In this document: in pieces, positions 1 to 64,000 of the stretch
How positions within the stretch are numbered: the first letter of the stretch is position 1
Layout: each line of letters starts with the position of its first letter
Assembly (NCBI GenBank): GCA_016283355.1
Contig: JAEEMS010000025.1
Span: 1 to 64,000 of the forward strand
From: Elusimicrobiaceae bacterium
GTDB taxonomy: Bacteria > Elusimicrobiota > Elusimicrobia > Elusimicrobiales > Elusimicrobiaceae
Direction of reading: 5' to 3'
Length of the DNA: 64,000 bases
The notes under the pieces: generated by a model
The model's database searches: none
What the model was told of the DNA's origin: nothing
What the model saw: only the letters and a program-made list of their open reading frames with translations
Position numbers and translations under genes: made by a program

Positions 1-7
1 TAAAAAG

Positions 8-79
8 TGCGCCCGGTGAGACTTGAACTCACGGCCCCCCGCTTAAAAGGCGGATGCTCTACCACTGAGCTACGAGCGC
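8..79 (-). tRNA. tRNA-Lys (anticodon UUU)
   Basis: Read on the minus strand, the segment folds as a cloverleaf. The 7-bp acceptor GCGCTCG pairs with CGGGCGC, the discriminator is A, and the T arm is GTGAG-TTCAAGT-CTCAC. The anticodon stem TCCGC/GCGGG encloses the loop CTTTTAA, giving anticodon TTT. CCA is not encoded. A run of T follows the 3' end. Just upstream on the same strand, GGGTTTAA (91-98) and TTAAACCC (111-118) form an 8-bp inverted repeat. Confidence 0.96.
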
Positions 80-254
80 AAAAAACTTAGGGGTTTAATC
101 TGGTTTCGGGTTAAACCCAACATAAATATTTTACTACATTTGTCGGGCCCGTGCAAGAATAATTTTTGCTGACCCTTTTCTCTTATATTATTATAGCACT
201 TTTTACGGGATCGTTCAATTTTTCTTTTTTCGGCGGGCGTTCGTGCATTTTTAT

Positions 255-281
255 TTGACACTTTGGTAGCGGTTTTATACC
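255..281 (+). promoter_or_regulatory. possible promoter of ridA-malQ
   Basis: A consensus TTGACA (255-260) is followed after a short 15-nt spacer by TATACC (276-281). It lies about 50 nt upstream of the ridA start. The spacing is suboptimal, so this is a weak call. Confidence 0.35.
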
Positions 282-329
282 ATATTCTTATAACCTGTAA
301 GACGGGTATGTATTTTGAGAGGGTTTGGT

Positions 330-707
330 ATGAAAAAAATTGTCAACTCATTGCAAGCGCCCCGCGCCATCGGGCCGTATTCTCAGGCAGTGGAAGAGGG
401 CGGATTATTATTCACTTCCAGTTTGTTGCCGATGGACCCCGTAACCGGGGAAATCTATACCGGCGATATTCAAGTGCAAACGGAAATCATTTTAAAGAAC
501 TTGGAAACAATTTTAAAAGAAGCCAACTGTGCGTTAAAGCACGTGTTGAAAACAACCGTTTATATGACGGATCTTACCAAATTCGCGGAAATGAACGCCG
601 CTTATGAAGCTTTTTTTAAAGAAAATCCGCCGGCCCGTTCTACGGTGCAAGTGGCGGCCTTGCCCAAAGGCAGCTTGGTAGCTATCGAAGCGATTGCTAA
701 AAAATGA
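330..707 (+). CDS. ridA: RidA family enamine/imine deaminase
   Basis: This 125-residue protein matches the RidA/YjgF/UK114 family in length and motifs. It starts with an N-terminal block like SLQAPRAIGPYSQA and ends with RSTVQVAALPKGSLVAIEAIA, which carries the family's conserved Arg and Glu. Known family members hydrolyse reactive 2-aminoacrylate-type enamines/imines made by PLP enzymes, releasing ammonia, and act as cytosolic trimers. The ATG at 330 is chosen because GAGAGGG lies 6-7 nt upstream and the protein then begins MKKIVNS, as is typical. The ATG at 315 in the same frame has no such site. The stop codon overlaps the start of malQ (ATGA), so the two are probably translationally coupled. 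Confidence 0.93.
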   Translation: MKKIVNSLQAPRAIGPYSQAVEEGGLLFTSSLLPMDPVTGEIYTGDIQVQTEIILKNLETILKEANCALKHVLKTTVYMTDLTKFAEMNAAYEAFFKENPPARSTVQVAALPKGSLVAIEAIAKK

Positions 708-2284
708 ATATGACCACGCTGCACGACCAAATTTTAAACAGCCGTTTAAACGGTGTTTTGTTGCCGATTTCCGCTATGCGTACCGAGAACGATTGGGGCG
801 TGGGGGATTTCGGTTCTTTGACGCAGTGGTTGCGCTTCTTTGCACAAGAACACATTTCTATTTTGCAAATTTTACCTTTGCAGGAAACAGCCCCCGGTGT
901 AAATTGCCCGTATTCTGCCATGACGGCTTTTGCTACGGACCCGGTTTATATCGATATAGCCCAACTGGAAGACCTTAAAGACAACGCGCCCGCGTGGGAA
1001 TTTATCAACACGCAAAAACATAAAATCGCCCAGTGGAATGCGGCCCCGCGTGCGCCGTTTGCCGAAGTAAAAAAAGCAAAAATGCAAGTATTGTGGCTGG
1101 CGTATCGCCAGTTTTTACGCACGGAAGTGGCATCTAAATCGTCACGGTTTTTAGCGTTTGAGGCCTACTGTGACAATCAATCTTCTTGGTTAAACGGATA
1201 CAAAGTATTCCGTGCCCTTAAAGAATTTTATCATTGGCAAAGTTGGACCGAATGGCCCAGCGAATTGCAAAACTATCACAGCGAGGCCGTCCGTCATTTT
1301 GAACGACAGCACGGCGAGTATATCCAATTTTACGCTTATGTACAATGGGTGCTGGACCAGCAATTACGCGCCGCCAAGGAAGTAGCCAAAGAACAAGGTA
1401 TTTTTATTTTTGGCGATATCCCTTTTGCTACCAATTTGGATAGTGCGGAAGTATGGGCCGAACGGGAAAATTTTCGCATCGGGTGGGAAATCGGCGCACC
1501 GGCGGACCAATTTTCGCAAAACGGCCAACGCTGGGGCTTACCGGCCTATGATTGGAACTATCAACGTGCCCATAATTTTGATTTGTGGCGGCGTAAAATC
1601 CGTCGTGTAACGGAACTGTACGATATTTTCCGGTTGGATCATTTGGTTGGGTTTTTCCGCACGTATGTTTTTGCTCCCGGGCAGGAAAAGGGAGGGTTTG
1701 ATATTGAGGGCGAACAAAACCAAATTGACCGCGGGTATGAATTTTTAAAAATGGTGTTGGAGGAAGCAAACGGGAAATTACCCGTTGGGGAAGATTTGGG
1801 TGTTATCCCCAATTACGTGCGCCGGATGCTTGTGGATATGCGTATCCCCGGTTATAAAGTACTGCGTTGGGAACGGGAAGACAACGGGTATTACCGCGAG
1901 CCGCGTAATTACCCGGTGGCTTCGTTGGCAACCACCTCCACGCACGATACGGAAACGCTGCGCGGTTGGTGGGAAACGATGGATAACAACGAGCGCAAAA
2001 ATATTTGGGAAATGATTTCCGCGCGTAAAACGGATGGAAACGTCCCCTTTACGGTGGATAACCAAGGCGCCATGATCCGCCGTGTGCTTGATTCCAATTC
2101 CGCATTGACGTTATTCTCTTGGCAGGATATCGCCGGTACGTTAGACCGTATTAATACGCCCGGCACGGTGGGGGAGGAAAACTGGACGTACCGCACCGAT
2201 TGTTCCGCCAAAGAAGCCCCGGTAAAATATGAAGTGCAGTTGGCCATGTACCGGGAACTCTTAAAAGAAACACACCGCTGTTAA
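704..2284 (+). CDS. malQ: 4-alpha-glucanotransferase (amylomaltase)
   Basis: This 526-residue GH77 amylomaltase transfers alpha-1,4-glucan segments between maltodextrins and releases glucose, in the cytoplasm. The N-terminal part contains the ENDWGVGDFGSL substrate-binding block. The three acidic catalytic residues are recognisable: D312 in FRLDH (nucleophile), E363 in GEDLG (acid/base) and D415 in STHDTETLRGWW. Length and motif spacing fit bacterial type MalQ (about 500 residues). The start overlaps the ridA stop; a second in-frame ATG at 710 is equally possible. With the glycogen-binding protein at 15.6 kb it suggests alpha-glucan use, but no other mal or glg genes are nearby. Confidence 0.95.
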   Translation: MNMTTLHDQILNSRLNGVLLPISAMRTENDWGVGDFGSLTQWLRFFAQEHISILQILPLQETAPGVNCPYSAMTAFATDPVYIDIAQLEDLKDNAPAWEFINTQKHKIAQWNAAPRAPFAEVKKAKMQVLWLAYRQFLRTEVASKSSRFLAFEAYCDNQSSWLNGYKVFRALKEFYHWQSWTEWPSELQNYHSEAVRHFERQHGEYIQFYAYVQWVLDQQLRAAKEVAKEQGIFIFGDIPFATNLDSAEVWAERENFRIGWEIGAPADQFSQNGQRWGLPAYDWNYQRAHNFDLWRRKIRRVTELYDIFRLDHLVGFFRTYVFAPGQEKGGFDIEGEQNQIDRGYEFLKMVLEEANGKLPVGEDLGVIPNYVRRMLVDMRIPGYKVLRWEREDNGYYREPRNYPVASLATTSTHDTETLRGWWETMDNNERKNIWEMISARKTDGNVPFTVDNQGAMIRRVLDSNSALTLFSWQDIAGTLDRINTPGTVGEENWTYRTDCSAKEAPVKYEVQLAMYRELLKETHRC

Positions 2285-2310
2285 TTTTTATAAGTAGGTG
2301 TTAGCGTTTC

Positions 2311-2340
2311 AACCTCTTTCGTCGTAAAACGGAAGGGGTT
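2311..2340 (+). terminator. possible terminator after malQ
   Basis: Twelve-base arms AACCTCTTTCGT and ACGGAAGGGGTT pair with two G-U pairs around a 6-nt loop. No clean T-run follows directly (GAAAATTTTC), so termination efficiency is uncertain. Confidence 0.5.
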
Positions 2341-2344
2341 GAAA

Positions 2345-2420
2345 ATTTTCTGGGCCTTTTTTACCCTAATTTTCTAGGCCCTTTTTACCCCTTGAAATAG
2401 GTCTTAAGACCCTGGTTTTT
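2345..2420. repeat. tandem CTAGGCC-type intergenic motif, site a
   Basis: Two nearly identical 22-bp copies (2345-2366 and 2369-2390) of the type ATTTTCTRGGCC(C)TTTTTACCC lie 24 bp apart. They are followed by TAGGTCTTAAGACCCTGG (2398-2415), which contains an AAGAC/GTCTT inverted repeat. Read inversely the copies match the CCAAAAGRCCTA-like motif seen in several other intergenic regions. The array lies upstream of the secreted protein gene at 2488. Confidence 0.6.
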
Positions 2421-2476
2421 CCTCTCCTTTTTACTTATAGTATAAGGTAGAAGGATCCGTAAGTAGAAAAGGAGCA

Positions 2477-2547
2477 AGGAGAATAAAATGAAAAAAGTAG
2501 CATTATTATGTATGTGTGTGGGATTGGCTTTGCCGATGTTTGCACAA
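2477..2547 (+). repeat. 71-bp exact repeat, copy 1 (RBS plus signal peptide)
   Basis: The segment from AGGAGAATAAA through codon 20 of the gene at 2488 is identical to 3338-3408. Beyond it the two genes share only scattered residues. Confidence 0.9.
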
Positions 2548-3324
2548 CAGAAACTACAGATGAAAGAAAACATTAAACGCAAGCTTCCGCCGAGCACCAT
2601 TGCCACCGAAATGCCTGTTGGCGAAATGGGTAAGCGCATTTCACAAGGCGGAGAAATGCTTATGATGGTCGACAGATGGTTTAAAACAATAACGCTTGTT
2701 ACGTTTAACGCAGAAGGGGAAGAAATAATTATTGAAAATCCTGCTACCATGAAAGTATTCCTTGAGGGACAGTTGGAAAAAGATGGTCTCTATCTTAGAC
2801 AAATCGGTCCCGATGGCAATTATGCGTACACGAAATTGACTCCTGAAATGGTTAAGGCCTTACTCGTACCACTGATGCGGCCGCGGAAGGGATTCCCCCA
2901 GAAAAAAGCGTCGTTTGGATTTGATGTGTTTTCCTTGCTACTAGATGCGCGACTAAAAGATGAAAGCTGGTTTGAAAGGGTGATGACAGCGTCAGCGACG
3001 GACTTCTCTGAGCATTGGTCAGCAGCGCAGAAAGCCGCGTTGTATGCGGTTGCGGAAGGTGTGTTAACAGTCCAAAATGTTGATGCACAGGACCCTTTGT
3101 TTGCGTTCATGGAAGAGAAACTGGGAAATTACAGCAATTTAGACCTTGCCGATAAAGAAGAATTTTTAGCGGCGCTTGAAGTTTGCCAAGATATAACCCA
3201 AAAAACGATTCAGCAAAGAGAAAGAGAGTACGAAGAATTTGCTATCGAGGATGTGTTGACAGACATAGAAACTTTAAGAAAGGTATTAGAACATTTGGAA
3301 AACGTGGAAAAATCTTTCCAATAA
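2488..3324 (+). CDS. secreted protein of unknown function, family A copy 1
   Basis: This 278-residue protein has a clear signal peptide (MKKVALLCMCVGLALPMFAQ, cleavage expected after the Ala), so it is exported. I do not recognise the mature part. It is mostly helical-looking and charged, with one QKAALYA block (about residue 180) and a CQDIT segment near the C terminus, both echoed in the next gene. SD AAGGAG lies 9 nt before the ATG. The first 71 bp of the SD/signal-peptide region are identical to those of the gene at 3349, while the rest has diverged strongly. The gene probably forms an operon with 3349 (24-nt gap). A TATAGT/TATAAG box around 2438 could be its promoter. Confidence 0.85.
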   Translation: MKKVALLCMCVGLALPMFAQQKLQMKENIKRKLPPSTIATEMPVGEMGKRISQGGEMLMMVDRWFKTITLVTFNAEGEEIIIENPATMKVFLEGQLEKDGLYLRQIGPDGNYAYTKLTPEMVKALLVPLMRPRKGFPQKKASFGFDVFSLLLDARLKDESWFERVMTASATDFSEHWSAAQKAALYAVAEGVLTVQNVDAQDPLFAFMEEKLGNYSNLDLADKEEFLAALEVCQDITQKTIQQREREYEEFAIEDVLTDIETLRKVLEHLENVEKSFQ

Positions 3325-3337
3325 TACTAAAGACCTG

Positions 3338-3408
3338 AGGAGAATAAAATGAAAAAAGTAGCATTATTATGTATGTGTGTGGGATTGGCTTTGCCGATGT
3401 TTGCACAA
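3338..3408 (+). repeat. 71-bp exact repeat, copy 2 (RBS plus signal peptide)
   Basis: Identical to 2477-2547. It covers the SD, start codon and the whole 20-residue signal peptide of the gene at 3349. Confidence 0.9.
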
Positions 3409-4032
3409 GAGAAAACACAGTTAAAAGAACATCTAAAATCTCGGATTGAACACAAGCTAGAACAATACAAACAACCTGTATACGGCGAGCATAGAATAAT
3501 ACCGGACAATGCTGTGATTGAGTCCATTGTAATGGAAATGCCACCTATAAACGTCGAGCAAGCAACGAATCAATCCATAATGAAAGCAAAATGGATAACC
3601 AAAGGTGGTCCTCTGTCAATTCTTGCGAAAATGATAACGATTGATACATTGTTTGTTGGAAGAGATACGTCAGAAATATTGCCTGTTGCTAGAGATGTGT
3701 CAGAAAGGTTGCCTTTTATGATAGAAGAATTTGCACAATCGGAAGAGGTATTGCCTGTGCAAAAAGCTGCCTTGTATGCGTTCACGGAAGTACTGTTAAA
3801 TACTTTGGATCAATATAATTCCGACAATGAAAAAGATGAGGACAGAGAAGCTTATATACAAACCAAAAAAGATAGATTGAACGCTTTGAAAGAATCGTTG
3901 GAAGAGTATAAAGAAGTAGCCCCCGAAGAGAAAGAAGTATTTTCTCAAGCACTTGGAGTTTGCTTCTTAGAAATGGACGATGTCTTAAGGGGAATAATGT
4001 TTTCAATCCCAGATTGGAAAAAGATTCATTAA
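3349..4032 (+). CDS. secreted protein of unknown function, family A copy 2
   Basis: This 227-residue exported protein has the same 20-residue signal peptide as the preceding gene, encoded by identical DNA. The mature part aligns only loosely with copy 1: a short hydrophobic strand (SILAKMITIDTLF versus MVDRWFKTITLVTF), then QKAALYA, and a C-terminal LGVC block. It is rich in Glu and Lys with likely coiled-coil helices. No catalytic motif is recognised. It has SD GAGGAG and ends before a strong hairpin terminator. It is probably a duplicate of copy 1 kept similar only at its 5' end. Function unknown. Confidence 0.84.
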   Translation: MKKVALLCMCVGLALPMFAQEKTQLKEHLKSRIEHKLEQYKQPVYGEHRIIPDNAVIESIVMEMPPINVEQATNQSIMKAKWITKGGPLSILAKMITIDTLFVGRDTSEILPVARDVSERLPFMIEEFAQSEEVLPVQKAALYAFTEVLLNTLDQYNSDNEKDEDREAYIQTKKDRLNALKESLEEYKEVAPEEKEVFSQALGVCFLEMDDVLRGIMFSIPDWKKIH

Positions 4033-4065
4033 AAGAATATTTTCAGTGGAACTTCGCAACAACTA

Positions 4066-4100
4066 AAAACTCCGCGGTTAAAAATCCGCGGAGTTTTTTT
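4066..4100 (+). terminator. intrinsic terminator
   Basis: ACTCCGCGG pairs perfectly with CCGCGGAGT over an 8-nt loop and is followed by a run of seven T. It ends the secreted-protein pair and, being A-rich upstream, may also serve the convergent gene at 4110-4652. Confidence 0.9.
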
Positions 4101-4109
4101 GTGTTCATT

Positions 4110-4652
4110 TTATTTTGTAGCGGGAGTTGTAGAAATTTTTGTTTCCGCGGCGGGTGATTGGGCGGCGGGTGGATTGTCCGGTTGAGGAGTGTTTTCTGTC
4201 GTTGTTTCTTCCGTTTCCGCAGCGCTTACCGGGAAGAGGTTGCCGGCCATTTTTGTAACATTTTCTAACGCGTTGTTATATTCGGCGGTGGCTTGTATAA
4301 ACTGGGCAGTCGGGCGGTTCGTATCAATGTTTTTGGCCATTTCCACTTCCAGTTGTGCTTTTTTATATTCAAATTCCTGGATGGCAAATAATAATTTGAT
4401 GCGGTTGACCAACTTGTCTTTTTCTTCCCCTACTACTACCGGGCACGAAGAAAGCGCTTGGTTTAACGTGGTTAAATCTTGCTCCGCACTGGCGCGGGAT
4501 AATTGCTGAAAAATGGGATTACTTTGCGGTAACCCCGGCACGGAAACCGCTGCCGAACGTGCGGCAGCGTGGTCCGGCAGGAATACGTTTCCCACAACCA
4601 TTCCTACCGCAAATACAACCAATAACGTAAGGACATAAAAAATGTAACGCAT
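4110..4652 (-). CDS. membrane-anchored protein, unknown function
   Basis: This protein of about 180 residues has one N-terminal membrane segment (YIFYVLTLLVVFAVGMVVGNVF) followed by a periplasmic-type region. A helical, Glu/Lys-containing stretch (about 60-120) probably forms a coiled coil. The tail is rich in Pro, Thr, Ala and Glu, as in flexible linkers. I recognise no family. The ATG at 4652 is chosen over an upstream TTG because a perfect TATAAT lies 7 nt before it. That places transcription start at or next to the start codon, and there is no SD. It is transcribed divergently from the gene at 4707. Confidence 0.75.
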   Translation of the reverse strand: MRYIFYVLTLLVVFAVGMVVGNVFLPDHAAARSAAVSVPGLPQSNPIFQQLSRASAEQDLTTLNQALSSCPVVVGEEKDKLVNRIKLLFAIQEFEYKKAQLEVEMAKNIDTNRPTAQFIQATAEYNNALENVTKMAGNLFPVSAAETEETTTENTPQPDNPPAAQSPAAETKISTTPATK

Positions 4653-4659
4653 CAAGTAT

Positions 4660-4665
4660 ATTATA
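4660..4665 (-). promoter_or_regulatory. -10 box, leaderless-type promoter
   Basis: Minus-strand TATAAT, then 7 nt (ATACTTG), then the ATG at 4652. No SD is present. Confidence 0.65.
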
Positions 4666-4683
4666 CAAAAAGCGCGTATTTAT

Positions 4684-4689
4684 TATAAT
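4684..4689 (+). promoter_or_regulatory. -10 box for the gene at 4707
   Basis: TATAAT 17 nt before the ATG at 4707, leaving room for the SD AAAGGAG (4695-4701). It is divergent to the promoter at 4660. Confidence 0.55.
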
Positions 4690-4706
4690 AGAAGAAAGGA
4701 GCATTT

Positions 4707-5273
4707 ATGGCAAAAATTAAATTTGGCAAAGAAGGACATTTGGAACTGGAATTGACCCCATTGACGATTTGGTCCAACCCCGGCAGTGAAGGGGAATTTA
4801 TGGAATACCAACTGGGGCTGACGGTAGAAGGAAAGGAAATTTTCAACCCGGAGATGAAGCCGCTGCTTACCATTGTAAAAGGGGAAGAAGATGAATATCT
4901 TTCCGATTTTATTTTCCGTGCATTACGAGGAGCCCAAGGCATCAACTGGACCCCATTGGAGCCAAAGGCCGTACTTTATATGCAACCGGTGGATCAGATG
5001 ATGTGCTGCGGGTCCAATGCAGCCAAGGCGCCGTATGTGTTGGATATTACGTTGGAGCAAAATATTTTTGCCGGCGATAATAAAGTATTCGGCCCCTATT
5101 CCAATACGGGGATGAGTATCCGTTTTGAAGCTACGGCGCAAAATTGGCATCAGTTCGCAGACGACCTTTATAAAGAAGAAGACGATTTTGATGAAGAAGA
5201 ATTTGACGGCGCAGAATCAGCAGCGGACGCGCCGCGAGACGGAGAGATAGAAATCAACCGCCGCATAAAATAA
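4707..5273 (+). CDS. conserved hypothetical protein with acidic tail
   Basis: This 188-residue soluble protein has strong SD AAAGGAG. The N-terminal half is beta-rich and starts KIKFGKEGHLELELTPL, which resembles WapI-like/immunity-type small beta proteins, but I cannot confirm that family. A Cys pair lies in MMCCGSN near residue 100. The last 35 residues are very acidic (EEDDFDEEEFDG), then turn basic. There is no signal peptide or membrane segment. It is followed closely by the TSCPD-domain gene, so it may be the first gene of a three-gene unit. Function unknown. Confidence 0.78.
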   Translation: MAKIKFGKEGHLELELTPLTIWSNPGSEGEFMEYQLGLTVEGKEIFNPEMKPLLTIVKGEEDEYLSDFIFRALRGAQGINWTPLEPKAVLYMQPVDQMMCCGSNAAKAPYVLDITLEQNIFAGDNKVFGPYSNTGMSIRFEATAQNWHQFADDLYKEEDDFDEEEFDGAESAADAPRDGEIEINRRIK

Positions 5274-5315
5274 TTGGACGCGGTTTACAATAGAAAAGAA
5301 GGAGTGAAGACAAAA

Positions 5316-5570
5316 ATGAAACATTATACCTATTATCCCACGGGCGTATGCTCTGCACAAATTGATTTTGATTTGGATGAAAATAACCGCTTGCACCACG
5401 TGCGTTATACGGGCGGGTGTAACGGCAATTTAAAAGCCATCGGTAAATTGGTGGAAGGGCAAGAAGCCGGGCATATTGCCACATTGCTAAAAGGGAACGA
5501 TTGCGGTGGGCGCGGCACGTCCTGTGCGGACCAACTGGCCCAAGCATTGCAAGAGGCGATAAAAAAATAA
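5316..5570 (+). CDS. TSCPD domain protein (TIGR03905-like)
   Basis: This 84-residue protein matches the small TIGR03905 family, whose members resemble the C-terminal TSCPD domain of some ribonucleotide reductases. Visible motifs are YPTGVCSAQIDF, VRYTGGCNGNLKAIGKLVEG and the terminal GRGTSCADQLAQAL. Three conserved Cys suggest metal or redox binding. The ATG at 5316 is chosen because AAGGAG (about 5299-5303) precedes it by about 12 nt and the protein then begins at the usual family start. It overlaps nothing and is followed after 1 nt by the next Cys-motif gene, so the two are probably co-transcribed and perhaps functionally linked. The biochemical role of the family is unknown. Confidence 0.88.
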   Translation: MKHYTYYPTGVCSAQIDFDLDENNRLHHVRYTGGCNGNLKAIGKLVEGQEAGHIATLLKGNDCGGRGTSCADQLAQALQEAIKK

Positions 5571-5571
5571 T

Positions 5572-6027
5572 ATGACAAAAGGCGAAGCGGCAAAAGAAAA
5601 TTTTTTGAACGGACTGAACTGTGCACAGGCCGTATTGTGTGCTTTTTGCAAAGAAACCGGGCTGGACGAGAAAACCGCTTTGGCGGTATCGGCCTGTTTT
5701 GGCGGAGGCCTGGGCCGCCAGCGCGAAGTGTGCGGTGCCGTGAGCGGGATGTGTATGGCGCTTTCGCTTTTGTACGCTCCCAAAGACCCTTCCAACCAAG
5801 CGGAAAAAGCAGCTTTCTATGCACGCGTGCAAGAAGTGTGCAACCGGTTTAAAAAAGAAAACGGCTCTATTATTTGCCGAGAGCTGTTGGGCTTGCCTGC
5901 CGGGCCCTCTGTGCCGCAACCGCAGGCGCGTACGCCTCAGTATTACGACCATCGGCCGTGCGCGGATAAAGTAAAAAGTGCCGCAGCCATTCTACAAGCT
6001 TACCTTCAAGAAAACCGCCAAAAATAA
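5572..6027 (+). CDS. C_GCAxxG_C_C family protein
   Basis: This 151-residue protein is of the C_GCAxxG_C_C family (PF09719-type). Key motifs are LNCAQAVLCAF near residue 17, the glycine-rich CFGGGLGRQREVCGAVSG near 43-60, and later Cys in EVCNRF, IICRELLG and RPCADKV. The regular Cys pattern indicates a redox or metal site. Members are common in anaerobes and often sit near redox enzymes, but no reaction is established. It lies 1 nt after the TSCPD gene and ends at a strong terminator. Confidence 0.88.
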   Translation: MTKGEAAKENFLNGLNCAQAVLCAFCKETGLDEKTALAVSACFGGGLGRQREVCGAVSGMCMALSLLYAPKDPSNQAEKAAFYARVQEVCNRFKKENGSIICRELLGLPAGPSVPQPQARTPQYYDHRPCADKVKSAAAILQAYLQENRQK

Positions 6028-6054
6028 AAAGCCCCGCAAGGGGCTTTTATTTTG
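6028..6054 (+). terminator. intrinsic terminator
   Basis: AGCCCC-GCAA-GGGGCT followed by TTTATTTT ends the three-gene unit 4707-6027. Confidence 0.85.
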
Positions 6055-6060
6055 TCGGTA

Positions 6061-6096
6061 AAAAGACCTATATGGGGATAGAAAGAATATAGGTCC
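6061..6096. repeat. GACCTATAT inverted repeat, motif site b
   Basis: A perfect 9-bp inverted repeat, GACCTATAT (6065-6073) and ATATAGGTC (6087-6095), is separated by 13 nt just upstream of the MarR promoter. It shares TAGGTCCAAATAACA with the region at 41206-41220. Confidence 0.6.
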
Positions 6097-6105
6097 AAAT
6101 AACAC

Positions 6106-6134
6106 TTGACAAATAAACAATTTACTAGTAAACT
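6106..6134 (+). promoter_or_regulatory. promoter of marR-aas, leaderless type
   Basis: Consensus -35 TTGACA (6106-6111), 17-nt spacer, -10 TAAACT (6129-6134), then 6 nt to the ATG at 6141. Transcription should start at the start codon; no SD exists. Confidence 0.75.
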
Positions 6135-6140
6135 ATTTAT
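6113..6140. promoter_or_regulatory. 28-bp palindromic operator over the marR promoter
   Basis: The half-sites ATAAACAATTTACT and AGTAAACTATTTAT match as inverted repeats at 12 of 14 positions, with a perfect 12-bp core TTTACTAGTAAA. The palindrome covers the spacer and -10 and ends exactly at the start codon, as expected of an autoregulatory MarR operator. Confidence 0.7.
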
Positions 6141-6629
6141 ATGGAAACTATTAAAACCGATTTGCGCTCTTATGGGATTGAACCCCAAAAAGGGCGCGCG
6201 TATGAGAATATTACGTATGTGTTGGCATTGGTGTATAACCGGTTGCAAACGCATGTTGAACAGTACCTGGCCCCGCATGATTTGTCGGCCGTGCAGTTTA
6301 ATTTGCTTATGTTAGCCGCCTATCAGAACGAGGGAAAAGGTATCAGCCAGGTGCAAGCCGCTACGCATTTGATTGCTTCGGCCAGCAATATTACAAAATT
6401 GGTGGAAAAATCGGTGCGGGCCGGGTTGCTCACACGCAAAACCAACCCAAATTCCCGCCGGGAAAACATTGTTTGCATTACTCCCAAAGGCCAGCGTCTG
6501 ATTGACCGCGTATGGCCCGGGTATGACCGGTTAATGCGCTCCCTTACGGAAAAAATACCGGCCAAAAACCGTCCGCAAACGGAAAAAATTTTACAGCATT
6601 GGCTTTTAACATTGCAGGAGGAAAAATAA
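6141..6629 (+). CDS. MarR-family transcriptional regulator
   Basis: This 162-residue winged-helix regulator has a helical N terminus. The recognition region is ISQVQAATHLIASASNITKLVEKSVRAG and the wing is LTRKTNPNSRRENIVCITPKG, in the usual MarR order; the C-terminal helices are for dimerisation. The protein is slightly longer than typical MarR (about 145). It is the first gene of an operon: aas begins 1 nt after its stop. It is therefore likely to sense a lipid or acyl-type ligand and to control acyl-chain handling, in the manner of FabT/FarR-like MarR proteins; that part is inference. The promoter is covered by a palindrome, so negative autoregulation is likely. The start codon has no SD. 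Confidence 0.9.
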   Translation: METIKTDLRSYGIEPQKGRAYENITYVLALVYNRLQTHVEQYLAPHDLSAVQFNLLMLAAYQNEGKGISQVQAATHLIASASNITKLVEKSVRAGLLTRKTNPNSRRENIVCITPKGQRLIDRVWPGYDRLMRSLTEKIPAKNRPQTEKILQHWLLTLQEEK

Positions 6630-6630
6630 C

Positions 6631-9600
6631 ATGATTTCACTTTTTAAAACATTTTTTAACCGTTCGTTTTTAGCGTTGTTTTGTACGCAGTACCTGGGTG
6701 CATTTAACGATAATTTTTTCCGCACCGCTATGGCTACATTTATTACTTATAAAGTAACCACTATGGCGGAAGGGGACAAAGCCGTAATCGTATCGTTGGC
6801 GGTGGCGTTATTTATGTTGCCGTTTTTCTTGTTCTCTGCATTGGCCGGGGAATTGGCGGATAAACTGCGCAAAGATATTTTGATCAAAGCTACCAAGGCA
6901 TTGGAAGTAGTGATTGTATTGTTGGCCGGCGTCGGGTTTTTAACCGCTAACATTGCGCTTTTGCTGGCAGTATTGTTTTTGATGGGAACGCAATCGTCTT
7001 TCTTCGGACCTGTTAAATACAGTATCCTGCCCGACATTTTAGGCAAACAACAACTTATTGCCGGGAACGGTATTATTGAAGCGGGCACGTACGGGGCCAT
7101 TTTGCAGGGAACTATTTTTGGCGGAATTATTATTACACTAAACGAATTTTTGCTGCCGGGAATTATTTTAGGGGTGGCATTGCTGGGGCTTTTGGCCAGC
7201 TTATTACTTCCGGCACAACAACCGGCCAATCCTGCGTTAAATGTAGACAAAAATTTTATCCGCAGTACGTGGAAAAATATGAGCTTTGCCAAACAAAATC
7301 ACGATATCTTCCTGTGTATTTTGGGGATTTCCTGGTTTTGGCTGTTAGGAACGGCGCTTATTGCGCAAATGCCCTCTTTAGCGCATGATATCCTCAGCGG
7401 TACGCCGGGGTTGTTTACGTTTCTGTTGACGCTTTTTTCTTGCGGGATCGGTTTGGGCTCGTTGCTCTGCCAATTCTTGGTCAAAGGGGAAATAACCAGC
7501 AAATACGTGCCGGTCAGTGCGTTAATCATGACGGTTTTTCTAACCGATTTAGCACTTGCTACGGCCGGATATGTGACACCCGCGCAAGCAGTAGATTATA
7601 AAGCATTTTTGCTGACGTTTGCCGGCAAACGCATCACATTGGATTTACTCGGATTTGCGGTGTGCGGCGGCCTTTATGTGGTACCACTTAATGCCATGCT
7701 CCAGTTTTTGGCTACCGGGGATACGCGTTCGCGCGTGATTGCCACAAACAACATTATCAATTCACTCTTTATGGTGTTGGGCAGCGGTTTTTGTGCGTTG
7801 CTGTTGGCCCTGCATTTTACGATTCCCATGGTGTTTGGCGTGATTGCTTTGGCCAACGCACTGGCGGCCATTTATATCTGCGGTCTTCTGCCCCACCACA
7901 TTATCCGCATGATTATGACGCGCGTATTGAATTTGGTATACGGCGTAAAAGTAAACGGGATAGAACATTGGAAAAATTTGCAGGGCAATGCACTGATTAT
8001 TGCCAATCACACGTCGTTTTTGGATGCAGTGTTGCTATGGGTATATATCCCCGGGAATTTGTACTTTGCTATTGATACGTATGTAAGCCAAAAATGGTGG
8101 GTAAAACCTTTCTTGCACTTGGTAAAATATTTCCCGATAGATCCCACCAACCCGATGGCGGTGAAGTCCATTATTGAAGAAGTGAAATCGGGCAAGCGGG
8201 TAGTCATCTTCCCGGAAGGGCGCATTACTACTACCGGGGGATTGATGAAAATTTACCCCGGCCCGGCCATGATTGCCGATAAGAGTAACGCGCAATTATT
8301 ACCTATTTGCTTGGAAGGCAGCCAGTATTCGCTTTTCTCTCGTTTCGGTACACAACTGAAAACGCGTCCGCAAAGTAAAATTACCATTACGATTCAAGCA
8401 CCCAAAACGTTAAAAATTGATGAGAGCGTAAAGGGCAAGGCCCGTCGTTTAGCTGCCGCACGCGGGCTTTACGACATTATGGTAAATATGAAATACGAGG
8501 CGGGCAACGTGACGGAAACATTGTTTGATTCGCTCATTGATGCGTATAAGTTGGTAGGGCGCAAGAAACGCATTATCAATGATGCCACCCGCCACCCGCT
8601 TAATTTCGGTCAATTTTTAACAGCGGTATTTGTACTGGGTAAACAAATTGCCAAGCACCAACGGCCGGGGGAATATGCCGGATTCTTATTACCCAATATG
8701 ACGGCCAGCGTGGTTGCCTTTTTTGGGATGCGTGCATTTAACATTACACCGTGTATGCTTAATTTCTCTACCGGGGTTAAAAATATGCTGGCTTGTTGCA
8801 AAGCGGCTAAAATTTCCACCGTGTTTACTTCCAAACTATTTTTGAAGCAAGGAGAATTATCGGAAACGGCTGCGGCACTCGAGAAGGCCGGGCTGAAACT
8901 GATTTATTTGGAAGACCTTAAAAAACAAATTACACTTTGGGATAAATTCGTAGGGTGGGCTGCTTCCTATTCCCCTCGTCGCTATTACAAAAGAGTGCGC
9001 GGCAGCGTAAGTTCCAAAGACCCGGCCGTAGTATTGTTTACCTCCGGCAGCGAAGGGACGCCCAAAGGTGTGGTGCTTTCACACGAAAATATCCAAGCCA
9101 ACCGCTTGCAACTGCAAAGCATTTTGGATTTTGGTATTAAAGACCGTATGTTTAATGCTATGCCTATCTTCCATTCGTTTGGTTTGACGGCAGGTACGTT
9201 GATGCCGCTGTTGTGCGGGATGCCCGTATTTTTCTATCCGTCACCGTTGCATTACCGTATTGTGCCGGAGTTGATTTACGATAGCAACGCTACCATTATT
9301 TTCGGTACGGACACGTTCTTTAACGGTTATGCCAAAATGGCGCATCCATACGATTTTTACTCGGTACGTTTGGCCGTAGTAGGAGCGGAAAAACTCAAAG
9401 AAGAAACCATCCATAAATATTACGACCAATTTGGTTTGCGCATCATGGAAGGATACGGCGCTACCGAAACGGCCCCCGTTATGGCCGTCAATACGCCTAT
9501 GTATTTTAAGCGCGGCAGCGTGGGGCGGTTGCTGCCCGGGATTGAATATCAGTTGGAAAAAATCTCCGGTGTGGAAGAAGGCGGTAAACTGCTTGTGAAA

Positions 9601-10041
9601 GGCGCGAACATTATGGCCGGGTATTTGCGCGATACCAATCCTGGTGTATTGGAACCGCCGCAAGACGGTTGGTATGACACCGGCGACATTGTGCGCGTGG
9701 ATGAGGACGGTTTTGTGTTTATTTTAGGCCGTGCCAAACGGTTTGCCAAAGTGGCGGGGGAGATGATTTCTCTAACGGCGGTGGAAACGGAAATCAATGC
9801 GTTGTGGCCGGGTAAAATGCATGCGGTAGTGAATATACCCGACGAGAAAAAAGGTGAGCAACTGGTGCTTTTCACTACCGAACCCACAGCACAACGCGCC
9901 GCCTTGCTGGCAGATTTTAAAGCCAAAGGGCTTAGCGAACTGGCCGTTCCCAAAACGGTGCGCATCGTGGAGGAAATTCCGCTGATGGGTACCGGCAAGG
10001 TGGATTATGTAAAATTGAAAGAAATATCATCAAACAGTTAA
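6631..10041 (+). CDS. aas: LplT-Aas fusion: MFS lysophospholipid transporter, acyltransferase and acyl-ACP synthetase
   Basis: This 1136-residue three-domain membrane protein begins with residues 1 to about 420, an MFS transporter of the LplT type (starts FKTFFNRSFLALFCTQYLGAFNDNFFRTA). Residues 430-620 are a PlsC-type acyltransferase with NHTSFLD at 459-465 (HX4D motif) and FPEGR at 527-531. Residues about 640-1136 are an AMP-forming acyl-ACP synthetase with FTSGSEGTPKG (about 803-813) and GYGATETAP (about 941). In known Aas systems, lysophospholipids flipped across the inner membrane are re-acylated with fatty acid activated on ACP. Here all three activities sit in one chain, a fusion known in some bacteria. 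SD GGAGG precedes the ATG. It is co-transcribed with the MarR regulator and followed by the lipid-type genes from 10052. Confidence 0.93.
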   Translation: MISLFKTFFNRSFLALFCTQYLGAFNDNFFRTAMATFITYKVTTMAEGDKAVIVSLAVALFMLPFFLFSALAGELADKLRKDILIKATKALEVVIVLLAGVGFLTANIALLLAVLFLMGTQSSFFGPVKYSILPDILGKQQLIAGNGIIEAGTYGAILQGTIFGGIIITLNEFLLPGIILGVALLGLLASLLLPAQQPANPALNVDKNFIRSTWKNMSFAKQNHDIFLCILGISWFWLLGTALIAQMPSLAHDILSGTPGLFTFLLTLFSCGIGLGSLLCQFLVKGEITSKYVPVSALIMTVFLTDLALATAGYVTPAQAVDYKAFLLTFAGKRITLDLLGFAVCGGLYVVPLNAMLQFLATGDTRSRVIATNNIINSLFMVLGSGFCALLLALHFTIPMVFGVIALANALAAIYICGLLPHHIIRMIMTRVLNLVYGVKVNGIEHWKNLQGNALIIANHTSFLDAVLLWVYIPGNLYFAIDTYVSQKWWVKPFLHLVKYFPIDPTNPMAVKSIIEEVKSGKRVVIFPEGRITTTGGLMKIYPGPAMIADKSNAQLLPICLEGSQYSLFSRFGTQLKTRPQSKITITIQAPKTLKIDESVKGKARRLAAARGLYDIMVNMKYEAGNVTETLFDSLIDAYKLVGRKKRIINDATRHPLNFGQFLTAVFVLGKQIAKHQRPGEYAGFLLPNMTASVVAFFGMRAFNITPCMLNFSTGVKNMLACCKAAKISTVFTSKLFLKQGELSETAAALEKAGLKLIYLEDLKKQITLWDKFVGWAASYSPRRYYKRVRGSVSSKDPAVVLFTSGSEGTPKGVVLSHENIQANRLQLQSILDFGIKDRMFNAMPIFHSFGLTAGTLMPLLCGMPVFFYPSPLHYRIVPELIYDSNATIIFGTDTFFNGYAKMAHPYDFYSVRLAVVGAEKLKEETIHKYYDQFGLRIMEGYGATETAPVMAVNTPMYFKRGSVGRLLPGIEYQLEKISGVEEGGKLLVKGANIMAGYLRDTNPGVLEPPQDGWYDTGDIVRVDEDGFVFILGRAKRFAKVAGEMISLTAVETEINALWPGKMHAVVNIPDEKKGEQLVLFTTEPTAQRAALLADFKAKGLSELAVPKTVRIVEEIPLMGTGKVDYVKLKEISSNS

Positions 10042-10044
10042 AAT
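10015..10044 (+). promoter_or_regulatory. promoter inside the end of aas, leaderless type
   Basis: -35 TTGAAA (10015-10020), 18-nt spacer, -10 TAAAAT (10039-10044), then 7 nt to the ATG at 10052, with no SD. The downstream radical SAM gene could thus be expressed independently of the MarR promoter. Confidence 0.6.
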
Positions 10045-10051
10045 AGTATCT

Positions 10052-11368
10052 ATGAAACAAGAAACGAAAGCATTATGTCCCGTTTGCCTAAAAACAATTC
10101 CCGCTGTCAAAGTACAACGGGGAAGCGAAGTGTGGTTGGAAAAAACATGCCCGGAGCATGGGGCTTTTGCGGTGCAAGTGGCCAAAGATGCCGCGCGGTT
10201 TTTTGATAAAACGTATGATGTGGAGGGGAAACCCTTTAACGCGGTAACATCTTTCCACGGAAACTGTGGGGAAGATTGCGGTTGGTGCGACGCACACAAA
10301 CAGCACATTTGTACGGGGCTTATAGAAATTACGCAATCGTGTAATTTAGCGTGCCCTATTTGTTATTTTGGGCAGAAAGCGGCCCATCATATTTCCGTAG
10401 AAGAATTTAAAGCGCGTTTGCAAACGCTGCTTACCGTGGAACAGGGGCATTTGGATGTGCTGCAAATTAGCGGTGGGGAGTGCTTGGTGCATCCGCAATT
10501 TAAGGAAATTTTAGAGGAAGCTGTAAATGCGGATATCGGGCGCATTCTCATTAACACCAATGGATTGAATCTATTAACCGATACCGCTGCATTTGATCTC
10601 ATCCAGCAACACAAAGACCGTGTGGAAATTTATTTGCAATTTGACGGGTTTAATGACGAGGTTTATCAAACATTGCGCGGACGGAAATTATTATCACAAA
10701 AACAAGAAATCCTGCGCCGCCTCAATGAAGCGGAAATCAAAATCTGTTTGGCGGTTACCGTGTATCAAGGGAATTTAAAAGAAATTCCGGCTATTTTGAA
10801 ATTGGCGGTGGAATTAAAACATATTTCCGGCATTACGTTCCAACGGTTGACCAAAGTGGGTAGTGCAACGGGTACAATAATCCCGTCTGTCCTGCAGGAA
10901 GATATTTTGCTGGCCGTTGCGGGTAGTGGATATATGGCATATAAGGATTTAATTCCGTTGCCGTGCTCGCACGAGAACTGCACCAGCTTGGGTTTTTTGT
11001 TTTGCCAAGGGGATAAAGTATACTCACTGGGGGATTACGTAGATTATTCCAAGTGCAAAACACAAATTTCCAACCGGATTGCGTTTGACAAAACAATTTT
11101 GGATTATATGAAGAAAAATGTGTGCAAATGTTTTGTGGGCCGCGTACTGGGCGGCAATTTTATGTTGGAAAAATTGCAGGAGTTTGCCCAAGGCGACGGC
11201 TCTTGCCATAAAGATATGAAAATTGTGCGCATTATTGTTAAAAATTTTATGGATGCGGATACGTTTGATTGGCAGCGTGCGCAAAAATGTTGTACGGGCG
11301 TAAGTGTCGGGAACGGGAAAATAATTCCGTTTTGTGTGCATAATACATTAAAAGGAAAACGAATATGA
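10052..11368 (+). CDS. radical SAM enzyme, tetraether/membrane-spanning lipid synthase-like (MJ0619 family)
   Basis: This 438-residue protein has an N-terminal rubredoxin-like Cys region (CPVCLKTI, then KTCPEHGAF) and a CGEDCGWCDAHKQHIC block. The radical SAM triad follows in ITQSCNLACPICYF, with ISGGECLVHP as the SAM GGE motif. The C-terminal half carries many further Cys (CTSLGFLFC, CKCFVGR, CCTG), enough for extra Fe-S clusters. This order is that of MJ0619/Tes, which joins the tails of two lipids to make archaeal membrane-spanning tetraethers; bacterial relatives are proposed to make membrane-spanning fatty acids. The bacterial function here is inference. It sits 10 nt after aas and overlaps the next gene by ATGA. 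There is no SD; a leaderless promoter lies within aas. Confidence 0.7.
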   Translation: MKQETKALCPVCLKTIPAVKVQRGSEVWLEKTCPEHGAFAVQVAKDAARFFDKTYDVEGKPFNAVTSFHGNCGEDCGWCDAHKQHICTGLIEITQSCNLACPICYFGQKAAHHISVEEFKARLQTLLTVEQGHLDVLQISGGECLVHPQFKEILEEAVNADIGRILINTNGLNLLTDTAAFDLIQQHKDRVEIYLQFDGFNDEVYQTLRGRKLLSQKQEILRRLNEAEIKICLAVTVYQGNLKEIPAILKLAVELKHISGITFQRLTKVGSATGTIIPSVLQEDILLAVAGSGYMAYKDLIPLPCSHENCTSLGFLFCQGDKVYSLGDYVDYSKCKTQISNRIAFDKTILDYMKKNVCKCFVGRVLGGNFMLEKLQEFAQGDGSCHKDMKIVRIIVKNFMDADTFDWQRAQKCCTGVSVGNGKIIPFCVHNTLKGKRI

Positions 11369-11583
11369 CAGAAAACAACAAACATTCAACACAGCAGAAA
11401 CCTTCGCAACAGGCAGAACAAACACAAGGAACCTTACAACCGGGATCTTCGCAGCAACCGGTTCGCGCCCCTGAAAAATCTCGTTCAATTTGGATGCCGA
11501 TAGTGATTGTGCTGCTCATTATAGCGGGGCTTATCATAGCACTCCCGTATTTGTTGCTTTTGGCCTGTATGGTGATGTTCTAA
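11365..11583 (+). CDS. small single-span membrane protein
   Basis: This 72-residue protein has a Gln/Thr/Pro/Ser-rich N-terminal half predicted cytosolic and disordered. A basic stop-transfer patch (PEKSRS) precedes one hydrophobic helix of about 27 residues at the C terminus. Its ATG overlaps the stop of the radical SAM gene (ATGA) and its stop lies 2 nt before the next ATG, so it is embedded in the operon and probably real. It has no recognised family. It may anchor or recruit the lipid enzymes. Confidence 0.7.
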   Translation: MTENNKHSTQQKPSQQAEQTQGTLQPGSSQQPVRAPEKSRSIWMPIVIVLLIIAGLIIALPYLLLLACMVMF

Positions 11584-11585
11584 TT

Positions 11586-12221
11586 ATGCTAGGATACGCT
11601 ATTTGTTCAAGTATTGGTTTGGTGGCGGGGGGAATTATCGCTTGGAAACTACAAATGCCGCGCCCGCCGCAAGCAATGCGTTTGCCCATTTATGTATGTG
11701 CGTTTGTGGGAGCACTGTTGGGGAGCAAAGTACCGATTTGGCTTTCTTACGGGGTGCACGGATATATCATCCAGGGAAAAAGCGTGATGGGGGGAATCCT
11801 CGGCGCTTTTTTGGCCATCAACTTATATAAGACATGTAGCAACAAGGCCGGCGGTTTTGGTGGCCGGTTTGTCATCCCATTGGCGGTAGCGATTGGTTTT
11901 GGGAAAATCGGTTGCTATCTAAACGGTTGTTGCGGGGGAACACTTTGGGTGCCTGTACAGTTGGTGGAAAGTGTTTTTCAATTTGTGACGGCCGGTTGTT
12001 TGTATTTGTTTTACCTCCGCACGAAACGGGCGGATTTGTTATTCCCGGTATATTTACTTGCGTATTTGGGGATGCGTTTGGTAATTGAATTTTGGCGCAT
12101 AGAGCCCCGGGTATGGGCAGGACTGAGTGTCTACCAGTGGTTAGCTATTGCTTTTATTCCGGTATGTATTTTAATTATTCGGAGGCGTACACATGATAAC
12201 GTTGTTGTTGCGGGCAAGTGA
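11586..12221 (+). CDS. Lgt-like prolipoprotein diacylglyceryl transferase family membrane protein
   Basis: This 211-residue polytopic protein has about six to seven membrane spans. It contains SVMGGILGAF and GFGKIGCYLNGCCGG, which match the Lgt family's HGGLIGAF-type loop and its R/N/G signature loop in the GCxxxGCC variant. However, the usual His before GG is replaced (VMGG) and the signature Arg is not evident. It is also shorter than typical Lgt (about 260-290). It may therefore be a divergent Lgt relative using phospholipid as donor rather than the housekeeping Lgt. The ATG at 11586 is chosen because the long upstream extension of the frame would overlap the small membrane gene. Confidence 0.75.
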   Translation: MLGYAICSSIGLVAGGIIAWKLQMPRPPQAMRLPIYVCAFVGALLGSKVPIWLSYGVHGYIIQGKSVMGGILGAFLAINLYKTCSNKAGGFGGRFVIPLAVAIGFGKIGCYLNGCCGGTLWVPVQLVESVFQFVTAGCLYLFYLRTKRADLLFPVYLLAYLGMRLVIEFWRIEPRVWAGLSVYQWLAIAFIPVCILIIRRRTHDNVVVAGK

Positions 12222-13185
12222 GCATGCGCACAATCCTACTCTTTTTCTGGCGGGGATTATACTTGTTTATGTGACGGGGGTAATACTGCTGGCGGCCGTT
12301 GTGTGGAAATTTTACGAGCACCATTACGCACCGCAAGCGCTTGAAAAACAACGCCCTCATTTTTTCTCTACGCGGGAAATGTTGCTTTTGGTCCTTTTGC
12401 TTTTTCCGTGCTGGATTAAATCTTTTGGGCAGGTTTCTTTGCCTAAAGCACCCGGTTATTTTTTCTTTGCGCTGGGCAGTATAGGGCTTTTGTTTGCCAC
12501 CGGGTGGCACTTGTGGGCTAAATTCAATATCGGGCGTTTGTGGTCCGACGGGATAGAAATTAAACAAACCCATCCGTTACGCACTACCGGGGCCTATGCG
12601 TTGGCACGCCATCCTATGTATGCTTCGTTGTTGCTTTGGTGTTGGTGTGGAAGTTTGATAATGGCAAATGCGCTTACATTGTTGTTCGTAAGTGTCGTTT
12701 TTCTGCCCTTGATGATACGCCGTGCCAAAGCGGAAGAACAAGATCTTGTGCAGAAAAATCCGGATTATCTTTTGTACCAAAACAATGTGCGCCGGATGAC
12801 GGTAACGTTGCGCGGCGGTTGGAGTGTGGCCGTGCGGTTGGTGTTATCGTTGGCGTTGTTTTATTTCACGGTAATGCACCAAATCACGTTGGCGGTGTTG
12901 GGCGGACTGGTATTTATCCACTTGTATCTGGGGTATAGTTTGCAACCGGAAAAAACCGCATTTTCCTATCGTTCCAAATCCGGCATGATGACCGTATTTG
13001 GTCTATTGGGTCTTTATGTTCACCCGGCTTTCTTTTACTTTTTCTATGTAATTGTGGCCATGTGTTTGTACGGTTTAAAATGGAACTGCCCTTGCATGTG
13101 GGTATACGAAAAATATCACGGATGCCCCTGCTTTTTATTGTTAAAAAAGCTACATTCAACATGTAGCGTGGAACAAAAAGGATAG
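12193..13185 (+). CDS. isoprenylcysteine/phospholipid-type membrane methyltransferase
   Basis: This 330-residue membrane protein has several spans and the ICMT/PEMT-type SAM-binding signature: HPLRTTGAYALARHPMY (about 133-149) and RAKAEEQDLVQKNPDYLLY (about 177-195). The last third adds a second group of membrane segments and a Cys-rich segment, WNCPCMWVYEKYHGCPCF, near the C terminus. These enzymes methylate lipid-linked or small hydrophobic substrates at the membrane. Perfect SD GGAGG lies 7 nt before the ATG, which overlaps the Lgt-like gene by 29 nt. It ends the presumed lipid operon. The Cys-rich tail is not part of the usual family. Confidence 0.8.
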   Translation: MITLLLRASEHAHNPTLFLAGIILVYVTGVILLAAVVWKFYEHHYAPQALEKQRPHFFSTREMLLLVLLLFPCWIKSFGQVSLPKAPGYFFFALGSIGLLFATGWHLWAKFNIGRLWSDGIEIKQTHPLRTTGAYALARHPMYASLLLWCWCGSLIMANALTLLFVSVVFLPLMIRRAKAEEQDLVQKNPDYLLYQNNVRRMTVTLRGGWSVAVRLVLSLALFYFTVMHQITLAVLGGLVFIHLYLGYSLQPEKTAFSYRSKSGMMTVFGLLGLYVHPAFFYFFYVIVAMCLYGLKWNCPCMWVYEKYHGCPCFLLLKKLHSTCSVEQKG

Positions 13186-13222
13186 TGTTTTAATTGGGTG
13201 CCGTGTTAGATAAATGTAGAAG

Positions 13223-13307
13223 TATAGGGCGGTTACCCGGGGAGTTTGGGCACAAAAACGGGGTATTTCCGATAACCGCCTCTATGTAATCATAGGGGCG
13301 GTTTTAA
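13223..13307 (+). promoter_or_regulatory. orphan attenuator-like RNA element
   Basis: Segment A (ATAGGGCGGTTA, 13225-13235) can pair with segment B (TAACCGCC and following TCTATG, 13273-13286). B can instead pair with C (CATAGGGGCGGT, 13291-13302), forming a 12-bp hairpin (one G-U) followed by TTTT. A and C are near-identical direct repeats competing for B. No plus-strand gene lies downstream until 14992, so the role is unclear. It could be the 3' end of the lipid operon or a small RNA. Confidence 0.5.
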
Positions 13308-13365
13308 AGTGTCCAAAAAGTGTCCATTCTATAGTAAAAAGTGTTAAAAATTATTAAACGCCATT

Positions 13366-13400
13366 AAAAAAGACCTTCACTGTTTTGGAAGGTCTTTTTG
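13366..13400. terminator. bidirectional terminator
   Basis: AAAAAAGACCTTC and GGAAGGTCTTTTT form a hairpin with A/T runs on both sides. It separates the lipid operon from the minus-strand tRNA-Ser. Confidence 0.85.
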
Positions 13401-13433
13401 TGTTGTTATCGTCGTTAATAATCAAAATCTCTT

Positions 13434-13520
13434 CGGAAGGGGAGGGATTCGAACCCTCGGTAGAGTTGCCCCTACATCAGTTTTCAAGACTGACGCCTTA
13501 AACCACTCGGCCACCCTTCC
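13434..13520 (-). tRNA. tRNA-Ser (anticodon UGA)
   Basis: 87 nt with the long variable arm of class II tRNAs. Acceptor GGAAGGG/CCCTTCC, discriminator G, T arm GAGGG-TTCGAAT-CCCTC, anticodon loop CTTGAAA giving TGA. CCA is not encoded. Confidence 0.96.
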
Positions 13521-13581
13521 CTATCTTCATTTTAGTAATTTTTAACGGGTTGCGCATCTTTTGCCTGCAAAGTCAGCAAAA

Positions 13582-14889
13582 TTAGTATGAATCCGGAAGC
13601 GGGTGACTTGTCGGTAGGAAATAATGGGAATCTTTCGGAATATTTAGGCGCAACCGGGCATCACATCCAAACGCCAATGCGTCTTTTTTATCGGGAAAGT
13701 AAACTAAACGTTGTGGGAAATAGGTAGTAGTATTGGTAAGCGTTTCCATCGGGTCTTTGGTGTACTCTTCAAAATAGGTCACGCTGTTATCTTCGGTATA
13801 GTAGGGCCGTTGATAGCGGGTGGGATAAATATCCACCACAAAAGTTTTATATGGGTCCATTCCTTGCGTGAGGGAAGTGCGCATATTATATAGGCCATGC
13901 CGGTCCCCGAAACAATAAATGATAAGTACTCCCGGGCGTTTTTTTAGAATTTCTTCTCCCATCCTTCTCCAGGCATTGTTGCGTATCTCTACGCCTTCCA
14001 GCGAAGCCCAAAAAGAAGTTCTGCCTTCGTTCCCTTCCGGGGTTAGGGTACGTAGTTCTATATCATAGTCCAGCACGGCGGGAGTTTCCAGCCCTATCAC
14101 GCGCATTTGTTGGCGGACGGCTTCATCCCACGTTTTGCCAAAAGTTTCTTGTAAATGTCGCGGAATCGGACGCTGCGGGTAATAGAGTCCATCTTCGGCC
14201 AAAGAAGGGGGTAATATCATCCACTCATAGCCGCGCCGTAAGGGCTCCGCCAAAATGATGATTTCCTGGTCGGGGCGTTGCTTGCGAAGTTGCTGCCAAA
14301 AGTAATTTAAAACAGGTGTAAAATTTTCCGTGTGAAAATACGACACCACCAACGTATTTACTTGAGCAGGGATGTGCTGCGCAATATAAGCGATCGGGTC
14401 TTCGGGTTGTTTGAATTGCAGTGCTCTTTGTTGCAAATACGGCAATCGTTCTTTTAACCGCGGAAGAACGGTGTTTTCCATGAAGTCCACTTCCCGAATA
14501 TATTGTTGATTAAGGCGCAGTAAATAATAATCGGTAATTTCTTGCTGAGAATTAATTTCCTTCGGCAGAGGAGGTAGAAAATCGCGTGGCGGCAAGGATG
14601 TGTCTTGGATGGCAAAAACGGGATTTCCCAGTAGCGTGCGGCGGTTGCCGGGCAAACGCTTTTGTGCTTGGAGTGCCTGCTTGAATGTTTCTTCCGCGCG
14701 TTGGTGCAGCCGAGTGATGTTGGCTTTGCTTATCGGGTGTAACCCTTTTGCCTCAATCAGCCGGGCCAGTTGTTCGGGGGAGAAGGGGCGAAACGGTTTC
14801 CCCGCCATCGCCGGGGTAACGCTCAAAAGCAACGCAGTTAAAATAAGTAATAAATGTTTTCTCATTCCCAATATTTCTCTACTTATCAT
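13582..14889 (-). CDS. secreted protein, possible Tiki/ChaN-like fold
   Basis: This 435-residue exported protein has an N-terminal hydrophobic segment HLLLILTALLLSVTPAMA as signal peptide. The mature part has a helical N terminus, then VVSYFHTENFTP (about 205), IIILAEPLRRG, and near the C terminus YCFGDRHGLYNM. Widely spaced His/Glu/His motifs of this kind occur in the Tiki superfamily (ChaN, EreA, TraB), whose members bind haem or metals or act as hydrolases; this assignment is tentative. It lacks a nearby partner on its strand. The start may be the ATG at 14889, 8 nt after a TAAAAT box, or the ATG at 14865, which gives a shorter signal peptide. Confidence 0.72.
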   Translation of the reverse strand: MISREILGMRKHLLLILTALLLSVTPAMAGKPFRPFSPEQLARLIEAKGLHPISKANITRLHQRAEETFKQALQAQKRLPGNRRTLLGNPVFAIQDTSLPPRDFLPPLPKEINSQQEITDYYLLRLNQQYIREVDFMENTVLPRLKERLPYLQQRALQFKQPEDPIAYIAQHIPAQVNTLVVSYFHTENFTPVLNYFWQQLRKQRPDQEIIILAEPLRRGYEWMILPPSLAEDGLYYPQRPIPRHLQETFGKTWDEAVRQQMRVIGLETPAVLDYDIELRTLTPEGNEGRTSFWASLEGVEIRNNAWRRMGEEILKKRPGVLIIYCFGDRHGLYNMRTSLTQGMDPYKTFVVDIYPTRYQRPYYTEDNSVTYFEEYTKDPMETLTNTTTYFPQRLVYFPDKKDALAFGCDARLRLNIPKDSHYFLPTSHPLPDSY

Positions 14890-14919
14890 TAAATGCTATT
14901 TTACGAGCATTTACAAGGG

Positions 14920-14955
14920 CCAAAAGACCTAGGTGCGGGGGACCAAAGGTCCTAG
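14920..14955. repeat. CCAAAAG(A)CCTAG direct repeat, motif site c
   Basis: CCAAAAGACCTAG (14920-14932) and CCAAAGGTCCTAG (14943-14955) lie 23 bp apart in the divergent region between the secreted protein and the radical SAM operon. Flanking G-rich bases are also repeated. Confidence 0.65.
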
Positions 14956-14976
14956 ATGTGCAGGGGGTGGTTAAAT

Positions 14977-14985
14977 TGCTATAAT
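14977..14985 (+). promoter_or_regulatory. extended -10 promoter, leaderless type
   Basis: TGCTATAAT is an extended -10 (TGn plus TATAAT) ending 6 nt before the ATG at 14992, with no SD. The same AATTGCTATAATAC string precedes miaA on the other strand at 41.1 kb. Confidence 0.75.
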
Positions 14986-14991
14986 ACACGT

Positions 14992-15642
14992 ATGAGCGCT
15001 TCAACGCCTAAAATTGTATATCGTTTTAAAGATGGGGTTTACATCAATTTAACCAACCGTTGCCCCAATTTGTGTACATTTTGTATCAAAACCAAGTGGC
15101 ACCTCGATTTTCATGGCAATAATTTGAATTTGGAAGGGCAGGAACCTTCCGCCCAAGCTGTGGTCAATGCGTTGGAAAAGAAATTGGCACAAAGTCCTTT
15201 TAAGGAAGTTGTTTTCTGCGGGTATGGGGAACCTACCCTGCGTTTAGATGTGCTCTTGTTTACCGCCCATGTTTTGCGCGGTTGGCGTGCGCAGGCCAAA
15301 TATCCGCCGTTTACCATTCGTCTCAATACCAACGGACTGGGCAATTTAATTCATCACCGTAATATTGTGCCGGACTTGCACGCCGCGGTGGATGAAATTA
15401 ACGTAAGTGTCAATGCCGCTACCCCAGAGGAGTGGCGTAAGTTGGTGTGTCCGGCGCCCGGTTATGAAGATGGATTTTGGGCAGTGTGGGATTTCTTGCA
15501 CGATTGTGTGGAAGCGGGGTTTGAAAAAGTAGTGGCCAGTTGTGTGGACGGTGTAGGGGCCGATACTGACGCCGTGGAAAAAAAGGCCTTACAAATGGGC
15601 GCTACGTTTTATTTAAGGAGTTTTTTAGATGGAAACGACTAA
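14992..15642 (+). CDS. TatD-linked radical SAM protein
   Basis: This 216-residue protein matches the short radical SAM family that is usually next to or fused with TatD (TIGR04038). It has INLTNRCPNLCTFCIKTKW, carrying the CxxxCxxC cluster motif, VVFCGYGEPTLRLD, and FTIRLNTNGLGN. The reaction is unknown. No tatD gene lies in this window. Here it leads an operon ending in tRNA t6A genes, rimI and a TPR lipoprotein. The ATG at 14992 follows an extended -10 by 6 nt, so the mRNA is probably leaderless. The stop overlaps the next gene, whose SD AAGGAG lies inside this one. Confidence 0.87.
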   Translation: MSASTPKIVYRFKDGVYINLTNRCPNLCTFCIKTKWHLDFHGNNLNLEGQEPSAQAVVNALEKKLAQSPFKEVVFCGYGEPTLRLDVLLFTAHVLRGWRAQAKYPPFTIRLNTNGLGNLIHHRNIVPDLHAAVDEINVSVNAATPEEWRKLVCPAPGYEDGFWAVWDFLHDCVEAGFEKVVASCVDGVGADTDAVEKKALQMGATFYLRSFLDGND

Positions 15643-16087
15643 AAAACCGGGGTTGATGTTCGTAGTGATACTACTGCTGACCATGGGGGTACTGTTGTGG
15701 ATGTGCAGCGTGGTGGAAGATTTTTATAATTTTACGGCCGGTACAGTGGAAAGTGCGGCTTCGGTGGCACCGCTAAGCAAAGAGAGTATTTTGGAAAAAA
15801 ATAAGCGTACCCCGGAAAAATTCAATACGGAAGTGAAATACCGCACCTTCTTTTTGACAGCTCCCGGCGCACAAAAAGTGGAACTGGTGGCAGATTTTAA
15901 CCGTTGGGGCAAAGATCCTTTGGTACTGCGCGGTTATAAAAAGGGATACTTTGAAATTTCCGTTGCGCTGACCAGCGGGGAATACAAATATGCGTTTTTG
16001 GTAGATGGGCAACGGGTGTTGGATCCCACCAACAAAGACCGTCGGACGTATAACGGGCAAGAGGTTTGTATTAAAACGGTGCGCTGA
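15629..16087 (+). CDS. membrane-anchored glycogen-binding (CBM48/AMPK-type) protein
   Basis: This 152-residue protein has one N-terminal membrane helix (residues about 8-27), a linker, and a C-terminal early-set beta domain. The domain reads FFLTAPGAQKVELVADFNRWG, then YFEISVALTSGEYKYAFLVDGQRVLDPTN (quoted in part), the pattern of AMPK beta/isoamylase N-terminal glycogen-binding modules, including the sugar-contact Trp in FNRWG. It probably holds an alpha-glucan or another partner at the membrane. There is no catalytic domain. SD AAGGAG is present; it overlaps the radical SAM gene by 14 nt and the tsaE start by 1 nt (TGATG). Confidence 0.82.
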   Translation: METTKKPGLMFVVILLLTMGVLLWMCSVVEDFYNFTAGTVESAASVAPLSKESILEKNKRTPEKFNTEVKYRTFFLTAPGAQKVELVADFNRWGKDPLVLRGYKKGYFEISVALTSGEYKYAFLVDGQRVLDPTNKDRRTYNGQEVCIKTVR

Positions 16088-16557
16088 TGAAAACAGGTAA
16101 GATTTTTTCCCATTCTCGTGCCCATACATTGGAAATTGCCGGCCGGTTTGCACGTGCTTTGCGCGGAGGGGAAATCGTTTTTTTGCGCGGCCCGATTGGG
16201 GCGGGGAAGACCGTTTTTGTAAAAGGGGTGGCGCAGGCGTTGTCGCTGAAAAGTTCGCCTACCAGTGCCAGTTTTAGTTTGATGAAAACTTACCAAAATA
16301 AGCATACCCGGCTTTTCCATATTGATTTGTTCCGCCTGGAAGAAAACGAAGTTTTTAATTTGGGATTTGAAGAAATGCTGGAAGATGAACAAGCCATTAT
16401 CCTGGCCGAGTGGCCCGACCCGATAGCCGCTGTTTTGCCGTCGGACCGATTGGAAATAAATTTTGTGTTGCGGCAGGGGGATGAACGCGTGTTGGAACTG
16501 GTTTCCAACGGGTGCGTATCGGACCGGTTGTTGGAGGCCTTATGTCAAGCGCAGTAA
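16087..16557 (+). CDS. tsaE: tRNA t6A biosynthesis ATPase TsaE
   Basis: This 156-residue P-loop protein has Walker A GPIGAGKTVFVKG (about residues 36-48), SPTSASFSLMKTY, and HIDLFRLEENE, the hallmark TsaE/YjeE blocks; the usual Tyr in the HIDLYR motif is Phe here. In the TsaB-TsaD-TsaE complex it hydrolyses ATP to support threonylcarbamoyl transfer to A37 of ANN-decoding tRNAs. It overlaps tsaB, which begins inside its 3' end, in keeping with a shared function. Confidence 0.93.
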   Translation: MKTGKIFSHSRAHTLEIAGRFARALRGGEIVFLRGPIGAGKTVFVKGVAQALSLKSSPTSASFSLMKTYQNKHTRLFHIDLFRLEENEVFNLGFEEMLEDEQAIILAEWPDPIAAVLPSDRLEINFVLRQGDERVLELVSNGCVSDRLLEALCQAQ

Positions 16558-17228
16558 CAGTGGTGTTGGATACGTCCGCTTCGCCGTTGTTGGTAGCGGT
16601 GGAAAAAGACGGGAAAGTTTTTTCTACCCGCCGCAGCGGTATCAAACAAGAAAAATTACTTTTCCCGGCACTTCATAAAGTGTTGGGCGATGCCGCAGCC
16701 GCGTTGCCCGATGTAAAAGAGATTTTTATTATTCGCGGACCGGGCCGTTTCACCGGCATACGCATTGCGCTGACGTTTGCCTCCATGATGCAATTTTTGT
16801 CGCAGGCACGCGTGAAAGGGGCCACCGTTTTTGAAGTGATTTCCCGACAAGTCCAAAACAGCAAAAAATTCAAAACGTGGAAAAAAGCCCATCCAACCGG
16901 TGTGTTGGCCGTAGTGCTTCATGCATTTCGGGAAGAATATTTTTTACAGTTTTTTGATGCAAAAAATGCAGGCCCCCGCTGGCTGAGCCGCGAGGAATTA
17001 TTGCAAACGTTATCTTGTTATTCGGCTCCGCTTTTTGTGGCCGGTACCGATAAAGATTTTACACCGCTTACATCCCTGTTGGCGGGGTACACGTTGGCAG
17101 ATGCAAAAGATTGCCGTGTGCGGCCGCAAACGTTATTGGCCATGAACCGGGAAGAACAATTTGCGTCCGGCGCGTTGGAGCCGTTGTACTTAAAACCGGC
17201 TCGTTTTGAGCTCATTAAACCCGTATGA
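16542..17228 (+). CDS. tsaB: tRNA t6A biosynthesis protein TsaB
   Basis: This 228-residue ASKHA-fold protein carries VVLDTSASPLLVAV at the N terminus and the family signature IRGPGRFTGIRIALTFA (about 67-84). TsaB is a non-catalytic scaffold that dimerises with TsaD during t6A37 formation. The ATG at 16542 has SD TTGGAGG 5 nt upstream; starting further upstream would add residues without family support. It overlaps tsaE by 16 nt and the rimI start by 4 nt. Confidence 0.92.
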   Translation: MSSAVTVVLDTSASPLLVAVEKDGKVFSTRRSGIKQEKLLFPALHKVLGDAAAALPDVKEIFIIRGPGRFTGIRIALTFASMMQFLSQARVKGATVFEVISRQVQNSKKFKTWKKAHPTGVLAVVLHAFREEYFLQFFDAKNAGPRWLSREELLQTLSCYSAPLFVAGTDKDFTPLTSLLAGYTLADAKDCRVRPQTLLAMNREEQFASGALEPLYLKPARFELIKPV

Positions 17229-17659
17229 AAATCCGCCGTGCTGTTTTATCGGATGTGGCCCGTTTGGCTGCCATTGAGGCATTGCAACCTGCCAGTGCCG
17301 GATGGGGGGAGAACGGATGGCAAACGGAATTAAACACCTCTGCCGCGCAGATCTGGTGTGCGGAACAGAACGACGAAGTGGCCGGATTTGTCAGCTTGCG
17401 TTTAGCGGCGGGATTGGCCGAGATTTTAAATGTGGCGGTACATCCGCAGTATTGTCGTCAGGGAGTGGGGAGCGCACTGTTAGCGCAAGTGTGGCGAACA
17501 CTGAAAGAACAAGGGGCACAAGAAGTAACGCTTGAGGTAAACGCTCAAAACATTGCGGCTACTGCGCTGTATAAAAAGATGGGGTTGACGGAAATGGGCC
17601 GGAGAAAAAAATTTTATCATCATACCGACGATGCTTTAATCATGGGGAAACGGTTATGA
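17225..17659 (+). CDS. rimI: ribosomal protein alanine N-acetyltransferase RimI
   Basis: This 144-residue GNAT protein starts with the expected IRRAVLSDVARLAAIE, then AEILNVAVHPQYCRQGVGSALL (acetyl-CoA loop, Q/RxxGxG-type), and EVNAQNIAATALYKKMGLTEMGRRKKFY at the C terminus (quoted in part). RimI acetylates the N terminus of ribosomal protein S18. Its location directly after tsaB, with ATGA-type overlap, is a common bacterial arrangement and supports the call. Confidence 0.92.
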   Translation: MKIRRAVLSDVARLAAIEALQPASAGWGENGWQTELNTSAAQIWCAEQNDEVAGFVSLRLAAGLAEILNVAVHPQYCRQGVGSALLAQVWRTLKEQGAQEVTLEVNAQNIAATALYKKMGLTEMGRRKKFYHHTDDALIMGKRL

Positions 17660-19200
17660 AACAGACGGTTTTGTGGGTGAGTTTTATTTTTTTGGGAGCT
17701 TGTACTACGTTGCCGCTAAGCCAAGAGGCAAAAGAGGAAGCTTCGTTGTTGTCGGATTATGCGGCGGTTGCATACGCACAACGCACCAGCGACGAAAGCC
17801 AATGGGATGCGTTGGAAAAATTGGTGGAACGTGTTCCACAATCAGTTTACTTGCGGCAACGCTTGGTAGCTCAAGCCGTGGCGGACGGCACGCCCGAAAA
17901 AGCCCAACCGTATTTGGATTTTATGGAGCAGGAAGAACCTTCCGCACAAGATTATCAGGTGTATGCTTCGTATCAGGCCGCTGTGAAAGATTACCAAGGG
18001 GCGGCATCTTCGTATGAGAAAGCGGTTACAAAAGATCCGGACAACGACGAACTGCTTTACCGGTATATTACGCTACTAGCGGGAATAGATGTAGATAAAG
18101 CTATTGAAAAAATGGAACAGTTGGCCGCACAAAATCCGCCTTCGGCCGCGGATATTTATGTGGAAATTGCACGGCTCTACGCGCGGCGGAAAAATTGGGA
18201 TCAATCGCTTGCCTATTTCAAGAAGGCGCTGGAAAAAGACCCGGACCACTTAAACGCCCGCTTGGGGTGCGCCGGCGTGTACGAAATAAATTTTAAATAT
18301 TTTTTGATGATGCACGAATTGGAAGAAGTGGAAAAACGCGGCTATGCCACGGCCGAAATTTATAACCGGATGGCTTCGTTTTACGTGCTCGTGAAAGATA
18401 TGAAAAAAGCCGAAGAATATTTTTTGAAAACGTATGCAAAAGACCCTACGGATCCGACGGCTTGTTATTTTTTAGCTTCCTTGGCAGAATATAACCAACA
18501 ATACGATAAAGCCATTGAATATACAAAGTCCAGTGCAGATTACCCGGTGACTGCTTCCAAATGGGTGCAAGTAGCTTTTTATCAAGAAAAATTACAACAA
18601 TCGGATGAAATGTTGCACACGTTGCAGGCGGCTTACGAACGGTTTGAGGATAACGTGGAAGTGAGTTATTTTTACGCGTTGGCGCTCAACGATCATAAAG
18701 ATTACACTACGGCTGCGCGGGTGCTTTCAAAAATTGTACAGAGGTCGCCCGAATATGACGAAGCCCGTATGCACTACGCGTATGCACTGGAGAATTTAAA
18801 GAAATACAAAGAGGAAGAAGAACAGTTAAACATTTTGTTAGAGCGCAACGCACAGAATGCGCCGGCGCTTAATTTGTATGCTTATTCACTGGCGCAACGC
18901 AACGAACGACTCGGCGAAGCGCAAGAATATATTACCCGTGCATTGGCTGTCAGCCCGGATGATTATGCGTTCCTTGATACGCAGGCCTGGATATGGATAC
19001 GCCAGGGTAAATGGGAAGAGGCCGACGAATTGCTTTCCTCCATGCCGTTACCGGTTGTGCAGCGCAACGCGGAAATTGCTTATCATTTAGGTGTATTGCG
19101 CCACCACCAAGGCAAGCAGGAAGAAGCATTGCACTATTTGCAAATGGCCAAAGACGAGTGGCCCGCTGCTGCCAAACTTTTTCAACAACTCAACCGTTAA
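17656..19200 (+). CDS. TPR-repeat lipoprotein
   Basis: This 514-residue lipoprotein has signal peptide MKQTVLWVSFIFLGACTT with lipobox LGAC, so it is lipidated at Cys16. The mature protein is a long TPR solenoid with about ten repeats, including the units AASSYEKAVTKDPDNDELLYRY, SLAYFKKALEKDPDHLNARLG and KAEEYFLKTYAKDPTDPTACY (quoted in part). It probably works as a periplasmic or outer-membrane scaffold, similar to TPR lipoproteins of secretion and assembly systems. It overlaps rimI by 4 nt and ends the operon. Partner unknown. Confidence 0.88.
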   Translation: MKQTVLWVSFIFLGACTTLPLSQEAKEEASLLSDYAAVAYAQRTSDESQWDALEKLVERVPQSVYLRQRLVAQAVADGTPEKAQPYLDFMEQEEPSAQDYQVYASYQAAVKDYQGAASSYEKAVTKDPDNDELLYRYITLLAGIDVDKAIEKMEQLAAQNPPSAADIYVEIARLYARRKNWDQSLAYFKKALEKDPDHLNARLGCAGVYEINFKYFLMMHELEEVEKRGYATAEIYNRMASFYVLVKDMKKAEEYFLKTYAKDPTDPTACYFLASLAEYNQQYDKAIEYTKSSADYPVTASKWVQVAFYQEKLQQSDEMLHTLQAAYERFEDNVEVSYFYALALNDHKDYTTAARVLSKIVQRSPEYDEARMHYAYALENLKKYKEEEEQLNILLERNAQNAPALNLYAYSLAQRNERLGEAQEYITRALAVSPDDYAFLDTQAWIWIRQGKWEEADELLSSMPLPVVQRNAEIAYHLGVLRHHQGKQEEALHYLQMAKDEWPAAAKLFQQLNR

Positions 19201-19205
19201 AAATC

Positions 19206-19236
19206 ATCAAAAAGCCCCCCAAGTAATACTTGGAGG
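19206..19236 (-). terminator. terminator of rnpB
   Basis: On the minus strand CCCTCCAAGT pairs with ACTTGGGGGG (one G-U) and is followed by TTTTT. It may also act on the plus-strand TPR gene ending at 19200. Confidence 0.85.
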
Positions 19237-19249
19237 GTGCTATTGAGTT

Positions 19250-19584
<335 letters not shown>

Positions 19585-19590
19585 AATTAA

Positions 19591-19596
19591 ATTGTA
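19591..19596 (-). promoter_or_regulatory. -10 box of rnpB
   Basis: TACAAT on the minus strand, followed 6 nt later by the first G of the P1 helix (19584), which fits the expected transcription start. Confidence 0.65.
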
Positions 19597-19605
19597 CTAA
19601 ATAAG

Positions 19606-19673
19606 AACAACGGGCGCGAAACCTGGATAACAACAGGTGCGAAATGGCGCGTTGAAATGCGAAACAATTTTCC
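19606..19673 (+). repeat. direct repeat A upstream of rnpB
   Basis: The 50-bp unit at 19624-19673 (TGGATAACAACAGGTGCGAA and onwards to TTTTCC) recurs at 19811-19861 with about four differences. A partial copy of the inner AACAACRGGYGCGAAA element precedes it at 19606. The unit itself contains ACCTG/CAGGT as a small inverted repeat. Confidence 0.85.
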
Positions 19674-19810
19674 AAAACCTGCCCATTTGCGCGTCCCTTG
19701 CCCTTGACGTAATTACCACTACGCCTATGCGGGCAACTTGCCCACGCAACTGGGAACGGTTTAGAAAAATCATCTTGGTTAAAAATTTTTCTGCACTATC
19801 CTGCACGGCG

Positions 19811-19861
19811 TGGAATAACAACAGGTGCGAAATGGCGCGTTGAAATGCAAAACAGTTTTCC
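19811..19861 (+). repeat. direct repeat B upstream of rnpB
   Basis: Second copy of the 50-bp unit. It lies 137 bp after copy A, next to the end of the RNase H gene. The region between the copies has no convincing gene; it holds a GGGCAACTTGCCC quasi-palindrome (about 19732-19744). Confidence 0.85.
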
Positions 19862-19882
19862 GATTGATGAGGAAGAGAAAAA

Positions 19883-20443
19883 TTAGAATTCGTCAAACAA
19901 ACTGGGCTGTGCGGACGATTTTTTAGGTGCACTTTTGCGTACAACCTTTGTGACTTCTACACCGTTAACGGTGTTGGGTTTACTCGTATTTTTCGTCAAA
20001 ATTTCGTTATCTTCCGGCAAGTGCATGATGGGGTTGTACCCCAACGATTCTTTGGCATCCATGGCCTTGTTAGCCAGCGCATCGGGCGCTTTGTTAAACT
20101 CGCGCAAGACGTGTTTGATGTGAATGGTAAACGACTCAGCCAACCGGCGGATAACTTGCATGCGTGCTTGTAAATCCGGATTTTTGATTTTGTATTCCCC
20201 TAAAAATTGTTTAACCAAAAGCAAGGAGTCCGATTCGATAAATAATTCTTTTGCGCCCAACTCCCCTGCTTTAATAAGGGCCAATTTTAAAGCGGTATAT
20301 TCGGCCTGGTTGTTGGTGCAGTGGGGCATAAAATACCCTTCTTGCGCCACAATGGTGTGTTGCATATCGCAAATCACATATGCCGCCGCACCCGGGCCGG
20401 GGTTACCGCGCGAACCGCCATCAATGTTAATTCTCACTTGCAT
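19883..20443 (-). CDS. RNase HI-like ribonuclease
   Basis: This 186-residue protein has an RNase H fold in the first about 130 residues: INIDGGSRGNPGPGAAAY with D8, TNNQAEYTAL with E48, ESDSLLLV with D72, and REFNKAPDALANKAMD with the fourth acidic residue. It is of the RNase HI-like type lacking the basic protrusion, common in many bacteria. The extra C-terminal tail of about 55 residues (Lys/Ser/Pro-rich, ending SLFDEF) may be a partner-binding peptide. The start codon has no SD; a TATACT box ends 6 nt before it. Confidence 0.88.
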   Translation of the reverse strand: MQVRINIDGGSRGNPGPGAAAYVICDMQHTIVAQEGYFMPHCTNNQAEYTALKLALIKAGELGAKELFIESDSLLLVKQFLGEYKIKNPDLQARMQVIRRLAESFTIHIKHVLREFNKAPDALANKAMDAKESLGYNPIMHLPEDNEILTKNTSKPNTVNGVEVTKVVRKSAPKKSSAQPSLFDEF

Positions 20444-20449
20444 AAGTAT

Positions 20450-20455
20450 AGTATA
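20450..20455 (-). promoter_or_regulatory. -10 box, leaderless-type promoter of the RNase H gene
   Basis: Minus-strand TATACT, 6 nt (ATACTT), then the ATG at 20443. Upstream, ATACGGGG (20463-20470) and CCCCGTAT (20482-20489) form a perfect 8-bp inverted repeat. Confidence 0.6.
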
Positions 20456-20498
20456 GCATTAAATACGGGGGTTGTTGGTATCCCCGTATCGCAACGCA

Positions 20499-20527
20499 TA
20501 AAAAAGGCCCCGACGGGGGCCTTTTTT
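20499..20527. terminator. bidirectional terminator
   Basis: AAAAAAGGCCCC-GAC-GGGGGCCTTTTTT forms a strong symmetric hairpin between the DtxR-family gene and the RNase H gene. Confidence 0.88.
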
Positions 20528-20597
20528 ATTATAAATGGGTGAAACTTGCAGAGTTTTGGGCGTTTTCGATAGAACTGTTATAAGCAGCGACGGATTC

Positions 20598-20641
20598 CCA
20601 ATAAAGGGTCCTTGGGCCTAAACGAGAAATAGGCCTTTTGG
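20598..20641. repeat. GGGTCC/GGCCTA motif site d
   Basis: AAAGGGTCCTTGGGCCTA is followed by ATAGGCCTTTTGG, the inverse of CCAAAAGGCCTAT. It lies in the about 155-bp gap between the terminator and the DtxR-family stop codon. No gene is seen in that gap. Confidence 0.5.
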
Positions 20642-20682
20642 TACTTACGCACAGGAAAGAATAGAAGGTACAACAAGAAAAT

Positions 20683-21069
20683 TCAATCGGATAAATCGTC
20701 GGTTTGTTGGTGCAGGTACGCGTGGAGTTTCTCCATGGTTTCTCTGCTTACCACGTGTTCCATGCGGCAGGCATCTTTTTCGGCCGTTTTGGGGTTGACC
20801 CCCAACACTTGCACGAGAAACCGGCTGAAAATAGCGTGGCGCTTTTTTACTTCTTCGGCGGCACGTTTACCTTTGGGGGTGAGTGTGATACCGCTGTAAG
20901 GCGCATGGACAACGTACCCTTCCCGCGCCAGTGATTTCATGGCTCCGGTCACGCTGGGTGTTTTGACACCGAGCAAATCCCGGATGTCGCTCACGCGAGC
21001 CATGCCTTCTTCATCAGCGCAGAAGGAAACGGCTTCCAAATAATCTTCCATATTAGCGGTCAGTTTCAT
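20683..21069 (-). CDS. DtxR/MntR-family metal-dependent repressor
   Basis: This 128-residue regulator has an N-terminal winged helix (NMEDYLEAV, VSDIRDLLGVKTPSVTGAMKSLAREGYV) and a metal-binding dimerisation domain (KKRHAIFSRFL, DACRMEHVVS). Like MntR it lacks the SH3 domain. Candidate metal ligands are D9, E12, H78, C101, E104 and H105. The Asp at the first position is MntR-like (Mn), while the Cys at 101 is DtxR-like (Fe), so the metal preference is uncertain. It has no SD; TAAGAT ends 6 nt before the ATG. No metal transporter is adjacent, so targets are presumably elsewhere. Confidence 0.9.
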   Translation of the reverse strand: MKLTANMEDYLEAVSFCADEEGMARVSDIRDLLGVKTPSVTGAMKSLAREGYVVHAPYSGITLTPKGKRAAEEVKKRHAIFSRFLVQVLGVNPKTAEKDACRMEHVVSRETMEKLHAYLHQQTDDLSD

Positions 21070-21075
21070 ACTTTT

Positions 21076-21081
21076 ATCTTA
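21076..21081 (-). promoter_or_regulatory. -10 box, leaderless-type promoter of the DtxR-family gene
   Basis: Minus-strand TAAGAT, 6 nt (AAAAGT), then ATG. No SD. Confidence 0.5.
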
Positions 21082-21094
21082 ACATATTTCAAAA

Positions 21095-21727
21095 TTATTT
21101 TTGCGGTTTCGTTTCCAAATAGACACCCAAAATGCCGCTTTTGAGGTGAACGGTAACGGCGGAGCGGGTAGTTTGATTGCTCAGTGTGCGGGTAGTTCCC
21201 ACGGCTAAATCGGTCGGCGATAGCGGATAGACAAATCCTTCCAAACTTACCCCGCGGCACGCAGTAAGTGGCAGTAAACTGGCGCGTGCGCCTTTGGCAC
21301 AGGGCAAGCGTTGGGTATGCGTGAGCAAAAAGAAATCCCATCCGTTCCCGGCCAGCTGTAATTGCATTTTACGGGCAAAACGACGCAGCAAAAGCAAATT
21401 GCCTAAGGTAAAATCAAACCGTCCGCCGGTAACCCCGGCCAATGTGCAAGAGCGTACGCCTTTTTTTACCAGGAAAGAAAGCGCTTTTTCCAAATCGTTA
21501 TTTTCTTGCGTGGGGATATGCACCAACCGTTGCGGCGGAATTTTTTTCACATCGGCCGCCGGTAAGGAATCCAAATCGCCGATTACCCAATCCGGCATAA
21601 GCCCCGCTTGTAACAACGCACTACATCCGCCGTCCGCCGCCAGGAGCACCTGCGCTTGACGGGCCAGTTGTTTTAGACGCGCGGAAGAAATCTTTTCTCC
21701 GTTACCGATAAGTAATGTGTGAGACAT
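21095..21727 (-). CDS. thiN: thiamine pyrophosphokinase
   Basis: This 210-residue ThiN-type enzyme makes thiamine diphosphate from thiamine and ATP. Motifs: LLAADGGCSAL, PDWVIGDLDSLP, TQENNDLEKALSFL and GVTGGRFDFTLGNLLLL, in the standard order. The C-terminal beta domain with LEGFVYPLS and HLKSGILGVYLE is complete. SD AAAGGAG is present, and the start overlaps the end of the SSS transporter gene by 26 nt. No TPP riboswitch is visible upstream. Confidence 0.93.
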   Translation of the reverse strand: MSHTLLIGNGEKISSARLKQLARQAQVLLAADGGCSALLQAGLMPDWVIGDLDSLPAADVKKIPPQRLVHIPTQENNDLEKALSFLVKKGVRSCTLAGVTGGRFDFTLGNLLLLRRFARKMQLQLAGNGWDFFLLTHTQRLPCAKGARASLLPLTACRGVSLEGFVYPLSPTDLAVGTTRTLSNQTTRSAVTVHLKSGILGVYLETKPQK

Positions 21728-23129
21728 ATTCGTGTGCTCCTTTGCGAAAACATAACAAAATAATCAAACTGACCGATACCCCGATATAGAAGGGGGCAAT
21801 ATGTTGCTGCCATATAGCGGGGGCAAGGTAGCGCCACAGCGTCATTACAAACGCACTTGAGAGCGAAGAAACAATAAACAGCTGTTCGCTGATGCGCCCC
21901 GGTTGGGCTTGTCCCAGTAAAATGGGTACCAATAAACAAGCGGAAAAATAAGACCCCAGTACCAACCAAATTTCTTTAAAACTGCCTCCTAATTGAAGAG
22001 CAATCAAAATAGATAATGCCCCGACCACAAAAATAGAAATACGGTTGGAGCGCACCACGTTGCGGAAGCGGTTGCGCAGTAAATCAAAGCTGAGCGTGTT
22101 GGAAGCGATGAACAGGAAGGAATCCAATGTGGATAAAATAATGGATAAAATGCCCGCTACAAAAAATCCGCGCAATCCCGGTGGTAGGAGTTGTATGCTG
22201 TAGAAAAAATAGGCCTGCCCGGGTGCGGCTTGCGGGAGTACCGCCCGTGCGTAAAGCGAGCCGGCCGTTGTGCACAAATCAAACAAGAACCATATCGCGG
22301 TGGAAATCAGTACGCCTTTTTTGACGGTATCCAAATTTTTGGCGGCAAAACAACGTTGATAAAAACTCGGGTCGATTAAAGCGGAAAGTGCCACAAACCC
22401 CCAAACGAGTGTATTGGCCCATGAATTTCCGCCCGTTACGGAAAAATGCGACGCGGGTAAATTGGCTTTTAAAAACCCGAGCCCGCCAAACGCGTGCAAG
22501 GAAAATAATGCCACCATTAAAACGGACAAACACATTACTGTAAATTGGATAACGTCGGAAAATACAATCGAACGGAACCCGCCCCACGCACAAAACACAC
22601 CCACGGACAGCATCCCAAGGATCATCCCCGTTGTGACGGTAAGGCCGAAAACCATGTGTAAGAACATCCCCAAACTCAGTACGTATGCCACGGGCAACAT
22701 GTAAAAGAATGTGAACCACGCGGCCACTTTTTCCGCTTTGGGACCAAAGAGCTGACGGGTTAAATCGGGTAAGGTAAGTGCCTGGAAAGCAACAACGCGT
22801 TTTGCCACAAAAAAGGCAAATAGCAAGTAAGCCGCGTACCAAAAAAGACCTTGCGTGACAAAATTATAGATGCCGTAATTAAATGTAATTTCATTGACGC
22901 CAAAAATGCCCCCGTACCACGTGGCCACAAGCGTTGCCACAAAAAGCGGTAAGGTAAGTTGGCGGCCCATGAGCAAATAATCCAGCGGTGTTCTGGGGGA
23001 AGTTTTATCTTTTGTTTTTAAACGTTTGGCCCCATAGAGCGCCGCGGCAGCCGTTAACGTCAGCACCGCAAAAAAGACGAGCCAATCCGCCCAATGAAAA
23101 TAAGTTAATACGTTTAAATCGGCAACCAT
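21702..23129 (-). CDS. sodium:solute symporter (SSS) family protein
   Basis: This 475-residue transporter has about 13 membrane spans. The N terminus reads HWADWLVFFAVLTLTAA, and the SSS-type core includes ATWYGGIFGVNE, AFFVAKRV, QCWGGFRS-like FCAWGGFRSIVFSDV and DSFLFIASNTLSFDLL. The substrate is not certain. The overlap with thiN suggests thiamine or a precursor; an SSS-type thiamine-related transporter (ThiV) has been proposed in other bacteria, so this is plausible inference only. The ATG at 23129 lies 6 nt after TATAAT and has no SD. Confidence 0.87.
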   Translation of the reverse strand: MVADLNVLTYFHWADWLVFFAVLTLTAAAALYGAKRLKTKDKTSPRTPLDYLLMGRQLTLPLFVATLVATWYGGIFGVNEITFNYGIYNFVTQGLFWYAAYLLFAFFVAKRVVAFQALTLPDLTRQLFGPKAEKVAAWFTFFYMLPVAYVLSLGMFLHMVFGLTVTTGMILGMLSVGVFCAWGGFRSIVFSDVIQFTVMCLSVLMVALFSLHAFGGLGFLKANLPASHFSVTGGNSWANTLVWGFVALSALIDPSFYQRCFAAKNLDTVKKGVLISTAIWFLFDLCTTAGSLYARAVLPQAAPGQAYFFYSIQLLPPGLRGFFVAGILSIILSTLDSFLFIASNTLSFDLLRNRFRNVVRSNRISIFVVGALSILIALQLGGSFKEIWLVLGSYFSACLLVPILLGQAQPGRISEQLFIVSSLSSAFVMTLWRYLAPAIWQQHIAPFYIGVSVSLIILLCFRKGAHEYVSHITYR

Positions 23130-23135
23130 AGTATT

Positions 23136-23141
23136 ATTATA
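23136..23141 (-). promoter_or_regulatory. -10 box, leaderless-type promoter of SSS-thiN
   Basis: Minus-strand TATAAT, 6 nt (AATACT), then the ATG at 23129. No SD. Confidence 0.7.
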
Positions 23142-23160
23142 TAAAAAGCAAGCCAACCTA

Positions 23161-23194
23161 AAAAAAGCCCAAAACGGTTAGTTTTGGGCTTTTG
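23161..23194 (-). terminator. terminator of the YfcC gene
   Basis: Minus-strand AAAAGCCCAAAAC pairs with GTTTTGGGCTTTTTT, followed by T-rich sequence, just after the YfcC stop and before the next promoter. Confidence 0.88.
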
Positions 23195-23208
23195 TGAAAC
23201 ACGGAAAT

Positions 23209-24672
23209 TTACCATTTCATAAAATACGGCGGGATGAGTAAAATAAACGATAGTAAATACATTAGCACCAGTAACGGTAAAATCCATTTGAGCCACCGCC
23301 CGAATCCGATACGCGCAAACCCGATAGCGGCAATGGTGACCGGGTCGGTCGGCATGGTAATGTTAAGCCAGCTGCCGCCCAATTGGAACGCAAGTACCAT
23401 GGTTTGGCGCGTCATGCCGATCAGGTCCGCCAGCGGGGCCAAAATCGGCATGGTAAGCACGGCTTTTCCCGAGCCGGAAGGAATGAAAAAATCGATAACG
23501 GTTTGTAACATCATGGCCGCCCACGAAGCACAAATCGGGTGCAAGTGTTTGATAACACCGCTCATCCACTCCAGTAAGGTGTCCAAAATATGGCCGTTGT
23601 TGGCAATAATCACAATGGCTTGTGCAAAACACAGCAACATGGCAATTTCCGCCATGGAGCGCACGCCGTCAAAAAACGCATCACTGAATTTTTGCATGCT
23701 CATTTTACCTAAAATACCGCAGGCAAACCCGATGCCCAGGAACAAGGCGGCAATTTCGGTAATGAACCAACCTTTTTCACTCAGGTGAAAAATCGTCATC
23801 AGGTCTAGGCCGATTTTGCGATGAATGAGCCCGCAAATTTGCGGTTTTAACACGCCCAAAATCAACCACAACATGCCAATTCCAAACGCCAAGAGTACCC
23901 ATTTTTGGCGGCGGGTAATGGCTTGTTCTTCTTTGGCCAGTTTTAATTCTTTGCGTTTTTCGATATCAAAATCGTAGGTTAAACTTTTGGTAGGGTCTTT
24001 GGTAATGCGGTGGGCGTACCAGCACATCCACGCAATTACAACCGTGGTACAAATTACCCAAATCAGGAAACGGTACCCTAACCCCGAATAAAGCTCTACT
24101 TGCGCAATTCCTTGTGCGATTCCCACGGTAAACGGGTTGGTGAAGGCCGCGGCAAACCCGACGCCCGCGCCCACAAACGGAATGGCTGTCCCGAGTGCGG
24201 AATCGTACCCCAACGAAAGCGCAAGGGGAATAAAGATGGGGATAAAAACAAGGGCTTCTTCGCACATGCCAAACGTGGCCCCGCACAAAGAAAACACAAT
24301 AATCCCCAGGGGAATAAACAGAAATCGAAACTTCGGATTGCGTTTAAAGAATTGGCTGGCAGCATGAATACCGGCTGTAATGGCACCTGTTTTTTCCACT
24401 ACGGAAAGGACACCACCGATAACAAGTAAAAATACTACTACTTCTGCCGTTTTAGAGAAACCTTGGATGGGGGCGGTCAGCACGTCAAATAATCCTTGCG
24501 GTGCACGTGCCACGCTGTGATAGGTACCGGGTACTACCATCATTCTTCCGTCGGTTTCCACGCGGTCATACGAGCCGCTGGGAACAATCCACGTCATTAC
24601 TGCCACCACCGCAATAATGCTTAAAATGATGGCAAACGTATTGAGTTTGATTTTGCTTAATATCCTAGACAT
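23209..24672 (-). CDS. YfcC-family (DcuC-like) carboxylate/amino-acid transporter
   Basis: This 487-residue protein of 12-13 spans belongs to the C4-dicarboxylate anaerobic carrier superfamily (PF03606). It has WIVPSGSYDR near the N terminus, FSLCGATFGMCEEALVFIPI, GAGVGFAAAFTNPFTVGIAQ, and IPSGSGKAVLTMPILAPLADL near the C terminus, all typical of YfcC proteins. The substrate in this family is often unknown; amino acids or dicarboxylates are likely. An AGGAA lies very close to the ATG, so the start is only fairly certain. It is a monocistronic unit between the histidine kinase gene and the SSS operon. Confidence 0.9.
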   Translation of the reverse strand: MSRILSKIKLNTFAIILSIIAVVAVMTWIVPSGSYDRVETDGRMMVVPGTYHSVARAPQGLFDVLTAPIQGFSKTAEVVVFLLVIGGVLSVVEKTGAITAGIHAASQFFKRNPKFRFLFIPLGIIVFSLCGATFGMCEEALVFIPIFIPLALSLGYDSALGTAIPFVGAGVGFAAAFTNPFTVGIAQGIAQVELYSGLGYRFLIWVICTTVVIAWMCWYAHRITKDPTKSLTYDFDIEKRKELKLAKEEQAITRRQKWVLLAFGIGMLWLILGVLKPQICGLIHRKIGLDLMTIFHLSEKGWFITEIAALFLGIGFACGILGKMSMQKFSDAFFDGVRSMAEIAMLLCFAQAIVIIANNGHILDTLLEWMSGVIKHLHPICASWAAMMLQTVIDFFIPSGSGKAVLTMPILAPLADLIGMTRQTMVLAFQLGGSWLNITMPTDPVTIAAIGFARIGFGRWLKWILPLLVLMYLLSFILLIPPYFMKW

Positions 24673-24852
24673 TTCCTTTTCTGTTTACCTCGTTGGTTTG
24701 TAAAATTTGCCGCATTTTTACCAACCGTTGCAGCAATTCTATATTCTACTAAATAATCCCAAAATAAGGTCTTTTATTTTCTTGATTTTCAGTTTGCACG
24801 TTTGCTCAGCGCACAATAACAAAGTGCGAAGGTGAATAGAAAATTTTTTGGA

Positions 24853-25824
24853 TTAGTGGGCCGTGGTGGTTACAGCGATTTGCTGCGGGATGGTAAACCA
24901 GAAGGTGGACCCTTGACCCAGTCCGGCACTCTCTACACCGATTTCACCGTTGTGTGCCAAAATAATTTCTTGTGCAATAGACAACCCAAGCCCCCAGCCC
25001 TGTTTTTTAAGGCCGCGGATGTTGTCTGCCTGGTGGAATTTTTGGAAGATTTTTTCTTTTTCATCATGCACAATACCGGCCCCGTTATCGGTCACTTTCA
25101 ACGTAAGGTTGCCGTTTTGTGCATAAAAATATATTTCAATTTTCCCTTTTTGAGGTGTAAATTTAATCGCATTGCTGATTAAATTGTTAATGACTTGGGA
25201 AAGGCGGAAACGGTCGGCCACCACCGTTATTTCTTTGGGATAATCGTGCTTGTAGAGGAAGATTCCGCGCTTTTGGGCGTTGACGAGTTGCAACGTAAAC
25301 ACATCATCTACCAACGAATTGAAACTAAACGGTTGGGCATCTACCTTGAGGCGGCCGGATTCAATCATGGAGATATCCATTAAATCGGCCATCAATTGGT
25401 TCATATTATCGGTTGCTTTTAGAATATTGTTAAGGGCTACTTGGTCCGGGTTGGTGGTCGCATGTGCCTGATTGGTTTGTGTATGGTGATCCATCATGAG
25501 TACGGAAGTAAACCCTTGAATGGAAGAAAGCGGTTGGCGTAAATCGTGCGCCACTACGGACATAAATTTAGAGCGAATTTCGTTCAATCGGTTGAGTTCC
25601 TGGTTGGAAAGTTGTAATTTTTCTACCATCCCTTCCAACATGTGTACTTTGCTGGAGAGACGGGATTGCAAATCGGCAATTTGTTGTTGATAGTTGTGTT
25701 CCGCTTTCATAATTTTGCGGTTTACTTTTTTAAGCACAAACCGCCGTGTAATCCAATAGGTTAACAACGCAATGGAAGCGATAATCAGTAAAGAATAGGA
25801 AAGTAGAAATTGGCTCAATGTCAT
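24853..25824 (-). CDS. membrane sensor histidine kinase
   Basis: This 323-residue protein has one N-terminal membrane helix (residues about 5-25), a coiled coil (about 38-85), HisKA with H93 in FMSVVAHDLRQPLSS, and HATPase_c with NLISNAIKFTP (N box), VTDNGAGIVHDE (G1) and GWGLGLSIAQEI (G2). There is almost no extracytoplasmic sensor, so it may read membrane state or a partner protein. No response regulator lies nearby, so its partner is unknown. It starts 8 nt after the tsaC stop and is probably read through from rsmI-tsaC. Confidence 0.93.
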   Translation of the reverse strand: MTLSQFLLSYSLLIIASIALLTYWITRRFVLKKVNRKIMKAEHNYQQQIADLQSRLSSKVHMLEGMVEKLQLSNQELNRLNEIRSKFMSVVAHDLRQPLSSIQGFTSVLMMDHHTQTNQAHATTNPDQVALNNILKATDNMNQLMADLMDISMIESGRLKVDAQPFSFNSLVDDVFTLQLVNAQKRGIFLYKHDYPKEITVVADRFRLSQVINNLISNAIKFTPQKGKIEIYFYAQNGNLTLKVTDNGAGIVHDEKEKIFQKFHQADNIRGLKKQGWGLGLSIAQEIILAHNGEIGVESAGLGQGSTFWFTIPQQIAVTTTAH

Positions 25825-25831
25825 AATCTGC

Positions 25832-26470
25832 TCACTTAGCGAACGGTTGTTCTAATATGCGCTCCAGTGCTTCCCGGCGGATGCTCCCTTCCCGTAACAA
25901 GCGGGGGGCATTGTCCTGCGTTAAATCTACTACACTGGAAGCAACCGGGCTTAAAGTACCGTCTCCTATAATAATAGCTGTTTTTTTACCAAAAATTCCA
26001 GCCAATGTTTTTTCTTCCGTCAAAACGGGCTGTCCGTGTACATTGGCACTGGTGGAAGCCAACGGCATAGTAAGAACATGCAAAATGTTTAACAACAGCG
26101 GGTGCGCGGGAATACGGATGCCCACTCCGGCGGCCCCGCAGGTAAGGGCGCGACCCTTTTCCGTAGGCGGAACAATCAGCGTGAGAGCCCCGGGCCAAAA
26201 AGCACGTGCCAACCGCTGTGCTGCCGCTGAGAAAATTCCTACTTCGAGGGCGCGTTCCAGGGTATCGGTTAAAATTTGCAGCGGCTGTGTTTGCGGACGT
26301 TGCTTTAGGCGGTAAATCTCAGCAATACCTTCCTGACAAAAAGCACCGGTACCGATGCCATATACCGTATCCGTTGGGAAGACGGCTACGGCCCCGTTGG
26401 CCAAGGCCCCGGCTACACCGTAGATGTCTTGCGCATTCATTTGTGCGGCTTTAAAAATCCGTGCTGTCAT
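25832..26470 (-). CDS. tsaC: L-threonylcarbamoyladenylate synthase (TsaC/YrdC)
   Basis: This 212-residue YrdC-domain protein makes threonylcarbamoyl-AMP from Thr, bicarbonate and ATP, the first step of tRNA t6A37 synthesis. Motifs are AVFPTDTVYGIGTGAF, EIYRLKQRPQTQPLQIL (KxR signature), FWPGALTLIVP, VGIRIPAHPL and PLASTSANVHG. The start at 26470 gives the family N terminus and removes an unsupported extension; it overlaps rsmI by 20 nt. It complements tsaE and tsaB at 16 kb; tsaD is not in this window. Confidence 0.93.
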   Translation of the reverse strand: MTARIFKAAQMNAQDIYGVAGALANGAVAVFPTDTVYGIGTGAFCQEGIAEIYRLKQRPQTQPLQILTDTLERALEVGIFSAAAQRLARAFWPGALTLIVPPTEKGRALTCGAAGVGIRIPAHPLLLNILHVLTMPLASTSANVHGQPVLTEEKTLAGIFGKKTAIIIGDGTLSPVASSVVDLTQDNAPRLLREGSIRREALERILEQPFAK

Positions 26471-27161
26471 CGGTTGTCTCCGTGGATGAAGAAGAATCAA
26501 AACAATCTACAATGAGTACAAATTCCCCCTGTACTTTGTTCTTTTTGGATAGTTGGGTTGCCAATTCTGCGGCGCTTGCCTGCGCATATTCTTCGTACAC
26601 TTTGCTCAGTTCGCGCGCGGCTACCACGGGGGTTTGTTCCCCCAGTGTTTTGGCAATTAGTTCCAGCATTTTTACCACGCGGTAGGGGGATTCGTAAATT
26701 ACTATCGGATGTTTAAGTTGTGCGGCTGCCGTCAACAATTTGGCGGCTTTGCCCGCTTTGCGCGGTAAGAATCCCAAAAAAGTAAAAGAGCCGCCTGTCA
26801 GCCCCGCTCCGGCAAGTGCACAAGCCACTGCGCTGGGCCCCGGTAACGAGGTAATGGCAATCCCCGCTGCGCGGGCGGCCCGCACCAGTTTCCATCCCGG
26901 GTCCGAAATGCACGGGGTGCCGCAGTCGGATACCAGTGCACAATGCTTGCCGCTTTTAAGTGCTTCCAAACAACGCTCCACGGAACGTTCGTCATTTTCA
27001 TTATAACGGTACGTGGGTTTGGAAATACCAAAATGTGTTAACAAAATTTGCGTGCGGCGGGTGTCTTCGCACAATACGGCATCCGCGCTTTTGAGTGTTT
27101 CCAAAGCGCGCAAAGTAATATCTTGTAAATTCCCAATAGGGGTGGGAACAATGTAGAGCAT
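26451..27161 (-). CDS. rsmI: 16S rRNA 2'-O-methyltransferase RsmI
   Basis: This 236-residue tetrapyrrole-methylase-fold enzyme methylates the ribose of C1402 of 16S rRNA. It shows LYIVPTPIGNLQDITLRAL at the N terminus, CEDTRRTQILLTHFGI, ALVSDCGTPCISDPGW, SLPGPSAVACALAGAGL and YESPYRVVKMLELI, the complete RsmI signature set. It heads the unit rsmI-tsaC-histidine kinase. It lacks an SD and lies 6 nt after a TATACT box. Confidence 0.95.
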   Translation of the reverse strand: MLYIVPTPIGNLQDITLRALETLKSADAVLCEDTRRTQILLTHFGISKPTYRYNENDERSVERCLEALKSGKHCALVSDCGTPCISDPGWKLVRAARAAGIAITSLPGPSAVACALAGAGLTGGSFTFLGFLPRKAGKAAKLLTAAAQLKHPIVIYESPYRVVKMLELIAKTLGEQTPVVAARELSKVYEEYAQASAAELATQLSKKNKVQGEFVLIVDCFDSSSSTETTDDSTDF

Positions 27162-27167
27162 ACAGTA

Positions 27168-27173
27168 AGTATA
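27168..27173 (-). promoter_or_regulatory. -10 box, leaderless-type promoter of rsmI
   Basis: Minus-strand TATACT, 6 nt (TACTGT), then the ATG at 27161. No SD, no clear -35. Confidence 0.6.
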
Positions 27174-27268
27174 TAAAATTAAAGTGGTTTGCGCGGATGC
27201 TGCACGAAACTACTTGCATTTACATCGCAAGAAATGTTTAATTGAAAGTAGCCATATAAGGAGTGAAT

Positions 27269-28618
27269 ATGAATATTGAAAATTATTTGTCCGATTTTAT
27301 AGCCGCACAACATCAAAAAGATCCTGCCCAAAAAGTTTTTCATCAGGCCGTAGAAGAAGTGGTCAATACCTTAAAACCCGTTTTGGAACGTAAGGATGTT
27401 TATATAAAGGAAAAAATTTTGGAACGCATGGTGGAGCCCGAACGCATTATCATTTTCCGCGTGCCGTGGGCTGATGACAAGGGGGAAATTCACGTCAACC
27501 GCGGGTTTCGCGTACAATTCAACAGTGCCTTAGGGCCGTACAAGGGAGGCATTCGTTTTCACAGCTCCGTTACACAGGATTCCCTCAAATTTTTGGCGTT
27601 TGAACAAACGTTTAAAAACAGTTTAACCACGTTGCCGTTGGGCGGCGGAAAGGGCGGAAGCGATTTTGATACGCGCGGTAAATCGGATGGTGAGGTCATG
27701 CGGTTTTGTCACTCTTTTATCAATGAATTGTATCACCATATCGGTTATCATACCGATATTCCCGCCGGAGATTTAGGTTGCGGTCCGCGGGAAATCGGCT
27801 ATATGTTCGGCCAATACAAAAAACTGACCAATGATTTTACCGGTGCCTTTACCGGCAAAAAGCCCAACTGGGGCGGAAGTTTGTTGCGTCCGGAAGCAAC
27901 CGGTTACGGGGTGGCATATTTTGCCCAAAATATGCTTTCCACCCGCAACGACAGTTTGGAAGGAAAGACGGCTATTGTGTCCGGTACGGGCAACGTAGGG
28001 ATTTATGCCATGGAAAAGTTGTCTCAATTGGGGGCAAAGGTGGTTGGGTTTATGGATTACGACGGTTCTATTTATGATCCGGACGGAATCAACGAAGAAA
28101 AAATTGCCTTCTTAAAACAATTGGTATTCAAACGTCGCGGCAGTTTGAAAGAATACAACAAAACATTCAAACATGCCAAATTCCGCTTGGGCCAAAAAAC
28201 GTGGGATATCCCTTGTGATGTGGCTTGTCCTACGGCGTGCGAAAACGAATTGGATGAAAAAGATGCGGCGCTCTTACTTAAAAACGGGTGCAAATGTGTG
28301 TGCGAAGGTTCCAACATGCCTTGTACACCCAGTGCCATCTACGCTTTCCAACAAGCGGGCATTTTGTATTCCCCCGGCAAGGCCTCCAACGCCGGCGGTG
28401 TGGCGGTCAGCGGGCTTGAGATGACGCAAAACAGTATGCGTATCTATTGGACGCGCGAAGAAGTAGACCAATATTTAAAACGCATCATGAACAGCATTCA
28501 TAACAGTTGCTTGTCGCACGCGGAAGAATACGGCCTCAAGGGGAACTATATGGCTGGGGCCAATATTGCCGGATTTATCAAAGTGGCCGATAGCATGCTG
28601 GACCAAGGGTTAGTATAA
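27269..28618 (+). CDS. gdhA: glutamate dehydrogenase, NADP-type hexameric
   Basis: This 449-residue enzyme interconverts glutamate and 2-oxoglutarate plus ammonia. Motifs: RVQFNSALGPYKGGIRFH (substrate Lys), LPLGGGKGGSDFDTRGKSD, HTDIPAGDLGCGPREIGYM (catalytic region), and the nucleotide-binding VSGTGNVGIYAMEKL. The final SNAGGVAVSGLEMTQNS is also present. Length and motifs fit the approximately 450-residue bacterial NADP type. SD AAGGAG (27258-27263) favours the ATG at 27269 over the GTG at 27263. CTTGC and GCAAG form a small inverted repeat in the upstream region. It is monocistronic. Confidence 0.95.
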   Translation: MNIENYLSDFIAAQHQKDPAQKVFHQAVEEVVNTLKPVLERKDVYIKEKILERMVEPERIIIFRVPWADDKGEIHVNRGFRVQFNSALGPYKGGIRFHSSVTQDSLKFLAFEQTFKNSLTTLPLGGGKGGSDFDTRGKSDGEVMRFCHSFINELYHHIGYHTDIPAGDLGCGPREIGYMFGQYKKLTNDFTGAFTGKKPNWGGSLLRPEATGYGVAYFAQNMLSTRNDSLEGKTAIVSGTGNVGIYAMEKLSQLGAKVVGFMDYDGSIYDPDGINEEKIAFLKQLVFKRRGSLKEYNKTFKHAKFRLGQKTWDIPCDVACPTACENELDEKDAALLLKNGCKCVCEGSNMPCTPSAIYAFQQAGILYSPGKASNAGGVAVSGLEMTQNSMRIYWTREEVDQYLKRIMNSIHNSCLSHAEEYGLKGNYMAGANIAGFIKVADSMLDQGLV

Positions 28619-28665
28619 AACCTTTGGGTGTTTTGAAAAAGAATATATTGCTTTTGTGGATATAG

Positions 28666-28700
28666 AAAAGAAGAGCGCATTTTTCGCGCTCTTCTTTTTT
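28666..28700. terminator. bidirectional terminator
   Basis: GAAGAGCGC and GCGCTCTTC with flanking A and T runs separate the convergent gdhA and symporter genes. Confidence 0.88.
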
Positions 28701-29898
28701 AAGACAAACGGTTTTTGTGGGAATACATCCGGTCTACAATGACGGCAATAGCGCCGTCCCCTGTTACATTGCATGCCGTTCCGAAAGAATCCATCGCAAT
28801 ATACAGGGCAATCATCAGTGCCAGTTCTGCCTGGCTAAACCCTAACATGCTTTCCAAAATTCCCAACGCGGCCATAATCGCGCCGCCCGGCACGCCCGGT
28901 GCGGCTACCATTGTAACACCTAACATACAAATAAATCCGGCAAAGTGGGCAAGATCAATCGGGTGGCCGCCGATCAACACGATAGCCAAAGCACAGGCCA
29001 CAATCTTCATTATGCTGCCCGACAAGTGTATCGTGGCACACAACGGTATGACGAACCCGGCCACTTCTTCCCGCACGCCCAGTTTTTGGGTTTGGCGCAG
29101 CGTAACCGGAATGGTGGCGGCTGAGGATTGAGTGCCCAAAGCCGTTACGTATGCTACCAACATGGTTTTAAGCATGGCAAAAGGATTTTTTTGGGCAACG
29201 AGTCCCGCCACCGCAAATTGTAGCACCAACATAACGGCCGTGATTGCAAAAATGAGTATGATAATTTTGGCAAATACGGTGAGTACGGCTATTACTTGCC
29301 CGCTAACAGTCATGTTTAAGAAAATCCCGAAAATATAATAAGGTAAAAGCGGGATAATAACTTTGACAATTACTTTATCGATAATGTCCCGCAGGTCCAA
29401 CATCATTCCTTTTAAACGGGAACCTTGAATGGCCGTCATTCCTAATCCCAGCACGAAGGCCAGCACCAGGGCGCTCATCACGCTCATTACGGGAGGCATG
29501 GAAATTACAAAATACGGAGCAAGCTCAATGCCTTGTGTAAGCGAGCCAAAGGGAATGGATTTATTGAGTAAGAAAGGAAACGATGCATTTGAAACGGCAA
29601 AACTAAAAAACCCGGAGGCCAACGTAAACCCGTACGCCAGTACCACGGTGATAAAGAGTAACTTGCCGGCGCTGCGGCCCATCTCGGCAATACCGGAGGC
29701 CACAAGCCCCACGATCAGCAACGGAATAATAAAGCCCAAAAAATTACCAAATAAGCCATTAAAGGTAAGGACGGCACGCACGAACCAATTCGGGACGAAC
29801 AGTCCGCAGACAATTCCTAAAATAATGGCAGAAATAACACCGGGCAAAAGCCCCCATTTTAATTTTAAATGTAATTTTCTTTTGCGAAATTTTAACAT
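28699..29898 (-). CDS. dicarboxylate/amino acid:cation symporter (DAACS/SstT-like)
   Basis: This 399-residue protein of the DAACS family has about eight membrane spans plus re-entrant loops. Motifs include the Ser-rich TALGTQSSAATIPVTLRQTQ (re-entrant HP1 region), GVPGGAIMAALGILESML (HP2), and DSFGTACNVTGDGAIAVIVDR (TM8 cation site). The length is a little short of typical (410-450). The likely substrate is serine/threonine or glutamate. Closeness to gdhA may reflect amino-acid use, but it is convergent to it. It is leaderless-like: TATAAT ends 6 nt before the ATG. Confidence 0.92.
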   Translation of the reverse strand: MLKFRKRKLHLKLKWGLLPGVISAIILGIVCGLFVPNWFVRAVLTFNGLFGNFLGFIIPLLIVGLVASGIAEMGRSAGKLLFITVVLAYGFTLASGFFSFAVSNASFPFLLNKSIPFGSLTQGIELAPYFVISMPPVMSVMSALVLAFVLGLGMTAIQGSRLKGMMLDLRDIIDKVIVKVIIPLLPYYIFGIFLNMTVSGQVIAVLTVFAKIIILIFAITAVMLVLQFAVAGLVAQKNPFAMLKTMLVAYVTALGTQSSAATIPVTLRQTQKLGVREEVAGFVIPLCATIHLSGSIMKIVACALAIVLIGGHPIDLAHFAGFICMLGVTMVAAPGVPGGAIMAALGILESMLGFSQAELALMIALYIAMDSFGTACNVTGDGAIAVIVDRMYSHKNRLS

Positions 29899-29904
29899 AG
29901 TTTT

Positions 29905-29910
29905 ATTATA
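29905..29910 (-). promoter_or_regulatory. -10 box, leaderless-type promoter of the DAACS gene
   Basis: Minus-strand TATAAT, 6 nt (AAAACT), then the ATG at 29898. No SD. Confidence 0.7.
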
Positions 29911-29943
29911 TGAAAAATTGTACGTGTCGTGCAGAGCTGGACG

Positions 29944-29972
29944 TTAAAAAACCCCGCAAATGCGGGGTTTTT
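29944..29972. terminator. terminator of the protease gene
   Basis: AACCCCGC-AAAT-GCGGGGTT with A and T runs on either side, just after the protease stop on the minus strand. Confidence 0.85.
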
Positions 29973-29973
29973 G

Positions 29974-30954
29974 TTAACGGGCTTTAATCTTTTTGAAAGA
30001 AGTTTCCGGCTCCAGTAGGTTGGTCGGCACTTCTTTTATTTTTTTAATTGTGGGGGAGTTGCCGGATCTTATCGTGCTTTTTATGAAGGGAAGGGTGGTT
30101 TTGTCCGCAAATCCGTGGAAGAAAAAGTATTCGTCGGTCTGTTCAAAGCCCGGCAACATTTCTGCAATTTCTTGGCGCATTTTTTCATCTGCGGGGTTAA
30201 CACTTTTGGCATAAACGATTCCCAAAATTCCCAATTTTCCGTTAGGCAACACAACGGCTACAGCGCCGCCCGAATTGCCGTTTTCCACGCCGAATCCCTT
30301 GGTAGCCCACAAGGAAGGAAATTTCCCGCCGATGTACACAATTTGGGAGGCCTCTGTTTTGTAGGTAATGCTTCCTTCTTCCCATAACGGGACGAGAATA
30401 ACATTTTCCAATAATTTTTCTCTTGAAGATTGGTAAGCGTATAGCGCGGGGAACGAGGAAGGGTTTCGTTGTTTCCATTGTGCGCTTAAGCGTCCATCTA
30501 AACGTTCATCTTGTTCCAAAATATCCGCAAACTCTTCGGGAGAAAGTTCTTCATTGGCCAGTGTATGAAATTCATAATCTTCATCTTCGGCGGAGAATGG
30601 AATGAGGGCCAAATCGAAGGGGAGAGTGAGTTTATTGTCTTTCCCGACAATCGGTTCAGGTAAAACTGCCTTGGAACATGGTACCAAAGCCGAAGCTTGC
30701 GCCAAATCCCCTTGGGCCACAATCACGCGGATTTTGCAGGAAGTTTGTTTCTTAAAGGGTTCCACACAATGGGCGGCGGTCAACAGCCAGTCACGGTCAA
30801 TTTGTACCGCTTGACACGTCTCCACGTTGTTTATCTGAATTTGTTTTTGGAAATAGAAATTTTGCTCATCGTATATCTTCCGCCCTTTGGCATGTAGCCC
30901 CAGCGGTACGGTAAGCCAGATTAAAACCATTAATAGGGATAAGTGTTTTTTCAT
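29974..30954 (-). CDS. secreted trypsin-like serine protease
   Basis: This protein of about 326 residues has signal peptide KKHLSLLMVLIWLTVPLGLHA and then an S1-type chymotrypsin fold. The catalytic His is in WLLTAAHCVE, the Asp in LPFDLALIPFS and the Ser in GVENGNSGGAVAVVLPNG. Four Cys in the N-terminal half could form disulfides. It is likely periplasmic or secreted. The ATG at 30954 gives a normal signal peptide; an upstream extension in frame would add a second hydrophobic segment. TATACT ends 7 nt before this ATG and no SD is present. It is divergent from plsY. Confidence 0.88.
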   Translation of the reverse strand: MKKHLSLLMVLIWLTVPLGLHAKGRKIYDEQNFYFQKQIQINNVETCQAVQIDRDWLLTAAHCVEPFKKQTSCKIRVIVAQGDLAQASALVPCSKAVLPEPIVGKDNKLTLPFDLALIPFSAEDEDYEFHTLANEELSPEEFADILEQDERLDGRLSAQWKQRNPSSFPALYAYQSSREKLLENVILVPLWEEGSITYKTEASQIVYIGGKFPSLWATKGFGVENGNSGGAVAVVLPNGKLGILGIVYAKSVNPADEKMRQEIAEMLPGFEQTDEYFFFHGFADKTTLPFIKSTIRSGNSPTIKKIKEVPTNLLEPETSFKKIKAR

Positions 30955-30961
30955 ATCAATA

Positions 30962-30967
30962 AGTATA
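30962..30967 (-). promoter_or_regulatory. -10 box, leaderless-type promoter of the protease gene
   Basis: Minus-strand TATACT, 7 nt, then the ATG at 30954. No SD. Confidence 0.55.
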
Positions 30968-31032
30968 TATAAAAAAAGGAGAAAAAACCACTTGCGGTTT
31001 GGAAAAATTGTTTTCAAACCGCTAAAATTTAC

Positions 31033-31038
31033 TATAAT
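31033..31038 (+). promoter_or_regulatory. -10 box, leaderless-type promoter of plsY
   Basis: TATAAT, 7 nt (TAAACAT), then the ATG at 31046. No SD. Confidence 0.7.
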
Positions 31039-31045
31039 TAAACAT

Positions 31046-31675
31046 ATGACGATTACAGTGCTTTTGCTTATTTTGTTTAGTTATTTACTCGGTTCTATAC
31101 CGACAGGTTATTTAGTTGCAAAGCGTGCGATGGGGATTGATATTCGCACACAAGGTTCCGGAAATCCCGGTGCGGCTAATGTGTACCGCACGGTAGGCAA
31201 ATGGGCCGGGATTTTAACATTTATTGTAGATGCTTTTAAGGGATTTATTCCGGTTTGTTTAGCACTTAAAGTTTGCCCCGGGCGTTACGGTGTGGCCATT
31301 GCTTGTGGGGTAATTGCCATTTTAGGCCACATGTGGACTATTTTCTTGAAATTCCGCGGGGGAAAAGGCGTGGCAACCTCCGCCGGGGTGTTTGCCGCGT
31401 TGCTCCCTATCCCCACTTTACTTGCGTTTGCGTCATTCGTCCTTTGTGTGTGGAAATGGGGCCGCATTTCTATCGGTTCTATCTGCGCGTGTGTCGTGTT
31501 GCCGCTAACGAGCTTTTTTATCGGGAATCATCCCATGTCCGTAAATATAATGGTAAGCGCCATCGGTTTGTTGGTTATCTACAAGCACATCCCCAATATC
31601 AAACGTCTGCTTGCCCAAAAAGAACTCAAATTTGAAGACGGTGCCAAAAAGAGAAAAGAAAATGAAGCCCACTAA
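31046..31675 (+). CDS. plsY: acyl-phosphate:glycerol-3-phosphate acyltransferase
   Basis: This 209-residue integral membrane acyltransferase has GSIPTGYLVAKRAMGIDIRT, GSGNPGAANVYRTVG, ALGH-type AILGHMWTIFLKFRGGKGVAT, and the C-terminal IYKHIPNIKRLL. These are the three conserved PlsY loops binding acyl-phosphate and G3P. It makes 1-acyl-G3P, the first membrane step of phospholipid synthesis. It directly overlaps gpsA, which supplies G3P. The start follows a TATAAT by 7 nt without SD. Confidence 0.95.
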   Translation: MTITVLLLILFSYLLGSIPTGYLVAKRAMGIDIRTQGSGNPGAANVYRTVGKWAGILTFIVDAFKGFIPVCLALKVCPGRYGVAIACGVIAILGHMWTIFLKFRGGKGVATSAGVFAALLPIPTLLAFASFVLCVWKWGRISIGSICACVVLPLTSFFIGNHPMSVNIMVSAIGLLVIYKHIPNIKRLLAQKELKFEDGAKKRKENEAH

Positions 31676-32666
31676 AATTACTGTTTTCGGTGCCGGTATT
31701 TGGGGCAGTGTCATTGCCCAGCATTTGGCCAAGAAAGGCCACAATGTATCGTTGTGGGAGTATAACGAACAACTCCTCAACGTGCTTAAAACAATCGGAC
31801 GCCATCCGAATATTCCCAATTTTAAACTGCATGACAACATCCGGTTAACCGGGGATGTGGCCGAGGCCGTGGAAGGAACAGAACTTATTATTTTTGTCAT
31901 TTCTTCCAAAGCGATCCGTACTTTTTGCCGCGAAAAACTGCGCCCGCTGCTCAACGGGCGGGTGGTACCGGTAGTTAATGCCTCCAAAGGCATAGAAGAT
32001 AAAACCTTCAAAACAATTTGCGAAATTATCGAAGAAGAAATCCCGCAACTCAAAGACAAAACAATGGCATTCTCAGGCCCGAGTTTTGCTTTGGAAGTAG
32101 CCCAAAATGTACCTACTAAAATTGTGTTAGCCGGCCCGGATAAAGAGCTGGTGGACCAAGTGGCCCAGATTATTCACGGGGATCCCATTTTAGTGGTAAC
32201 GGCGCGCGATCGACGCGGTGTAGAATATGGCGGCGGCGTGAAGAACGTGCTGGCCATCGGCTGCGGCGTCATCGACGGTATTGGGGACGGGGCCAATGCA
32301 AAATCGGCCCTGATCACGCAAGCCATGCAAGAAATGAGCGACATTATTACCTGCCAAGGCGGCCAACTCAAGACGGTGTACGGTTTGGCCGGGTTTGGAG
32401 ATGCAATTTTGACAGGGATGTCCGCCATTTCCCGCAACCGTCGTTTGGGTGAAAAGTTGGGGGCCGGTCTGAGTTTGGAAGAGGCCAAAAAAGAAGTGGG
32501 CACCATTGCCGAAGGGGTCAATTCCGTACAAAGTGTCTTTGATATTGCCCGCAAAAACCATTTAAATACTCCTATCATTGATGCCATTTGGCGTATTGTT
32601 TGCGAAGGCAAACAACCGTGCGAATTGTTGCACGCAATGGGGTTTATAAGCAGAGGAAATAAATAA
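31662..32666 (+). CDS. gpsA: glycerol-3-phosphate dehydrogenase [NAD(P)+]
   Basis: This 334-residue cytosolic enzyme makes sn-glycerol-3-phosphate from DHAP. Visible are the Rossmann TVFGAGIWGSVIAQHLAKKG at the N terminus, MAFSGPSFALEVAQ, and the catalytic Lys in YGGGVKNVLAIGCGVIDG. The C-terminal GFGDAILT and SRNRRLGEKLGAG are also typical. The ATG at 31662 overlaps the plsY 3' end by 14 nt, giving a coupled plsY-gpsA pair at the start of phospholipid synthesis. Confidence 0.95.
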   Translation: MKPTKITVFGAGIWGSVIAQHLAKKGHNVSLWEYNEQLLNVLKTIGRHPNIPNFKLHDNIRLTGDVAEAVEGTELIIFVISSKAIRTFCREKLRPLLNGRVVPVVNASKGIEDKTFKTICEIIEEEIPQLKDKTMAFSGPSFALEVAQNVPTKIVLAGPDKELVDQVAQIIHGDPILVVTARDRRGVEYGGGVKNVLAIGCGVIDGIGDGANAKSALITQAMQEMSDIITCQGGQLKTVYGLAGFGDAILTGMSAISRNRRLGEKLGAGLSLEEAKKEVGTIAEGVNSVQSVFDIARKNHLNTPIIDAIWRIVCEGKQPCELLHAMGFISRGNK

Positions 32667-32668
32667 GT

Positions 32669-32935
32669 ATGAATAAAGATGATGTGATTCGCCACTTAAC
32701 CCGCCGTGCGTTGGACCGTAAACAGGCCAAAATGGCGGTAGATACTGTATTTGAAATTATTAAACACGGCCTTAAACGGGACGGGAAAGTTGTGATTAGC
32801 AACTTTGGTTCTTTTCATTTGAAAACGGCACGCCCCGTTACGCGCCATAACCCCAAAACCGGGGAAAAGGTGCAAGTGCCCGCCAAGCAAAAAGTACGGT
32901 TTAAACCGTCTGAAAATATTTTGCGCGGCAAATAA
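32669..32935 (+). CDS. HU/IHF-family DNA-binding protein
   Basis: This 88-residue nucleoid protein contains helices around DDVIRHLTRRALDRKQAKMA, then VVISNFGSFHLKTARPVTRHNPKTGEKV (quoted in part), and PAKQKVRFKPSENI. The Pro that HU/IHF intercalates lies in the arm near ARPVTRHNPKTG. SD AGAGGAA precedes the ATG by about 8 nt. It starts 2 nt after gpsA and ends at a strong terminator. Confidence 0.95.
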   Translation: MNKDDVIRHLTRRALDRKQAKMAVDTVFEIIKHGLKRDGKVVISNFGSFHLKTARPVTRHNPKTGEKVQVPAKQKVRFKPSENILRGK

Positions 32936-32952
32936 TAATTTTGTTGCAGTTA

Positions 32953-32984
32953 CAACACCCCGCTTTGGGCGGGGTGTTTTTGTT
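32953..32984 (+). terminator. intrinsic terminator
   Basis: CACCCCGC pairs with GCGGGGTG, followed by TTTTTG. It ends plsY-gpsA-HU. Confidence 0.88.
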
Positions 32985-33050
32985 GTAGGGCTGTTTTGGG
33001 GTGTGTTTAAAAAAAACCATATCGCGCGTGCGTACGGGGTTCAATTTTTC

Positions 33051-33056
33051 TATAAT
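33051..33056 (+). promoter_or_regulatory. -10 box of the ileS operon
   Basis: TATAAT 31 nt before the ileS ATG, leaving a normal leader with SD CGGAG. No good -35 is seen. Confidence 0.5.
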
Positions 33057-33087
33057 ATAAGTATCCTTAATCTCGGAGTGTTTTACT

Positions 33088-35880
33088 ATGGCAAAAAATA
33101 AGTATTCCCACACCGTTTTGCTTCCCAAGACGGATTTCCCGATGCGTGCGGGATTGGCGCAAAAAGAACCGAAAATTTTAGAATTTTGGCAGTCCATTCG
33201 CCTTTATGATGCTATCCTTAAAAAGAATGAACAGGGCAAACATTTTACGTTGCACGACGGACCGCCTTACGCCAACGGAAAAATTCATATCGGTCACGCA
33301 CTCGATAAAACCATTAAGGATATTATTTTAAAATCCCGCGCCATGATGGGATATTACACTCCTTATGTTCCCGGTTGGGATTGCCACGGGTTGCCCATTG
33401 AACAAGCCCTGCTCAAGGAACTTAAACAAGATAAAAAACATATTACGGATGTGCCGGCTTTCCGCAAAAAAGCGCGTGCGTTTGCAGCCAAATTTATTGA
33501 CTTGCAACGCCAAGGTTTTAAACGCTTAGGTGTGCAGGGCGATTGGGATAATCCGTATCTGACCATGGCCCCGCGTTACGAGGGGATTACCATCGGTGTC
33601 TTTTTAGATTTAATTGAAAAAGGATACGTCTACAAAGGGCAAAAAACCATTACGTGGTGCCCGCATTGCGAAACGGCATTGGCCGACGCGGAAACGGAAT
33701 ACAAAGATGCTTCTTCGCCCTCCATTTATTTGCGTTTCAAATTGGTAAATCCTACCGAGAATGTTTTTGGTAAATTGGATTTTTCAAAGCCGGTGAGTTT
33801 AGCCGTATGGACCACCACCCCGTGGACCATTCCGGCCAACCAAGCGGCTGCCGTTTCCAATACGGAAGAGTACGCGGTTTTGCAAGATAACCAAACGGCC
33901 GAGTACTATGTAGTAGCGGAAAAATTGGCGGAAGAATTTATAAAAAATACGGGCCGTGCTTGCACGCAAGTAAGCAAAGTGGCCGGTTCCAAATTGGTAG
34001 GGCTTACGTATTATCACCCGATTTCCAAAAAAGAAAATCCCGTCATCTGGACGGATTTTGTAACTATGGATGCCGGGGTGGGCGTGGTGCATATTGCGCC
34101 CGGACACGGGGAAGAAGATTTCCAAGCCGGTAAACAATGGAAATTGGAAACGTTTTGCCCGGTGGACGAAAAAGGATGCTATACCCAAGACGCCGGTGTG
34201 TTCCCGGGGATGCATGTATTTGAGGCCAACCCGCTCATGGTCAAAAAACTGGATGAGTTGGGGGCTTTGATTAAAGAACAAGAAATTACCCACAGCTATC
34301 CGCACTGCTGGCGCTGCCATAACCCCATTATTTTCCGTGCAACTGAACAGTGGTTTATGTCGATTGACAAAGATAACCTGCGCGAAAAACTTATGAAGAA
34401 TTTGGACAACGTTACCTTTTATCCGCAAGGCGGACGGGAACGGATGCGCTCCATGATTGGGTTGCGCCCGGATTGGTGTCTTTCCCGTCAGCGTTTCTGG
34501 GGCAGCCCGGTAACGGTGCTCTACTGTAAGGAATGTGGGGAACCCCAAGTAGATCACGAATTGTTTGCGTTTATTAAAGAACGCGCCATGAAAGAAGGTT
34601 CCGATTTTTGGTTTATTGACCCGGTAGAAAAATTACATCCGGCCGGATACACCTGTAAATGCGGTTGCAAGGAATTTCGGAAAGAAACCGATATTTTGGA
34701 TGTGTGGCTTGATTCGGGCGTGTCCTGGGCTGCCGTCGTAAAAGACCGGGGGCTTTCTTTCCCGGCGGATGTCTATTCCGAAGGCTCCGACCAGCACCGC
34801 GGTTGGTTCCAAAGTTCTTATATCCCTTCGTACACGCTGGAAGGAACAGCTCCGTTTAAAACGATTCTCACGCACGGTATGGTGCTTGACGGCGAAGGGA
34901 AACCGATGCACAAATCCGCCGGTAACGCGGTGGATCCGGAAGATGTGATCAATAAATACGGTGCTGATATTTTGCGGTTGTGGGTATCGCTCTCGGATTA
35001 TCAAGGGGATGTGCGCATTTCCGAAGAAATCTTGCAAGGGCCCATTGATACGTATCGCAAAATCCGCAACACAGTGCGTTATGCGTTGGGAAATTTGTCC
35101 GATTACGACCCGGCCCAACACCAAGTCCCCGCCAAAGAATTGACGGAAATGGACCAATATATGCTGGGGCGGCTCAATAGTTTAATTGAAGAAGTCCACG
35201 CCGGATACAACGAATTTAATTTCCGCCGTGTCATGCGTGCCGTTACCGATTTCTGTATTTTGGACTTGTCCTCTTTCTTGTTGGACGCTTCCAAAGACCG
35301 CCTTTATACGTTGGGGGCCAATGCCCCGCAACGGCGCAGTGCGCAAACCGTCTTGGCGGAAACGGTACTGGCGTTGCTGCAATTAGTGGCACCGGTGCTT
35401 TCTTTTACCGCCGAAGAGGCCTGGCAACAATTGCGTAAAACCGCCCTGGGGCGTGAGTTGCCGCAAAGTATTTTCTTATCGGATATGGTGCGCAATTCCT
35501 CCTTTGTGCCGAGTGTGAAATTGGACGAAAAGTGGAACGAAGTGCGCCGCGTGCGCGAACTCGTGCAGAAAGTATTGGAAGAAGAACGCCAAAAAGGAAC
35601 GATCGGTTCGTCCTTAGAAGCGGAAGTTGTTTTTTCCACGAATGACGAAGCAACCCGCTCTTTCCTGGAAGAAACCAAAGAATTGTGGCCGGAGATTGCC
35701 ATTGTTTCTGCCGTTACCCTGCAAGCAGGAAACGAAAAATTAACAGTACAGGTGCGCCGGGCCACGGGGCAGAAATGTGCCCGTTGCTGGCAATGGAAAC
35801 CGGAAGTGGATGAAACGCATGAGTTGTGCCACCGTTGCCAAAGCGTGCTGGAAAAAGAAGGGCTTACCATAGAGGCCTAA
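33088..35880 (+). CDS. ileS: isoleucyl-tRNA synthetase
   Basis: This 930-residue class Ia synthetase has HIGH at 67-70 and the signature loop MHKS at 607-610 (DGEGKPMHKSAGN, a variant of KMSKS). An editing domain region lies around WTTTPWTIPANQAA, and the C-terminal zinc finger is CARCWQWKPEV...CHRCQ. Length fits bacterial IleS (about 930). It charges tRNA-Ile. It heads a six-gene operon; lspA begins at the next base after the stop. Confidence 0.96.
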   Translation: MAKNKYSHTVLLPKTDFPMRAGLAQKEPKILEFWQSIRLYDAILKKNEQGKHFTLHDGPPYANGKIHIGHALDKTIKDIILKSRAMMGYYTPYVPGWDCHGLPIEQALLKELKQDKKHITDVPAFRKKARAFAAKFIDLQRQGFKRLGVQGDWDNPYLTMAPRYEGITIGVFLDLIEKGYVYKGQKTITWCPHCETALADAETEYKDASSPSIYLRFKLVNPTENVFGKLDFSKPVSLAVWTTTPWTIPANQAAAVSNTEEYAVLQDNQTAEYYVVAEKLAEEFIKNTGRACTQVSKVAGSKLVGLTYYHPISKKENPVIWTDFVTMDAGVGVVHIAPGHGEEDFQAGKQWKLETFCPVDEKGCYTQDAGVFPGMHVFEANPLMVKKLDELGALIKEQEITHSYPHCWRCHNPIIFRATEQWFMSIDKDNLREKLMKNLDNVTFYPQGGRERMRSMIGLRPDWCLSRQRFWGSPVTVLYCKECGEPQVDHELFAFIKERAMKEGSDFWFIDPVEKLHPAGYTCKCGCKEFRKETDILDVWLDSGVSWAAVVKDRGLSFPADVYSEGSDQHRGWFQSSYIPSYTLEGTAPFKTILTHGMVLDGEGKPMHKSAGNAVDPEDVINKYGADILRLWVSLSDYQGDVRISEEILQGPIDTYRKIRNTVRYALGNLSDYDPAQHQVPAKELTEMDQYMLGRLNSLIEEVHAGYNEFNFRRVMRAVTDFCILDLSSFLLDASKDRLYTLGANAPQRRSAQTVLAETVLALLQLVAPVLSFTAEEAWQQLRKTALGRELPQSIFLSDMVRNSSFVPSVKLDEKWNEVRRVRELVQKVLEEERQKGTIGSSLEAEVVFSTNDEATRSFLEETKELWPEIAIVSAVTLQAGNEKLTVQVRRATGQKCARCWQWKPEVDETHELCHRCQSVLEKEGLTIEA

Positions 35881-36357
35881 ATGACGGAAAAAATAAAACA
35901 GTGGTTTAAAAACAACGCGTATGCTATCTATGCGGTAGCCGGTATTTTATTTTTGGACAGGGCTACCAAGGTGGGGGCGTTGTTGTGTTTGCAAGATCGT
36001 CCGTTGGAATTGTTCCCGTTTTTCCATCTGCGCTATGTGGAAAATACCGGTATGGCCTTTGGAATGTTGCAGAATGGTAACACATTGCTTATCGGCGTTA
36101 TGTTGGTAATTATCGGCTACATTGTTTATAGCTGGAAAGAACTGGTTGCTTATGGTGCTCTTGTCAAATGGGGCAGTGTTTTTATTTTGGCGGGCGCAAT
36201 CGGCAATCTTTATGATAGAATAACGTTAGGTTTTGTGGTGGATTTTTTGGATTTTAGGGTGTGGCCCGTCTTTAACGTGGCGGACTCGTTTATTACGATA
36301 GGGGCTTGTTTATTTGTCATTGCGTTCTTATGGAACAAACCCAAGGAGACGAAATGA
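35881..36357 (+). CDS. lspA: lipoprotein signal peptidase
   Basis: This 158-residue inner-membrane aspartyl protease has four spans. The family motifs are FLDRATKVGAL, RYVENTGMAFGML, GNLYDRITLGFVVDFLDF and NVADSFITIG, the last two carrying the two catalytic Asp. It removes signal peptides from prolipoproteins; several lipoproteins in this window are likely clients. ileS-lspA adjacency is conserved in many bacteria. It overlaps the following lipoprotein start by ATGA. Confidence 0.96.
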   Translation: MTEKIKQWFKNNAYAIYAVAGILFLDRATKVGALLCLQDRPLELFPFFHLRYVENTGMAFGMLQNGNTLLIGVMLVIIGYIVYSWKELVAYGALVKWGSVFILAGAIGNLYDRITLGFVVDFLDFRVWPVFNVADSFITIGACLFVIAFLWNKPKETK

Positions 36358-37340
36358 AAAAAATAATTTTGGTGTGCATGCTTGCTTGTTTGATGGTGGC
36401 TTGCGGAGGGGAAGAGAAAAAATTATTCCAGCAAGCACAGTTGAAGGCCTCGGAGGGGAATTACGTACAAGCAATTGATATTTATTCCCGCTTGCTAAAG
36501 AAAAATCCACAGCACAGCGCGGCGTTAACCAACCGCGGTATTTTGTGGGAACGAATCCCGGTCAAAGATGCGGCGGAAAAACGAAGAAACCGTGAATATG
36601 CCGAGCAAGATTATTTAAAAGCCATTGAAATCAACCCGAACCAACCCGAAACGTATAACAATTTAGGTGCCTTGTATTTGGACACGCGTCAATATTCGGA
36701 CGCGGTCTATTATTTTACGCAGGCCCTGGCGTATCGCCCCGATTATTTTACGGCACGGATGAACCGTGCCATAGCGTATTCGAATTTGGGGCAGTTTGGC
36801 TCCTCATTGAATGATTTTTCCGAAGCGATTGCTTTGCATCCCATGGACCCGCTGGTATACTTGAACCGGGGATTGGCCTATTTTAATATGTCGCGTTATG
36901 AATCGGCCGCCAGTGATTTTTCCCGCGTGATTGCCCTTAACCCGGAAGATGCCCGCGCCTATGTGGAACGTGCCCGTGCTTTTGTCCGGTTGGGCTATCC
37001 TTCCGACGCGTTTGTTGATTTGCAAGAAGCCGTTACGCTCAAACCCACGTACGCAATTGCTTACTATTACATGGGCGATTTACTTTTCCGCAAAGGAGAT
37101 AAAGAACAAGCTTTCGGACACTTAATCCGGGCCAAGGAACTTGCCAGCCAGTATGTGCCTACGTATGATTTGATGGGCGATATGTTGGCCTTGGAAGATC
37201 CGGTGGCCGCTGCCTCCAACTATATGGTTGCCGCTAAGCTGGACCCGGATCACGCCTCACAGTACCGGCGCAAAATGGAATTACTGCGCACGGAAGAGGG
37301 CCGTGAACAAATCATGTCGCAACGTTTCTTTGCGCGTTAA
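36354..37340 (+). CDS. TPR-repeat lipoprotein
   Basis: This 328-residue protein has lipoprotein signal ILVCMLACLMVACGG with lipobox MVAC. It is followed by eight or so TPR units (for example AIDIYSRLLKKNPQHSAALT, AVYYFTQALAYRPDYFTARM and AASDFSRVIALNPEDARAYV). It is a likely periplasmic or outer-membrane scaffold with unknown partners. The ATG at 36354 has SD AAGGAG 6 nt upstream and overlaps the lspA stop. Confidence 0.88.
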   Translation: MKKIILVCMLACLMVACGGEEKKLFQQAQLKASEGNYVQAIDIYSRLLKKNPQHSAALTNRGILWERIPVKDAAEKRRNREYAEQDYLKAIEINPNQPETYNNLGALYLDTRQYSDAVYYFTQALAYRPDYFTARMNRAIAYSNLGQFGSSLNDFSEAIALHPMDPLVYLNRGLAYFNMSRYESAASDFSRVIALNPEDARAYVERARAFVRLGYPSDAFVDLQEAVTLKPTYAIAYYYMGDLLFRKGDKEQAFGHLIRAKELASQYVPTYDLMGDMLALEDPVAAASNYMVAAKLDPDHASQYRRKMELLRTEEGREQIMSQRFFAR

Positions 37341-37343
37341 ATT

Positions 37344-38972
37344 ATGGGTGCTTGGTTTCGCACATTTTTTAAACCGGTTGCACCGCAAGCGTTGCGGTTA
37401 CCCTCTCGCGCCTATACGTATCGTTTCTATCTTTGTGCTACTCTGACGCTTTTGGTAATTCTTTCCGTTATGTTGGACCACTCCTTGTTGGGCATCTTTA
37501 TTTTGGCCTTGTTGGCGATGGTGTTTTGCGCCGATGTATTTGTGGAGTGTAGTTTAAAAGATTTTGCCAACCGCCGGGCCAGTTTTGCCGGGCTGTGTGC
37601 CTTGGGATGTTGGGCCGGGTTTCTTTATTCCGCTTACAATACTTTTACAACCCGTCCGTTGCCGGCCCCCACACAAGAATTGTACATTTATGTTTTATTT
37701 GTGTTGACACTTTGCTTGTGGGCACAGCGCAGTTTGGTGCGTTTGTCGGAAAAAGCGCATATCTTCATTAAAAAAATAGAAGATTTTTTACCCAAATCTG
37801 CCCGGTTGGTAGTGCAGGGAAACCAAACAAAAAAAGTATTTTCGGGCGAACTCAAAAAAGAAGACAGAATTGTTGTTAAACGCGGGGAACGGATTCCGGC
37901 CGACGGAGTCATTGAACAAGGCGAAAGTTTTATCGGCGAAGAGTTAGTTACCGGGAACATTTATCCGGCTTTCAAAAAAGAGGGCAGTTTTGTTTTTGCC
38001 GGCACGCTCAATAAGTCCGCTACCCTTACCGTGCGGATTACGCAACCGTTAGCGACTTCGGTTATTATGGGTGTAATGGAAGCGATTAAAGCGGGGGAAA
38101 AACGTCGTGAAAAAATTAAAAGCCCGCTTGATTCCAACGCTTGGTGGTTGTTAATCGGGATGCTATTGGCCGCCGCTGCCGCCGCAATTTATGTCAGCCA
38201 CCGGGAGCCATTGGGGTCCTTTTTGCAACCGGCCGGAATTATTTTGTGGACGTTAGGTGTGATGTGCCCGGCGGGACTTGCGTTCTGCACCGTGTTCCCC
38301 GTTTTCTTTTTGCGCTGGAACGGACATCGCAAGCAAGTGCGCATCCGCAACATTGATGCTTTGGTACGGATTGTGGATTCGGAAGTGTTTTTCTTCGACA
38401 AAACCGGTGTGGTGATGCCCGGGGATAAGGGAGAAGTGCTCCGGCCCGGAGTGGAGGAGGCAGTTCGTTTTCTGCAGGCACAGGGGAAAGAAGTGGTGCT
38501 CGTTTCCGGGGACGCAAGACAAGCGGTACAGAAAATTGCGGACCAACTCGGAATTGAAAAATTTAACTTTGATGTACTGCCCAATACCAAGGCGGAAATT
38601 GTTTCCAATCTGCGCGCCCTGGACAAAAAAATAACAATGGTAAGCGGGAACGTCAATGACGTAATTGCGTTGTTGCGTGCCGACGGCGGAATTGTATTTT
38701 CTTGCGAAAAGAACGTCTACAACAGTTGGGTGGACGTGCTCGCTCGGCGGCAGGACTTGTATCCACTGATGTATTTATTTAAAATAAAGAAAGGATTGCG
38801 TAAAATTACGCTTGAAAATTTTATTTTGACAATTGTACTGCACGGTGTATTGGCCGGATATTTGTTGTATCATCTGCCCCCGAATGCGGACTGGCAGTGG
38901 CCGGTAGGCGGCAGTTTGGCAATTGTGTTGGTGCTGTTTTTAAATTCAATAAGGATAATGCGTATCAAATGA
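37344..38972 (+). CDS. degenerate P-type ATPase-like membrane protein lacking the nucleotide-binding domain
   Basis: This 542-residue protein aligns with P1B-type ATPases but is broken at most motifs. The actuator loop has TGN (203-205) instead of TGES. The CPC site is CPA (C308). The phosphorylation motif DKTG is present at D352 but continues VVMPGD instead of TLT. The P-domain SGD follows only 38 residues later (D390), so the ATP-binding N domain is missing. GDGxNDxPAL is replaced by SGNVNDVIALL. Membrane segments appear intact (about 6-8). It probably cannot transport actively and may act as a sensor or scaffold. It lies between a TPR lipoprotein and queF in the ileS operon; the P-domain and actuator reading frame is intact, so it is not a simple pseudogene. 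Confidence 0.8.
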   Translation: MGAWFRTFFKPVAPQALRLPSRAYTYRFYLCATLTLLVILSVMLDHSLLGIFILALLAMVFCADVFVECSLKDFANRRASFAGLCALGCWAGFLYSAYNTFTTRPLPAPTQELYIYVLFVLTLCLWAQRSLVRLSEKAHIFIKKIEDFLPKSARLVVQGNQTKKVFSGELKKEDRIVVKRGERIPADGVIEQGESFIGEELVTGNIYPAFKKEGSFVFAGTLNKSATLTVRITQPLATSVIMGVMEAIKAGEKRREKIKSPLDSNAWWLLIGMLLAAAAAAIYVSHREPLGSFLQPAGIILWTLGVMCPAGLAFCTVFPVFFLRWNGHRKQVRIRNIDALVRIVDSEVFFFDKTGVVMPGDKGEVLRPGVEEAVRFLQAQGKEVVLVSGDARQAVQKIADQLGIEKFNFDVLPNTKAEIVSNLRALDKKITMVSGNVNDVIALLRADGGIVFSCEKNVYNSWVDVLARRQDLYPLMYLFKIKKGLRKITLENFILTIVLHGVLAGYLLYHLPPNADWQWPVGGSLAIVLVLFLNSIRIMRIK

Positions 38973-39373
38973 CACAGAAAAAAGATATAGATTTTGGGTA
39001 TACTACCGCCCATGCCCGCAAAAATGCGGATACCGTTTTGCCGGAAATTCAATGCTGGCCGAACCAATACAAACGGGATTATGATATTAAAATCGAACTC
39101 CCGGAATTTACGTCCGTCTGCCCGAAAACGGGGTTGCCGGATTTTGGGGTGATTACTATTGAATATGTGCCCGACGCGTTGTGCTTGGAGCTAAAATCGC
39201 TCAAATACTACTTGCTCGAATACCGCGATATGGGTATTTTTATGGAAAATATCGCCAATAAAATTTTGGATGATATCGTGAAAGCGTGTCATCCCAAAAA
39301 AGCAACCGTTACGGGAATGTTTACGCCGCGCGGCGGGTTACGTTCGGTAATAGTGGCCCGTTACGAGAAATAA
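38969..39373 (+). CDS. queF: NADPH-dependent 7-cyano-7-deazaguanine reductase (QueF)
   Basis: This 134-residue short-type QueF reduces preQ0 to preQ1 in queuosine synthesis. It has FTSVCPKTGLPDFGVITIEY with the catalytic Cys, and LELKSLKYYLLEYRDMGIFME. The protein is shorter than B. subtilis QueF (165). The ATG at 38969 overlaps the previous stop (ATGA). No other queuosine genes are in the window. Confidence 0.93.
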   Translation: MTQKKDIDFGYTTAHARKNADTVLPEIQCWPNQYKRDYDIKIELPEFTSVCPKTGLPDFGVITIEYVPDALCLELKSLKYYLLEYRDMGIFMENIANKILDDIVKACHPKKATVTGMFTPRGGLRSVIVARYEK

Positions 39374-39375
39374 CT

Positions 39376-40098
39376 ATGAACAGAGATATCAAAATAGGGT
39401 GGCTTTTTTCGCTCTTGGCAGCGTTGGTGCTGGGGGCATGGCTGGGGAAAATGTACGAGCGCAAACAGGGGATGACTCCTTGTCCGGCGGTGGCTGTGCG
39501 CAGCGGGCAACAAGTTGTTTTACCGGATTTGCGCGAAGGGGAGTTGCCGCAAGGGATGGAAGAATTAAACCAAACGCAAATGCGCAGTGCGGAAGAAGTA
39601 CCGTCCCAATTGGTGCCGATAAATTTACCGAACGTAAAATCGGTTGAGAAACCGTCTTTGCCGGAGGAAGAAGCAAATGCTTGGATGCCATCTCGTCCGG
39701 TGGCCCCGGTAGTGTTGCAACAAGGCCGTCAAACGGTGGTGCCGCTGCCCAGCCGGCCGGCTGATTCGGTTGACGGCGAAGAGACCAATATTACGATGAT
39801 TGAAGCTCCGGTTAAATTCAAAGCGATTAAAACGTTGGAAGAGTACAAAGCATTCAAGCGTACGGCCAAAGGGAAATACCCCGACGTGGATTTTTCCAGA
39901 AATATGGTGCTGGTGCTCGAGTCGGACAGTAACTTGCCGGATAATATGTTTGAAATTGTAGACGTACAAGAGCAAGGGGACCAATTGTTGCTCACCTACC
40001 GCGTAAGCATTATTGGCCTGCACGAAAAAACCAATACGCACAGTGTTAAATGGGTAAAGAAAAGTAATAAAAAAGTAGTTTTGAAACAAGTGTTATAA
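39376..40098 (+). CDS. membrane-anchored PrcB-like domain protein
   Basis: This 240-residue protein has an N-terminal membrane helix (residues about 7-23), a long Pro/Glu/Gln-rich linker (about 40-150), and a C-terminal beta domain. The domain reads LEEYKAFKRTAKGKYPDVDFSRNMVL (quoted in part), which resembles the PrcB C-terminal domain found in proteins associated with proteases. The function is not known. It follows queF by 2 nt and ends the ileS operon at a strong terminator. Confidence 0.72.
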   Translation: MNRDIKIGWLFSLLAALVLGAWLGKMYERKQGMTPCPAVAVRSGQQVVLPDLREGELPQGMEELNQTQMRSAEEVPSQLVPINLPNVKSVEKPSLPEEEANAWMPSRPVAPVVLQQGRQTVVPLPSRPADSVDGEETNITMIEAPVKFKAIKTLEEYKAFKRTAKGKYPDVDFSRNMVLVLESDSNLPDNMFEIVDVQEQGDQLLLTYRVSIIGLHEKTNTHSVKWVKKSNKKVVLKQVL

Positions 40099-40112
40099 CA
40101 ATGTTTTTATCA

Positions 40113-40150
40113 AAAAACCCCGCCGGTAAAACGGCGGGGTTTCTTTTTTG
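40113..40150. terminator. bidirectional terminator
   Basis: AACCCCGCCG and CGGCGGGGTT with A and T runs on both sides lie between the convergent ileS operon and miaA. Confidence 0.9.
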
Positions 40151-40159
40151 CGTAAGGAA

Positions 40160-41095
40160 TTAAAACGGAGATTGTAAAATTTGTTTTGCCAGGGCTGCGG
40201 GGTTCCAATCTTGCGGACGTTCCAAATGCAAACGTTGGGCCTGGGTGTAACGGTTAAACCACGTACGTTGGCGTTTGGCATATTGGCGTGTTTTAAGAAC
40301 AATCTCCGCCAAGGCCTGTGCGCGGCTGAGTTGCCCTTGTAAAAACGCAATAACTTGCGGATAGCCCAAACTTTTTAAGGCGGGAGTATTGGGCGCAAAT
40401 CCTGCCGATAAAAGCGCTTGAGTTTCCGCGCACATGGGGTCAAAAATTTGTTGGGTACGTCTTTCGATGCGTGCGTTTAACAGTTCTTTTTCCCAATCCA
40501 AAATAACCCAATGGGATTTTTCGGGGTCGGGCAGTTGGAAAAAATGGCCGCTTTTAAGTGTGCTGGCCGGGCGGCCACTAAGCCAACAAAGCTCCAAAGC
40601 TCGCATGGTGCGTTGTACGTTGCCCACCGGGATTTTTTGTGCGGAAACCGGGTCTGCCGCGGTCAATGCTTCGTGTAATCCCTCTTTGCCTTTTTCCGCG
40701 ACCAATTTTTCAAGTCGTGCGCGCGTTTGGGCGGTGCCGGGCGGTAACTCATCCATTCCCACAAAATACGCGTGCAGATACATGCCGGTTCCGCCGGCAA
40801 AAATAAGCGGGGTGGTAGGGTGACTTTTTGCAATTTCGCGCACGCGGGCACAAAAATTCCCGGCATTAAAGGAATCGGTCACTTCCAAAAAATCTACCAG
40901 GTAATACGGTATGCCTTCCACGGTGTAGACGGTGTTTTGGTATACTCCTTGCGGTTTGGCGGTACCGGCTGTGAGATGTTTGTACACTTGGCGCGAATCG
41001 GCCGAAATGATAATGCCGCCCGTTTGGCGTGCCAATTCCAGAGCGAGTTCCGTTTTGCCCGAGGCCGTTGGGCCGCAAAGGATAATGGGTTTCAT
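40160..41095 (-). CDS. miaA: tRNA dimethylallyltransferase
   Basis: This 311-residue enzyme transfers a dimethylallyl group to A37 of tRNAs reading UNN codons. It contains the P-loop IILCGPTASGKTELALELA, IISADSRQVYKHLTAGTAKP, FAGGTGMYLHAYF and QYAKRQRTWFNRY at the C terminus. MiaB, which acts on the product, is at 45.2 kb. The start follows an extended -10 by 6 nt and has no SD. Confidence 0.95.
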   Translation of the reverse strand: MKPIILCGPTASGKTELALELARQTGGIIISADSRQVYKHLTAGTAKPQGVYQNTVYTVEGIPYYLVDFLEVTDSFNAGNFCARVREIAKSHPTTPLIFAGGTGMYLHAYFVGMDELPPGTAQTRARLEKLVAEKGKEGLHEALTAADPVSAQKIPVGNVQRTMRALELCWLSGRPASTLKSGHFFQLPDPEKSHWVILDWEKELLNARIERRTQQIFDPMCAETQALLSAGFAPNTPALKSLGYPQVIAFLQGQLSRAQALAEIVLKTRQYAKRQRTWFNRYTQAQRLHLERPQDWNPAALAKQILQSPF

Positions 41096-41101
41096 ACCTG
41101 T

Positions 41102-41110
41102 ATTATAGCA
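41102..41110 (-). promoter_or_regulatory. extended -10 promoter of miaA, leaderless type
   Basis: Minus-strand TGCTATAAT ending 6 nt before the ATG at 41095. The same AATTGCTATAATAC string drives the radical SAM gene at 14992. Confidence 0.75.
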
Positions 41111-41185
41111 ATTTGAATATTCAGGCCGTTATAGGTTTCGCTATTTTTACTTACATTTCTCCTTCTTACAAAACCGTTCCGGGTG

Positions 41186-41245
41186 CCAAAAGGCCTAGAG
41201 GGGCCTAGGTCCAAATAACAATTTCAAATAGGCACAAAGGCCCTG
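41186..41245. repeat. CCAAAAGGCCTAG motif array, site e
   Basis: CCAAAAGGCCTAG (41186-41198), GGGCCTAGGTCC (41201-41212) and CACAAAGGCCCTG (41233-41245) form a cluster upstream of the secreted-protein genes. TAGGTCCAAATAACA is shared with site b upstream of the MarR gene. Confidence 0.6.
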
Positions 41246-41262
41246 TTGTTGCTTACACCTCT

Positions 41263-41292
41263 TTTGTTACACTTTTAGGGTAATCCAATAAT
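41263..41292 (+). promoter_or_regulatory. putative promoter of the secreted mosaic cluster
   Basis: TTGTTA (41263-41268), 18-nt spacer, AATAAT (41287-41292), then AAAGGAG and the ATG at 41312. Confidence 0.4.
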
Positions 41293-41311
41293 TAAAGGAG
41301 AAGTTATACGT

Positions 41312-42403
41312 ATGAAAAAAATGATGGTAGTACTGGTTGCTTTATTGTTTACGTTGCCCCTTTTGGCACAAGAAAGCAATACAGCCCAAGAGAAGGTAAA
41401 TAGGAAAGTCGCCCGATACCTAAAAGAAAATAGAGTAAAGGATCTTGCTACATACCTGCAATCATTGAAAACATGCCCCACAAAGGCGGTAAAGGTGGAA
41501 AATATTCCCAGTTTTTGTGTTGTCAACGCGTTTAGAAGAAACGGCCAAATTGCCGACAAAGATTTGAACGCTCGAATTGATCCTATTCATCTGCAAATTC
41601 AAGCGGGTGCTGGGAAGGAAGCGTATGCTGTAGTGGATAGAGTGTCCATTTTCAAAGCATTGGAATATGGGTTGAGAGAAAAATATAAAGCCCTCTATCA
41701 CACATCCTCGGTTGCGTTTAATAAGAACAATTATGTTGCGTTTTATAAAAATTATAAAAATACTTGGCTTAAAGATGATGTAAAGCAACTAATCAAACGG
41801 TATTGGACATGGTCTCAATTGCATACTTATGATGCCTTGGGAGCAGCAACCATGAATTTAATGATATTTGCCAGGGAAGCAAAGATTCCCGTAAAAGAAT
41901 TCATGGTAATCCCTGAGGAGGATATGATTTGTGATTCATTTATAAATGGAGCATGGAAAGTAGCTATCAAAGAAAATGCAAGAGACCTATTCCGTACTTT
42001 AAAATATCATACGATGATGTATTATTTTTCTGAAAAAACAGATATGTATGAAGGATCTCTCAATGTTATAATGCCCGACTATGAGCGTCGTTACTTCATG
42101 TTACCACTCATATTAATTGCGGGTCCGGACGGAACTATCCCAATGGATGTGAAACGAGGTGTTACGAGCGTGGTGCATCAATGTGAAGAACAAGTTCAAT
42201 CCTATCAGGAGTGTTCAGGTTATAACGAGGAAGAGATTGCCTACGCAAAGAGAGTATGTAAGAGATTGAAAGAAAGTGCCATTGAACACAAAGTGTATAT
42301 TAAAAACGCAGAAGAATTGCGCGCTGAGGCAAAAACAAAGGCACAGAAAAAATTTCAGAAAGAGGCAGAAACTCCGATAACCAGCAGACATATACATTTT
42401 TAA
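41312..42403 (+). CDS. secreted protein of unknown function, family B copy 1
   Basis: This 363-residue protein has signal peptide KKMMVVLVALLFTLPLLAQ, so it is exported. The mature part is helical and rich in Lys and Glu; the C-terminal half ends in a Lys/Glu/Ala helix (EELRAEAKTKAQKKFQ) and the motif SRHIHF. Cys appear in pairs (KTCPT, SFC, HQCEE, QECSG and RVCKR). No known family. It has SD AAAGGAG and leads a three-gene array with 42429 and 43546. It is nearly identical to copy 2 through much of the first 165 residues and diverges after that. Confidence 0.85.
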   Translation: MKKMMVVLVALLFTLPLLAQESNTAQEKVNRKVARYLKENRVKDLATYLQSLKTCPTKAVKVENIPSFCVVNAFRRNGQIADKDLNARIDPIHLQIQAGAGKEAYAVVDRVSIFKALEYGLREKYKALYHTSSVAFNKNNYVAFYKNYKNTWLKDDVKQLIKRYWTWSQLHTYDALGAATMNLMIFAREAKIPVKEFMVIPEEDMICDSFINGAWKVAIKENARDLFRTLKYHTMMYYFSEKTDMYEGSLNVIMPDYERRYFMLPLILIAGPDGTIPMDVKRGVTSVVHQCEEQVQSYQECSGYNEEEIAYAKRVCKRLKESAIEHKVYIKNAEELRAEAKTKAQKKFQKEAETPITSRHIHF

Positions 42404-42428
42404 CGGAGATTAATAGTAAGGAGAAAAT

Positions 42429-43520
42429 ATGAATGTACAAAAATCAATAATTGCACTCTTGGCATTGCTGTTTACGTTGCCCCTTTTGGCACAAGAAAGC
42501 AATACAGCCCAAGAAAAGGTAAATGGGATAGTTGCCCGATACCTGCAAGAAAATAAAGTCAATGAGCTTGCTACATACCTGCAATCATTGAAAACATGCC
42601 CCACGAAGGCGGTAAAAGTGGAAAATATTCCCAATTTTTGTGTCGTCAAAGCGTTTAGAAGAAACGGCCAAATTGCCGACAAAGATTTGAACGATCAAAT
42701 CGGTCCTATTCATCTGCAAATTCAAGCGGGTGCTGGGAAGGAAGCGTATGCTGTAGTGGATAGAGTGTCCATTTTCAAAGCATTGGAATATGGATTGAGA
42801 GAAAAATATAAAGCCCTCTATCACACATCCTCGGTTGCGTTCAATAAGGAAAATTATGTTGCGTTTTATAATAAATATAAAGATACATGGCTTAAAAATG
42901 ATGTAAAGCAACTAATCAAAAGCTACTGGGTGTGGCCTCAAAATCGAAATTTTGATGATTTGGGAGCAGCAACCATAAATTTAATGATATTTGCCAAGGA
43001 AGCAAAACTTCCCGTAAAAGAATTCATGGTAATCCCCAGAAGAGTTTCTAGGACCTTTATGGAAGGAGCATGGGACAGGGCTATCAAAGAAAATGAAAGA
43101 GAACTATTCCATACTTTAAAATATCATACGATGATGTATTATCTTTCCGAAAACGCAAAGATTGATGAAGGATCCGCCTATATTATAATGCCCGAATATG
43201 CATTACGTGGCGGGATGTTGTCATTCTTATTAATTGCGGGTCCGGGCGGGACTATCCCAATGGAAGTGAAACGAGGTGTTACGAACTTGGTGCATCAATG
43301 TGAAGAGCAAGTTCGAAAATATCAGAAGTGTCCAGGTTATCACAAGGAAGAGATTGCCGACGCAAAGAAAGTATGTGAGAAACTCAAAGCACAGGCCATT
43401 GAACACAAAGTGTATATTAAAAACGCAGAAGAATTGCGCACTGAGGCAAAAGCAAAGGCACAGAAAAAACTTCAGAAAGAGGCAGAAACTCCTATAATCA
43501 GCCGATATATACATTTCTAA
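42429..43520 (+). CDS. secreted protein of unknown function, family B copy 2
   Basis: This 363-residue exported protein has a mosaic sequence: the leader and first 11 codons (MNVQKSIIALL) match copy 3 at the DNA level, while the sequence from LLFTLPLLAQES onward matches copy 1. The C-terminal half follows copy 1 but with many substitutions and a different surface loop (PRRVSRTF). It ends SRYIHF. SD AAGGAG lies 25 nt after the copy 1 stop. Function unknown. Confidence 0.85.
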   Translation: MNVQKSIIALLALLFTLPLLAQESNTAQEKVNGIVARYLQENKVNELATYLQSLKTCPTKAVKVENIPNFCVVKAFRRNGQIADKDLNDQIGPIHLQIQAGAGKEAYAVVDRVSIFKALEYGLREKYKALYHTSSVAFNKENYVAFYNKYKDTWLKNDVKQLIKSYWVWPQNRNFDDLGAATINLMIFAKEAKLPVKEFMVIPRRVSRTFMEGAWDRAIKENERELFHTLKYHTMMYYLSENAKIDEGSAYIIMPEYALRGGMLSFLLIAGPGGTIPMEVKRGVTNLVHQCEEQVRKYQKCPGYHKEEIADAKKVCEKLKAQAIEHKVYIKNAEELRTEAKAKAQKKLQKEAETPIISRYIHF

Positions 43521-43545
43521 TGGAGATTAATAATAAGGAGAAAAT

Positions 43546-44661
43546 ATGAATGTACAAAAATCAATAATTGCACTCTTGGTTTTATTGTTTACCGTTCCCT
43601 TGTATGCCAGCGGTGTACAAAACCAAGTAAATCAAAAATCAGTAAACAAACAAGTGGCAACTTATCTTTCACAAGGGAAAATAGAAGCCCTGGCCACTTA
43701 CCTCGGTTCCTTTAAAAAATGTCCGTCGGATGAATCTGTTGTTGTGCTGAGCAGACTTCCTTCTGTGTGCGTCGAAGAAAAATTCAGCAGAAACGGACAA
43801 GAGAAAACAACCGGCTATCCGATAGTTGTAACGGACAAAAATAGAAGTGAGTCGGAATATACTGTAAGAACTATGAATGTGGTACGTCTTGATAAAGCTA
43901 TTGAGTATGGCCTAACTCAAAGGTATCAAGAACGGTTCAGAAGTAAACCGGGCGTTTTTAATAAGAAGAATTATGTTGATTTTTATAATACCTATAAAAA
44001 CACCTGGCTTGAAAGAGACGTCTTGCATGTAGAAAAAGATATTTGGGCTTATGAAAAATTGAAAAGTAGGCACAACTACTATACTGGCTACGACGAAGAT
44101 CTTGCGATTGTTATGTACAACTTGACGGATTTAGCCCTAGGGCTGAAGATGCGTATTGTGAATGTAGCTCCTGTGGAATGGTTATATGACAATTGGACCC
44201 CTGAAGAATTGAAGTATGTCAAGAACTATGCCGCTACCAAAGGAAAAGACGGAGTAAAAGTTTATGGGACCTTAAAGAGGACCATAAGAAATTATTACTT
44301 TGCGCGGGAAAGGATCCTTGTTTATGGAGATGATGAAGGAACGCTTGGACGTCAAGCCCGAGCTTTGGTGCGTATGCTATCGGCCTGGAAGTATGTAATA
44401 AATAAGTCCGATAAGTCCGTTCCGCAGAATATGAAACAAGATATTACCAACTCTATCCGTAGATGCTTTGAAATTGCGAAAGACAAGGAAAAGATAGAAA
44501 AGATAAAGAAGTACAATGGTTATGGTTTACCTATCGATATCTGTGTCGAATTACGCGGTCTTGCTTTTCAGGATAAAGTATATATTAAAAATGCGGAAGA
44601 ATTGCGCGAAGAGGCAAAAAACAAAGCAAGTACAATAGTCAGCCAACACATACATTTCTAA
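43546..44661 (+). CDS. secreted protein of unknown function, family B copy 3
   Basis: This 371-residue exported protein has signal peptide MNVQKSIIALLVLLFTVPLYAS. It is the most divergent of the three: conserved anchors are VATYLSQGKIEALATYLGSFKKCPS, the KNYVDFYNTYKNTWLERDV segment (quoted in part), and KVYIKNAEELREEAKNKAS with a final SQHIHF. The 34 nt after the start codon and the RBS region are identical to copy 2. It ends before a strong terminator. Confidence 0.85.
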   Translation: MNVQKSIIALLVLLFTVPLYASGVQNQVNQKSVNKQVATYLSQGKIEALATYLGSFKKCPSDESVVVLSRLPSVCVEEKFSRNGQEKTTGYPIVVTDKNRSESEYTVRTMNVVRLDKAIEYGLTQRYQERFRSKPGVFNKKNYVDFYNTYKNTWLERDVLHVEKDIWAYEKLKSRHNYYTGYDEDLAIVMYNLTDLALGLKMRIVNVAPVEWLYDNWTPEELKYVKNYAATKGKDGVKVYGTLKRTIRNYYFARERILVYGDDEGTLGRQARALVRMLSAWKYVINKSDKSVPQNMKQDITNSIRRCFEIAKDKEKIEKIKKYNGYGLPIDICVELRGLAFQDKVYIKNAEELREEAKNKASTIVSQHIHF

Positions 44662-44687
44662 TGGCGTCAATTGTCTAACAAACTGAT

Positions 44688-44716
44688 TAAAAGCCCCGCG
44701 TGTGCGGGGCTTTTTA
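44688..44716 (+). terminator. intrinsic terminator
   Basis: AAGCCCCGC-GTGT-GCGGGGCTT followed by TTT ends the three-gene secreted array and faces the PilZ gene. Confidence 0.88.
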
Positions 44717-44736
44717 ATTGCGAGAGATTTTTCTTT

Positions 44737-45198
44737 TTATTTTTCAAACTTACTTTCGTCTTTTTGAATCTTGTTGCAAATACGGTGGCATTTGCAGGTG
44801 TGTGTGCACACTTCGGGCAGTTTGAGCAAAATGCGCGTATCGCAATCATTGAAATCGTCGGCCATTTCGCTAATCAGTTTGGCGTGTTTGTCGGCCAACT
44901 TTGTAAATTCAATACCAATGGTATAAACGTTCTCGCGTTGTTTTACCCAAGCCAAACGGGCTTGCACTTCCATTTTTTCCGTTCCGGGTAGTTGCAAACT
45001 GATAGAAAATTTATCGGCCAGCGGTGCGCCCAAAAAGCTGATCATACGCATCCCCGAGACGGATAAATCGGCCAAGATAGCCACCAAAGAAGTTTCTTTT
45101 CCGTCTTCCGTTTTATAACGCAAATTAACGGGTTCAATCAAGTTACTGATAACCGGCATGCGCGGATGCCGTCTTCTGTCATTGTTTTTATTTGCCAT
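44737..45198 (-). CDS. PilZ-domain (c-di-GMP-binding) protein with Cys-rich tail
   Basis: This protein of about 153 residues has one PilZ domain: the RxxxR-type NDRRRHPRMP at the N terminus and DLSVSGMRMISF as the DxSxxG motif, so c-di-GMP binding is likely. The C terminus adds a helix and a Cys cluster (CTHTCKCHRIC, pattern C-x3-C-x-C-x3-C) that PilZ proteins normally lack. It starts inside the 3' end of miaB with GAGGGAAAC as SD. Its effector is unknown. It could control motility, adhesion or secretion. Confidence 0.85.
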   Translation of the reverse strand: MANKNNDRRRHPRMPVISNLIEPVNLRYKTEDGKETSLVAILADLSVSGMRMISFLGAPLADKFSISLQLPGTEKMEVQARLAWVKQRENVYTIGIEFTKLADKHAKLISEMADDFNDCDTRILLKLPEVCTHTCKCHRICNKIQKDESKFEK

Positions 45199-46423
45199 GA
45201 GTTTCCCTCGCATATAATAAGGTTCCGGCTGCTTTTTCAATTGTTGTTTTTACCACACTTCCCACCGGGTAACTTTCTTTGAAATCTACCCAGTAATTGC
45301 TGGATGAACGCCCTTTGTGGGGCGTTTCCATCAATACTTCTTGTACCGTCCCTATTTGGGCTTGGTAGGATGCGTCCGCCAAACCTCTTACTTTATTTAA
45401 CAAAATAGCAAGCCGTTTTTCCAGTATATTTTGCGAAAGTAATTTCATTTGTGCGGCCGGCGTTCCCTGGCGGGGGGAGTATTTAAAGCAATAAGCGGTC
45501 ATAAAGCCGGCCCGGTCCACCAAGGAAAGTGTCTGTTCGAAATCTTGTTCCGTTTCGGTGGGGAAGCCGACGATAATGTCGGTAGATACGCTAAACCCGC
45601 ACGCTTTTAAAGCGTCGATTTTTTCCAAAAACAGTTCACGCGTGTAGCCGCGTTTCATGGCTTTTAGTACTTCGCTGGAGCCGCTTTGGACCGGGATGTG
45701 CGCGTGGCGCGCAATTTTGGGATTGTGTTTAACGGCATTTAAAAAATCGGGCGTAAAATAAATCGGATGCGGGCTGGTAAAACGCACGCGTTCCACCCCG
45801 GGAATGTCGCTCACGCGGTTTAATAAATCGGCAAACGTGACGTTTCCGTCCCGGTAGGCATTGACCGTTTGCCCTAGCAACGTAATTTCTTTGGCACCGC
45901 GGGCAGCTTTGGCGGATACATCGGCCAAAATGGTTTGCGCCGGCAAGCACTTTACCGGCCCGCGCACGCTGGGCACAATGCAGTAGGTGCATGCAAAATC
46001 ACAACCGCGCATAATGGTGGCATAGGCAGATAATCCGCTGGATGCGGGGGCAGGAGTACCGGGCGCGTTAAACAGTCCGCTTTGGTCCAAACGTTGCGAG
46101 AATTGCTCAATGTCTTTGGCACCGCAGAGAATATTTAAAAAGGGGTATCTTTTTTTAAGACGTTCTCCCAGGCGTTGGGCCGCACAACCGGTAAAAATAA
46201 TAATGCGACTAGGGTTTTGGCGTTTCCATTTCATGAGCCGCCCTAAAAACGAAAGGGCGCGGTGTTCGGCGTGGTCGCGCACGGTACACGTGTTAATAAG
46301 CACGGCATCGGCGTCTTCCAACGTATCGGTACGTACGGCACCGCGCGCCGACAGATGCAGAAACATTTCGTCGGAGTCGGCAAAGTTCATTTGGCAGCCG
46401 TAGGTTTCAATAAATACTTTCAT
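45188..46423 (-). CDS. miaB: tRNA-2-methylthio-N6-dimethylallyladenosine synthase
   Basis: This protein of about 411 residues is a radical SAM methylthiotransferase that adds the 2-methylthio group to i6A37. It carries the UPF0004 domain (VFIETYGCQMNFADS, INTCTVRDHAEHRALSF, FTGCAAQRLG), the radical SAM motif GCDFACTYCIVPSVRGP, and a C-terminal TRAM domain. Family length is about 440, so it is slightly short. The ATG at 46423 is preferred; an ATG two codons upstream is also possible. It shares a transcription unit with PilZ, downstream of the pgi terminator. Confidence 0.95.
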   Translation of the reverse strand: MKVFIETYGCQMNFADSDEMFLHLSARGAVRTDTLEDADAVLINTCTVRDHAEHRALSFLGRLMKWKRQNPSRIIIFTGCAAQRLGERLKKRYPFLNILCGAKDIEQFSQRLDQSGLFNAPGTPAPASSGLSAYATIMRGCDFACTYCIVPSVRGPVKCLPAQTILADVSAKAARGAKEITLLGQTVNAYRDGNVTFADLLNRVSDIPGVERVRFTSPHPIYFTPDFLNAVKHNPKIARHAHIPVQSGSSEVLKAMKRGYTRELFLEKIDALKACGFSVSTDIIVGFPTETEQDFEQTLSLVDRAGFMTAYCFKYSPRQGTPAAQMKLLSQNILEKRLAILLNKVRGLADASYQAQIGTVQEVLMETPHKGRSSSNYWVDFKESYPVGSVVKTTIEKAAGTLLYARETHGK

Positions 46424-46431
46424 ATACATAA

Positions 46432-46458
46432 AAAGAGCGGTCCGGGGGACCGCTCTTA
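46432..46458 (-). terminator. terminator of the moxR-bat-pgi operon
   Basis: Minus-strand AAGAGCGGTCC and GGACCGCTCTTT form a long hairpin with a T-run, just after the pgi stop. Confidence 0.88.
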
Positions 46459-46464
46459 TAGAAT

Positions 46465-48129
46465 TTAGAACAAGTTGGTAATTTTCTCAATGCTTTCCAG
46501 GATGGGCTGCGTCAAATGTAATTTAATGGCGCGGCGTCCTTTGTCTTGCAAGGCATTGAAATCACCCAAGGCCTGTGCATTGCACAGTTGGCCAAACGTA
46601 TAACGCTGGCCGGGGATTTTGATATCATCTTTGGCATCGGCCGACAGTACAATAAATACACCGTTATTGCCGTCCCCTTTGTGCAATTGCCCGGTAGAGT
46701 GTAAGTAACGCGGCCCATAGCCAAACAAAACGGCGCGTTTGGTTTTGGACATTATTTTATTGCGCAGGGCCGCCATCGCTTTATCCACTTCCGGCGAGGC
46801 ATACACATAGGGCAACACGGCAATGTAGTCGTTGCTTTCCAAAAGGGAATACAAATCTTGTGCCAATGTTTCCAATTTTACGTCTTCGGCGATATCTTTG
46901 GAGACCAAAATCGGGGCGGTTACTTCCGCCGGGACATCTCCTTTTTCCAACTTGGCCAAAATATCTTTTGTCATGGTTTTAGCCAGTTGTACATTGGGTT
47001 GATCAAACGGGTCAATGGCCAAAATAGCACCGGCAGCGGCGGTGGCAATTTCCCATAACAGGAACAACGCGCCCAATTCATAAATGTCGGTCATTTCGAT
47101 AGTGAGTACGGGATAACCGCGTTCGGCTAAATCCGTGGCGCGGGCAGCCACCCGTTTGTTGTCCTCCCCGGGAACGGAGAGATGTACAAAGAAACGGTCG
47201 TCGCGAAAATCAAAATTGGGAAGTAACGTTTCCCCGGCTACGGGCACAATTCCCTTGCCTTCTTTGCCGGTGGATTCCGCCACCAGTTGTTCGGCCCACA
47301 ACCCGAAAGTAGCAATCTCCGCAGGGGTTAACAAGGTCAGTTTGTCGCGGTTTTGATTAACGGCACACGCACCCATGAACGCACCCAGTTGCAAGGCGGC
47401 ATTGTCTTTTAAGGCAGATTCGGGACCAAAGGTTTTGGCTTCTTTTTTGGCGATTTCCAGGAGTTTTTTAACGTCCACACCCATGATAGCGGCCGGCACG
47501 ATGCCGAAGAAAGACAGCGCGGAAAAACGTCCGCCGATATCAGCCGGGTTTAAGAAAATTTTGCGAAATTTCTTGGAAGTGGCCAATTTTTCAAGCCCGG
47601 TTCCGGGGTCCGTAATGGCCGCAAAATTTTTGCCCGGTTCTTTGACGCCGGACTTTACCACTTCGTCGTAAAAATACGCAAATTGAGAGGAGGGTTCCAC
47701 GGTGCCGCCGGATTTGGAGGCAAAAATGAACAAGGTTTCCGCGGGGTTGATGCGGGCGCGGGCCGCGCTGATCCAATCGGGGTTGGTGGTATCGAGTACA
47801 ATGAGTTCTGGGTAACCGTTTTGTTTCCCGAATACGGTGCGGAATACCTCCGGTGCAAGCGAGGAGCCGCCCATTCCCATAATGACACAATGTTTAAAAT
47901 TTTCTTTTACATCGTTGGCAAAAGATACCACGTCTTCGATGCGTTCCAACGTCCAATCGTATACTTTTTGCCAGCCCAAAAATTTGACGATAAACTCCAT
48001 GTGCTCTTTATCTTGTTTCCACAAAGACGGGTCTTTTGCCCAAAATTTTGTGTTAAACTCCAATCCTTCGAGTTTGATGGCACCTTCGCGGATGATACCG
48101 TCTGCCATGGGGTTTGTTTGCGTATTCAT
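46465..48129 (-). CDS. pgi: glucose-6-phosphate isomerase
   Basis: This 554-residue PGI-superfamily SIS protein resembles the isomerase half of bifunctional transaldolase/PGI enzymes and archaeal-type PGIs. Motifs include VIMGMGGSSLAPEVFRTVFG, IFASKSGGTVEPSSQF, NPADIGGRFSALSFFG, and YGPRYLHSTGQLHKGD at the C-terminal end. It interconverts G6P and F6P. SD GGAAGGAA precedes the ATG. It ends the 11-gene minus-strand operon, 25 nt after rpiB. Confidence 0.93.
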   Translation of the reverse strand: MNTQTNPMADGIIREGAIKLEGLEFNTKFWAKDPSLWKQDKEHMEFIVKFLGWQKVYDWTLERIEDVVSFANDVKENFKHCVIMGMGGSSLAPEVFRTVFGKQNGYPELIVLDTTNPDWISAARARINPAETLFIFASKSGGTVEPSSQFAYFYDEVVKSGVKEPGKNFAAITDPGTGLEKLATSKKFRKIFLNPADIGGRFSALSFFGIVPAAIMGVDVKKLLEIAKKEAKTFGPESALKDNAALQLGAFMGACAVNQNRDKLTLLTPAEIATFGLWAEQLVAESTGKEGKGIVPVAGETLLPNFDFRDDRFFVHLSVPGEDNKRVAARATDLAERGYPVLTIEMTDIYELGALFLLWEIATAAAGAILAIDPFDQPNVQLAKTMTKDILAKLEKGDVPAEVTAPILVSKDIAEDVKLETLAQDLYSLLESNDYIAVLPYVYASPEVDKAMAALRNKIMSKTKRAVLFGYGPRYLHSTGQLHKGDGNNGVFIVLSADAKDDIKIPGQRYTFGQLCNAQALGDFNALQDKGRRAIKLHLTQPILESIEKITNLF

Positions 48130-48154
48130 AAGTTCCTTCCTTCCTCAATTATTT

Positions 48155-48607
48155 CTATTTAAAATTTTTATCTTCAATTGCTATAATTTTGTTTAATCGC
48201 ACTTCATGACGGGTTCCCGTCAAGAAAGAAGCGTTTAAAAATTGTTGTACCAGTTCTTGTGCAACGGCCGGCCCGATGATGCGTGCCCCCAAACAAAGCA
48301 CGTTGAGCGCGTCGTGTTCAACGGCTTGGCGGGCGCTGTAAGCATCGTGGCAAACGCAGGCACGGACGCCTTTTACTTTGTTGGCGCATACACACATCCC
48401 TACGCCCGAGCCGCACGTTAAAATACCGCGCTGTACCTTGCCGGAAGACACCAAACGGGCAACTTTATCGGCATAGTCGGGGTAATCGGCTCGTCTGCAA
48501 GAACTAACGCCACAGTCCACTACTTCGTGGCCCATTTCTTTAATGGTTTGCACAATTATTTCTTTGAGTGCAAATCCGGCATGATCAAATCCAATCGCGA
48601 CGTTCAT
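48155..48607 (-). CDS. rpiB: ribose-5-phosphate isomerase B
   Basis: This 150-residue RpiB/LacAB-type isomerase has IGFDHAGFALKEIIVQTIKE, VVDCGVSSCRRADYPDYADKVA, ILTCGSGVGMCVCANKVKGVRA and CVCHDAYSARQAVEHDALNVLCLGARI (quoted in part). It links pentose phosphates with the PGI and GmhA reactions around it. It starts 1 nt after the gmhA stop. Confidence 0.94.
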   Translation of the reverse strand: MNVAIGFDHAGFALKEIIVQTIKEMGHEVVDCGVSSCRRADYPDYADKVARLVSSGKVQRGILTCGSGVGMCVCANKVKGVRACVCHDAYSARQAVEHDALNVLCLGARIIGPAVAQELVQQFLNASFLTGTRHEVRLNKIIAIEDKNFK

Positions 48608-48608
48608 A

Positions 48609-49166
48609 TTAGTAGGCCTTATCTACCAGCTCGCACATACAGTGCCCCATAAAAATATGACACTCTTGAATATGCGGGGTGTTGTTACTTTTTACAATGA
48701 GCGGCAAATCGCACATTTCTTTAATGGTGCCGCCGTCTTTTCCTAAAAATCCGACCGTGTAGCATCCTTTGCGTTTGGCAAGGCCCAACGCCAGGTACAC
48801 GTTTTTGCTGTTACCGGAAGTGGAGATGCCGATAACCACGTCTCCTTCTTTGGCAAATCCGTCAATCTGACGGGAAAAAATGACATCATACGAATAATCA
48901 TTGCCGACGGCCGTAGTGGTAGAGGAATTGGTATTGAGCGCAAGCGCCGGCAAGGAAGGCCGTTCTTTTTTGAACCGCCCGACAAATTCCGCGGCGATGT
49001 GTTGCGCATCGGAAGCGCTGCCGCCGTTTCCCATCAAAATCACTTTGTTCCCTTTTTGAAAAGCTTGTACGATTTTGTCCGCCAGCGTTTCAATCTGGGA
49101 AGATAAATTTTCTTTTACATACGTTACGGCTGCAATCAATTCATCGGCTTGTTGTGCTACAAACAT
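48609..49166 (-). CDS. gmhA: phosphoheptose isomerase
   Basis: This 185-residue SIS-domain protein converts sedoheptulose-7-phosphate to D-glycero-D-manno-heptose-7-phosphate for LPS core heptose. Motifs: VILMGNGGSASDAQHIAAEFVGRF, NSSTTTAVGNDYSYD, GISTSGNSKNVYLAL and NNTPHIQECHIFMGHCMCELV (quoted in part), all typical for GmhA. Its presence supports an outer membrane with LPS. SD AGAGGAT. It follows batE by 9 nt. Confidence 0.93.
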   Translation of the reverse strand: MFVAQQADELIAAVTYVKENLSSQIETLADKIVQAFQKGNKVILMGNGGSASDAQHIAAEFVGRFKKERPSLPALALNTNSSTTTAVGNDYSYDVIFSRQIDGFAKEGDVVIGISTSGNSKNVYLALGLAKRKGCYTVGFLGKDGGTIKEMCDLPLIVKSNNTPHIQECHIFMGHCMCELVDKAY

Positions 49167-49175
49167 AGGATCCTC

Positions 49176-49898
49176 TTATATTTTTTCCAGGGTGTCATTT
49201 TCTACCCATCCCTTGAGGGATTCGGTATTGACAACCACTTCGTACCAGGAATCTTTTTTATCCAGTACGGTAAGTAAATGGCCTTGTGTTACACTGGCAT
49301 TGACCGGGAAATTCGTACCCGGGCCGCTGCGGATTTGCGCCACCGGAACGGCTACTACCGCCAGCGAACGGTTTTCCAGGGTATAACGGGCGTAAAGCCA
49401 ACAGGCGCTTAGTGCAAATAGAATACCCAGCACCAGGGCTGTGGTGCGCCCTTTACGGCGCAACAACCATAGCCATACGGCCAAACAGGTCAACCAAAAT
49501 AACCCGCAGGTCAATCCTTTCAATTCCTGAAACGATAAATAAAAGAACGCATTGTATACCGAAACCGGCACCCCGGACGGAACGAGCGATTCTCCGCAGG
49601 TAGCCAATGCATATGCTAAATTATGGCGGATGTCCTTATCCCGCGGAAGTAACCGGTACGCCCGGTAATAATTGGCCACGGCCAAACCGGTACTGCCCAT
49701 TTTAAAATAGGCGTTACCTATATTGTAGTAAAGAAAGGGGTTCTTTGGGTAGTCCTTTGCTTCTTGCTCATATAACGTCAGGGCTTGGGCAAAGCGGCCT
49801 TGGCGGTACAACTCCTCCGCTTGCTGCGAAGGGGTTTGGCAAGGCGAAACGGTAAAAAAGAAAAACAGGCAGGAGGCCGTAAGGATATATTTTTTCAT
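49176..49898 (-). CDS. batE: BatE-type TPR/SH3 protein
   Basis: This 240-residue protein has a signal peptide (LTASCLFFFFTVSPCQ), two TPR-like repeats (AEELYRQGRFAQALTLYEQEAK, PFLYYNIGNAYFKMG), two membrane spans in the middle (LTCGLFWLTCLAVWLWLL, ALVLGILFALSACWLYARY) and a C-terminal SH3b domain (VAQIRSGPGTNFPVNASV). This domain order matches BatE of Bat operons. It overlaps batD by 4 nt. The Bat system supports oxygen or envelope stress tolerance in Bacteroidota; its molecular function is open. Confidence 0.85.
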   Translation of the reverse strand: MKKYILTASCLFFFFTVSPCQTPSQQAEELYRQGRFAQALTLYEQEAKDYPKNPFLYYNIGNAYFKMGSTGLAVANYYRAYRLLPRDKDIRHNLAYALATCGESLVPSGVPVSVYNAFFYLSFQELKGLTCGLFWLTCLAVWLWLLRRKGRTTALVLGILFALSACWLYARYTLENRSLAVVAVPVAQIRSGPGTNFPVNASVTQGHLLTVLDKKDSWYEVVVNTESLKGWVENDTLEKI

Positions 49899-51748
49899 CG
49901 GGGTTTTTCCTCCAACAATTTAAGCACGGTGTATGCTTTGGCCGCTTGTTGTTTGACGGACGTACCGGCCGCAGCGGGGGCAAAACGCAACGCTTCGAGT
50001 TGTTGCCACAGCGTGGCAAAAGAACGGAGTGTATCGTTGGGATAACCGCGTTGTTGCAGGGAAGATACCACTTCTTTAAGCGGTGTACTGCCGGTATGAA
50101 TATTTAATTTGTGGGCCAAGTACAGCGAGAGTGCTTCGGAAATTTGTTCGTAGGAAGTAGCTTTTTGCAAACTGCGTTTGGCTTCCCCGTATGCGCGGGT
50201 GGAGGCGGAACGGTTGCGCCCCAGTAAGCAGAAAAGGAGTGTCAACCCGACCAGCCCCAACGCGGCCCAATTGATATATTCAAAGCGCGATAAACGTGCC
50301 AGGAAATTTTCTTGCGGGGCGGGGGTTGTTTTTAAGTAAGTAATATCGGAGCCCAATGTTTGCAAGCCATTGTTAGAAGGCAGAGAAGTGCTGAAATCTA
50401 CGCTGCGGTTGGCGGCAGAGGAAGGGTTCACTTGCAACGAAATCGGTTGGGTTTGTAACGTTTTGTATTGCCCGAGGGTAGGGTCAAAATAGGTCCATTC
50501 AATCGGCGGGATGGTATAAACGCCGGGGGAAGAAGGGACTAACACGGTTTTGAATGTTTTATAGTTACGTTTGCCGGTGCCGGAAGCAGGGGCAACCGGG
50601 TAACTTTTGAACCCGGGCAGTTCCGGAAAATTCAAATCTTTGACGGTTTTTAAATTGCCCGAATGGGTGACCGTTACGGATAAATTCACACTTTCTCCGG
50701 CTTCAACCTCTTTGGGGTCCGCGGCGGCCGAAAGTGTGTATCCGGCCCCTACGGCTCCGTAAAAAGAAGCGGGGCGCCCTTCGGTAGGAAGGGGACGGAT
50801 TTGTACATATATCGGTGCCGACTCAAAAACACGCGGCGTGGCGGAAACGGGCGTGATACCGAACAACCGGTCAAACCAGTTAAAGGGAGAAGCGGTAAAC
50901 TCGATAGATGCCGAGGAAATAGTGCCTTTTCCGGGGGCGGCTCCTACCAACTGGTAGCGCATTTCCCGGTAATAGAAAACGCGGTCTCCGATAGTTTGGT
51001 GCCCCTCGCTGGATCCTGCATCTTCCATGAACAAATTGGATACTTCCGGTGCGTGATAAGGGGCGTTATCAAACGCTTGGGCATAATAAAACCGTACGGC
51101 CAATGTAAAGGATTGTCCGACGTAAGGGCGCGAGTTGCTCACAGCCGATACCAAGAAAAACGGTTCGCTTTGGCCGCGTTTATACGCTTGTTGTGTCAGC
51201 TCGCGCGAAGTGGAAAGGGTCAACGCTTCTCTGGGGGTTAAGTTCCCGGTGCCGTTAATATGCTCCATCCCGAAAGGCGGAGAAAGCGGATCATCTGCTG
51301 GCGGTATATCGGTGGCAGTGTTGGTTGCGGTGGCAGAATCGGTAGCCACGGTAGTGCCGACGACAGCGGGTGTGGGAGAAGAATTGGAGGTAGCGTCGCG
51401 GTAAATGCGTATGTTAATAGGGTCCGTTTGGTAGGTCTGGCCGTTGTAATCAATCCGAATCGGCCCGATGGTGGCATTTCCTACTAAACGCGGAACGAGT
51501 ATATAACGAAACTCGTACGATGTCTTGCCGTTGATAGAATAACTATTGGATACTCTGGAATAGACATTGAAAGCGGGTAAACTGGGTAACTGCGGACGAA
51601 TATTTGTGCCCCCTTGTACATGCAAGGACAGCGTCATTTCATCATCCAGTGAAATTTCTGTTTTATCTACTTGGGCCGTTATTTGGATCTGTGCCCAAAC
51701 AAGCGGTGTGCACAACATCCATACAAACCCTAACCACGCTTTTCTCAT
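49895..51748 (-). CDS. batD: BatD oxygen-tolerance family protein
   Basis: This 617-residue protein has signal peptide RKAWLGFVWMLCTPLVWAQ and then repeated beta-sandwich modules starting with ITAQVDKTEISLDDEMTLSL. It has one membrane helix near 500 (INWAALGLVGLTLLFCLL) and a cytosolic helical tail. BatD is thought to contact the membrane VWA proteins BatA and BatB. The start codon overlaps the batC stop (TAATG). It is in standard bat gene order. Confidence 0.9.
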   Translation of the reverse strand: MRKAWLGFVWMLCTPLVWAQIQITAQVDKTEISLDDEMTLSLHVQGGTNIRPQLPSLPAFNVYSRVSNSYSINGKTSYEFRYILVPRLVGNATIGPIRIDYNGQTYQTDPINIRIYRDATSNSSPTPAVVGTTVATDSATATNTATDIPPADDPLSPPFGMEHINGTGNLTPREALTLSTSRELTQQAYKRGQSEPFFLVSAVSNSRPYVGQSFTLAVRFYYAQAFDNAPYHAPEVSNLFMEDAGSSEGHQTIGDRVFYYREMRYQLVGAAPGKGTISSASIEFTASPFNWFDRLFGITPVSATPRVFESAPIYVQIRPLPTEGRPASFYGAVGAGYTLSAAADPKEVEAGESVNLSVTVTHSGNLKTVKDLNFPELPGFKSYPVAPASGTGKRNYKTFKTVLVPSSPGVYTIPPIEWTYFDPTLGQYKTLQTQPISLQVNPSSAANRSVDFSTSLPSNNGLQTLGSDITYLKTTPAPQENFLARLSRFEYINWAALGLVGLTLLFCLLGRNRSASTRAYGEAKRSLQKATSYEQISEALSLYLAHKLNIHTGSTPLKEVVSSLQQRGYPNDTLRSFATLWQQLEALRFAPAAAGTSVKQQAAKAYTVLKLLEEKPR

Positions 51749-52419
51749 TACCAATCTTTCTCCACGTTAAAATTGTTCCCGCTGCCGCGGCCTTGCTGCG
51801 AAGGCGCTTTTTTCTCGTTGTTGCGGGCCATTTGCAAAATGCGCTCCGCATCTTCTTGGTTCATTTGTTGCGGTTGCGGTTGTTGCTTGGCTTCTTGCTG
51901 TTGGTCTTGAGGGGACTGCCCACCGTTGTCGGATTGGTCTTTGTTATCCTGGTTGGGAGAATTTTTATCCTCGTTTTTGTCATTTTGTTTGTTTTGGTTA
52001 TTTTTGCTGGGCGGATTGGATAACACCAATTGTAAATTGTGAATGGCTTCTTTGTCGTTGGGATTTTTTAAAATGGCTTGTTTGTAGGATTCGATGGCTT
52101 TTTCTTTGTTGTTGGCGCGGTAATACGTATTGCCCAAATTAAACAACGCATCTTGTTGCAAACGGCTGCCGTCCTGCGCCGATTGGGTAAAAGCTTTTTC
52201 GGCAGCGGAATAATCTTTTAGAAAATAAGACGAAGCTCCCGCCCCAAAGGAGGCCTGCGTGTTTTGCGGTTGTTTCTTTAAAATTTGATTATAAACGTCC
52301 AACGCTTGCCCGTATTTTTGCGACTTATACAGTTTGCCGCCTTCGCGTAAATCCGCCCGCACCCCACCCAGCAAGGGCAGCGCACAAAAACAGCAAAGTA
52401 GCGTGAGGTAATGCTTCAT
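51748..52419 (-). CDS. batC: BatC TPR protein
   Basis: This 223-residue exported protein has signal peptide KHYLTLLCCFCALPLLGGVRA and three TPR repeats (YGQALDVYNQILKKQPQNTQ, AAEKAFTQSAQDGSRLQQDA, AIESYKQAILKNPNDKEAIH). A long low-complexity region of Asn, Gln, Asp and Lys follows (residues about 140-200). Such disordered tails occur in BatC proteins of other phyla. Translation starts at 52419 since the longer frame upstream overlaps batB. Confidence 0.87.
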   Translation of the reverse strand: MKHYLTLLCCFCALPLLGGVRADLREGGKLYKSQKYGQALDVYNQILKKQPQNTQASFGAGASSYFLKDYSAAEKAFTQSAQDGSRLQQDALFNLGNTYYRANNKEKAIESYKQAILKNPNDKEAIHNLQLVLSNPPSKNNQNKQNDKNEDKNSPNQDNKDQSDNGGQSPQDQQQEAKQQPQPQQMNQEDAERILQMARNNEKKAPSQQGRGSGNNFNVEKDW

Positions 52420-52423
52420 ATAT

Positions 52424-53452
52424 TCATTGTACCTTTTTTGAAGATTCTTTTTTCTGTCCGCGCGGCCAAAACAAATAGACGGCCAAACAAAGGATTGCCA
52501 GCCCCAACGGGAAGGCATAACGGTTTTTGTAAATTTTGTGAGCGGCCGTTTTGGCTGTGGAACGGTCTACCCCTTTTAAAGCGTTTTCTACTTCGTTGGC
52601 TACGCGGGCCGGGGAAGAATAGGCAATGTAGGTGCCTTCGGTGGCTTTTGCCAATTCCACGAGGGTTTTTTCATCCAATTTGGAAACGACGGTTTTTCCC
52701 TCTTTGTCTTTCTTGTATTCAAGCACTTTGCCGCTTGCATCCACCTTGTCGGGCAGAATAGCTCCCTCTGTTGTGCCGATGCCGATGGCAATCACACGGA
52801 TATTATTTTGCTGGGCGACTTGTCGGGCGGCCTGTAATTCTTCCGGGGAATGGTCTTCCCCGTCGGTCAGCAGAATAAGGGCTTTTTTGCCGGGATATTT
52901 GGACAACATACGGGCGGCCAACGTAACCGGCGCGGCTAAAGCAGTTCCCGGAACAGGTAACATATTCGGTTGTAAACGGGCAATAAACGATTCCAACGCT
53001 TCCGTATCGGTGGTAATCGGGCATTGGATAAACGCTTGCGAAGTAAATGCGATAATGCCGATGCGGTCGTCTTTGAGTTGGTTGACTAACATTTGGAGCA
53101 TTTGCTTGGCGTTGTCCAATCGGTCGGGGGAGAGGTCTTGCGCCCGCATGGAAGCCGATACGTCCACCGCAATTACCGTCTGTGCAAATTGGCCTTCGGT
53201 CTGTACGATTTCCGTTCCCCATTGGGGCCCGGCCAACGCCATAAACAGGAAGAAAACCGCTGCTATAAAAAATACGCTGCGCCAAACGGAAGGTGCCCGC
53301 AGCGAGGCGGTCAATTTTTGGTATGCTCCCGCGCCAAACAACGCGTGTACATACCGGTTTTTAAGTCGTTTGCCTAACCACAAAACAAGCAAAAGCCCCA
53401 GTAATACCGGTACAAAATAGACGAAATAAAAAGGTTTCGCAAATAAATTCAT
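52424..53452 (-). CDS. batB: BatB VWA membrane protein
   Basis: This 342-residue protein has two N-terminal membrane helices, a VWA domain, and one C-terminal helix. The MIDAS motif is VIAVDVSASMRAQDLSPDRLD and later LILLTDGEDHSPEE supplies the Asp. It is co-transcribed with batA, 0 nt apart. BatA and BatB are metal-dependent membrane VWA proteins proposed to form a complex with MoxR. Confidence 0.9.
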   Translation of the reverse strand: MNLFAKPFYFVYFVPVLLGLLLVLWLGKRLKNRYVHALFGAGAYQKLTASLRAPSVWRSVFFIAAVFFLFMALAGPQWGTEIVQTEGQFAQTVIAVDVSASMRAQDLSPDRLDNAKQMLQMLVNQLKDDRIGIIAFTSQAFIQCPITTDTEALESFIARLQPNMLPVPGTALAAPVTLAARMLSKYPGKKALILLTDGEDHSPEELQAARQVAQQNNIRVIAIGIGTTEGAILPDKVDASGKVLEYKKDKEGKTVVSKLDEKTLVELAKATEGTYIAYSSPARVANEVENALKGVDRSTAKTAAHKIYKNRYAFPLGLAILCLAVYLFWPRGQKKESSKKVQ

Positions 53453-54580
53453 TTAAGGTACCTTTATAAAAACAAGTTTTTCCAAAAAGAAAGCAACCAA
53501 TATGCCGCCCAATGCCCACAGCAAAAGCGGGAAATAAACGTCCGTTTTATTGACGGAAGAAGACGGCGTGAAAACGGTTGTTTCCAATTCGTTGATTTTT
53601 TCGTAAATTTGCTCGAGTTCCCGTTCGTTTTTTGCGCGGTAGAATTTGCCGCCCGTCAAATTGGCAATTTCCATCAGAAGTCCTTCGTTAATTTCATCTT
53701 CCTCACTGGAGAAAGCCGTTTCGCCCGGCGCACTGGCGGTGCCAATGGTGTAGACACGGATGTTGTAACTTTGGGCTGCTTTGGCTGCTAAAACCGGCGT
53801 GACGGCCCCGGCGTTGGAATCTCCGTCCGTGAGTAAAATGATTACTTTGCTTTTGGCTTTGCTGTCTTTGAGGTGGTTGACCGCTACGCCCAGTCCGTCA
53901 CCAATGGCGGTCCAATGCGGGTCCACCATACCTAAAAACATGGTAGAGATATATTCTTGCAGGGCTTCGTGGTCCAGGGTAAGCGGAACTTGCAACATGG
54001 CCTGATTGGCAAATACCACTAAGCCGATCCGGTCGCTGGGGCGCTTGGTCACAAAGCGTTTGGCGGTTTCTTGGGCAGCAATAAACCGGTTGGGCAAGAA
54101 ATCTTGTTTTTGCATGGAGGCCGACACGTCCATCAGTAGCATAATGTCCACGCCTTCGGTAGGGGGGAGAACGGTGCGTTCTACTCGCATGGGCCGTGCC
54201 AATGCTACAATGAGCAAACATAAACTGAGCAAGTAAATAAATTGCGGTAACCAATCGGTAAACAACACGCGCAACGAAGTTTGTTCCGGTTGTAAATGTG
54301 CTAACGGAAAATGAATGCGGCGGTTGAAATTCCCCTTATATAAAGAGGCCGCTACCGCAATGGCAAAAGGAAGGACCAACAAAAGCAAAGCATACGGTCG
54401 GGCGAATTCTACGTGAGTGGCCAGGAAACGGGTAAACACCATGGCAAAAAAACTAAAAATCGTCAGCCCGCTCAAAATGGCCAACAGCCATAGTTGCAAA
54501 CGCTGATTTTTTGTGTAAAACGAACGGCTGATGACGGCCGCAAAAAGCAAAATGAGGAAGATAAAAAATAAAGCGGTCAT
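53453..54580 (-). CDS. batA: BatA VWA membrane protein
   Basis: This 375-residue protein has N-terminal membrane segments (FFIFLILLFAAVIS, LWLLAILSGLTIFSFFAM, LLLLVLPFAIAVAASL), then a VWA domain with MIDAS DIMLLMDVSASMQKQDFLPN and VIILLTDGDSNAGAVTP, and a C-terminal helix. It is a paralogue of batB. It overlaps the preceding gene by 4 nt. Confidence 0.9.
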   Translation of the reverse strand: MTALFFIFLILLFAAVISRSFYTKNQRLQLWLLAILSGLTIFSFFAMVFTRFLATHVEFARPYALLLLVLPFAIAVAASLYKGNFNRRIHFPLAHLQPEQTSLRVLFTDWLPQFIYLLSLCLLIVALARPMRVERTVLPPTEGVDIMLLMDVSASMQKQDFLPNRFIAAQETAKRFVTKRPSDRIGLVVFANQAMLQVPLTLDHEALQEYISTMFLGMVDPHWTAIGDGLGVAVNHLKDSKAKSKVIILLTDGDSNAGAVTPVLAAKAAQSYNIRVYTIGTASAPGETAFSSEEDEINEGLLMEIANLTGGKFYRAKNERELEQIYEKINELETTVFTPSSSVNKTDVYFPLLLWALGGILVAFFLEKLVFIKVP

Positions 54581-55488
54581 TTTTTCTCCTCCTGGGTGGT
54601 GGGCGGTTGCGGAGTTGTTTTACGGATGAGCGTTTGCAAATAGGTAATATCCCGGTTGCGTTGCGCTTCCGAAGGAACAACCTTGGCAAATTTTACCAAA
54701 TCTCCGGCGGTTAAAAATTCTTTCAGTTCCGGCAGTACGGGGTTTAAACCGTTTATTTTTTTAGCATGGCGCAACAGTTCGGTGGAAGTGTCGGCCGAAG
54801 CATCCATAGAGAAGCGGCGCCACAGGTATTCGCGCAGAATGTCAAAAAGCGAAATGTAGAAAATTTTGTATTGTTGTTTTTCCCATAGGCCGCTATTAAC
54901 GAGAGCGTCAATTTTGGACAGTGCAATCACGTGGCAAGGGCGGTTGTCCACTTCTTTGCCGAAACGTTGCCAGGCCGGGCCTTGGTCTTCCGTTTTTTTG
55001 CGTCCCCAGAATAATAAATAAAGGATGATTCCCAATATAAGCGCTACGAGTAACCATTTGAGCCAACTTACCGGAACTTTCGGGTTGCGGATTTCGCGCA
55101 AGTTAGGGTCTTTAAATAACCGGACGGGTTTAACGGTAATCGGGAATTCCAACGTGTGGGAAGACGGTGCCGTTGTGGCCGATTGTACGTCCAGCGTGAC
55201 GGTAAAAGTGGAGAGTTGCAGCGCAAAAGGCATTACGGTAAAACGGAAAGCGGTGGTGCCGGGGGAAGTTTGTTCTTGTTGCTTATCGGTGATTTCAAAA
55301 TCTTGTGTGGCCGGTTGGCTGCTCAACGTAACGGTAGTGCCGGGCGTGTGGGTAACAATCAGCGCTGCCTCAAAAGGTTGTGCGAATGAGGCCGTTTCGG
55401 GCACGTGGGACTCTGCCACCTGCACCGTTTGCGCACGGCCGGGTACGAGACAAAGGATACAGGCAAAAAGAAAAATCAATTTTTTCAT
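54577..55488 (-). CDS. Bat-operon membrane protein (BatG/DUF4381-like position)
   Basis: This 303-residue protein has a signal peptide (KKLIFLFACILCLVPGRA), a periplasmic beta domain (VTLSSQPATQDFEITD), one membrane helix (WLLVALILGIILYLLFW, about 160) and a cytosolic helical domain (RREYLWRRFSMDASADTSTEL-like). This architecture is found in the gene between DUF58 and batA in other Bat operons. It overlaps batA by 4 nt. The ATG at 55488 gives the proper signal peptide. Confidence 0.82.
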   Translation of the reverse strand: MKKLIFLFACILCLVPGRAQTVQVAESHVPETASFAQPFEAALIVTHTPGTTVTLSSQPATQDFEITDKQQEQTSPGTTAFRFTVMPFALQLSTFTVTLDVQSATTAPSSHTLEFPITVKPVRLFKDPNLREIRNPKVPVSWLKWLLVALILGIILYLLFWGRKKTEDQGPAWQRFGKEVDNRPCHVIALSKIDALVNSGLWEKQQYKIFYISLFDILREYLWRRFSMDASADTSTELLRHAKKINGLNPVLPELKEFLTAGDLVKFAKVVPSEAQRNRDITYLQTLIRKTTPQPPTTQEEKK

Positions 55489-55489
55489 A

Positions 55490-56380
55490 TTATTTCCGTA
55501 TTTTTTTAGCCCGCTGTTTGAAAAACGCAATGACAGGATCGGCTGTGGAGCCGGCCGTATCAATTAAAATCGGTTCTACTTTGTAGGGCTGAAATAATTT
55601 TTTCAAATCGTCGCTTTGGTGTTGACGGTAATTTTGCAATGCCTGGTTGAGTTCACCCGAGGCCAAACTGAGTGTATCTTCTTCGCCTGTTTCCGGGTCC
55701 GTTACTTGCAAACAGACAGGCAACCGCGGCAAGGAAAGTTCCCGTTTGTCCTGCAGAATAACCGGGATTAAATCAAATTTTTTGGCGGCCAATTTAAACG
55801 GTTTTTCGAAGGAAGAGACCGGGGAAATAAAGTCCGACATTAAAATCAAAATCCCGGAGTGTTTCATCACTTTTAAAAGTGTTTCCAAACACAAGCCGAT
55901 ATCGGTTTTACGGTGTTTGGGTTCAAAAGCCACCAGTTCGCGGATAAGGCGTAAAATATGTTTTTGGCCTTTGCGCGGCGGCAGGAAAAGTTCCACTTGG
56001 TCCGAGAATAACAAAAGCCCGACTTTATCGTTGTTATGCAGCGCCGAGAATGCAAACAACGCGGCTAACTCCGCGGCGGCTTCCAATTTAAGTTTATCGG
56101 CCGAACCGAAATGTTGCGAACCGGATACATCACACGCGATAAACAGCGTCAGTTCGCGCTCTTCGTTAAATTTTTTAATGTAGGGGACCCCGGTGCGGGC
56201 AGTGACGTTCCAGTCGATATTGCGCACGTCATCGCCGGGGGAGTATTCCCGCACTTCGGAAAATTCAATCCCCTGGCCTTTAAACGTGCTTAAATATTCT
56301 CCGGCAAACGTCTCCGATACCAATTTATTGGTTTGGATTTCAATCTGCCGGACTTTTTTTAATATTTCCGCTGTGTCCAC
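55490..56380 (-). CDS. DUF58 protein of the MoxR/Bat system
   Basis: This protein of about 296 residues has a DUF58 domain. It starts VDTAEILKKVRQIEIQTNKL, then GEYLSTFKGQGIEFSEVREY, DDVRNIDWNVTARTG, and a degenerate VWA-like core (FIACDVSGSQHFGSA). DUF58 proteins accompany MoxR ATPases. The GTG at 56380 is chosen because GGAGG lies 7 nt upstream and it fits the family N terminus. A GTG at 56395, overlapping the moxR stop (TAGTG), is the alternative. Confidence 0.87.
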   Translation of the reverse strand: MDTAEILKKVRQIEIQTNKLVSETFAGEYLSTFKGQGIEFSEVREYSPGDDVRNIDWNVTARTGVPYIKKFNEERELTLFIACDVSGSQHFGSADKLKLEAAAELAALFAFSALHNNDKVGLLLFSDQVELFLPPRKGQKHILRLIRELVAFEPKHRKTDIGLCLETLLKVMKHSGILILMSDFISPVSSFEKPFKLAAKKFDLIPVILQDKRELSLPRLPVCLQVTDPETGEEDTLSLASGELNQALQNYRQHQSDDLKKLFQPYKVEPILIDTAGSTADPVIAFFKQRAKKIRK

Positions 56381-56394
56381 GCGGTCCTCCGGCA

Positions 56395-57378
56395 CTACGG
56401 TACATCAACCGTATCGAAAATCTGTTTGACAATCTGGTCCGAGGTGACGTTTTCGGCCTCGGCTTCATACGACAAAAGCACGCGGTGGCGTAGCACATCC
56501 AAACCGATGGCTTTGATGTCTTCGGGGGTAACGTAACCGCGACCGTTTAAGAAGGCATAGGCCTTGGCGGCTTGCGTCAGGAAAATGGTGGCACGCGGGC
56601 TGGCCCCGTACGCAATATAGGAAGACAATTTTTCCAACCCTACGTCTTTGGGATTGCGGGTGGCAAACACTAAGCTGACGATATAATTTTTGATTTTATC
56701 GTCCACATAAATACCGTCGCACACTTGGCGGGCTTTGAGGATCATTTCCGGGGTAACTTGGGAATTTAGTTCAATTTTTTGGTGGCTTGCCATTCGTTCC
56801 AAAATCTGTTTTTCTTCGTCTTTGGTCGGGTAGGTGACAAGCACTTTAAGCATAAAGCGGTCCACTTGCGCTTCGGGCAAGGGGTAGGTACCTTCTTGTT
56901 CCACCGGGTTTTGGGTGGCCAGTACCATAAAAGGAGCGGGAAGGGGGTAGGTTTTCTCGCCGATGGTTACTTGGCGTTCCTGCATGGCTTCCAAGAGGGC
57001 GCTTTGCACTTTGGCGGGGGAACGGTTGATTTCATCGGCCAGCACAAAGTTGGCAAAAATCGGCCCGCGTTTGGGATAGAACAAGCCGTCTTTGGGGTTG
57101 AAAATCAGCGTACCGGTAATATCGGCCGGTAACAAATCCGGGGTAAATTGGATGCGTTGGAAAACGCCGTGAATGGCTTGGGCCAACGTTTTAACCGCCA
57201 ACGTTTTGGCCAAACCCGGTACACCCTCAATAAGTACGTGCCCGTCGGCCAGTAAGGCCACTAACATTTTTTCCAGCAGGGCTTCTTGCCCTACGATTAC
57301 TTTACTGATTTCCCGTTTTAAATCTTGCAGAAATAAACTTTCTTGTTGTGCTTGTTTGTTGATGGTAGAAATATCCAT
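56395..57378 (-). CDS. moxR: MoxR-type AAA+ ATPase
   Basis: This 327-residue AAA+ protein has Walker A LIEGVPGLAKTLAVKTLA, Walker B NFVLADEINRSPAKVQSALL, sensor 1 FMVLATQNPVEQEGTYPLPE and the C-terminal lid. Known MoxR proteins act as chaperones on VWA partners, here the Bat proteins. It heads the 11-gene operon; a TATAAT lies about 30 nt upstream and AGGGGG serves as SD. Confidence 0.94.
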   Translation of the reverse strand: MDISTINKQAQQESLFLQDLKREISKVIVGQEALLEKMLVALLADGHVLIEGVPGLAKTLAVKTLAQAIHGVFQRIQFTPDLLPADITGTLIFNPKDGLFYPKRGPIFANFVLADEINRSPAKVQSALLEAMQERQVTIGEKTYPLPAPFMVLATQNPVEQEGTYPLPEAQVDRFMLKVLVTYPTKDEEKQILERMASHQKIELNSQVTPEMILKARQVCDGIYVDDKIKNYIVSLVFATRNPKDVGLEKLSSYIAYGASPRATIFLTQAAKAYAFLNGRGYVTPEDIKAIGLDVLRHRVLLSYEAEAENVTSDQIVKQIFDTVDVP

Positions 57379-57407
57379 ACAGCAACCCCCTAGTGGTATT
57401 TTCTTAC

Positions 57408-57413
57408 ATTATA
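57408..57413 (-). promoter_or_regulatory. -10 box of the moxR-bat operon
   Basis: Minus-strand TATAAT 30 nt before the moxR start, leaving a normal leader with SD. Confidence 0.55.
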
Positions 57414-57448
57414 AAAAAAATAAACAAGTTTGTGAAGGTAAAAAAGGA

Positions 57449-58549
57449 TTATTTTTTGAATCGTTTGAGTTGCTTTTTTCTTTTGTAATGGCGTATTAAT
57501 TTAACGGCGCAATAGATGCAACAGCCATACGCAAATAAAAGGGGCGGAAGGAAGATTAGAATCCCCACACGTGGCAGGGTGGACACAAACAGCGTCAACA
57601 AAACGGCGGCTGTTGTTACGAAAATGAGGTTCAAAATATATTTATCTGCTTGCTCGGCAGAAAGCGGTACGGGCATGCTTTGATGCGAATGGGTACCCGT
57701 GCGCAAGTGGGTTTGAATTTGTTCTTCCACAAAATTCCGGTAATCTGTCACAAGGTTGCCGGTGCTTTCCCCTGCGCTTAACGGACGAGAAGGAGGTTGG
57801 TTGGACGAGGCATTGCTCAGTTCTTCGTAAAGATCACGGTTACTACCGGCGTTGTTTTTTAATAGGGCGGCGTAACGTTGCACATCCTGTATGTCGGAGG
57901 GATTGTCTTGAAATAAGCGTTCCTGGCCGCTTCCTTTGTAAGGGGTGGAACTATATGGAACTGTAAACTTATACGAAAAAGAAGCAAAACGGTTGGCGTA
58001 ATCCAATAACGGAAAAATCCCTTCTATATCGCAAAAGTGAATAAATGTGTAAATAGCTGTTTTGTGCCCAAAGGATAATGTTAACGACGTCACCCGGGGG
58101 GTCCATGTTTTATCGAAATGTCGTTTCTTGTCAATGTGAATCGTTAACTGCAGGGACGTTTGTTCGTAAGCAAGAAAAACGGGTTCCTCCTTCAGCAATA
58201 AAACGCCCGTGGGTTGAAAATCAAGCTCGGTGATATCGTCTCTTTTAGCGAGGGGAACATCCCGAAAAAATAAGAAAAAATAGTACTGCGTGCCAATAAC
58301 AAATAACGCGTACAACGTGGCTGCAACCAACACGAGCGTCAGTAAAAAATCTTGATCGGCGATGGTTGCTTTCATTGTTCCCAACCACAGCTTAAAAGGG
58401 GTGGCCCAACTGCCTGTGTACCAACGGCAAATTACCCAAGCAAGCGGAACGCCCGCCACGATCAGCCAACGAAACAATTCCCGGCCGGAGGGTAATTGGA
58501 TGTTTCCTAGATTAAATCCGTCTGTGGAAAGATTGATCTTGTATTTCAT
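57449..58549 (-). CDS. membrane protein of unknown function, tandem family C copy 1
   Basis: This 366-residue protein has membrane helices at about 25-45, 72-92, and a pair near the C terminus (about 305-350). The core carries LDFQPTGVLLLKEEPVFLAYEQTSLQLTIHID (quoted in part), then SFGHKTAIYTFIHFCDIEGIFPLLDYANRFASFSYKF (quoted in part), and NFVEEQIQTHLRTG. The same blocks recur in the two upstream genes. Family unknown. It directly abuts the end of copy 2 (TAAATG). Its 3' end lies close to the moxR promoter. Confidence 0.78.
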   Translation of the reverse strand: MKYKINLSTDGFNLGNIQLPSGRELFRWLIVAGVPLAWVICRWYTGSWATPFKLWLGTMKATIADQDFLLTLVLVAATLYALFVIGTQYYFFLFFRDVPLAKRDDITELDFQPTGVLLLKEEPVFLAYEQTSLQLTIHIDKKRHFDKTWTPRVTSLTLSFGHKTAIYTFIHFCDIEGIFPLLDYANRFASFSYKFTVPYSSTPYKGSGQERLFQDNPSDIQDVQRYAALLKNNAGSNRDLYEELSNASSNQPPSRPLSAGESTGNLVTDYRNFVEEQIQTHLRTGTHSHQSMPVPLSAEQADKYILNLIFVTTAAVLLTLFVSTLPRVGILIFLPPLLFAYGCCIYCAVKLIRHYKRKKQLKRFKK

Positions 58550-59212
58550 TTATCTTCGTTGCAGTTGTTTCAATTTATTTTTGGTCCGGGAGTAACGCCA
58601 TAAATTGCGCACACCGTCTAACGCCAACAATACTATCAATCCGGTAAACAGCCAAATGATGAAGCGGTTTTCGGGTGTTTTAGCTGTGGGAAGGAGGAGA
58701 AAGATAAAACAACACAATAAAATGCTTATCCAAACCAATCCTACACAAATACTAAAGATTCGTCTTGGCGGGAAGGGTAAATGAATGCCGTATCTTTGAT
58801 GGTTTTGAATTTGTTCCCGTACAAATTGTTGGTAATCCAATAAACTGTTGCGAGAACTGTGTTTTTGAAAAGTATACGAAAATCCGCCAAAGCGGGAGGT
58901 AAGTTCCAAAAGCGGGAAAATTTCTTCAAACCCGCAACGATGTTCCACCGAATAAGTAACGCCTTCATAAGTAAATTCCAGCGTGAGTTGAATTACTTTA
59001 TTCACGTGACCGTTTTTGCCTTGGCGGACGCGGTCAATGTGAATCACCATTTCCAGCGACGTTTGGTCGTAAGGTAAAACGATGGGAAGTTTCCCTTCTA
59101 AGATAACGTCGGCCGGTTGAAAATCTAAGGCCCGTATATTTTGATTATCGCCGCTGCCGAAGATCTTTGCAAGTGAAAACGGAGGATTGATTTTAAATTT
59201 CATACGCTTCAT
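58550..59212 (-). CDS. membrane protein of unknown function, tandem family C copy 2
   Basis: This protein of about 220 residues shares with copy 1 the blocks LDFQPADVILEGKLPIVLPYD, EIFPLLELTSRFGGFSYTFQ and DYQQFVREQIQNHQRYG, then has two membrane helices at the C terminus. It lacks the N-terminal helices of copy 1. The start may be 59212 or a neighbouring ATG at 59203. No SD is clear. Function unknown. Confidence 0.75.
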   Translation of the reverse strand: MKRMKFKINPPFSLAKIFGSGDNQNIRALDFQPADVILEGKLPIVLPYDQTSLEMVIHIDRVRQGKNGHVNKVIQLTLEFTYEGVTYSVEHRCGFEEIFPLLELTSRFGGFSYTFQKHSSRNSLLDYQQFVREQIQNHQRYGIHLPFPPRRIFSICVGLVWISILLCCFIFLLLPTAKTPENRFIIWLFTGLIVLLALDGVRNLWRYSRTKNKLKQLQRR

Positions 59213-59307
59213 TGTACACAATAAAAAGCGTTTTGTGTGAAGAAACGGAGCGCTCGATTTTCCCGAATTATTGAAAGGATTTTTCTTATTAAAAAGTTCC
59301 CGGGTTG

Positions 59308-60048
59308 TTAATTGGGGCGCTTGTTTCGGGGGACGGCTTCTTCCATTTTGTCGGATAAAGTACGTTCAAACATTTTTGCCTCTTCGGAAGGAAATTCCGA
59401 AGAAAATATTGCGTTCGGAGCGTCCGAAACGAGCCCCGCAGGTTTGCAATCATACGTAAAGGCGTATGCAAAATCATGAAAGCGGCTCGCAAACGCTAAA
59501 ATAGCATCAAGGTCTTTTGTTTCTGTGCCGGGGGAAAAAGGAGATTTCAAAAGGTACTTTGGGGCATAGGCACGATAATCCACGGCGTGGTCTATTTCAA
59601 AAATGGATAATCCGTCGACCGCATCATGAAAGCGCAGTGTAATCAAGGTAATTCGCGGTATACAGGTAGCATTTGGCCCGAAGGAAATATGCGTGATGCG
59701 CAGTATCAGTTTTAAGCGTAGTGCTTGGTAATCAAATCGTTCGGTTCCGTCTTCATAGTGCACTACCATGTGCGAAGGCATAAAATCGATAGCTTTTGCA
59801 ATGCGCGTTTTGCTTAGATGTGCCCAACGCCGATATTTAAAATAGCAATAAAGCGGACGGAGACAAATAAAGAGGAAAAGACACAGGAAGAATTTGACTA
59901 AAAAAGAGGAACAGGCATCTCGCGGCACCCAGGCGAAGGGACCCCCTATCATTATAAAGCAAAATATCAAAAACAAAAGAAAGGGTAGGCCGATAGCGGA
60001 TAGAAGATGTAAATTTTGTGTACCGGGGTGTTTGATTTTAAGGCGCAT
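59308..60048 (-). CDS. membrane protein of unknown function, tandem family C copy 3 (divergent)
   Basis: This 246-residue protein has two N-terminal membrane helices and a soluble part. The soluble part has IDFMPSHMVVHYEDGTERFD and FASRFHDFAYAFTYDC, matching the FQP and RFxxFSYxF blocks of copies 1 and 2, so it is a more distant member of the same family. No SD is evident. An 86-nt gap separates it from copy 2. Function unknown. Confidence 0.72.
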   Translation of the reverse strand: MRLKIKHPGTQNLHLLSAIGLPFLLFLIFCFIMIGGPFAWVPRDACSSFLVKFFLCLFLFICLRPLYCYFKYRRWAHLSKTRIAKAIDFMPSHMVVHYEDGTERFDYQALRLKLILRITHISFGPNATCIPRITLITLRFHDAVDGLSIFEIDHAVDYRAYAPKYLLKSPFSPGTETKDLDAILAFASRFHDFAYAFTYDCKPAGLVSDAPNAIFSSEFPSEEAKMFERTLSDKMEEAVPRNKRPN

Positions 60049-60116
60049 GAGGAATCCTGTTTGCGTGTTTAAATTCCTTTCATTTTAAAAAATTTATTTT
60101 CAAAAATAAAGTCCTC

Positions 60117-60144
60117 TTGTCAAACGGGTAAAAAAAGTTATAAT
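60117..60144 (+). promoter_or_regulatory. promoter of the PTS operon
   Basis: -35 TTGTCA (60117-60122), 16-nt spacer, -10 TATAAT (60139-60144), with a normal leader and SD AAGGAG (60164-60169). Confidence 0.75.
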
Positions 60145-60175
60145 AGAGGTATCTTCTCTTTACAAGGAGTGTCTT

Positions 60176-62689
60176 GTGACAGACAAATTGGAAGTTTTTT
60201 CCCCGGTGGGTGGGACGATTGTTTCGCTATCCCAAGTGCCGGATCCCGTTTTCAGTGAAAAAATGCTCGGCGACGGTGTGGCCGTAGACCCCAGCGAAAA
60301 TACAATAGTAGCTCCCTTTGACGGTAAAGTAGTAAATCTCAACAAAAACTTACACGCAATTACACTTTCTAACGGTACATTGGATGTATTGCTTCACATC
60401 GGTCTTGAAACCGTACAATTAAAAGGAAAAGGATTTAAAGCGTTGGTGGCAGAAGGGGCCACCGTGACCAAAGGCCAAGCGCTTATTGAATTTGATAAAA
60501 AATTTGTGGCGCAAAACGCCCCCAGCACGTTAGTGATATGTGTTCTAACGGCGCCGGCGGATACGCCCGTTACGGCTTGTTGCGGGGTTGTGCGCGCCGG
60601 TGATAAATTATTTACCGCGCAGGGGGCTGCGTTGGGTACATCTGCCGCGCAAACCGGCGGAAAAAGTTTCCAATCTGCGCCTATTACGATTGTTAACCCC
60701 AACGGTTTGCATGCCCGCCCGGCCGGAGTGTTGGCACAAAATGCCAAAAAATTTCCGTTCCCCGTTACCTTGCACAAAGGCACCCAATCGGCCGACGCTA
60801 AAAGCGTGGTGGGTATCATGGGATTGGCGCTTAATTTGAACGATACCTTATACATCTGTGCGCATACGGATAATGAAAAAGAAGCCCAAACTGTGTTGCG
60901 CACATTAACCGAACTTATCCAAAGCGGTCTGGGGGAAAAGGGCGCGTACGTGGTCCCTCAAAAAACCGCCGCTCCGAAAGCGGCCGTGGTAATCAAAAAA
61001 GCGCCGTTATCGGTGGCCGTTAGAGGATTAACGGCTTGCAGCGGTTTGGCGGAAGGAAAAACATTTTTATTGCAACACAAAGAAATTTCTTTTACCGAAA
61101 ATGCCGCGAACCCGTCCGACGAGCAAATGGTATTTGACGACTGTTTGTTGGTGCTGACGGACCAGTTGGAAAAAGAGAGGGAGTCCGCCCCCAATAAAAG
61201 TGCCAAAACAATTGCGCAAGCCCATTTGGAAATGTTGCAAGATCCGTTCTTGGCCGACGAAACAAAGCGTTTTATTGCACAAGGTAAAACCGCTTCTTAC
61301 AGTTTTAACGAGGCCGTACGCAAAAGCATCGACCTGTTGCGGGCTACGGGCAGTACGTTCTTGGAAGAACGTATTGCCGATTTTAAGGACCTGCGCCGGC
61401 GGATGATTTTGTTGTTAAACGGGCAGGCCGATACATCTTACCAATTCCCGCCAAACACGGTGGTATTGGCCGAAGAATTGTTACCTTCCGACATTTCCCA
61501 TTTCAATGAAAATGTAATCGGGGTAGCCCTCACGGCCGGTTCTCCCACGGCTCACGCCTCTATTTTATTGCGCAACAAAAATATTCCCACGCTGGTGGGT
61601 ACGCATGTTTCTTTTGATGAAATAAAAGACGGTACCGTTGCCTTTATAGATGCCCAGGAAGGGAACTTGTTTTTGGCCCCGGACCGTGCCACGCAAAAAC
61701 AACTGCACGAACGGTGCGAACGTGTCCACGCACAACAAAAAGAAGATTGGGAAAAACGCTTCTCTCCGGCCGTTACAAAGGACGGTACGACGGTAGAAGT
61801 GGGGGGAAACATTAATAGCGAAGAAGATGCCAAAGCGGCTTTCCAAGGCGGGGCCGATTCGCTGGGGTTGGTGCGTACGGAATTTTTATTCTTGCAGGAA
61901 GTGGAGCCCCCTTCCGAGAAAAAACAAGCCAAGGAATACCAGGCCATTGTGTCTGCGCTGGAAGGGAAACCGGTTACGTTGCGCACGCTTGATATCGGCG
62001 GGGATAAGCCCGTGCGGTATTTGCCGATTGCGCCGGAAGATAACCCCATGATTGGGATGCGCGGGGTGCGTATTTATGATGATAATTTAGAAGTGTTCCG
62101 CACGCAAGCGCGCGCTATGTTGCAGGTGCAACCGGCTAAAGCCCTGCGCATTATGCTCCCAATGGTAGGTTTTGTGAAGGAGATGAAACATTTCCGCCAA
62201 ATTATTGAAGAAGAAAAACAAAAACTGGGCGTAAAAGAGAAAGTCCAAATTGGGATGATGATTGAAATTCCGGCGGCGGCACTCATGGCGGAACAATTTG
62301 CCAAAGAGGCCGATTTCTTCTCCGTAGGTACCAACGATTTGACGCAATACACCTTGGCCATTGACCGCGGGCACAAAGTGCTCAGCACACAGGCGGACGG
62401 ACTTTCGCCGGCGGTGTTGCATCTGATCGGTCAAACTTGTGCGGGCGCCCAAAAATACAACCGCCCCGTAGCGGTTTGTGGGGCCATGGCCGGTGATTTA
62501 CAAGCCGTGCCGTTGCTTATCGGGTTGGGTGTGCGGGAATTGGCCGTCGGTGCGGGCGCGGTGGCGCAAGTAAAAGCGTTGGTGCGCAGTTTGAAGTTAG
62601 CCGATTGTACCGCAGCCGCACAAAAAGCGTTGACGTTAACGGATGCGGCGGCCGTGCGTGAATTTGTACGTAAAACATTTAATATCTAG
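60176..62689 (+). CDS. PTS IIA(Glc)-HPr-Enzyme I fusion protein
   Basis: This 837-residue protein contains all soluble steps of a PTS. Residues about 1-150 are IIA of the glucose/GlcNAc type, with H60 (NLHAIT) and the phosphoacceptor H74 (LLHIGLETVQL). Residues about 168-255 are HPr with H179 (NPNGLHARPAG) and S210 at the spacing of regulatory Ser46. Residues about 285-837 are Enzyme I with H460 in GSPTAHASILL, the PEP-binding DIGGDKPVRYLP, and VCGAMAGD. PEP phosphate passes EI to HPr to IIA to the downstream NagE-type IICB. The start is GTG at 60176 with SD AAGGAG. Confidence 0.93.
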   Translation: MTDKLEVFSPVGGTIVSLSQVPDPVFSEKMLGDGVAVDPSENTIVAPFDGKVVNLNKNLHAITLSNGTLDVLLHIGLETVQLKGKGFKALVAEGATVTKGQALIEFDKKFVAQNAPSTLVICVLTAPADTPVTACCGVVRAGDKLFTAQGAALGTSAAQTGGKSFQSAPITIVNPNGLHARPAGVLAQNAKKFPFPVTLHKGTQSADAKSVVGIMGLALNLNDTLYICAHTDNEKEAQTVLRTLTELIQSGLGEKGAYVVPQKTAAPKAAVVIKKAPLSVAVRGLTACSGLAEGKTFLLQHKEISFTENAANPSDEQMVFDDCLLVLTDQLEKERESAPNKSAKTIAQAHLEMLQDPFLADETKRFIAQGKTASYSFNEAVRKSIDLLRATGSTFLEERIADFKDLRRRMILLLNGQADTSYQFPPNTVVLAEELLPSDISHFNENVIGVALTAGSPTAHASILLRNKNIPTLVGTHVSFDEIKDGTVAFIDAQEGNLFLAPDRATQKQLHERCERVHAQQKEDWEKRFSPAVTKDGTTVEVGGNINSEEDAKAAFQGGADSLGLVRTEFLFLQEVEPPSEKKQAKEYQAIVSALEGKPVTLRTLDIGGDKPVRYLPIAPEDNPMIGMRGVRIYDDNLEVFRTQARAMLQVQPAKALRIMLPMVGFVKEMKHFRQIIEEEKQKLGVKEKVQIGMMIEIPAAALMAEQFAKEADFFSVGTNDLTQYTLAIDRGHKVLSTQADGLSPAVLHLIGQTCAGAQKYNRPVAVCGAMAGDLQAVPLLIGLGVRELAVGAGAVAQVKALVRSLKLADCTAAAQKALTLTDAAAVREFVRKTFNI

Positions 62690-62697
62690 GAGAAAGT

Positions 62698-64000
62698 ATG
62701 ACGTCTCTAAAAACATTTTTTGCCCTGGTAGGGCGCGGACTTGTAAAACTGGGTAAAGCCCTCATGTTACCCATTGCGGTACTTCCGGTAGCGGGACTAC
62801 TCTTGCGTTTGGGACAGCCGGATTTACTTGATATCGCGTTTATTACAGCAGCCGGAAATGCGGTGTTTGCCAATTTGCCGGTTATTTTTGCGATTGGTGT
62901 GGCCATCGGATTTGCCGAAGAAAATCACGGTGCGGCTGCGTTGGCCGCTTACGTGGGGTATGTGATTTTAACCTCTGCGCTCAAAGTGCTTAATGCGGAT
63001 TTGGATATGGGCGTGCTGGGCGGCATCATTGCCGGTGTGACGGCGGGGCTACTGTACAACCGTTATAAAAATATCCGTCTTCCTTCGTACTTGGCGTTTT
63101 TTGGCGGGCGTCGTTTTGTGCCGATTGTTACAGGCGGTGCGTGTTTATTAATTGCGTTGGTGGCCTCGGTGGTTTGGCCGTATATTTCAAGCGTGATTGC
63201 GCTACTGGGCAATTGGACGATTCATTCGGGTAATATCGGCTTATTTTTCTATGGGTTAGCCAATCGGTTGCTCATTCCGTTAGGGTTGCACCATATTTTG
63301 AATAACTTGGTTTGGTTCCAATTTGGCGATTTTGCCACCGTGCAAGACGGCGTAAATATAATAGTACACGGCGATTTGACCCGCTTTTTTGCACAAGATC
63401 CGTCGGCCGGTGCATTTATGGCAGGGTTTTTCCCGGTGATGATGTTTGGGTTGCCCGCCGCGTGTTTGGCTATGATCCGCACCGCGCATCCCAGTCACAA
63501 AAAAGCAGCTATCGGGTTGTTACTGTCGGTAGCATTTACGTCTTTCCTGACGGGGATTACCGAACCGATTGAATTTTCTTTTATGTTCTTGGCCTTCCCG
63601 CTGTATGTGTTGCACGCCGTACTTACGGGGTTGTCTTTGGTAGTGATGAATATTTTGGGAGTGAAACTCGGTTTTACATTTTCTGCCGGATTGTTTGACT
63701 ATTTACTCAGTTTTAAATTAGGGACCAACGGATGGTATTTGATTCCGGTGGGGCTTGTGTACGGGGCCTTGTACTATTGCTTGTTTGTGTGGGTGATTCG
63801 CAAGTGGAATTTGAAAACGCCCGGGCGTGAGGAAGACGCCCCCGCGCAAGTGGCTTGTGTCGCAGGTTCTGCGGTTGCTATGCAACCCACTGCGCCGCAA
63901 ACGGATGCGCCGGATCATTCCCGCGCCGCAGAATATTTAAGTGCGTTGGGCGGAAAAGAAAATATCCAAACACTGGACGCCTGTGCCACGCGGCTACGTT
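62698..64000 (+). CDS. PTS IICB component, N-acetylglucosamine/glucose type (NagE-like), 3' truncated by the window
   Basis: The reading frame from the ATG at 62698 (SD TAGGAG) stays open to the window end. The first about 350 residues are a IIC membrane domain: LVKLGKALMLPIAVLPVAGL, AIGVAIGFAEENHGAAAL, NRLLIPLGLHHILNNLVWFQ, and GITEPIEFSFMFLAFPLYVLH. It is followed by the start of IIB with the phosphorylated Cys in TLDACATRLR. The IIC resembles NagE/GlcNAc permeases. Phosphate is supplied by the fusion protein 8 nt upstream. The gene continues beyond position 64000. Confidence 0.92.
   Translation, partial: MTSLKTFFALVGRGLVKLGKALMLPIAVLPVAGLLLRLGQPDLLDIAFITAAGNAVFANLPVIFAIGVAIGFAEENHGAAALAAYVGYVILTSALKVLNADLDMGVLGGIIAGVTAGLLYNRYKNIRLPSYLAFFGGRRFVPIVTGGACLLIALVASVVWPYISSVIALLGNWTIHSGNIGLFFYGLANRLLIPLGLHHILNNLVWFQFGDFATVQDGVNIIVHGDLTRFFAQDPSAGAFMAGFFPVMMFGLPAACLAMIRTAHPSHKKAAIGLLLSVAFTSFLTGITEPIEFSFMFLAFPLYVLHAVLTGLSLVVMNILGVKLGFTFSAGLFDYLLSFKLGTNGWYLIPVGLVYGALYYCLFVWVIRKWNLKTPGREEDAPAQVACVAGSAVAMQPTAPQTDAPDHSRAAEYLSALGGKENIQTLDACATRLR

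What the first reader, a model, noticed from the sequence alone, without database searches (positions are those of the whole stretch)
6113..6140. 28-bp palindrome overlapping a leaderless MarR promoter and touching the start codon
A near-perfect palindrome (12 of 14 per half-site, perfect TTTACTAGTAAA core) covers the spacer and -10 and ends at the base before the ATG. It is a probable autoregulatory operator for the marR-aas unit, and a second inverted repeat, GACCTATAT/ATATAGGTC, lies just upstream.
Basis: partly seen in the sequence, partly recalled or inferred. Interest (0 to 1): 0.55.

Follow-up and report, generated by a model that had tools for sequence, protein, structure and literature searches.

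The report
Leaderless repressor gene with promoter operator
A gut bacterium's lipid-recycling gene sits behind a repressor gene whose control site, promoter and start codon are packed into 38 bases; relatives suggest that the start codon replaced an older ribosome-binding site.

Summary
The 28-bp palindrome (12 of 14 pairs) is real. It lies between a TTGACA/TAAACT promoter and the ATG of a MarR-family gene that heads an operon with aas (acyl-ACP synthetase/acyltransferase). The genome is a MAG whose named relatives are gut Elusimicrobiaceae. In 19 loci (own included) the -35-to-ATG block is nearly fixed while the DNA upstream is not. A match (5 or fewer of 22 mismatches) lies within 150 nt of marR at 22 of 23 marR-aas loci; the best match at 20 examined aas loci without adjacent marR has 7-10. 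A sister family has similar half-sites over the promoter of a divergent aas-like gene beside a related marR. This supports a dedicated autoregulatory operator; no wider fatty-acid regulon was found. The second inverted repeat (6065-6095) is unique in the genome and not conserved. In those 19 loci the ATG lies 6 nt after the -10 without a Shine-Dalgarno (SD), so the mRNA is probably leaderless. In four deeper loci with the same promoter an SD lies there, and the ATG comes 12-14 nt later. Trees favour one SD-to-leaderless switch, one of them weakly. Leaderless autorepressors with SD-led enzyme genes are known (acuR-acuI-dddL). Binding, ligand and transcription start are untested.

The parts
6027..6048 (+). 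intrinsic terminator-like hairpin behind the upstream gene, which may isolate the marR promoter
   Evidence: 9-pair stem and T-rich tail
6065..6095 (.). second inverted repeat GACCTATAT-N13-ATATAGGTC; real but not conserved, probably not part of the system
6106..6111 (+). -35 element TTGACA
   Evidence: -35 to -30 at 0.98 mean majority identity in 19 loci
6113..6140 (.). 28-bp palindromic operator, half-site ATAAATAGTTTAC in the symmetric consensus
6129..6134 (+). -10 element TAAACT inside the right arm of the operator
6141..6141 (+). predicted transcription start = A of the start codon (7th base after the -10), leaderless mRNA
   Evidence: inference from the fixed 6-nt gap without SD in 19 of 19 close loci (row L014 read by eye)
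6141..6629 (+). MarR-family regulator, 162 aa, probable autorepressor
   Evidence: weak Pfam hits below the curated cut-offs, NCBIfam hits below their cut-offs, AlphaFold model pLDDT 86.6 and Foldseek matches to MarR-family structures
6631..10041 (+). Aas: acyl-[ACP]--phospholipid O-acyltransferase, 1136 aa (MFS + acyltransferase + AMP-binding), SD AGGAGG, starts 1 nt after the marR stop
   Evidence: NF005291 1520.8 bits, cut-off 1349; Pfam; SD
10052..11368 (+). radical SAM protein; possible further gene of the operon, or under an own promoter-like site (TTGAAA-18-TAAAAT, 7 nt before the ATG)
   Evidence: seen behind aas in 3 of 19 named relatives, some of which are cut short

Best explanation
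The palindrome is the operator of the MarR-family protein encoded right behind it. A MarR dimer (perhaps two) bound over the spacer, the -10 and the start point would block RNA polymerase and so repress marR-aas, including its own gene. Transcription would start at the A of ATG 6141, giving a leaderless mRNA: marR would be translated weakly from a 5'-terminal AUG, while aas, with an SD, would be translated well. The cell would thus keep little repressor relative to enzyme and respond quickly when a ligand, most likely a fatty-acid, acyl or lysophospholipid compound handled by Aas, releases (or strengthens) binding. Shown by sequence: palindrome, promoter, spacing, conservation, co-occurrence with marR, gene order, SD on aas. 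Inferred: binding, repression, transcription start, leaderless translation, ligand. The confidence below is for the autoregulatory operator; I put the leaderless start at about 0.75 by itself and leave the kind of ligand open.
For: (1) In 19 close loci (the window's own, its second copy and 17 others, protein identity 66-81% to the window) mean majority identity is 0.98 (-35 box), 0.89 (spacer), 0.96 (-10), 0.98 (last six bases) and 1.00 (ATG), against 0.60 at -50 to -36 and 0.40-0.42 at -100 to -51. (2) Of 25 orthologous marR loci in 24 genomes, 24 have a match with 0-5 of 22 mismatches within 150 nt upstream of the start. For 23 it lies at the promoter of marR itself; in L028 (G067) it lies over the promoter of a divergent gene. 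In L026 (G068) the best match (5 of 22) lies about 735 nt upstream, before another gene. (3) In 90 family genomes the site is almost private to this locus: 29 sites at up to 3 mismatches, 20 at this marR, 1 at the divergent gene of G067, 1 at a marR remnant (G050), 2 at a second marR family, 5 others, of which four lie inside ORFs and one was not fetched; reversed-pattern control 7 (context). (4) aas with intact adjacent marR: match of 5 or fewer mismatches within 150 nt of marR at 22 of 23; aas without adjacent marR: 0 of 20 examined (best 7-10), nine of them close relatives. Fisher 22 of 23 vs 0 of 9 gives p about 4e-7, not corrected for relatedness. (5) In a sister family (G100, G101, G126) a related marR (32-38%) is divergent from an aas-like gene (29-34%), and similar half-sites lie over that gene's TTGACA-17-TAAACT promoter. 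(6) Leaderless: gap -10 to ATG is 6 nt in 19 of 19 (18 by script, L014 by eye), SD of 4 nt or more at marR in 0 of 19, at aas in 17 of 18. (7) MarR fold: model pLDDT 86.6; among the top Foldseek hits are DNA-bound MftR, MepR and MarR.
Against: No binding, transcript or translation data. The palindrome arms show no excess covariation: 206 paired cells in 19 distinct sites, shuffle mean 205.7, reached by 1035 of 2000 shuffles; variation is mostly one-sided in the left arm, so selection for symmetry as such is not shown. One leaderless locus (L019, G063) has only 8 of 14 pairs, and three (L015, L017, L019) miss the 3-mismatch pattern (4, 5 and 4 mismatches). The right arm doubles as the -10, so part of its conservation is promoter conservation. 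The Pfam MarR hits are below the gathering score. Only 24 of 90 family genomes have this marR, so the regulation is dispensable. L018 (G075) has marR and operator but another gene behind it. L021 has no SD at aas.
Confidence: 0.8

Rival explanations
1. The palindrome is bound by another regulator (global or heterologous), and MarR itself acts elsewhere.
For: A second, more distant MarR family (28-31% identity, L029-L033) has similar half-sites at its own promoter, so the motif is not strictly private to one protein.
Against: The five genomes with the second family have no hit of this family, and of the 24 with this family only G067 has a further hit (31%, not examined); in the window's genome the only matches at E <= 0.001 are the two aas-linked ones (more distant MarR proteins were not sought). 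The site is present with marR and absent near aas when marR is absent, apart from one locus with a decayed marR (G050).
Confidence: 0.08
2. The conserved block is only a strong promoter, and the symmetry is accidental A+T richness.
For: The right arm contains the -10; no excess covariation of the arms.
Against: Spacer and post-10 bases that a sigma-70 promoter is not known to need are fixed or nearly so (TTT at -20 to -18 100%; ATTTAT at -6 to -1 95-100%). Similar half-sites recur in the sister family, and at a second marR family in a different register to the -10. The block is lost at aas genes without marR.
Confidence: 0.07
3. Activation rather than repression, or a co-repressor mode as in FabT, with acyl-ACP strengthening binding.
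For: [quoted passage not shown]).
Against: A site over the spacer, -10 and start point fits repression; the ligand mode is open.
Confidence: 0.2
4. marR is not leaderless: transcription starts further upstream, or translation starts inside the frame.
For: No transcript data; the wider gap statistics for this group are small and rough.
Against: No conserved promoter further upstream (40-42% identity), no SD, ATG conserved in 19 of 19; invariant residues begin at position 11 and no conserved alternative start precedes them.
Confidence: 0.2

Closest known systems
acuR-acuI-dddL operon of Rhodobacter sphaeroides (PMC3017554; passages read)
   Same: [quoted passage not shown] inverted-repeat operator at the promoter; mRNA begins at the repressor AUG; enzyme genes have SD sequences, and the repressor is translated at a lower level
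   Different: TetR family, acrylate, other phylum; shown by 5' RACE and mutants. Here MarR family, aas, no experiment, and SD-led relatives are seen
FabT of Lactobacillales (PMC13046290 part 1 of 3, PMC9083066 passages)
   Same: MarR-family protein, first gene of a lipid operon, autoregulated through a promoter palindrome
   Different: Regulates fatty-acid synthesis genes at more than one promoter; here one dedicated site before marR-aas. The FabT operator sequence was not compared in a call
Leaderless repressor genes lambda cI and Tn1721 tetR (named in PMC3017554)
   Same: Repressors with leaderless mRNA
   Different: Different protein families, phage and transposon genes
TANNNT-led leaderless genes of bacteria (PMC3160421; passages read)
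   Same: -10-like signal about 12 bp before the start codon, no SD; SD-to-TA substitution between orthologues measured genome-wide
   Different: Statistical survey; the term Elusimicrob does not occur in its main text; no single traced locus in the passages seen

Membership tests
MarR family of transcription factors | winged-helix MarR domain | tested here: met
   Pfam MarR_2 E 5.6e-5 and MarR E 2.1e-4, both below the gathering score; NCBIfam MarR-type models, below their cut-offs; profile against the PDB finds 32 distinct sequences at E <= 1e-8, the named ones mostly MarR-family; Foldseek top hits are MarR-family structures
MarR family of transcription factors | binds a palindrome at its own promoter | not testable with these tools
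   site and conservation only
Aas (acyl-ACP synthetase / acyltransferase) | whole-length equivalog score | tested here: met
   NF005291 1520.8 bits against cut-off 1349
FabT-type regulators | operator at several fatty-acid synthesis promoters | tested here: not met
   In 90 genomes at up to 3 mismatches: 24 of 29 sites at a marR-type gene or its remnant, four of the other five inside ORFs, one not fetched
FabT-type regulators | acyl-ACP as co-repressor | not testable with these tools
   needs protein and ligand
Leaderless autorepressor operon (acuR type) | transcript starts at the repressor AUG | not testable with these tools
   geometry only: 6 nt from -10 to ATG in 19 of 19
Leaderless autorepressor operon (acuR type) | no SD at the repressor, SD at the enzyme gene | tested here: met
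   SD of 4 nt or more: marR 0 of 19, aas 17 of 18

The most novel reading that the evidence does not exclude
A traced change of translation mode at one locus: an SD-led repressor gene became leaderless because its SD, which sits at the fixed transcription start behind a conserved promoter-operator, mutated into the new start codon (AAGGAG to ATGGAA). This turned the short leader into codons, dropped the old start and lowered repressor output relative to the SD-led enzyme gene. Promoter and operator stayed nearly unchanged on both sides, so relatives form a natural before-and-after series.
Probability: 0.5. Interest if true: 0.6.

Novelty: new member of a known kind. Interest (0 to 1): 0.42.

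Why it matters
It gives a mostly uncultured gut group a concrete, testable regulator-operator pair for membrane-lipid recycling. It also offers orthologous promoters that differ mainly in whether the start point carries an SD or an AUG, a natural series for asking what is gained when a repressor becomes leaderless.

Tried and rejected
Wider regulon: the pattern AATARTTTACTAGTAAAYTATT with up to 3 mismatches in 90 family genomes gave no site at other fatty-acid genes. Of its five unassigned sites, four (G019, G074:C1, G079, G084) lie inside ORFs and one (G034:C128) was not fetched; the reversed-pattern control gave 7. The two 1-mismatch core hits in the own genome lie inside ORFs (DnaA-like in L003, S1-like in L004, my reading) and were not followed.

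Second inverted repeat: not conserved (by eye), unique; rejected as part of the system.

Covariation of the arms: no signal. A more distant rumen group (L081-L088, 46% MarR): no such palindrome among the best 22-mers printed, and a DtxR-like gene (my reading), not aas, behind marR where the locus shows it. Genome-wide leaderless class: suggestive only. Promoter-to-ATG gaps of 4-8 nt are 25 of 62 listed sites in four genomes (p about 0.003; 0.009 without the two marR sites). These are any ATG, not proven starts, some sites are counted twice, the listing was cut, and I left out the rows of G004 (whose repeated hits are not gene starts) and the partial G026 rows. SD at one of the first ATGs was found for 42 of 81 and 76 of 140 ORFs, with uncertain starts.

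Polarity: the leaderless rows are one side of a branch at 99/96 in the first MarR tree (own N-terminal columns included), 96/96 without the first ten columns, 98/94 and 100% of bootstraps in the MarR+Aas tree (18 leaderless and 5 SD rows), but only 63/89 and 56% when the long row L028 is left out of the MarR tree. Of the nine rows labelled SD, L028 has only AGG, the three sister-family rows were labelled by eye, and L026, L028 and those three do not have this promoter directly before marR. Gap-free alignment to the SD form holds for L025 (G071); the nearest SD rows G062/G030 need a 2-nt indel (by eye).

Literature: searches listed no paper whose title or abstract start names this operator or marR-aas pair; only the papers named in Closest known systems, PMC9031893 and PMC10783764 (passages) and PMC4965119 (outline) were opened.

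Full report
What is there. The palindrome at 6113-6140 is as described: 12 of 14 pairs, perfect core TTTACTAGTAAA. A sigma-70-type promoter TTGACA (6106-6111), 17 bp, TAAACT (6129-6134) runs through it, and the ATG of a 162-aa MarR-family protein follows at 6141. Only 5 of 63,973 28-bp windows in the 64 kb are as symmetric; three of the other four are G+C-rich inverted repeats. A terminator-like hairpin at 6027-6048 follows the gene before. Behind marR, one base after its stop, comes a 1136-aa Aas that passes the NCBIfam equivalog cut-off (1520.8 against 1349).

Where it comes from. The genome (G000, 1.40 Mb in 29 contigs, 96% complete) has its nearest named relatives among Elusimicrobiaceae or Elusimicrobium MAGs, several of rumen and gut origin by title. 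Of 90 family genomes, 29 have a MarR hit at E <= 0.001; 24 of them carry this orthologue (25 loci, because G000 has two), the other five a second MarR family in front of what looks like an outer-membrane efflux gene (my reading of the N-terminus, for the three of the five looked at).

Conservation. In 19 close loci (the window's own included) the block from the -35 box to the ATG is nearly fixed, while DNA 51-100 bases upstream is at 40-42% majority identity. The gap from -10 to ATG is 6 nt in all 19 (18 by script; L014, with TTGAAA and TAAAGT, by eye). Within 150 nt upstream of the start, 24 of 25 orthologous marR loci have a match to the 22-base operator pattern with 0-5 mismatches. The 25th, L026 (G068), has one with 5 mismatches about 735 nt upstream, before another gene of the same direction. 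In L028 (G067) the site lies over the promoter of a divergent gene that resembles that other gene by eye.

Dedicated, not a regulon. The 22-base pattern with up to 3 mismatches finds 29 sites in 26 of 90 genomes: 20 at this marR, 1 in front of the divergent gene of G067, 1 at G050, where marR is reduced to weak traces but the operator stands before aas, 2 at the second MarR family, and 5 others. Four of those five lie inside ORFs, one was not fetched; the reversed pattern gives 7. Among aas loci with an intact neighbouring marR, 22 of 23 have a match of 5 or fewer mismatches within 150 nt of marR (19 of 23 by the stricter 3-mismatch pattern). Twenty aas loci without adjacent marR were fetched, and their best matches have 7-10 mismatches. 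Nine of these are close relatives, from genomes without any hit, one (G055) with a C-terminal marR remnant, and two (G036, G035) nearly the same sequence. Some of the other eleven are second aas copies in genomes that have marR elsewhere. Other aas hits without marR, mostly fragments, were not fetched.

A deeper relative. In another family of the order, three genomes have a 32-38% identical MarR divergent from an aas-like gene (29-34% identity; Aas residues 10-469 in L094, 13-469 in L095, 10-217 in L093, where the locus ends). The half-sites ATAGTTTAC..GTAAACTAT (one half altered in G126) lie over that gene's TTGACA-17-TAAACT promoter. This suggests that the pairing of MarR, motif and aas is older than the family, unless it was transferred; there the motif sits at aas itself.

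Leaderless start and its origin. In the 19 close loci no SD of 4 nt or more precedes marR, whereas aas has one in 17 of the 18 of these loci that have aas (14 of 18 with 5 nt or more). With the start point expected about 7 bases after the -10, the mRNA should begin with the AUG. In four deeper loci with the same promoter-operator (L023, L024, L025, L027; promoter of L023 by eye) that position instead holds or precedes an SD (AGGAG, AGGAGGT, AGGAG, GGAGGT), and the ATG comes 12-14 nt later. The leaderless start region and that of L025 align without gaps over 36 bases (19 identical for the window, 20 for another leaderless row), the new ATG standing on the AAG of AAGGAG. The leaderless rows fall on one side of a branch with support 96/96 (MarR, first ten columns left out) and 98/94 (MarR+Aas), but only 63/89 in one reduced tree. 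With the outgroup rows not leaderless in this way, the simplest reading is one switch from SD-led to leaderless; the exact mutational path is inference.

Mechanism. Most likely MarR represses by covering the spacer, -10 and start point, and a lipid-derived ligand of the Aas pathway changes its affinity. The closest experimentally known design is acuR-acuI-dddL, where the repressor mRNA starts at its AUG and the enzyme genes carry SD sequences; there the repressor fusion was expressed at about 7.5% of the next gene's fusion in acrylate-grown cells (PMC3017554, passages). FabT is the closest MarR-type lipid analogue (PMC13046290, first part; PMC9083066, passages), but it regulates more than one promoter, which I did not find here. 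The AlphaFold model (pLDDT 86.6, pTM 0.77) matches MarR-family structures, among them DNA-bound ones; the ligand cannot be told from this.

Caveats. No experiment. The arms show no excess covariation, and L019 has only 8 of 14 pairs. MarR hits in Pfam are below the gathering score. The second copy in G000 (contig C13, 77% MarR identity) may be a duplication or a mis-binned contig of a related species: C13 also repeats RidA, MalQ and other window genes and parts of contig C12 at 75-81%.

Noticed in passing
G000 contig C13 (L035, L119) against window 300-10041 and contig C12: RidA, MalQ, TSCPD, C_GCAxxG, MarR and Aas of the window recur on C13 (77-95% protein identity), and parts of C13:8704-16048 match C12 at 75-81% DNA identity: segmental duplications or a mis-binned contig.
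   Followed up: partly
G004, 82 sites; loci L129-L136: A near-identical promoter-like cassette TTGACATCG-T(11-13)-GCTACATTTTATTTAATG recurs 82 times (up to 1 mismatch) in one genome and 36 times in G029 (1-3 in four others, 0 in the other 60 of 66; the reversed control hits the same cassettes, 69 times in G004). In eight fetched loci it precedes an SD and a start codon; the one long frame read (L133) is prepilin-like. The poly-T spacer suggests promoter phase variation.
   Followed up: partly
L029-L033: A second MarR family (28-31% identity) has similar operator half-sites (best matches 4-5 of 28 mismatches, in L031 in another register) at a different position relative to its promoter, and also a 6-nt gap from -10 to ATG in 5 of 5.
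   Followed up: partly
window 10052-13185: Behind aas lie a radical SAM protein (TrsS/Tes-like, below cut-offs) and two genes that look like an Lgt-like and an isoprenylcysteine-methyltransferase-like protein (my reading); the three follow aas also in L062, L063 and L066 (3 of 19 named relatives, some loci cut short) and lie upstream of marR in L065.
   Followed up: partly
L018 / L072 (G075): Operator and leaderless marR are kept, but a KAS III (FabH)-like gene follows marR in place of aas (my reading of the N-terminus).
   Followed up: no
L104 (G073): Upstream of a close aas without marR lies a divergent 207-aa gene that looks like a TetR-type regulator (my reading).
   Followed up: no
window 31046: A PlsY-like gene (by its N-terminus, my reading) also has a promoter-like site 7 nt before its ATG and no SD, so leaderless genes may be a class in this group.
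   Followed up: no

Follow-up and report, generated by a model that had tools for sequence, protein, structure and literature searches.

The middle gene of a three-gene tandem array in an Elusimicrobiaceae genome is a mosaic, with a single breakpoint near codon 11. We studied this array within a window of 64,000 nucleotides, the whole stretch of DNA that was analysed, which lies on contig 3 of a genome of 1.4 Mb that is split into 29 contigs. In the account that we consider probable, the middle gene arose as a chimera by unequal crossover, and the three genes form an operon for members of an exported, all-helical accessory family of gut and rumen Elusimicrobiaceae. The promoter class represented upstream of the array is the more general result.

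The array comprises three real genes:
41312..42403, + strand: copy 1 (c1), 363 aa, predicted exported on the basis of its open reading frame, signal peptide and family profile
42429..43520, + strand: copy 2 (c2), 363 aa, chimera with a c3 head and a c1 body and tail
43546..44661, + strand: copy 3 (c3), 371 aa, with a conserved KVYIKNAEELR..EAK and a S..IHF tail

The S..IHF end is common to all three proteins, and each starts with a Sec-type signal peptide, called by eye and with a crude, home-made rule, from which the proteins are predicted to be exported. No lipobox was seen in any of the three signal peptides. DNA identity is 86% between c1 and c2 and about 50% between c3 and either of them; at the protein level, c1 and c2 are 76% identical.

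A sequence-only reading had derived the ribosome-binding site (RBS) and first 11 codons of c2 from c3, and the rest of the gene from c1. In a three-way comparison with 484 informative sites, every one of the first 22 (spacer up to nt +33 of c2) groups c2 with c3, whereas the sites that follow group c2 with c1 in 421 cases and with c3 in 41 scattered ones. Alignment of the three genes for breakpoints, a check that the same reading had proposed, returned one breakpoint (permutation p<5e-5): none of 20,000 shuffles reached the observed walk, the largest attaining 8 compared to 22. After nt +33, the permutation test revealed no second recombinant tract in c2 (p=0.27). The origin of the head was thus borne out, as was the match of the body to c1; the near-identity claimed up to residue 165, however, amounts to only 93% in DNA, with 98% over codons 101–140. 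Recombination among the tandem copies likewise has good support, in the form of one crossover in the RBS and signal-peptide region and not of a repeated shuffling of antigen segments. The two copies of the head are:
42404..42461, + strand: spacer/RBS and first 33 nt of c2, from a c3-type head, with 2 mismatches in 58 nt to 43521–43578
43521..43578, + strand: spacer/RBS and first 33 nt of c3, the donor-type head in the three-way site comparison

The starting state would have been an ancestral pair, consisting of c1, a spacer and c3. The starts of c3 and c1, which code for signal peptides and are homologous around codons 11–17, would then have undergone one unequal crossover. It would have inserted a chimeric middle gene with the RBS and signal start of c3 and the body of c1, so that the chimera arose in a single step together with a second spacer and a second c1 tail. 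The two spacer and head copies differ at 2 of 58 nt where about 4 differences are expected (P about 0.2, calculated by hand), and since this is compatible with the 7% N-terminal divergence of c1 and c2, one event suffices. Against this account, a few synonymous sites just past the breakpoint (GCATTGCTG) match neither parent and are partly similar to d1, a family member on contig 1. After the crossover, point mutations would have set c1 and c2 apart, with amino-acid changes clustering in the C-terminal helical half, either through relaxed constraint or through selection favouring change. Because the nearest congener shares only 76–77% identity in MiaB, we infer the order and timing of these events. 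On this account, the array would be a clear example of tandem-array growth via one crossover in the signal-peptide region.

The C-terminal divergence between c1 and c2, which the sequence-only reading had noted together with their common end, is evident in the DNA identity, which is 81% over codons 166–330 and 92% in the last 35 codons. The segments concerned are:
41801..42295, + strand: fast-replacement segment of c1 (alignment codons 166–330, compared to c2), dN/dS about 1.15–1.7 versus about 0.4 elsewhere
42924..43412, + strand: counterpart of this segment in c2, from the codon-rate comparison

The dS between c1 and c2 is 0.135 before codon 165 and 0.20 after it, and a likelihood-ratio test (LRT) for a different synonymous time or kappa across this codon was not significant (p=0.59). 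In contrast, dN/dS changes from 0.40 in codons 14–165 to 1.15 in codons 166–330 and returns to 0.41 in the tail, and a codon-likelihood test for heterogeneity of dN/dS along the pair was highly significant (LRT 44.5, p=2.6e-11). A second breakpoint near residue 165 was rejected, as dS does not differ significantly across the boundary while dN/dS changes. The C-terminal divergence is amino-acid replacement, not mosaicism, and the array offers a case in which a crossover can be separated from amino-acid divergence that resembles mosaicism by eye. Omega over codons 166–330 was 1.35 with the segment fitted alone (p=0.37 against 1) and 1.5–1.7 in models with shared synonymous time (p=0.02–0.11 depending on the boundaries, which were picked post hoc from the data). 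These values, only borderline above 1, are no more than suggestive of diversifying selection on the segment, and since its boundaries came from the same data, we treat positive selection as unproven.

The array is flanked by miaA (−) on one side and by a PilZ-like gene followed by miaB (−) on the other; gene names were assigned from the appearance of the sequences, save where database or profile evidence is stated. The order miaB-pilZ-miaA is kept in the congeners examined, yet the gap between miaA and pilZ, which spans 3.6 kb in the window, measures only 0.1–1.0 kb in them (0.1–0.35 kb in eight, 0.7–1.0 kb in three). None of these 11 congeners has the array at this locus, so that it is a lineage-specific insertion between miaA and pilZ. 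Three congeners (L075, L079, L086) hold a single prepilin-like gene (GFTLIELLVVVLIIGILA) in its place, so that the spot takes different accessory genes. An Rfam search of the window yielded RNase P and two tRNAs only.

Upstream and downstream of the array, we identified the following putative transcription signals:
41204..41228, + strand: upstream half of a tandem promoter element (CCTAGGTCCAAATAACAATTTCAAA), score 10.2, on a par with the window's two best sites
41229..41243, + strand: core promoter motif TAGGCACAAAGGCCC, with 1 mismatch to TAGGYCHWWWGRMCC, 14.9 bits, 83 bp before the start of c1
41268..41273, + strand: predicted −10 element TACACT, 24 bp past the motif; most of 49 sites have TANNNT at the same offset of 23–24 bp
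44685..44719, + strand: intrinsic terminator, a GC-rich hairpin followed by a T run, −20.9 kcal/mol, z = −4.6

For the core motif, shuffled windows contain about 0–4 hits above 9 bits. It is found before c1 alone, with none before c2 or c3. The c1 motif is a weak, divergent member of its class, yet lies at the offset to the −10 element that is typical of the class. About 100 bp upstream of c1, with a palindromic element inside, are homologous to the promoter of d1. Because the motif occurs only before c1 and a terminator lies past c3, the array is probably one operon, in which a single promoter of the TAGGTCYWWWGRCCC class before c1 would transcribe all three genes up to this terminator.

Members of the TAGGTCYWWWGRCCC class lie 23–24 bp before the −10 element and often have a second half 22–25 bp upstream. 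The window contains three sites (2398, 14931(−), 41229), and TAGGYCHWWWGRMCC occurs 38 times genome-wide, compared to 2 occurrences of the reversed control. In the genome carrying the array, 35 of 41 sites lie 35–125 bp from the start of an open reading frame with a signal peptide, and in three congeners 20 of 21 sites adjoin such reading frames, compared to 3.8% of random window positions; both fractions are approximate, as the signal-peptide rule is crude and passes some non-secreted proteins. A tighter version of the motif recurs in nearly all genomes of the genus and across much of the family, whereas controls gave counts close to zero. Among the other genes of the protein family that start a transcription unit, nine of ten have a motif scoring >10 bits at 73–145 bp before their start. 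The class thus marks genes for secreted proteins across a poorly studied gut genus, making the secretome and its regulator directly searchable.

One of the other two sites in the window precedes a second tandem pair, which served as a comparison case outside the array:
2488..4032, + strand: second secreted tandem pair (2488–3324 and 3349–4032), with the promoter motif at 2398 upstream

Its two genes share 71 identical nucleotides (−11 to +60), a stretch that stops close to the site where the signal peptide is predicted to be cleaved; past this shared head their bodies are divergent, with near-saturated dS. Among 1226 starts of open reading frames in the analysed sequence of the same genome (G000), the pairs most discordant between head and body are tandem neighbours: the identities of head and body are 98% and 33% for the pair at 2488–4032, and 93% and 45% for c2 and c3. 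A third, weaker case (head 79%, body 44%) is a secreted pair at L104, on contig 3 near 71.7 kb. From these three cases, which are few, neighbouring secreted genes seem to exchange sequence preferentially in their signal-peptide segments. A more far-reaching interpretation posits a dedicated secretome regulon in gut Elusimicrobiaceae, marked by TAGGTCYWWWGRCCC and enlarged by recurrent crossovers in the RBS and signal-peptide region, which would equip new exported genes with an existing start, with the mature parts diverging partly under positive selection; as a whole, we consider it rather unlikely. At L119 and at 704–2284 of the window, a second 4-alpha-glucanotransferase-like open reading frame adjoins a secreted gene whose signal peptide resembles that of the gene at 2488, and these neighbourhoods suggest an old block duplication.

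Profile searches of the same genome added d1, d19, d25 and d27 to the family, along with a short member near C3:105 kb. d19 and d27 are dispersed paralogues (L016 1674–2765(−), L017 5339–6436(−)) with upstream DNA in common; their dS is 0.1 in the N-terminal part and 0.5 to saturated elsewhere, a patchy pattern resembling gene conversion. A profile scan of genome contigs with the array alone gave no match, and an alignment from the sister genus retrieved Elusimicrobiaceae metagenome-assembled genomes (MAGs). Overall, the family is present in only 7 of 341 Elusimicrobiota genomes, spanning two genera, and its named carriers are MAGs of Elusimicrobiaceae, mostly from rumen and including G030 from the same genus.

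Tandem pairs of family genes occur in G030, G083 and G086. At the locus of the latter two, G093 and G095 have one family gene each, with the same neighbours (porin-like and about 450 aa), so that the contents of this sister-genus locus are A+B, A+B, B only or A only. At this locus, A/A identity is 67%, B/B identity 50% and A/B identity about 40%; the A and B genes therefore predate the species, and these pairs are not homogenised. Copy number at this locus varies between species by loss or gain. An origin of the single G095 gene as a fusion of an A head to a B tail was unsupported, since the gene is A-like over most of its length and its tail holds too little signal. Just upstream of the tandem pair in G083 (L040 6765–8001(−)) are two open reading frames: one resembles a reverse transcriptase (YVDD, NAxxH) and looks retron-like by eye, and the other is small and helix-turn-helix-like.

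Conserved features of the family are cysteines and a FY..Y..T region. AlphaFold2 yielded helical models for two members (pLDDT 80 and 78), for which Foldseek found nothing significant (best E 0.03 in PDB and 0.06 in BFVD). The top matches, at E 0.03–0.1, were TPR-like proteins and designed helical repeats, and because none is a significant structural relative, we use 'solenoid' as a description and not as an assignment. Searches of Pfam, NCBIfam, PHROGs, PADLOC and PDB sequences gave no credible name for the family; a PADLOC match to Csm4 (E=8e-4) involved one of nine members over a partial stretch and was judged to be due to chance. Outside subscription journals, we found no literature on such a family or promoter motif in Elusimicrobiota. 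These searches and models point to an undescribed, unnamed family of helical, exported, accessory proteins, which the array has brought to light. A role in binding or interaction, as exported proteins of solenoid-like form, is a guess, and somewhat unlikely to be right.

The sequence-only reading had likened the array to surface-antigen families under diversifying selection. Spelled out, the copies would repeatedly exchange segments, and host immunity or phages would act on the divergent C-terminal part. Such a family would fit the tandem paralogues, the signal peptides and the real mosaic junction, as well as the omega of codons 166–330 in the shared-time models and the segmental dS of d19 and d27, which gene conversion would leave behind. 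Yet the array has one breakpoint only, with no synonymous-site boundary near residue 165, and a fit restricted to the segment does not place omega significantly above 1. Further, the array region contains no inverted repeats, no silent cassettes were seen, and of the traits bearing on surface exposure only signal peptides were predicted. On its sequence, the antigen reading is possible for this array but distinctly unlikely. Gene conversion could also have yielded the same single junction, through an initial duplication of c1 and a later replacement of the spacer and the opening 11 codons of c2 by c3 sequence, and the patches in d19 and d27 resemble its products. This path requires two events, however, where one crossover accounts together for the chimeric gene, the second spacer and the second tail, and we give it a similarly low probability.

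As the genome is in 29 contigs and the named relatives are MAGs, the array might have been assembled by wrongly joining strain variants. The copies differ by 14–50%, though, and the stretch common to c1 and c3 at the junction is only about 12 nt long, shorter than assembly k-mers. Since the same pattern also occurs in the unrelated pair of the window, and family tandem pairs in other assemblies, we regard an artefact as very improbable. Even less probable, to the point of being negligible, is that the C-terminal half was diversified by a diversity-generating retroelement through adenine-directed mutagenic retrohoming. The concentration of divergence in one segment would agree with such a mechanism, but it was rejected on the substitution spectrum: differences involving A make up 67% in the fast segment and 74% in the slow one, without an A-specific excess. 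Nor was a reverse transcriptase-like open reading frame or a template repeat seen near the array. The unequal crossover remains our preferred explanation.

Among known systems, the PFam54 (CspA) genes of Borrelia burgdorferi sensu lato form a group of 6–11 lipoprotein genes on plasmid lp54, of which CspA serves in complement evasion (PMC11389397). They share with the array the head-to-tail arrangement of exported paralogues, the lineage-specific duplication or loss and the divergence of members in one genome (PMC11389397). In contrast to PFam54, the array consists of three chromosomal, non-lipoprotein genes with one mapped crossover, and no match between the families was detected. The variable lipoproteins Vlp and Vsa of Mycoplasma are phase-variable via promoter repeats or site-specific inversion. 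They resemble the array in combining a conserved start (upstream region, RBS and signal peptide) with divergent mature parts, but differ from it in that the array region lacks inverted repeats. As in ordinary tandem arrays grown by unequal homologous crossover, the chimera lies at a stretch of homology and copy number varies between species; unlike in these, the junction falls within the RBS and signal-peptide segment, and a similar shared head recurs in another pair of the window.
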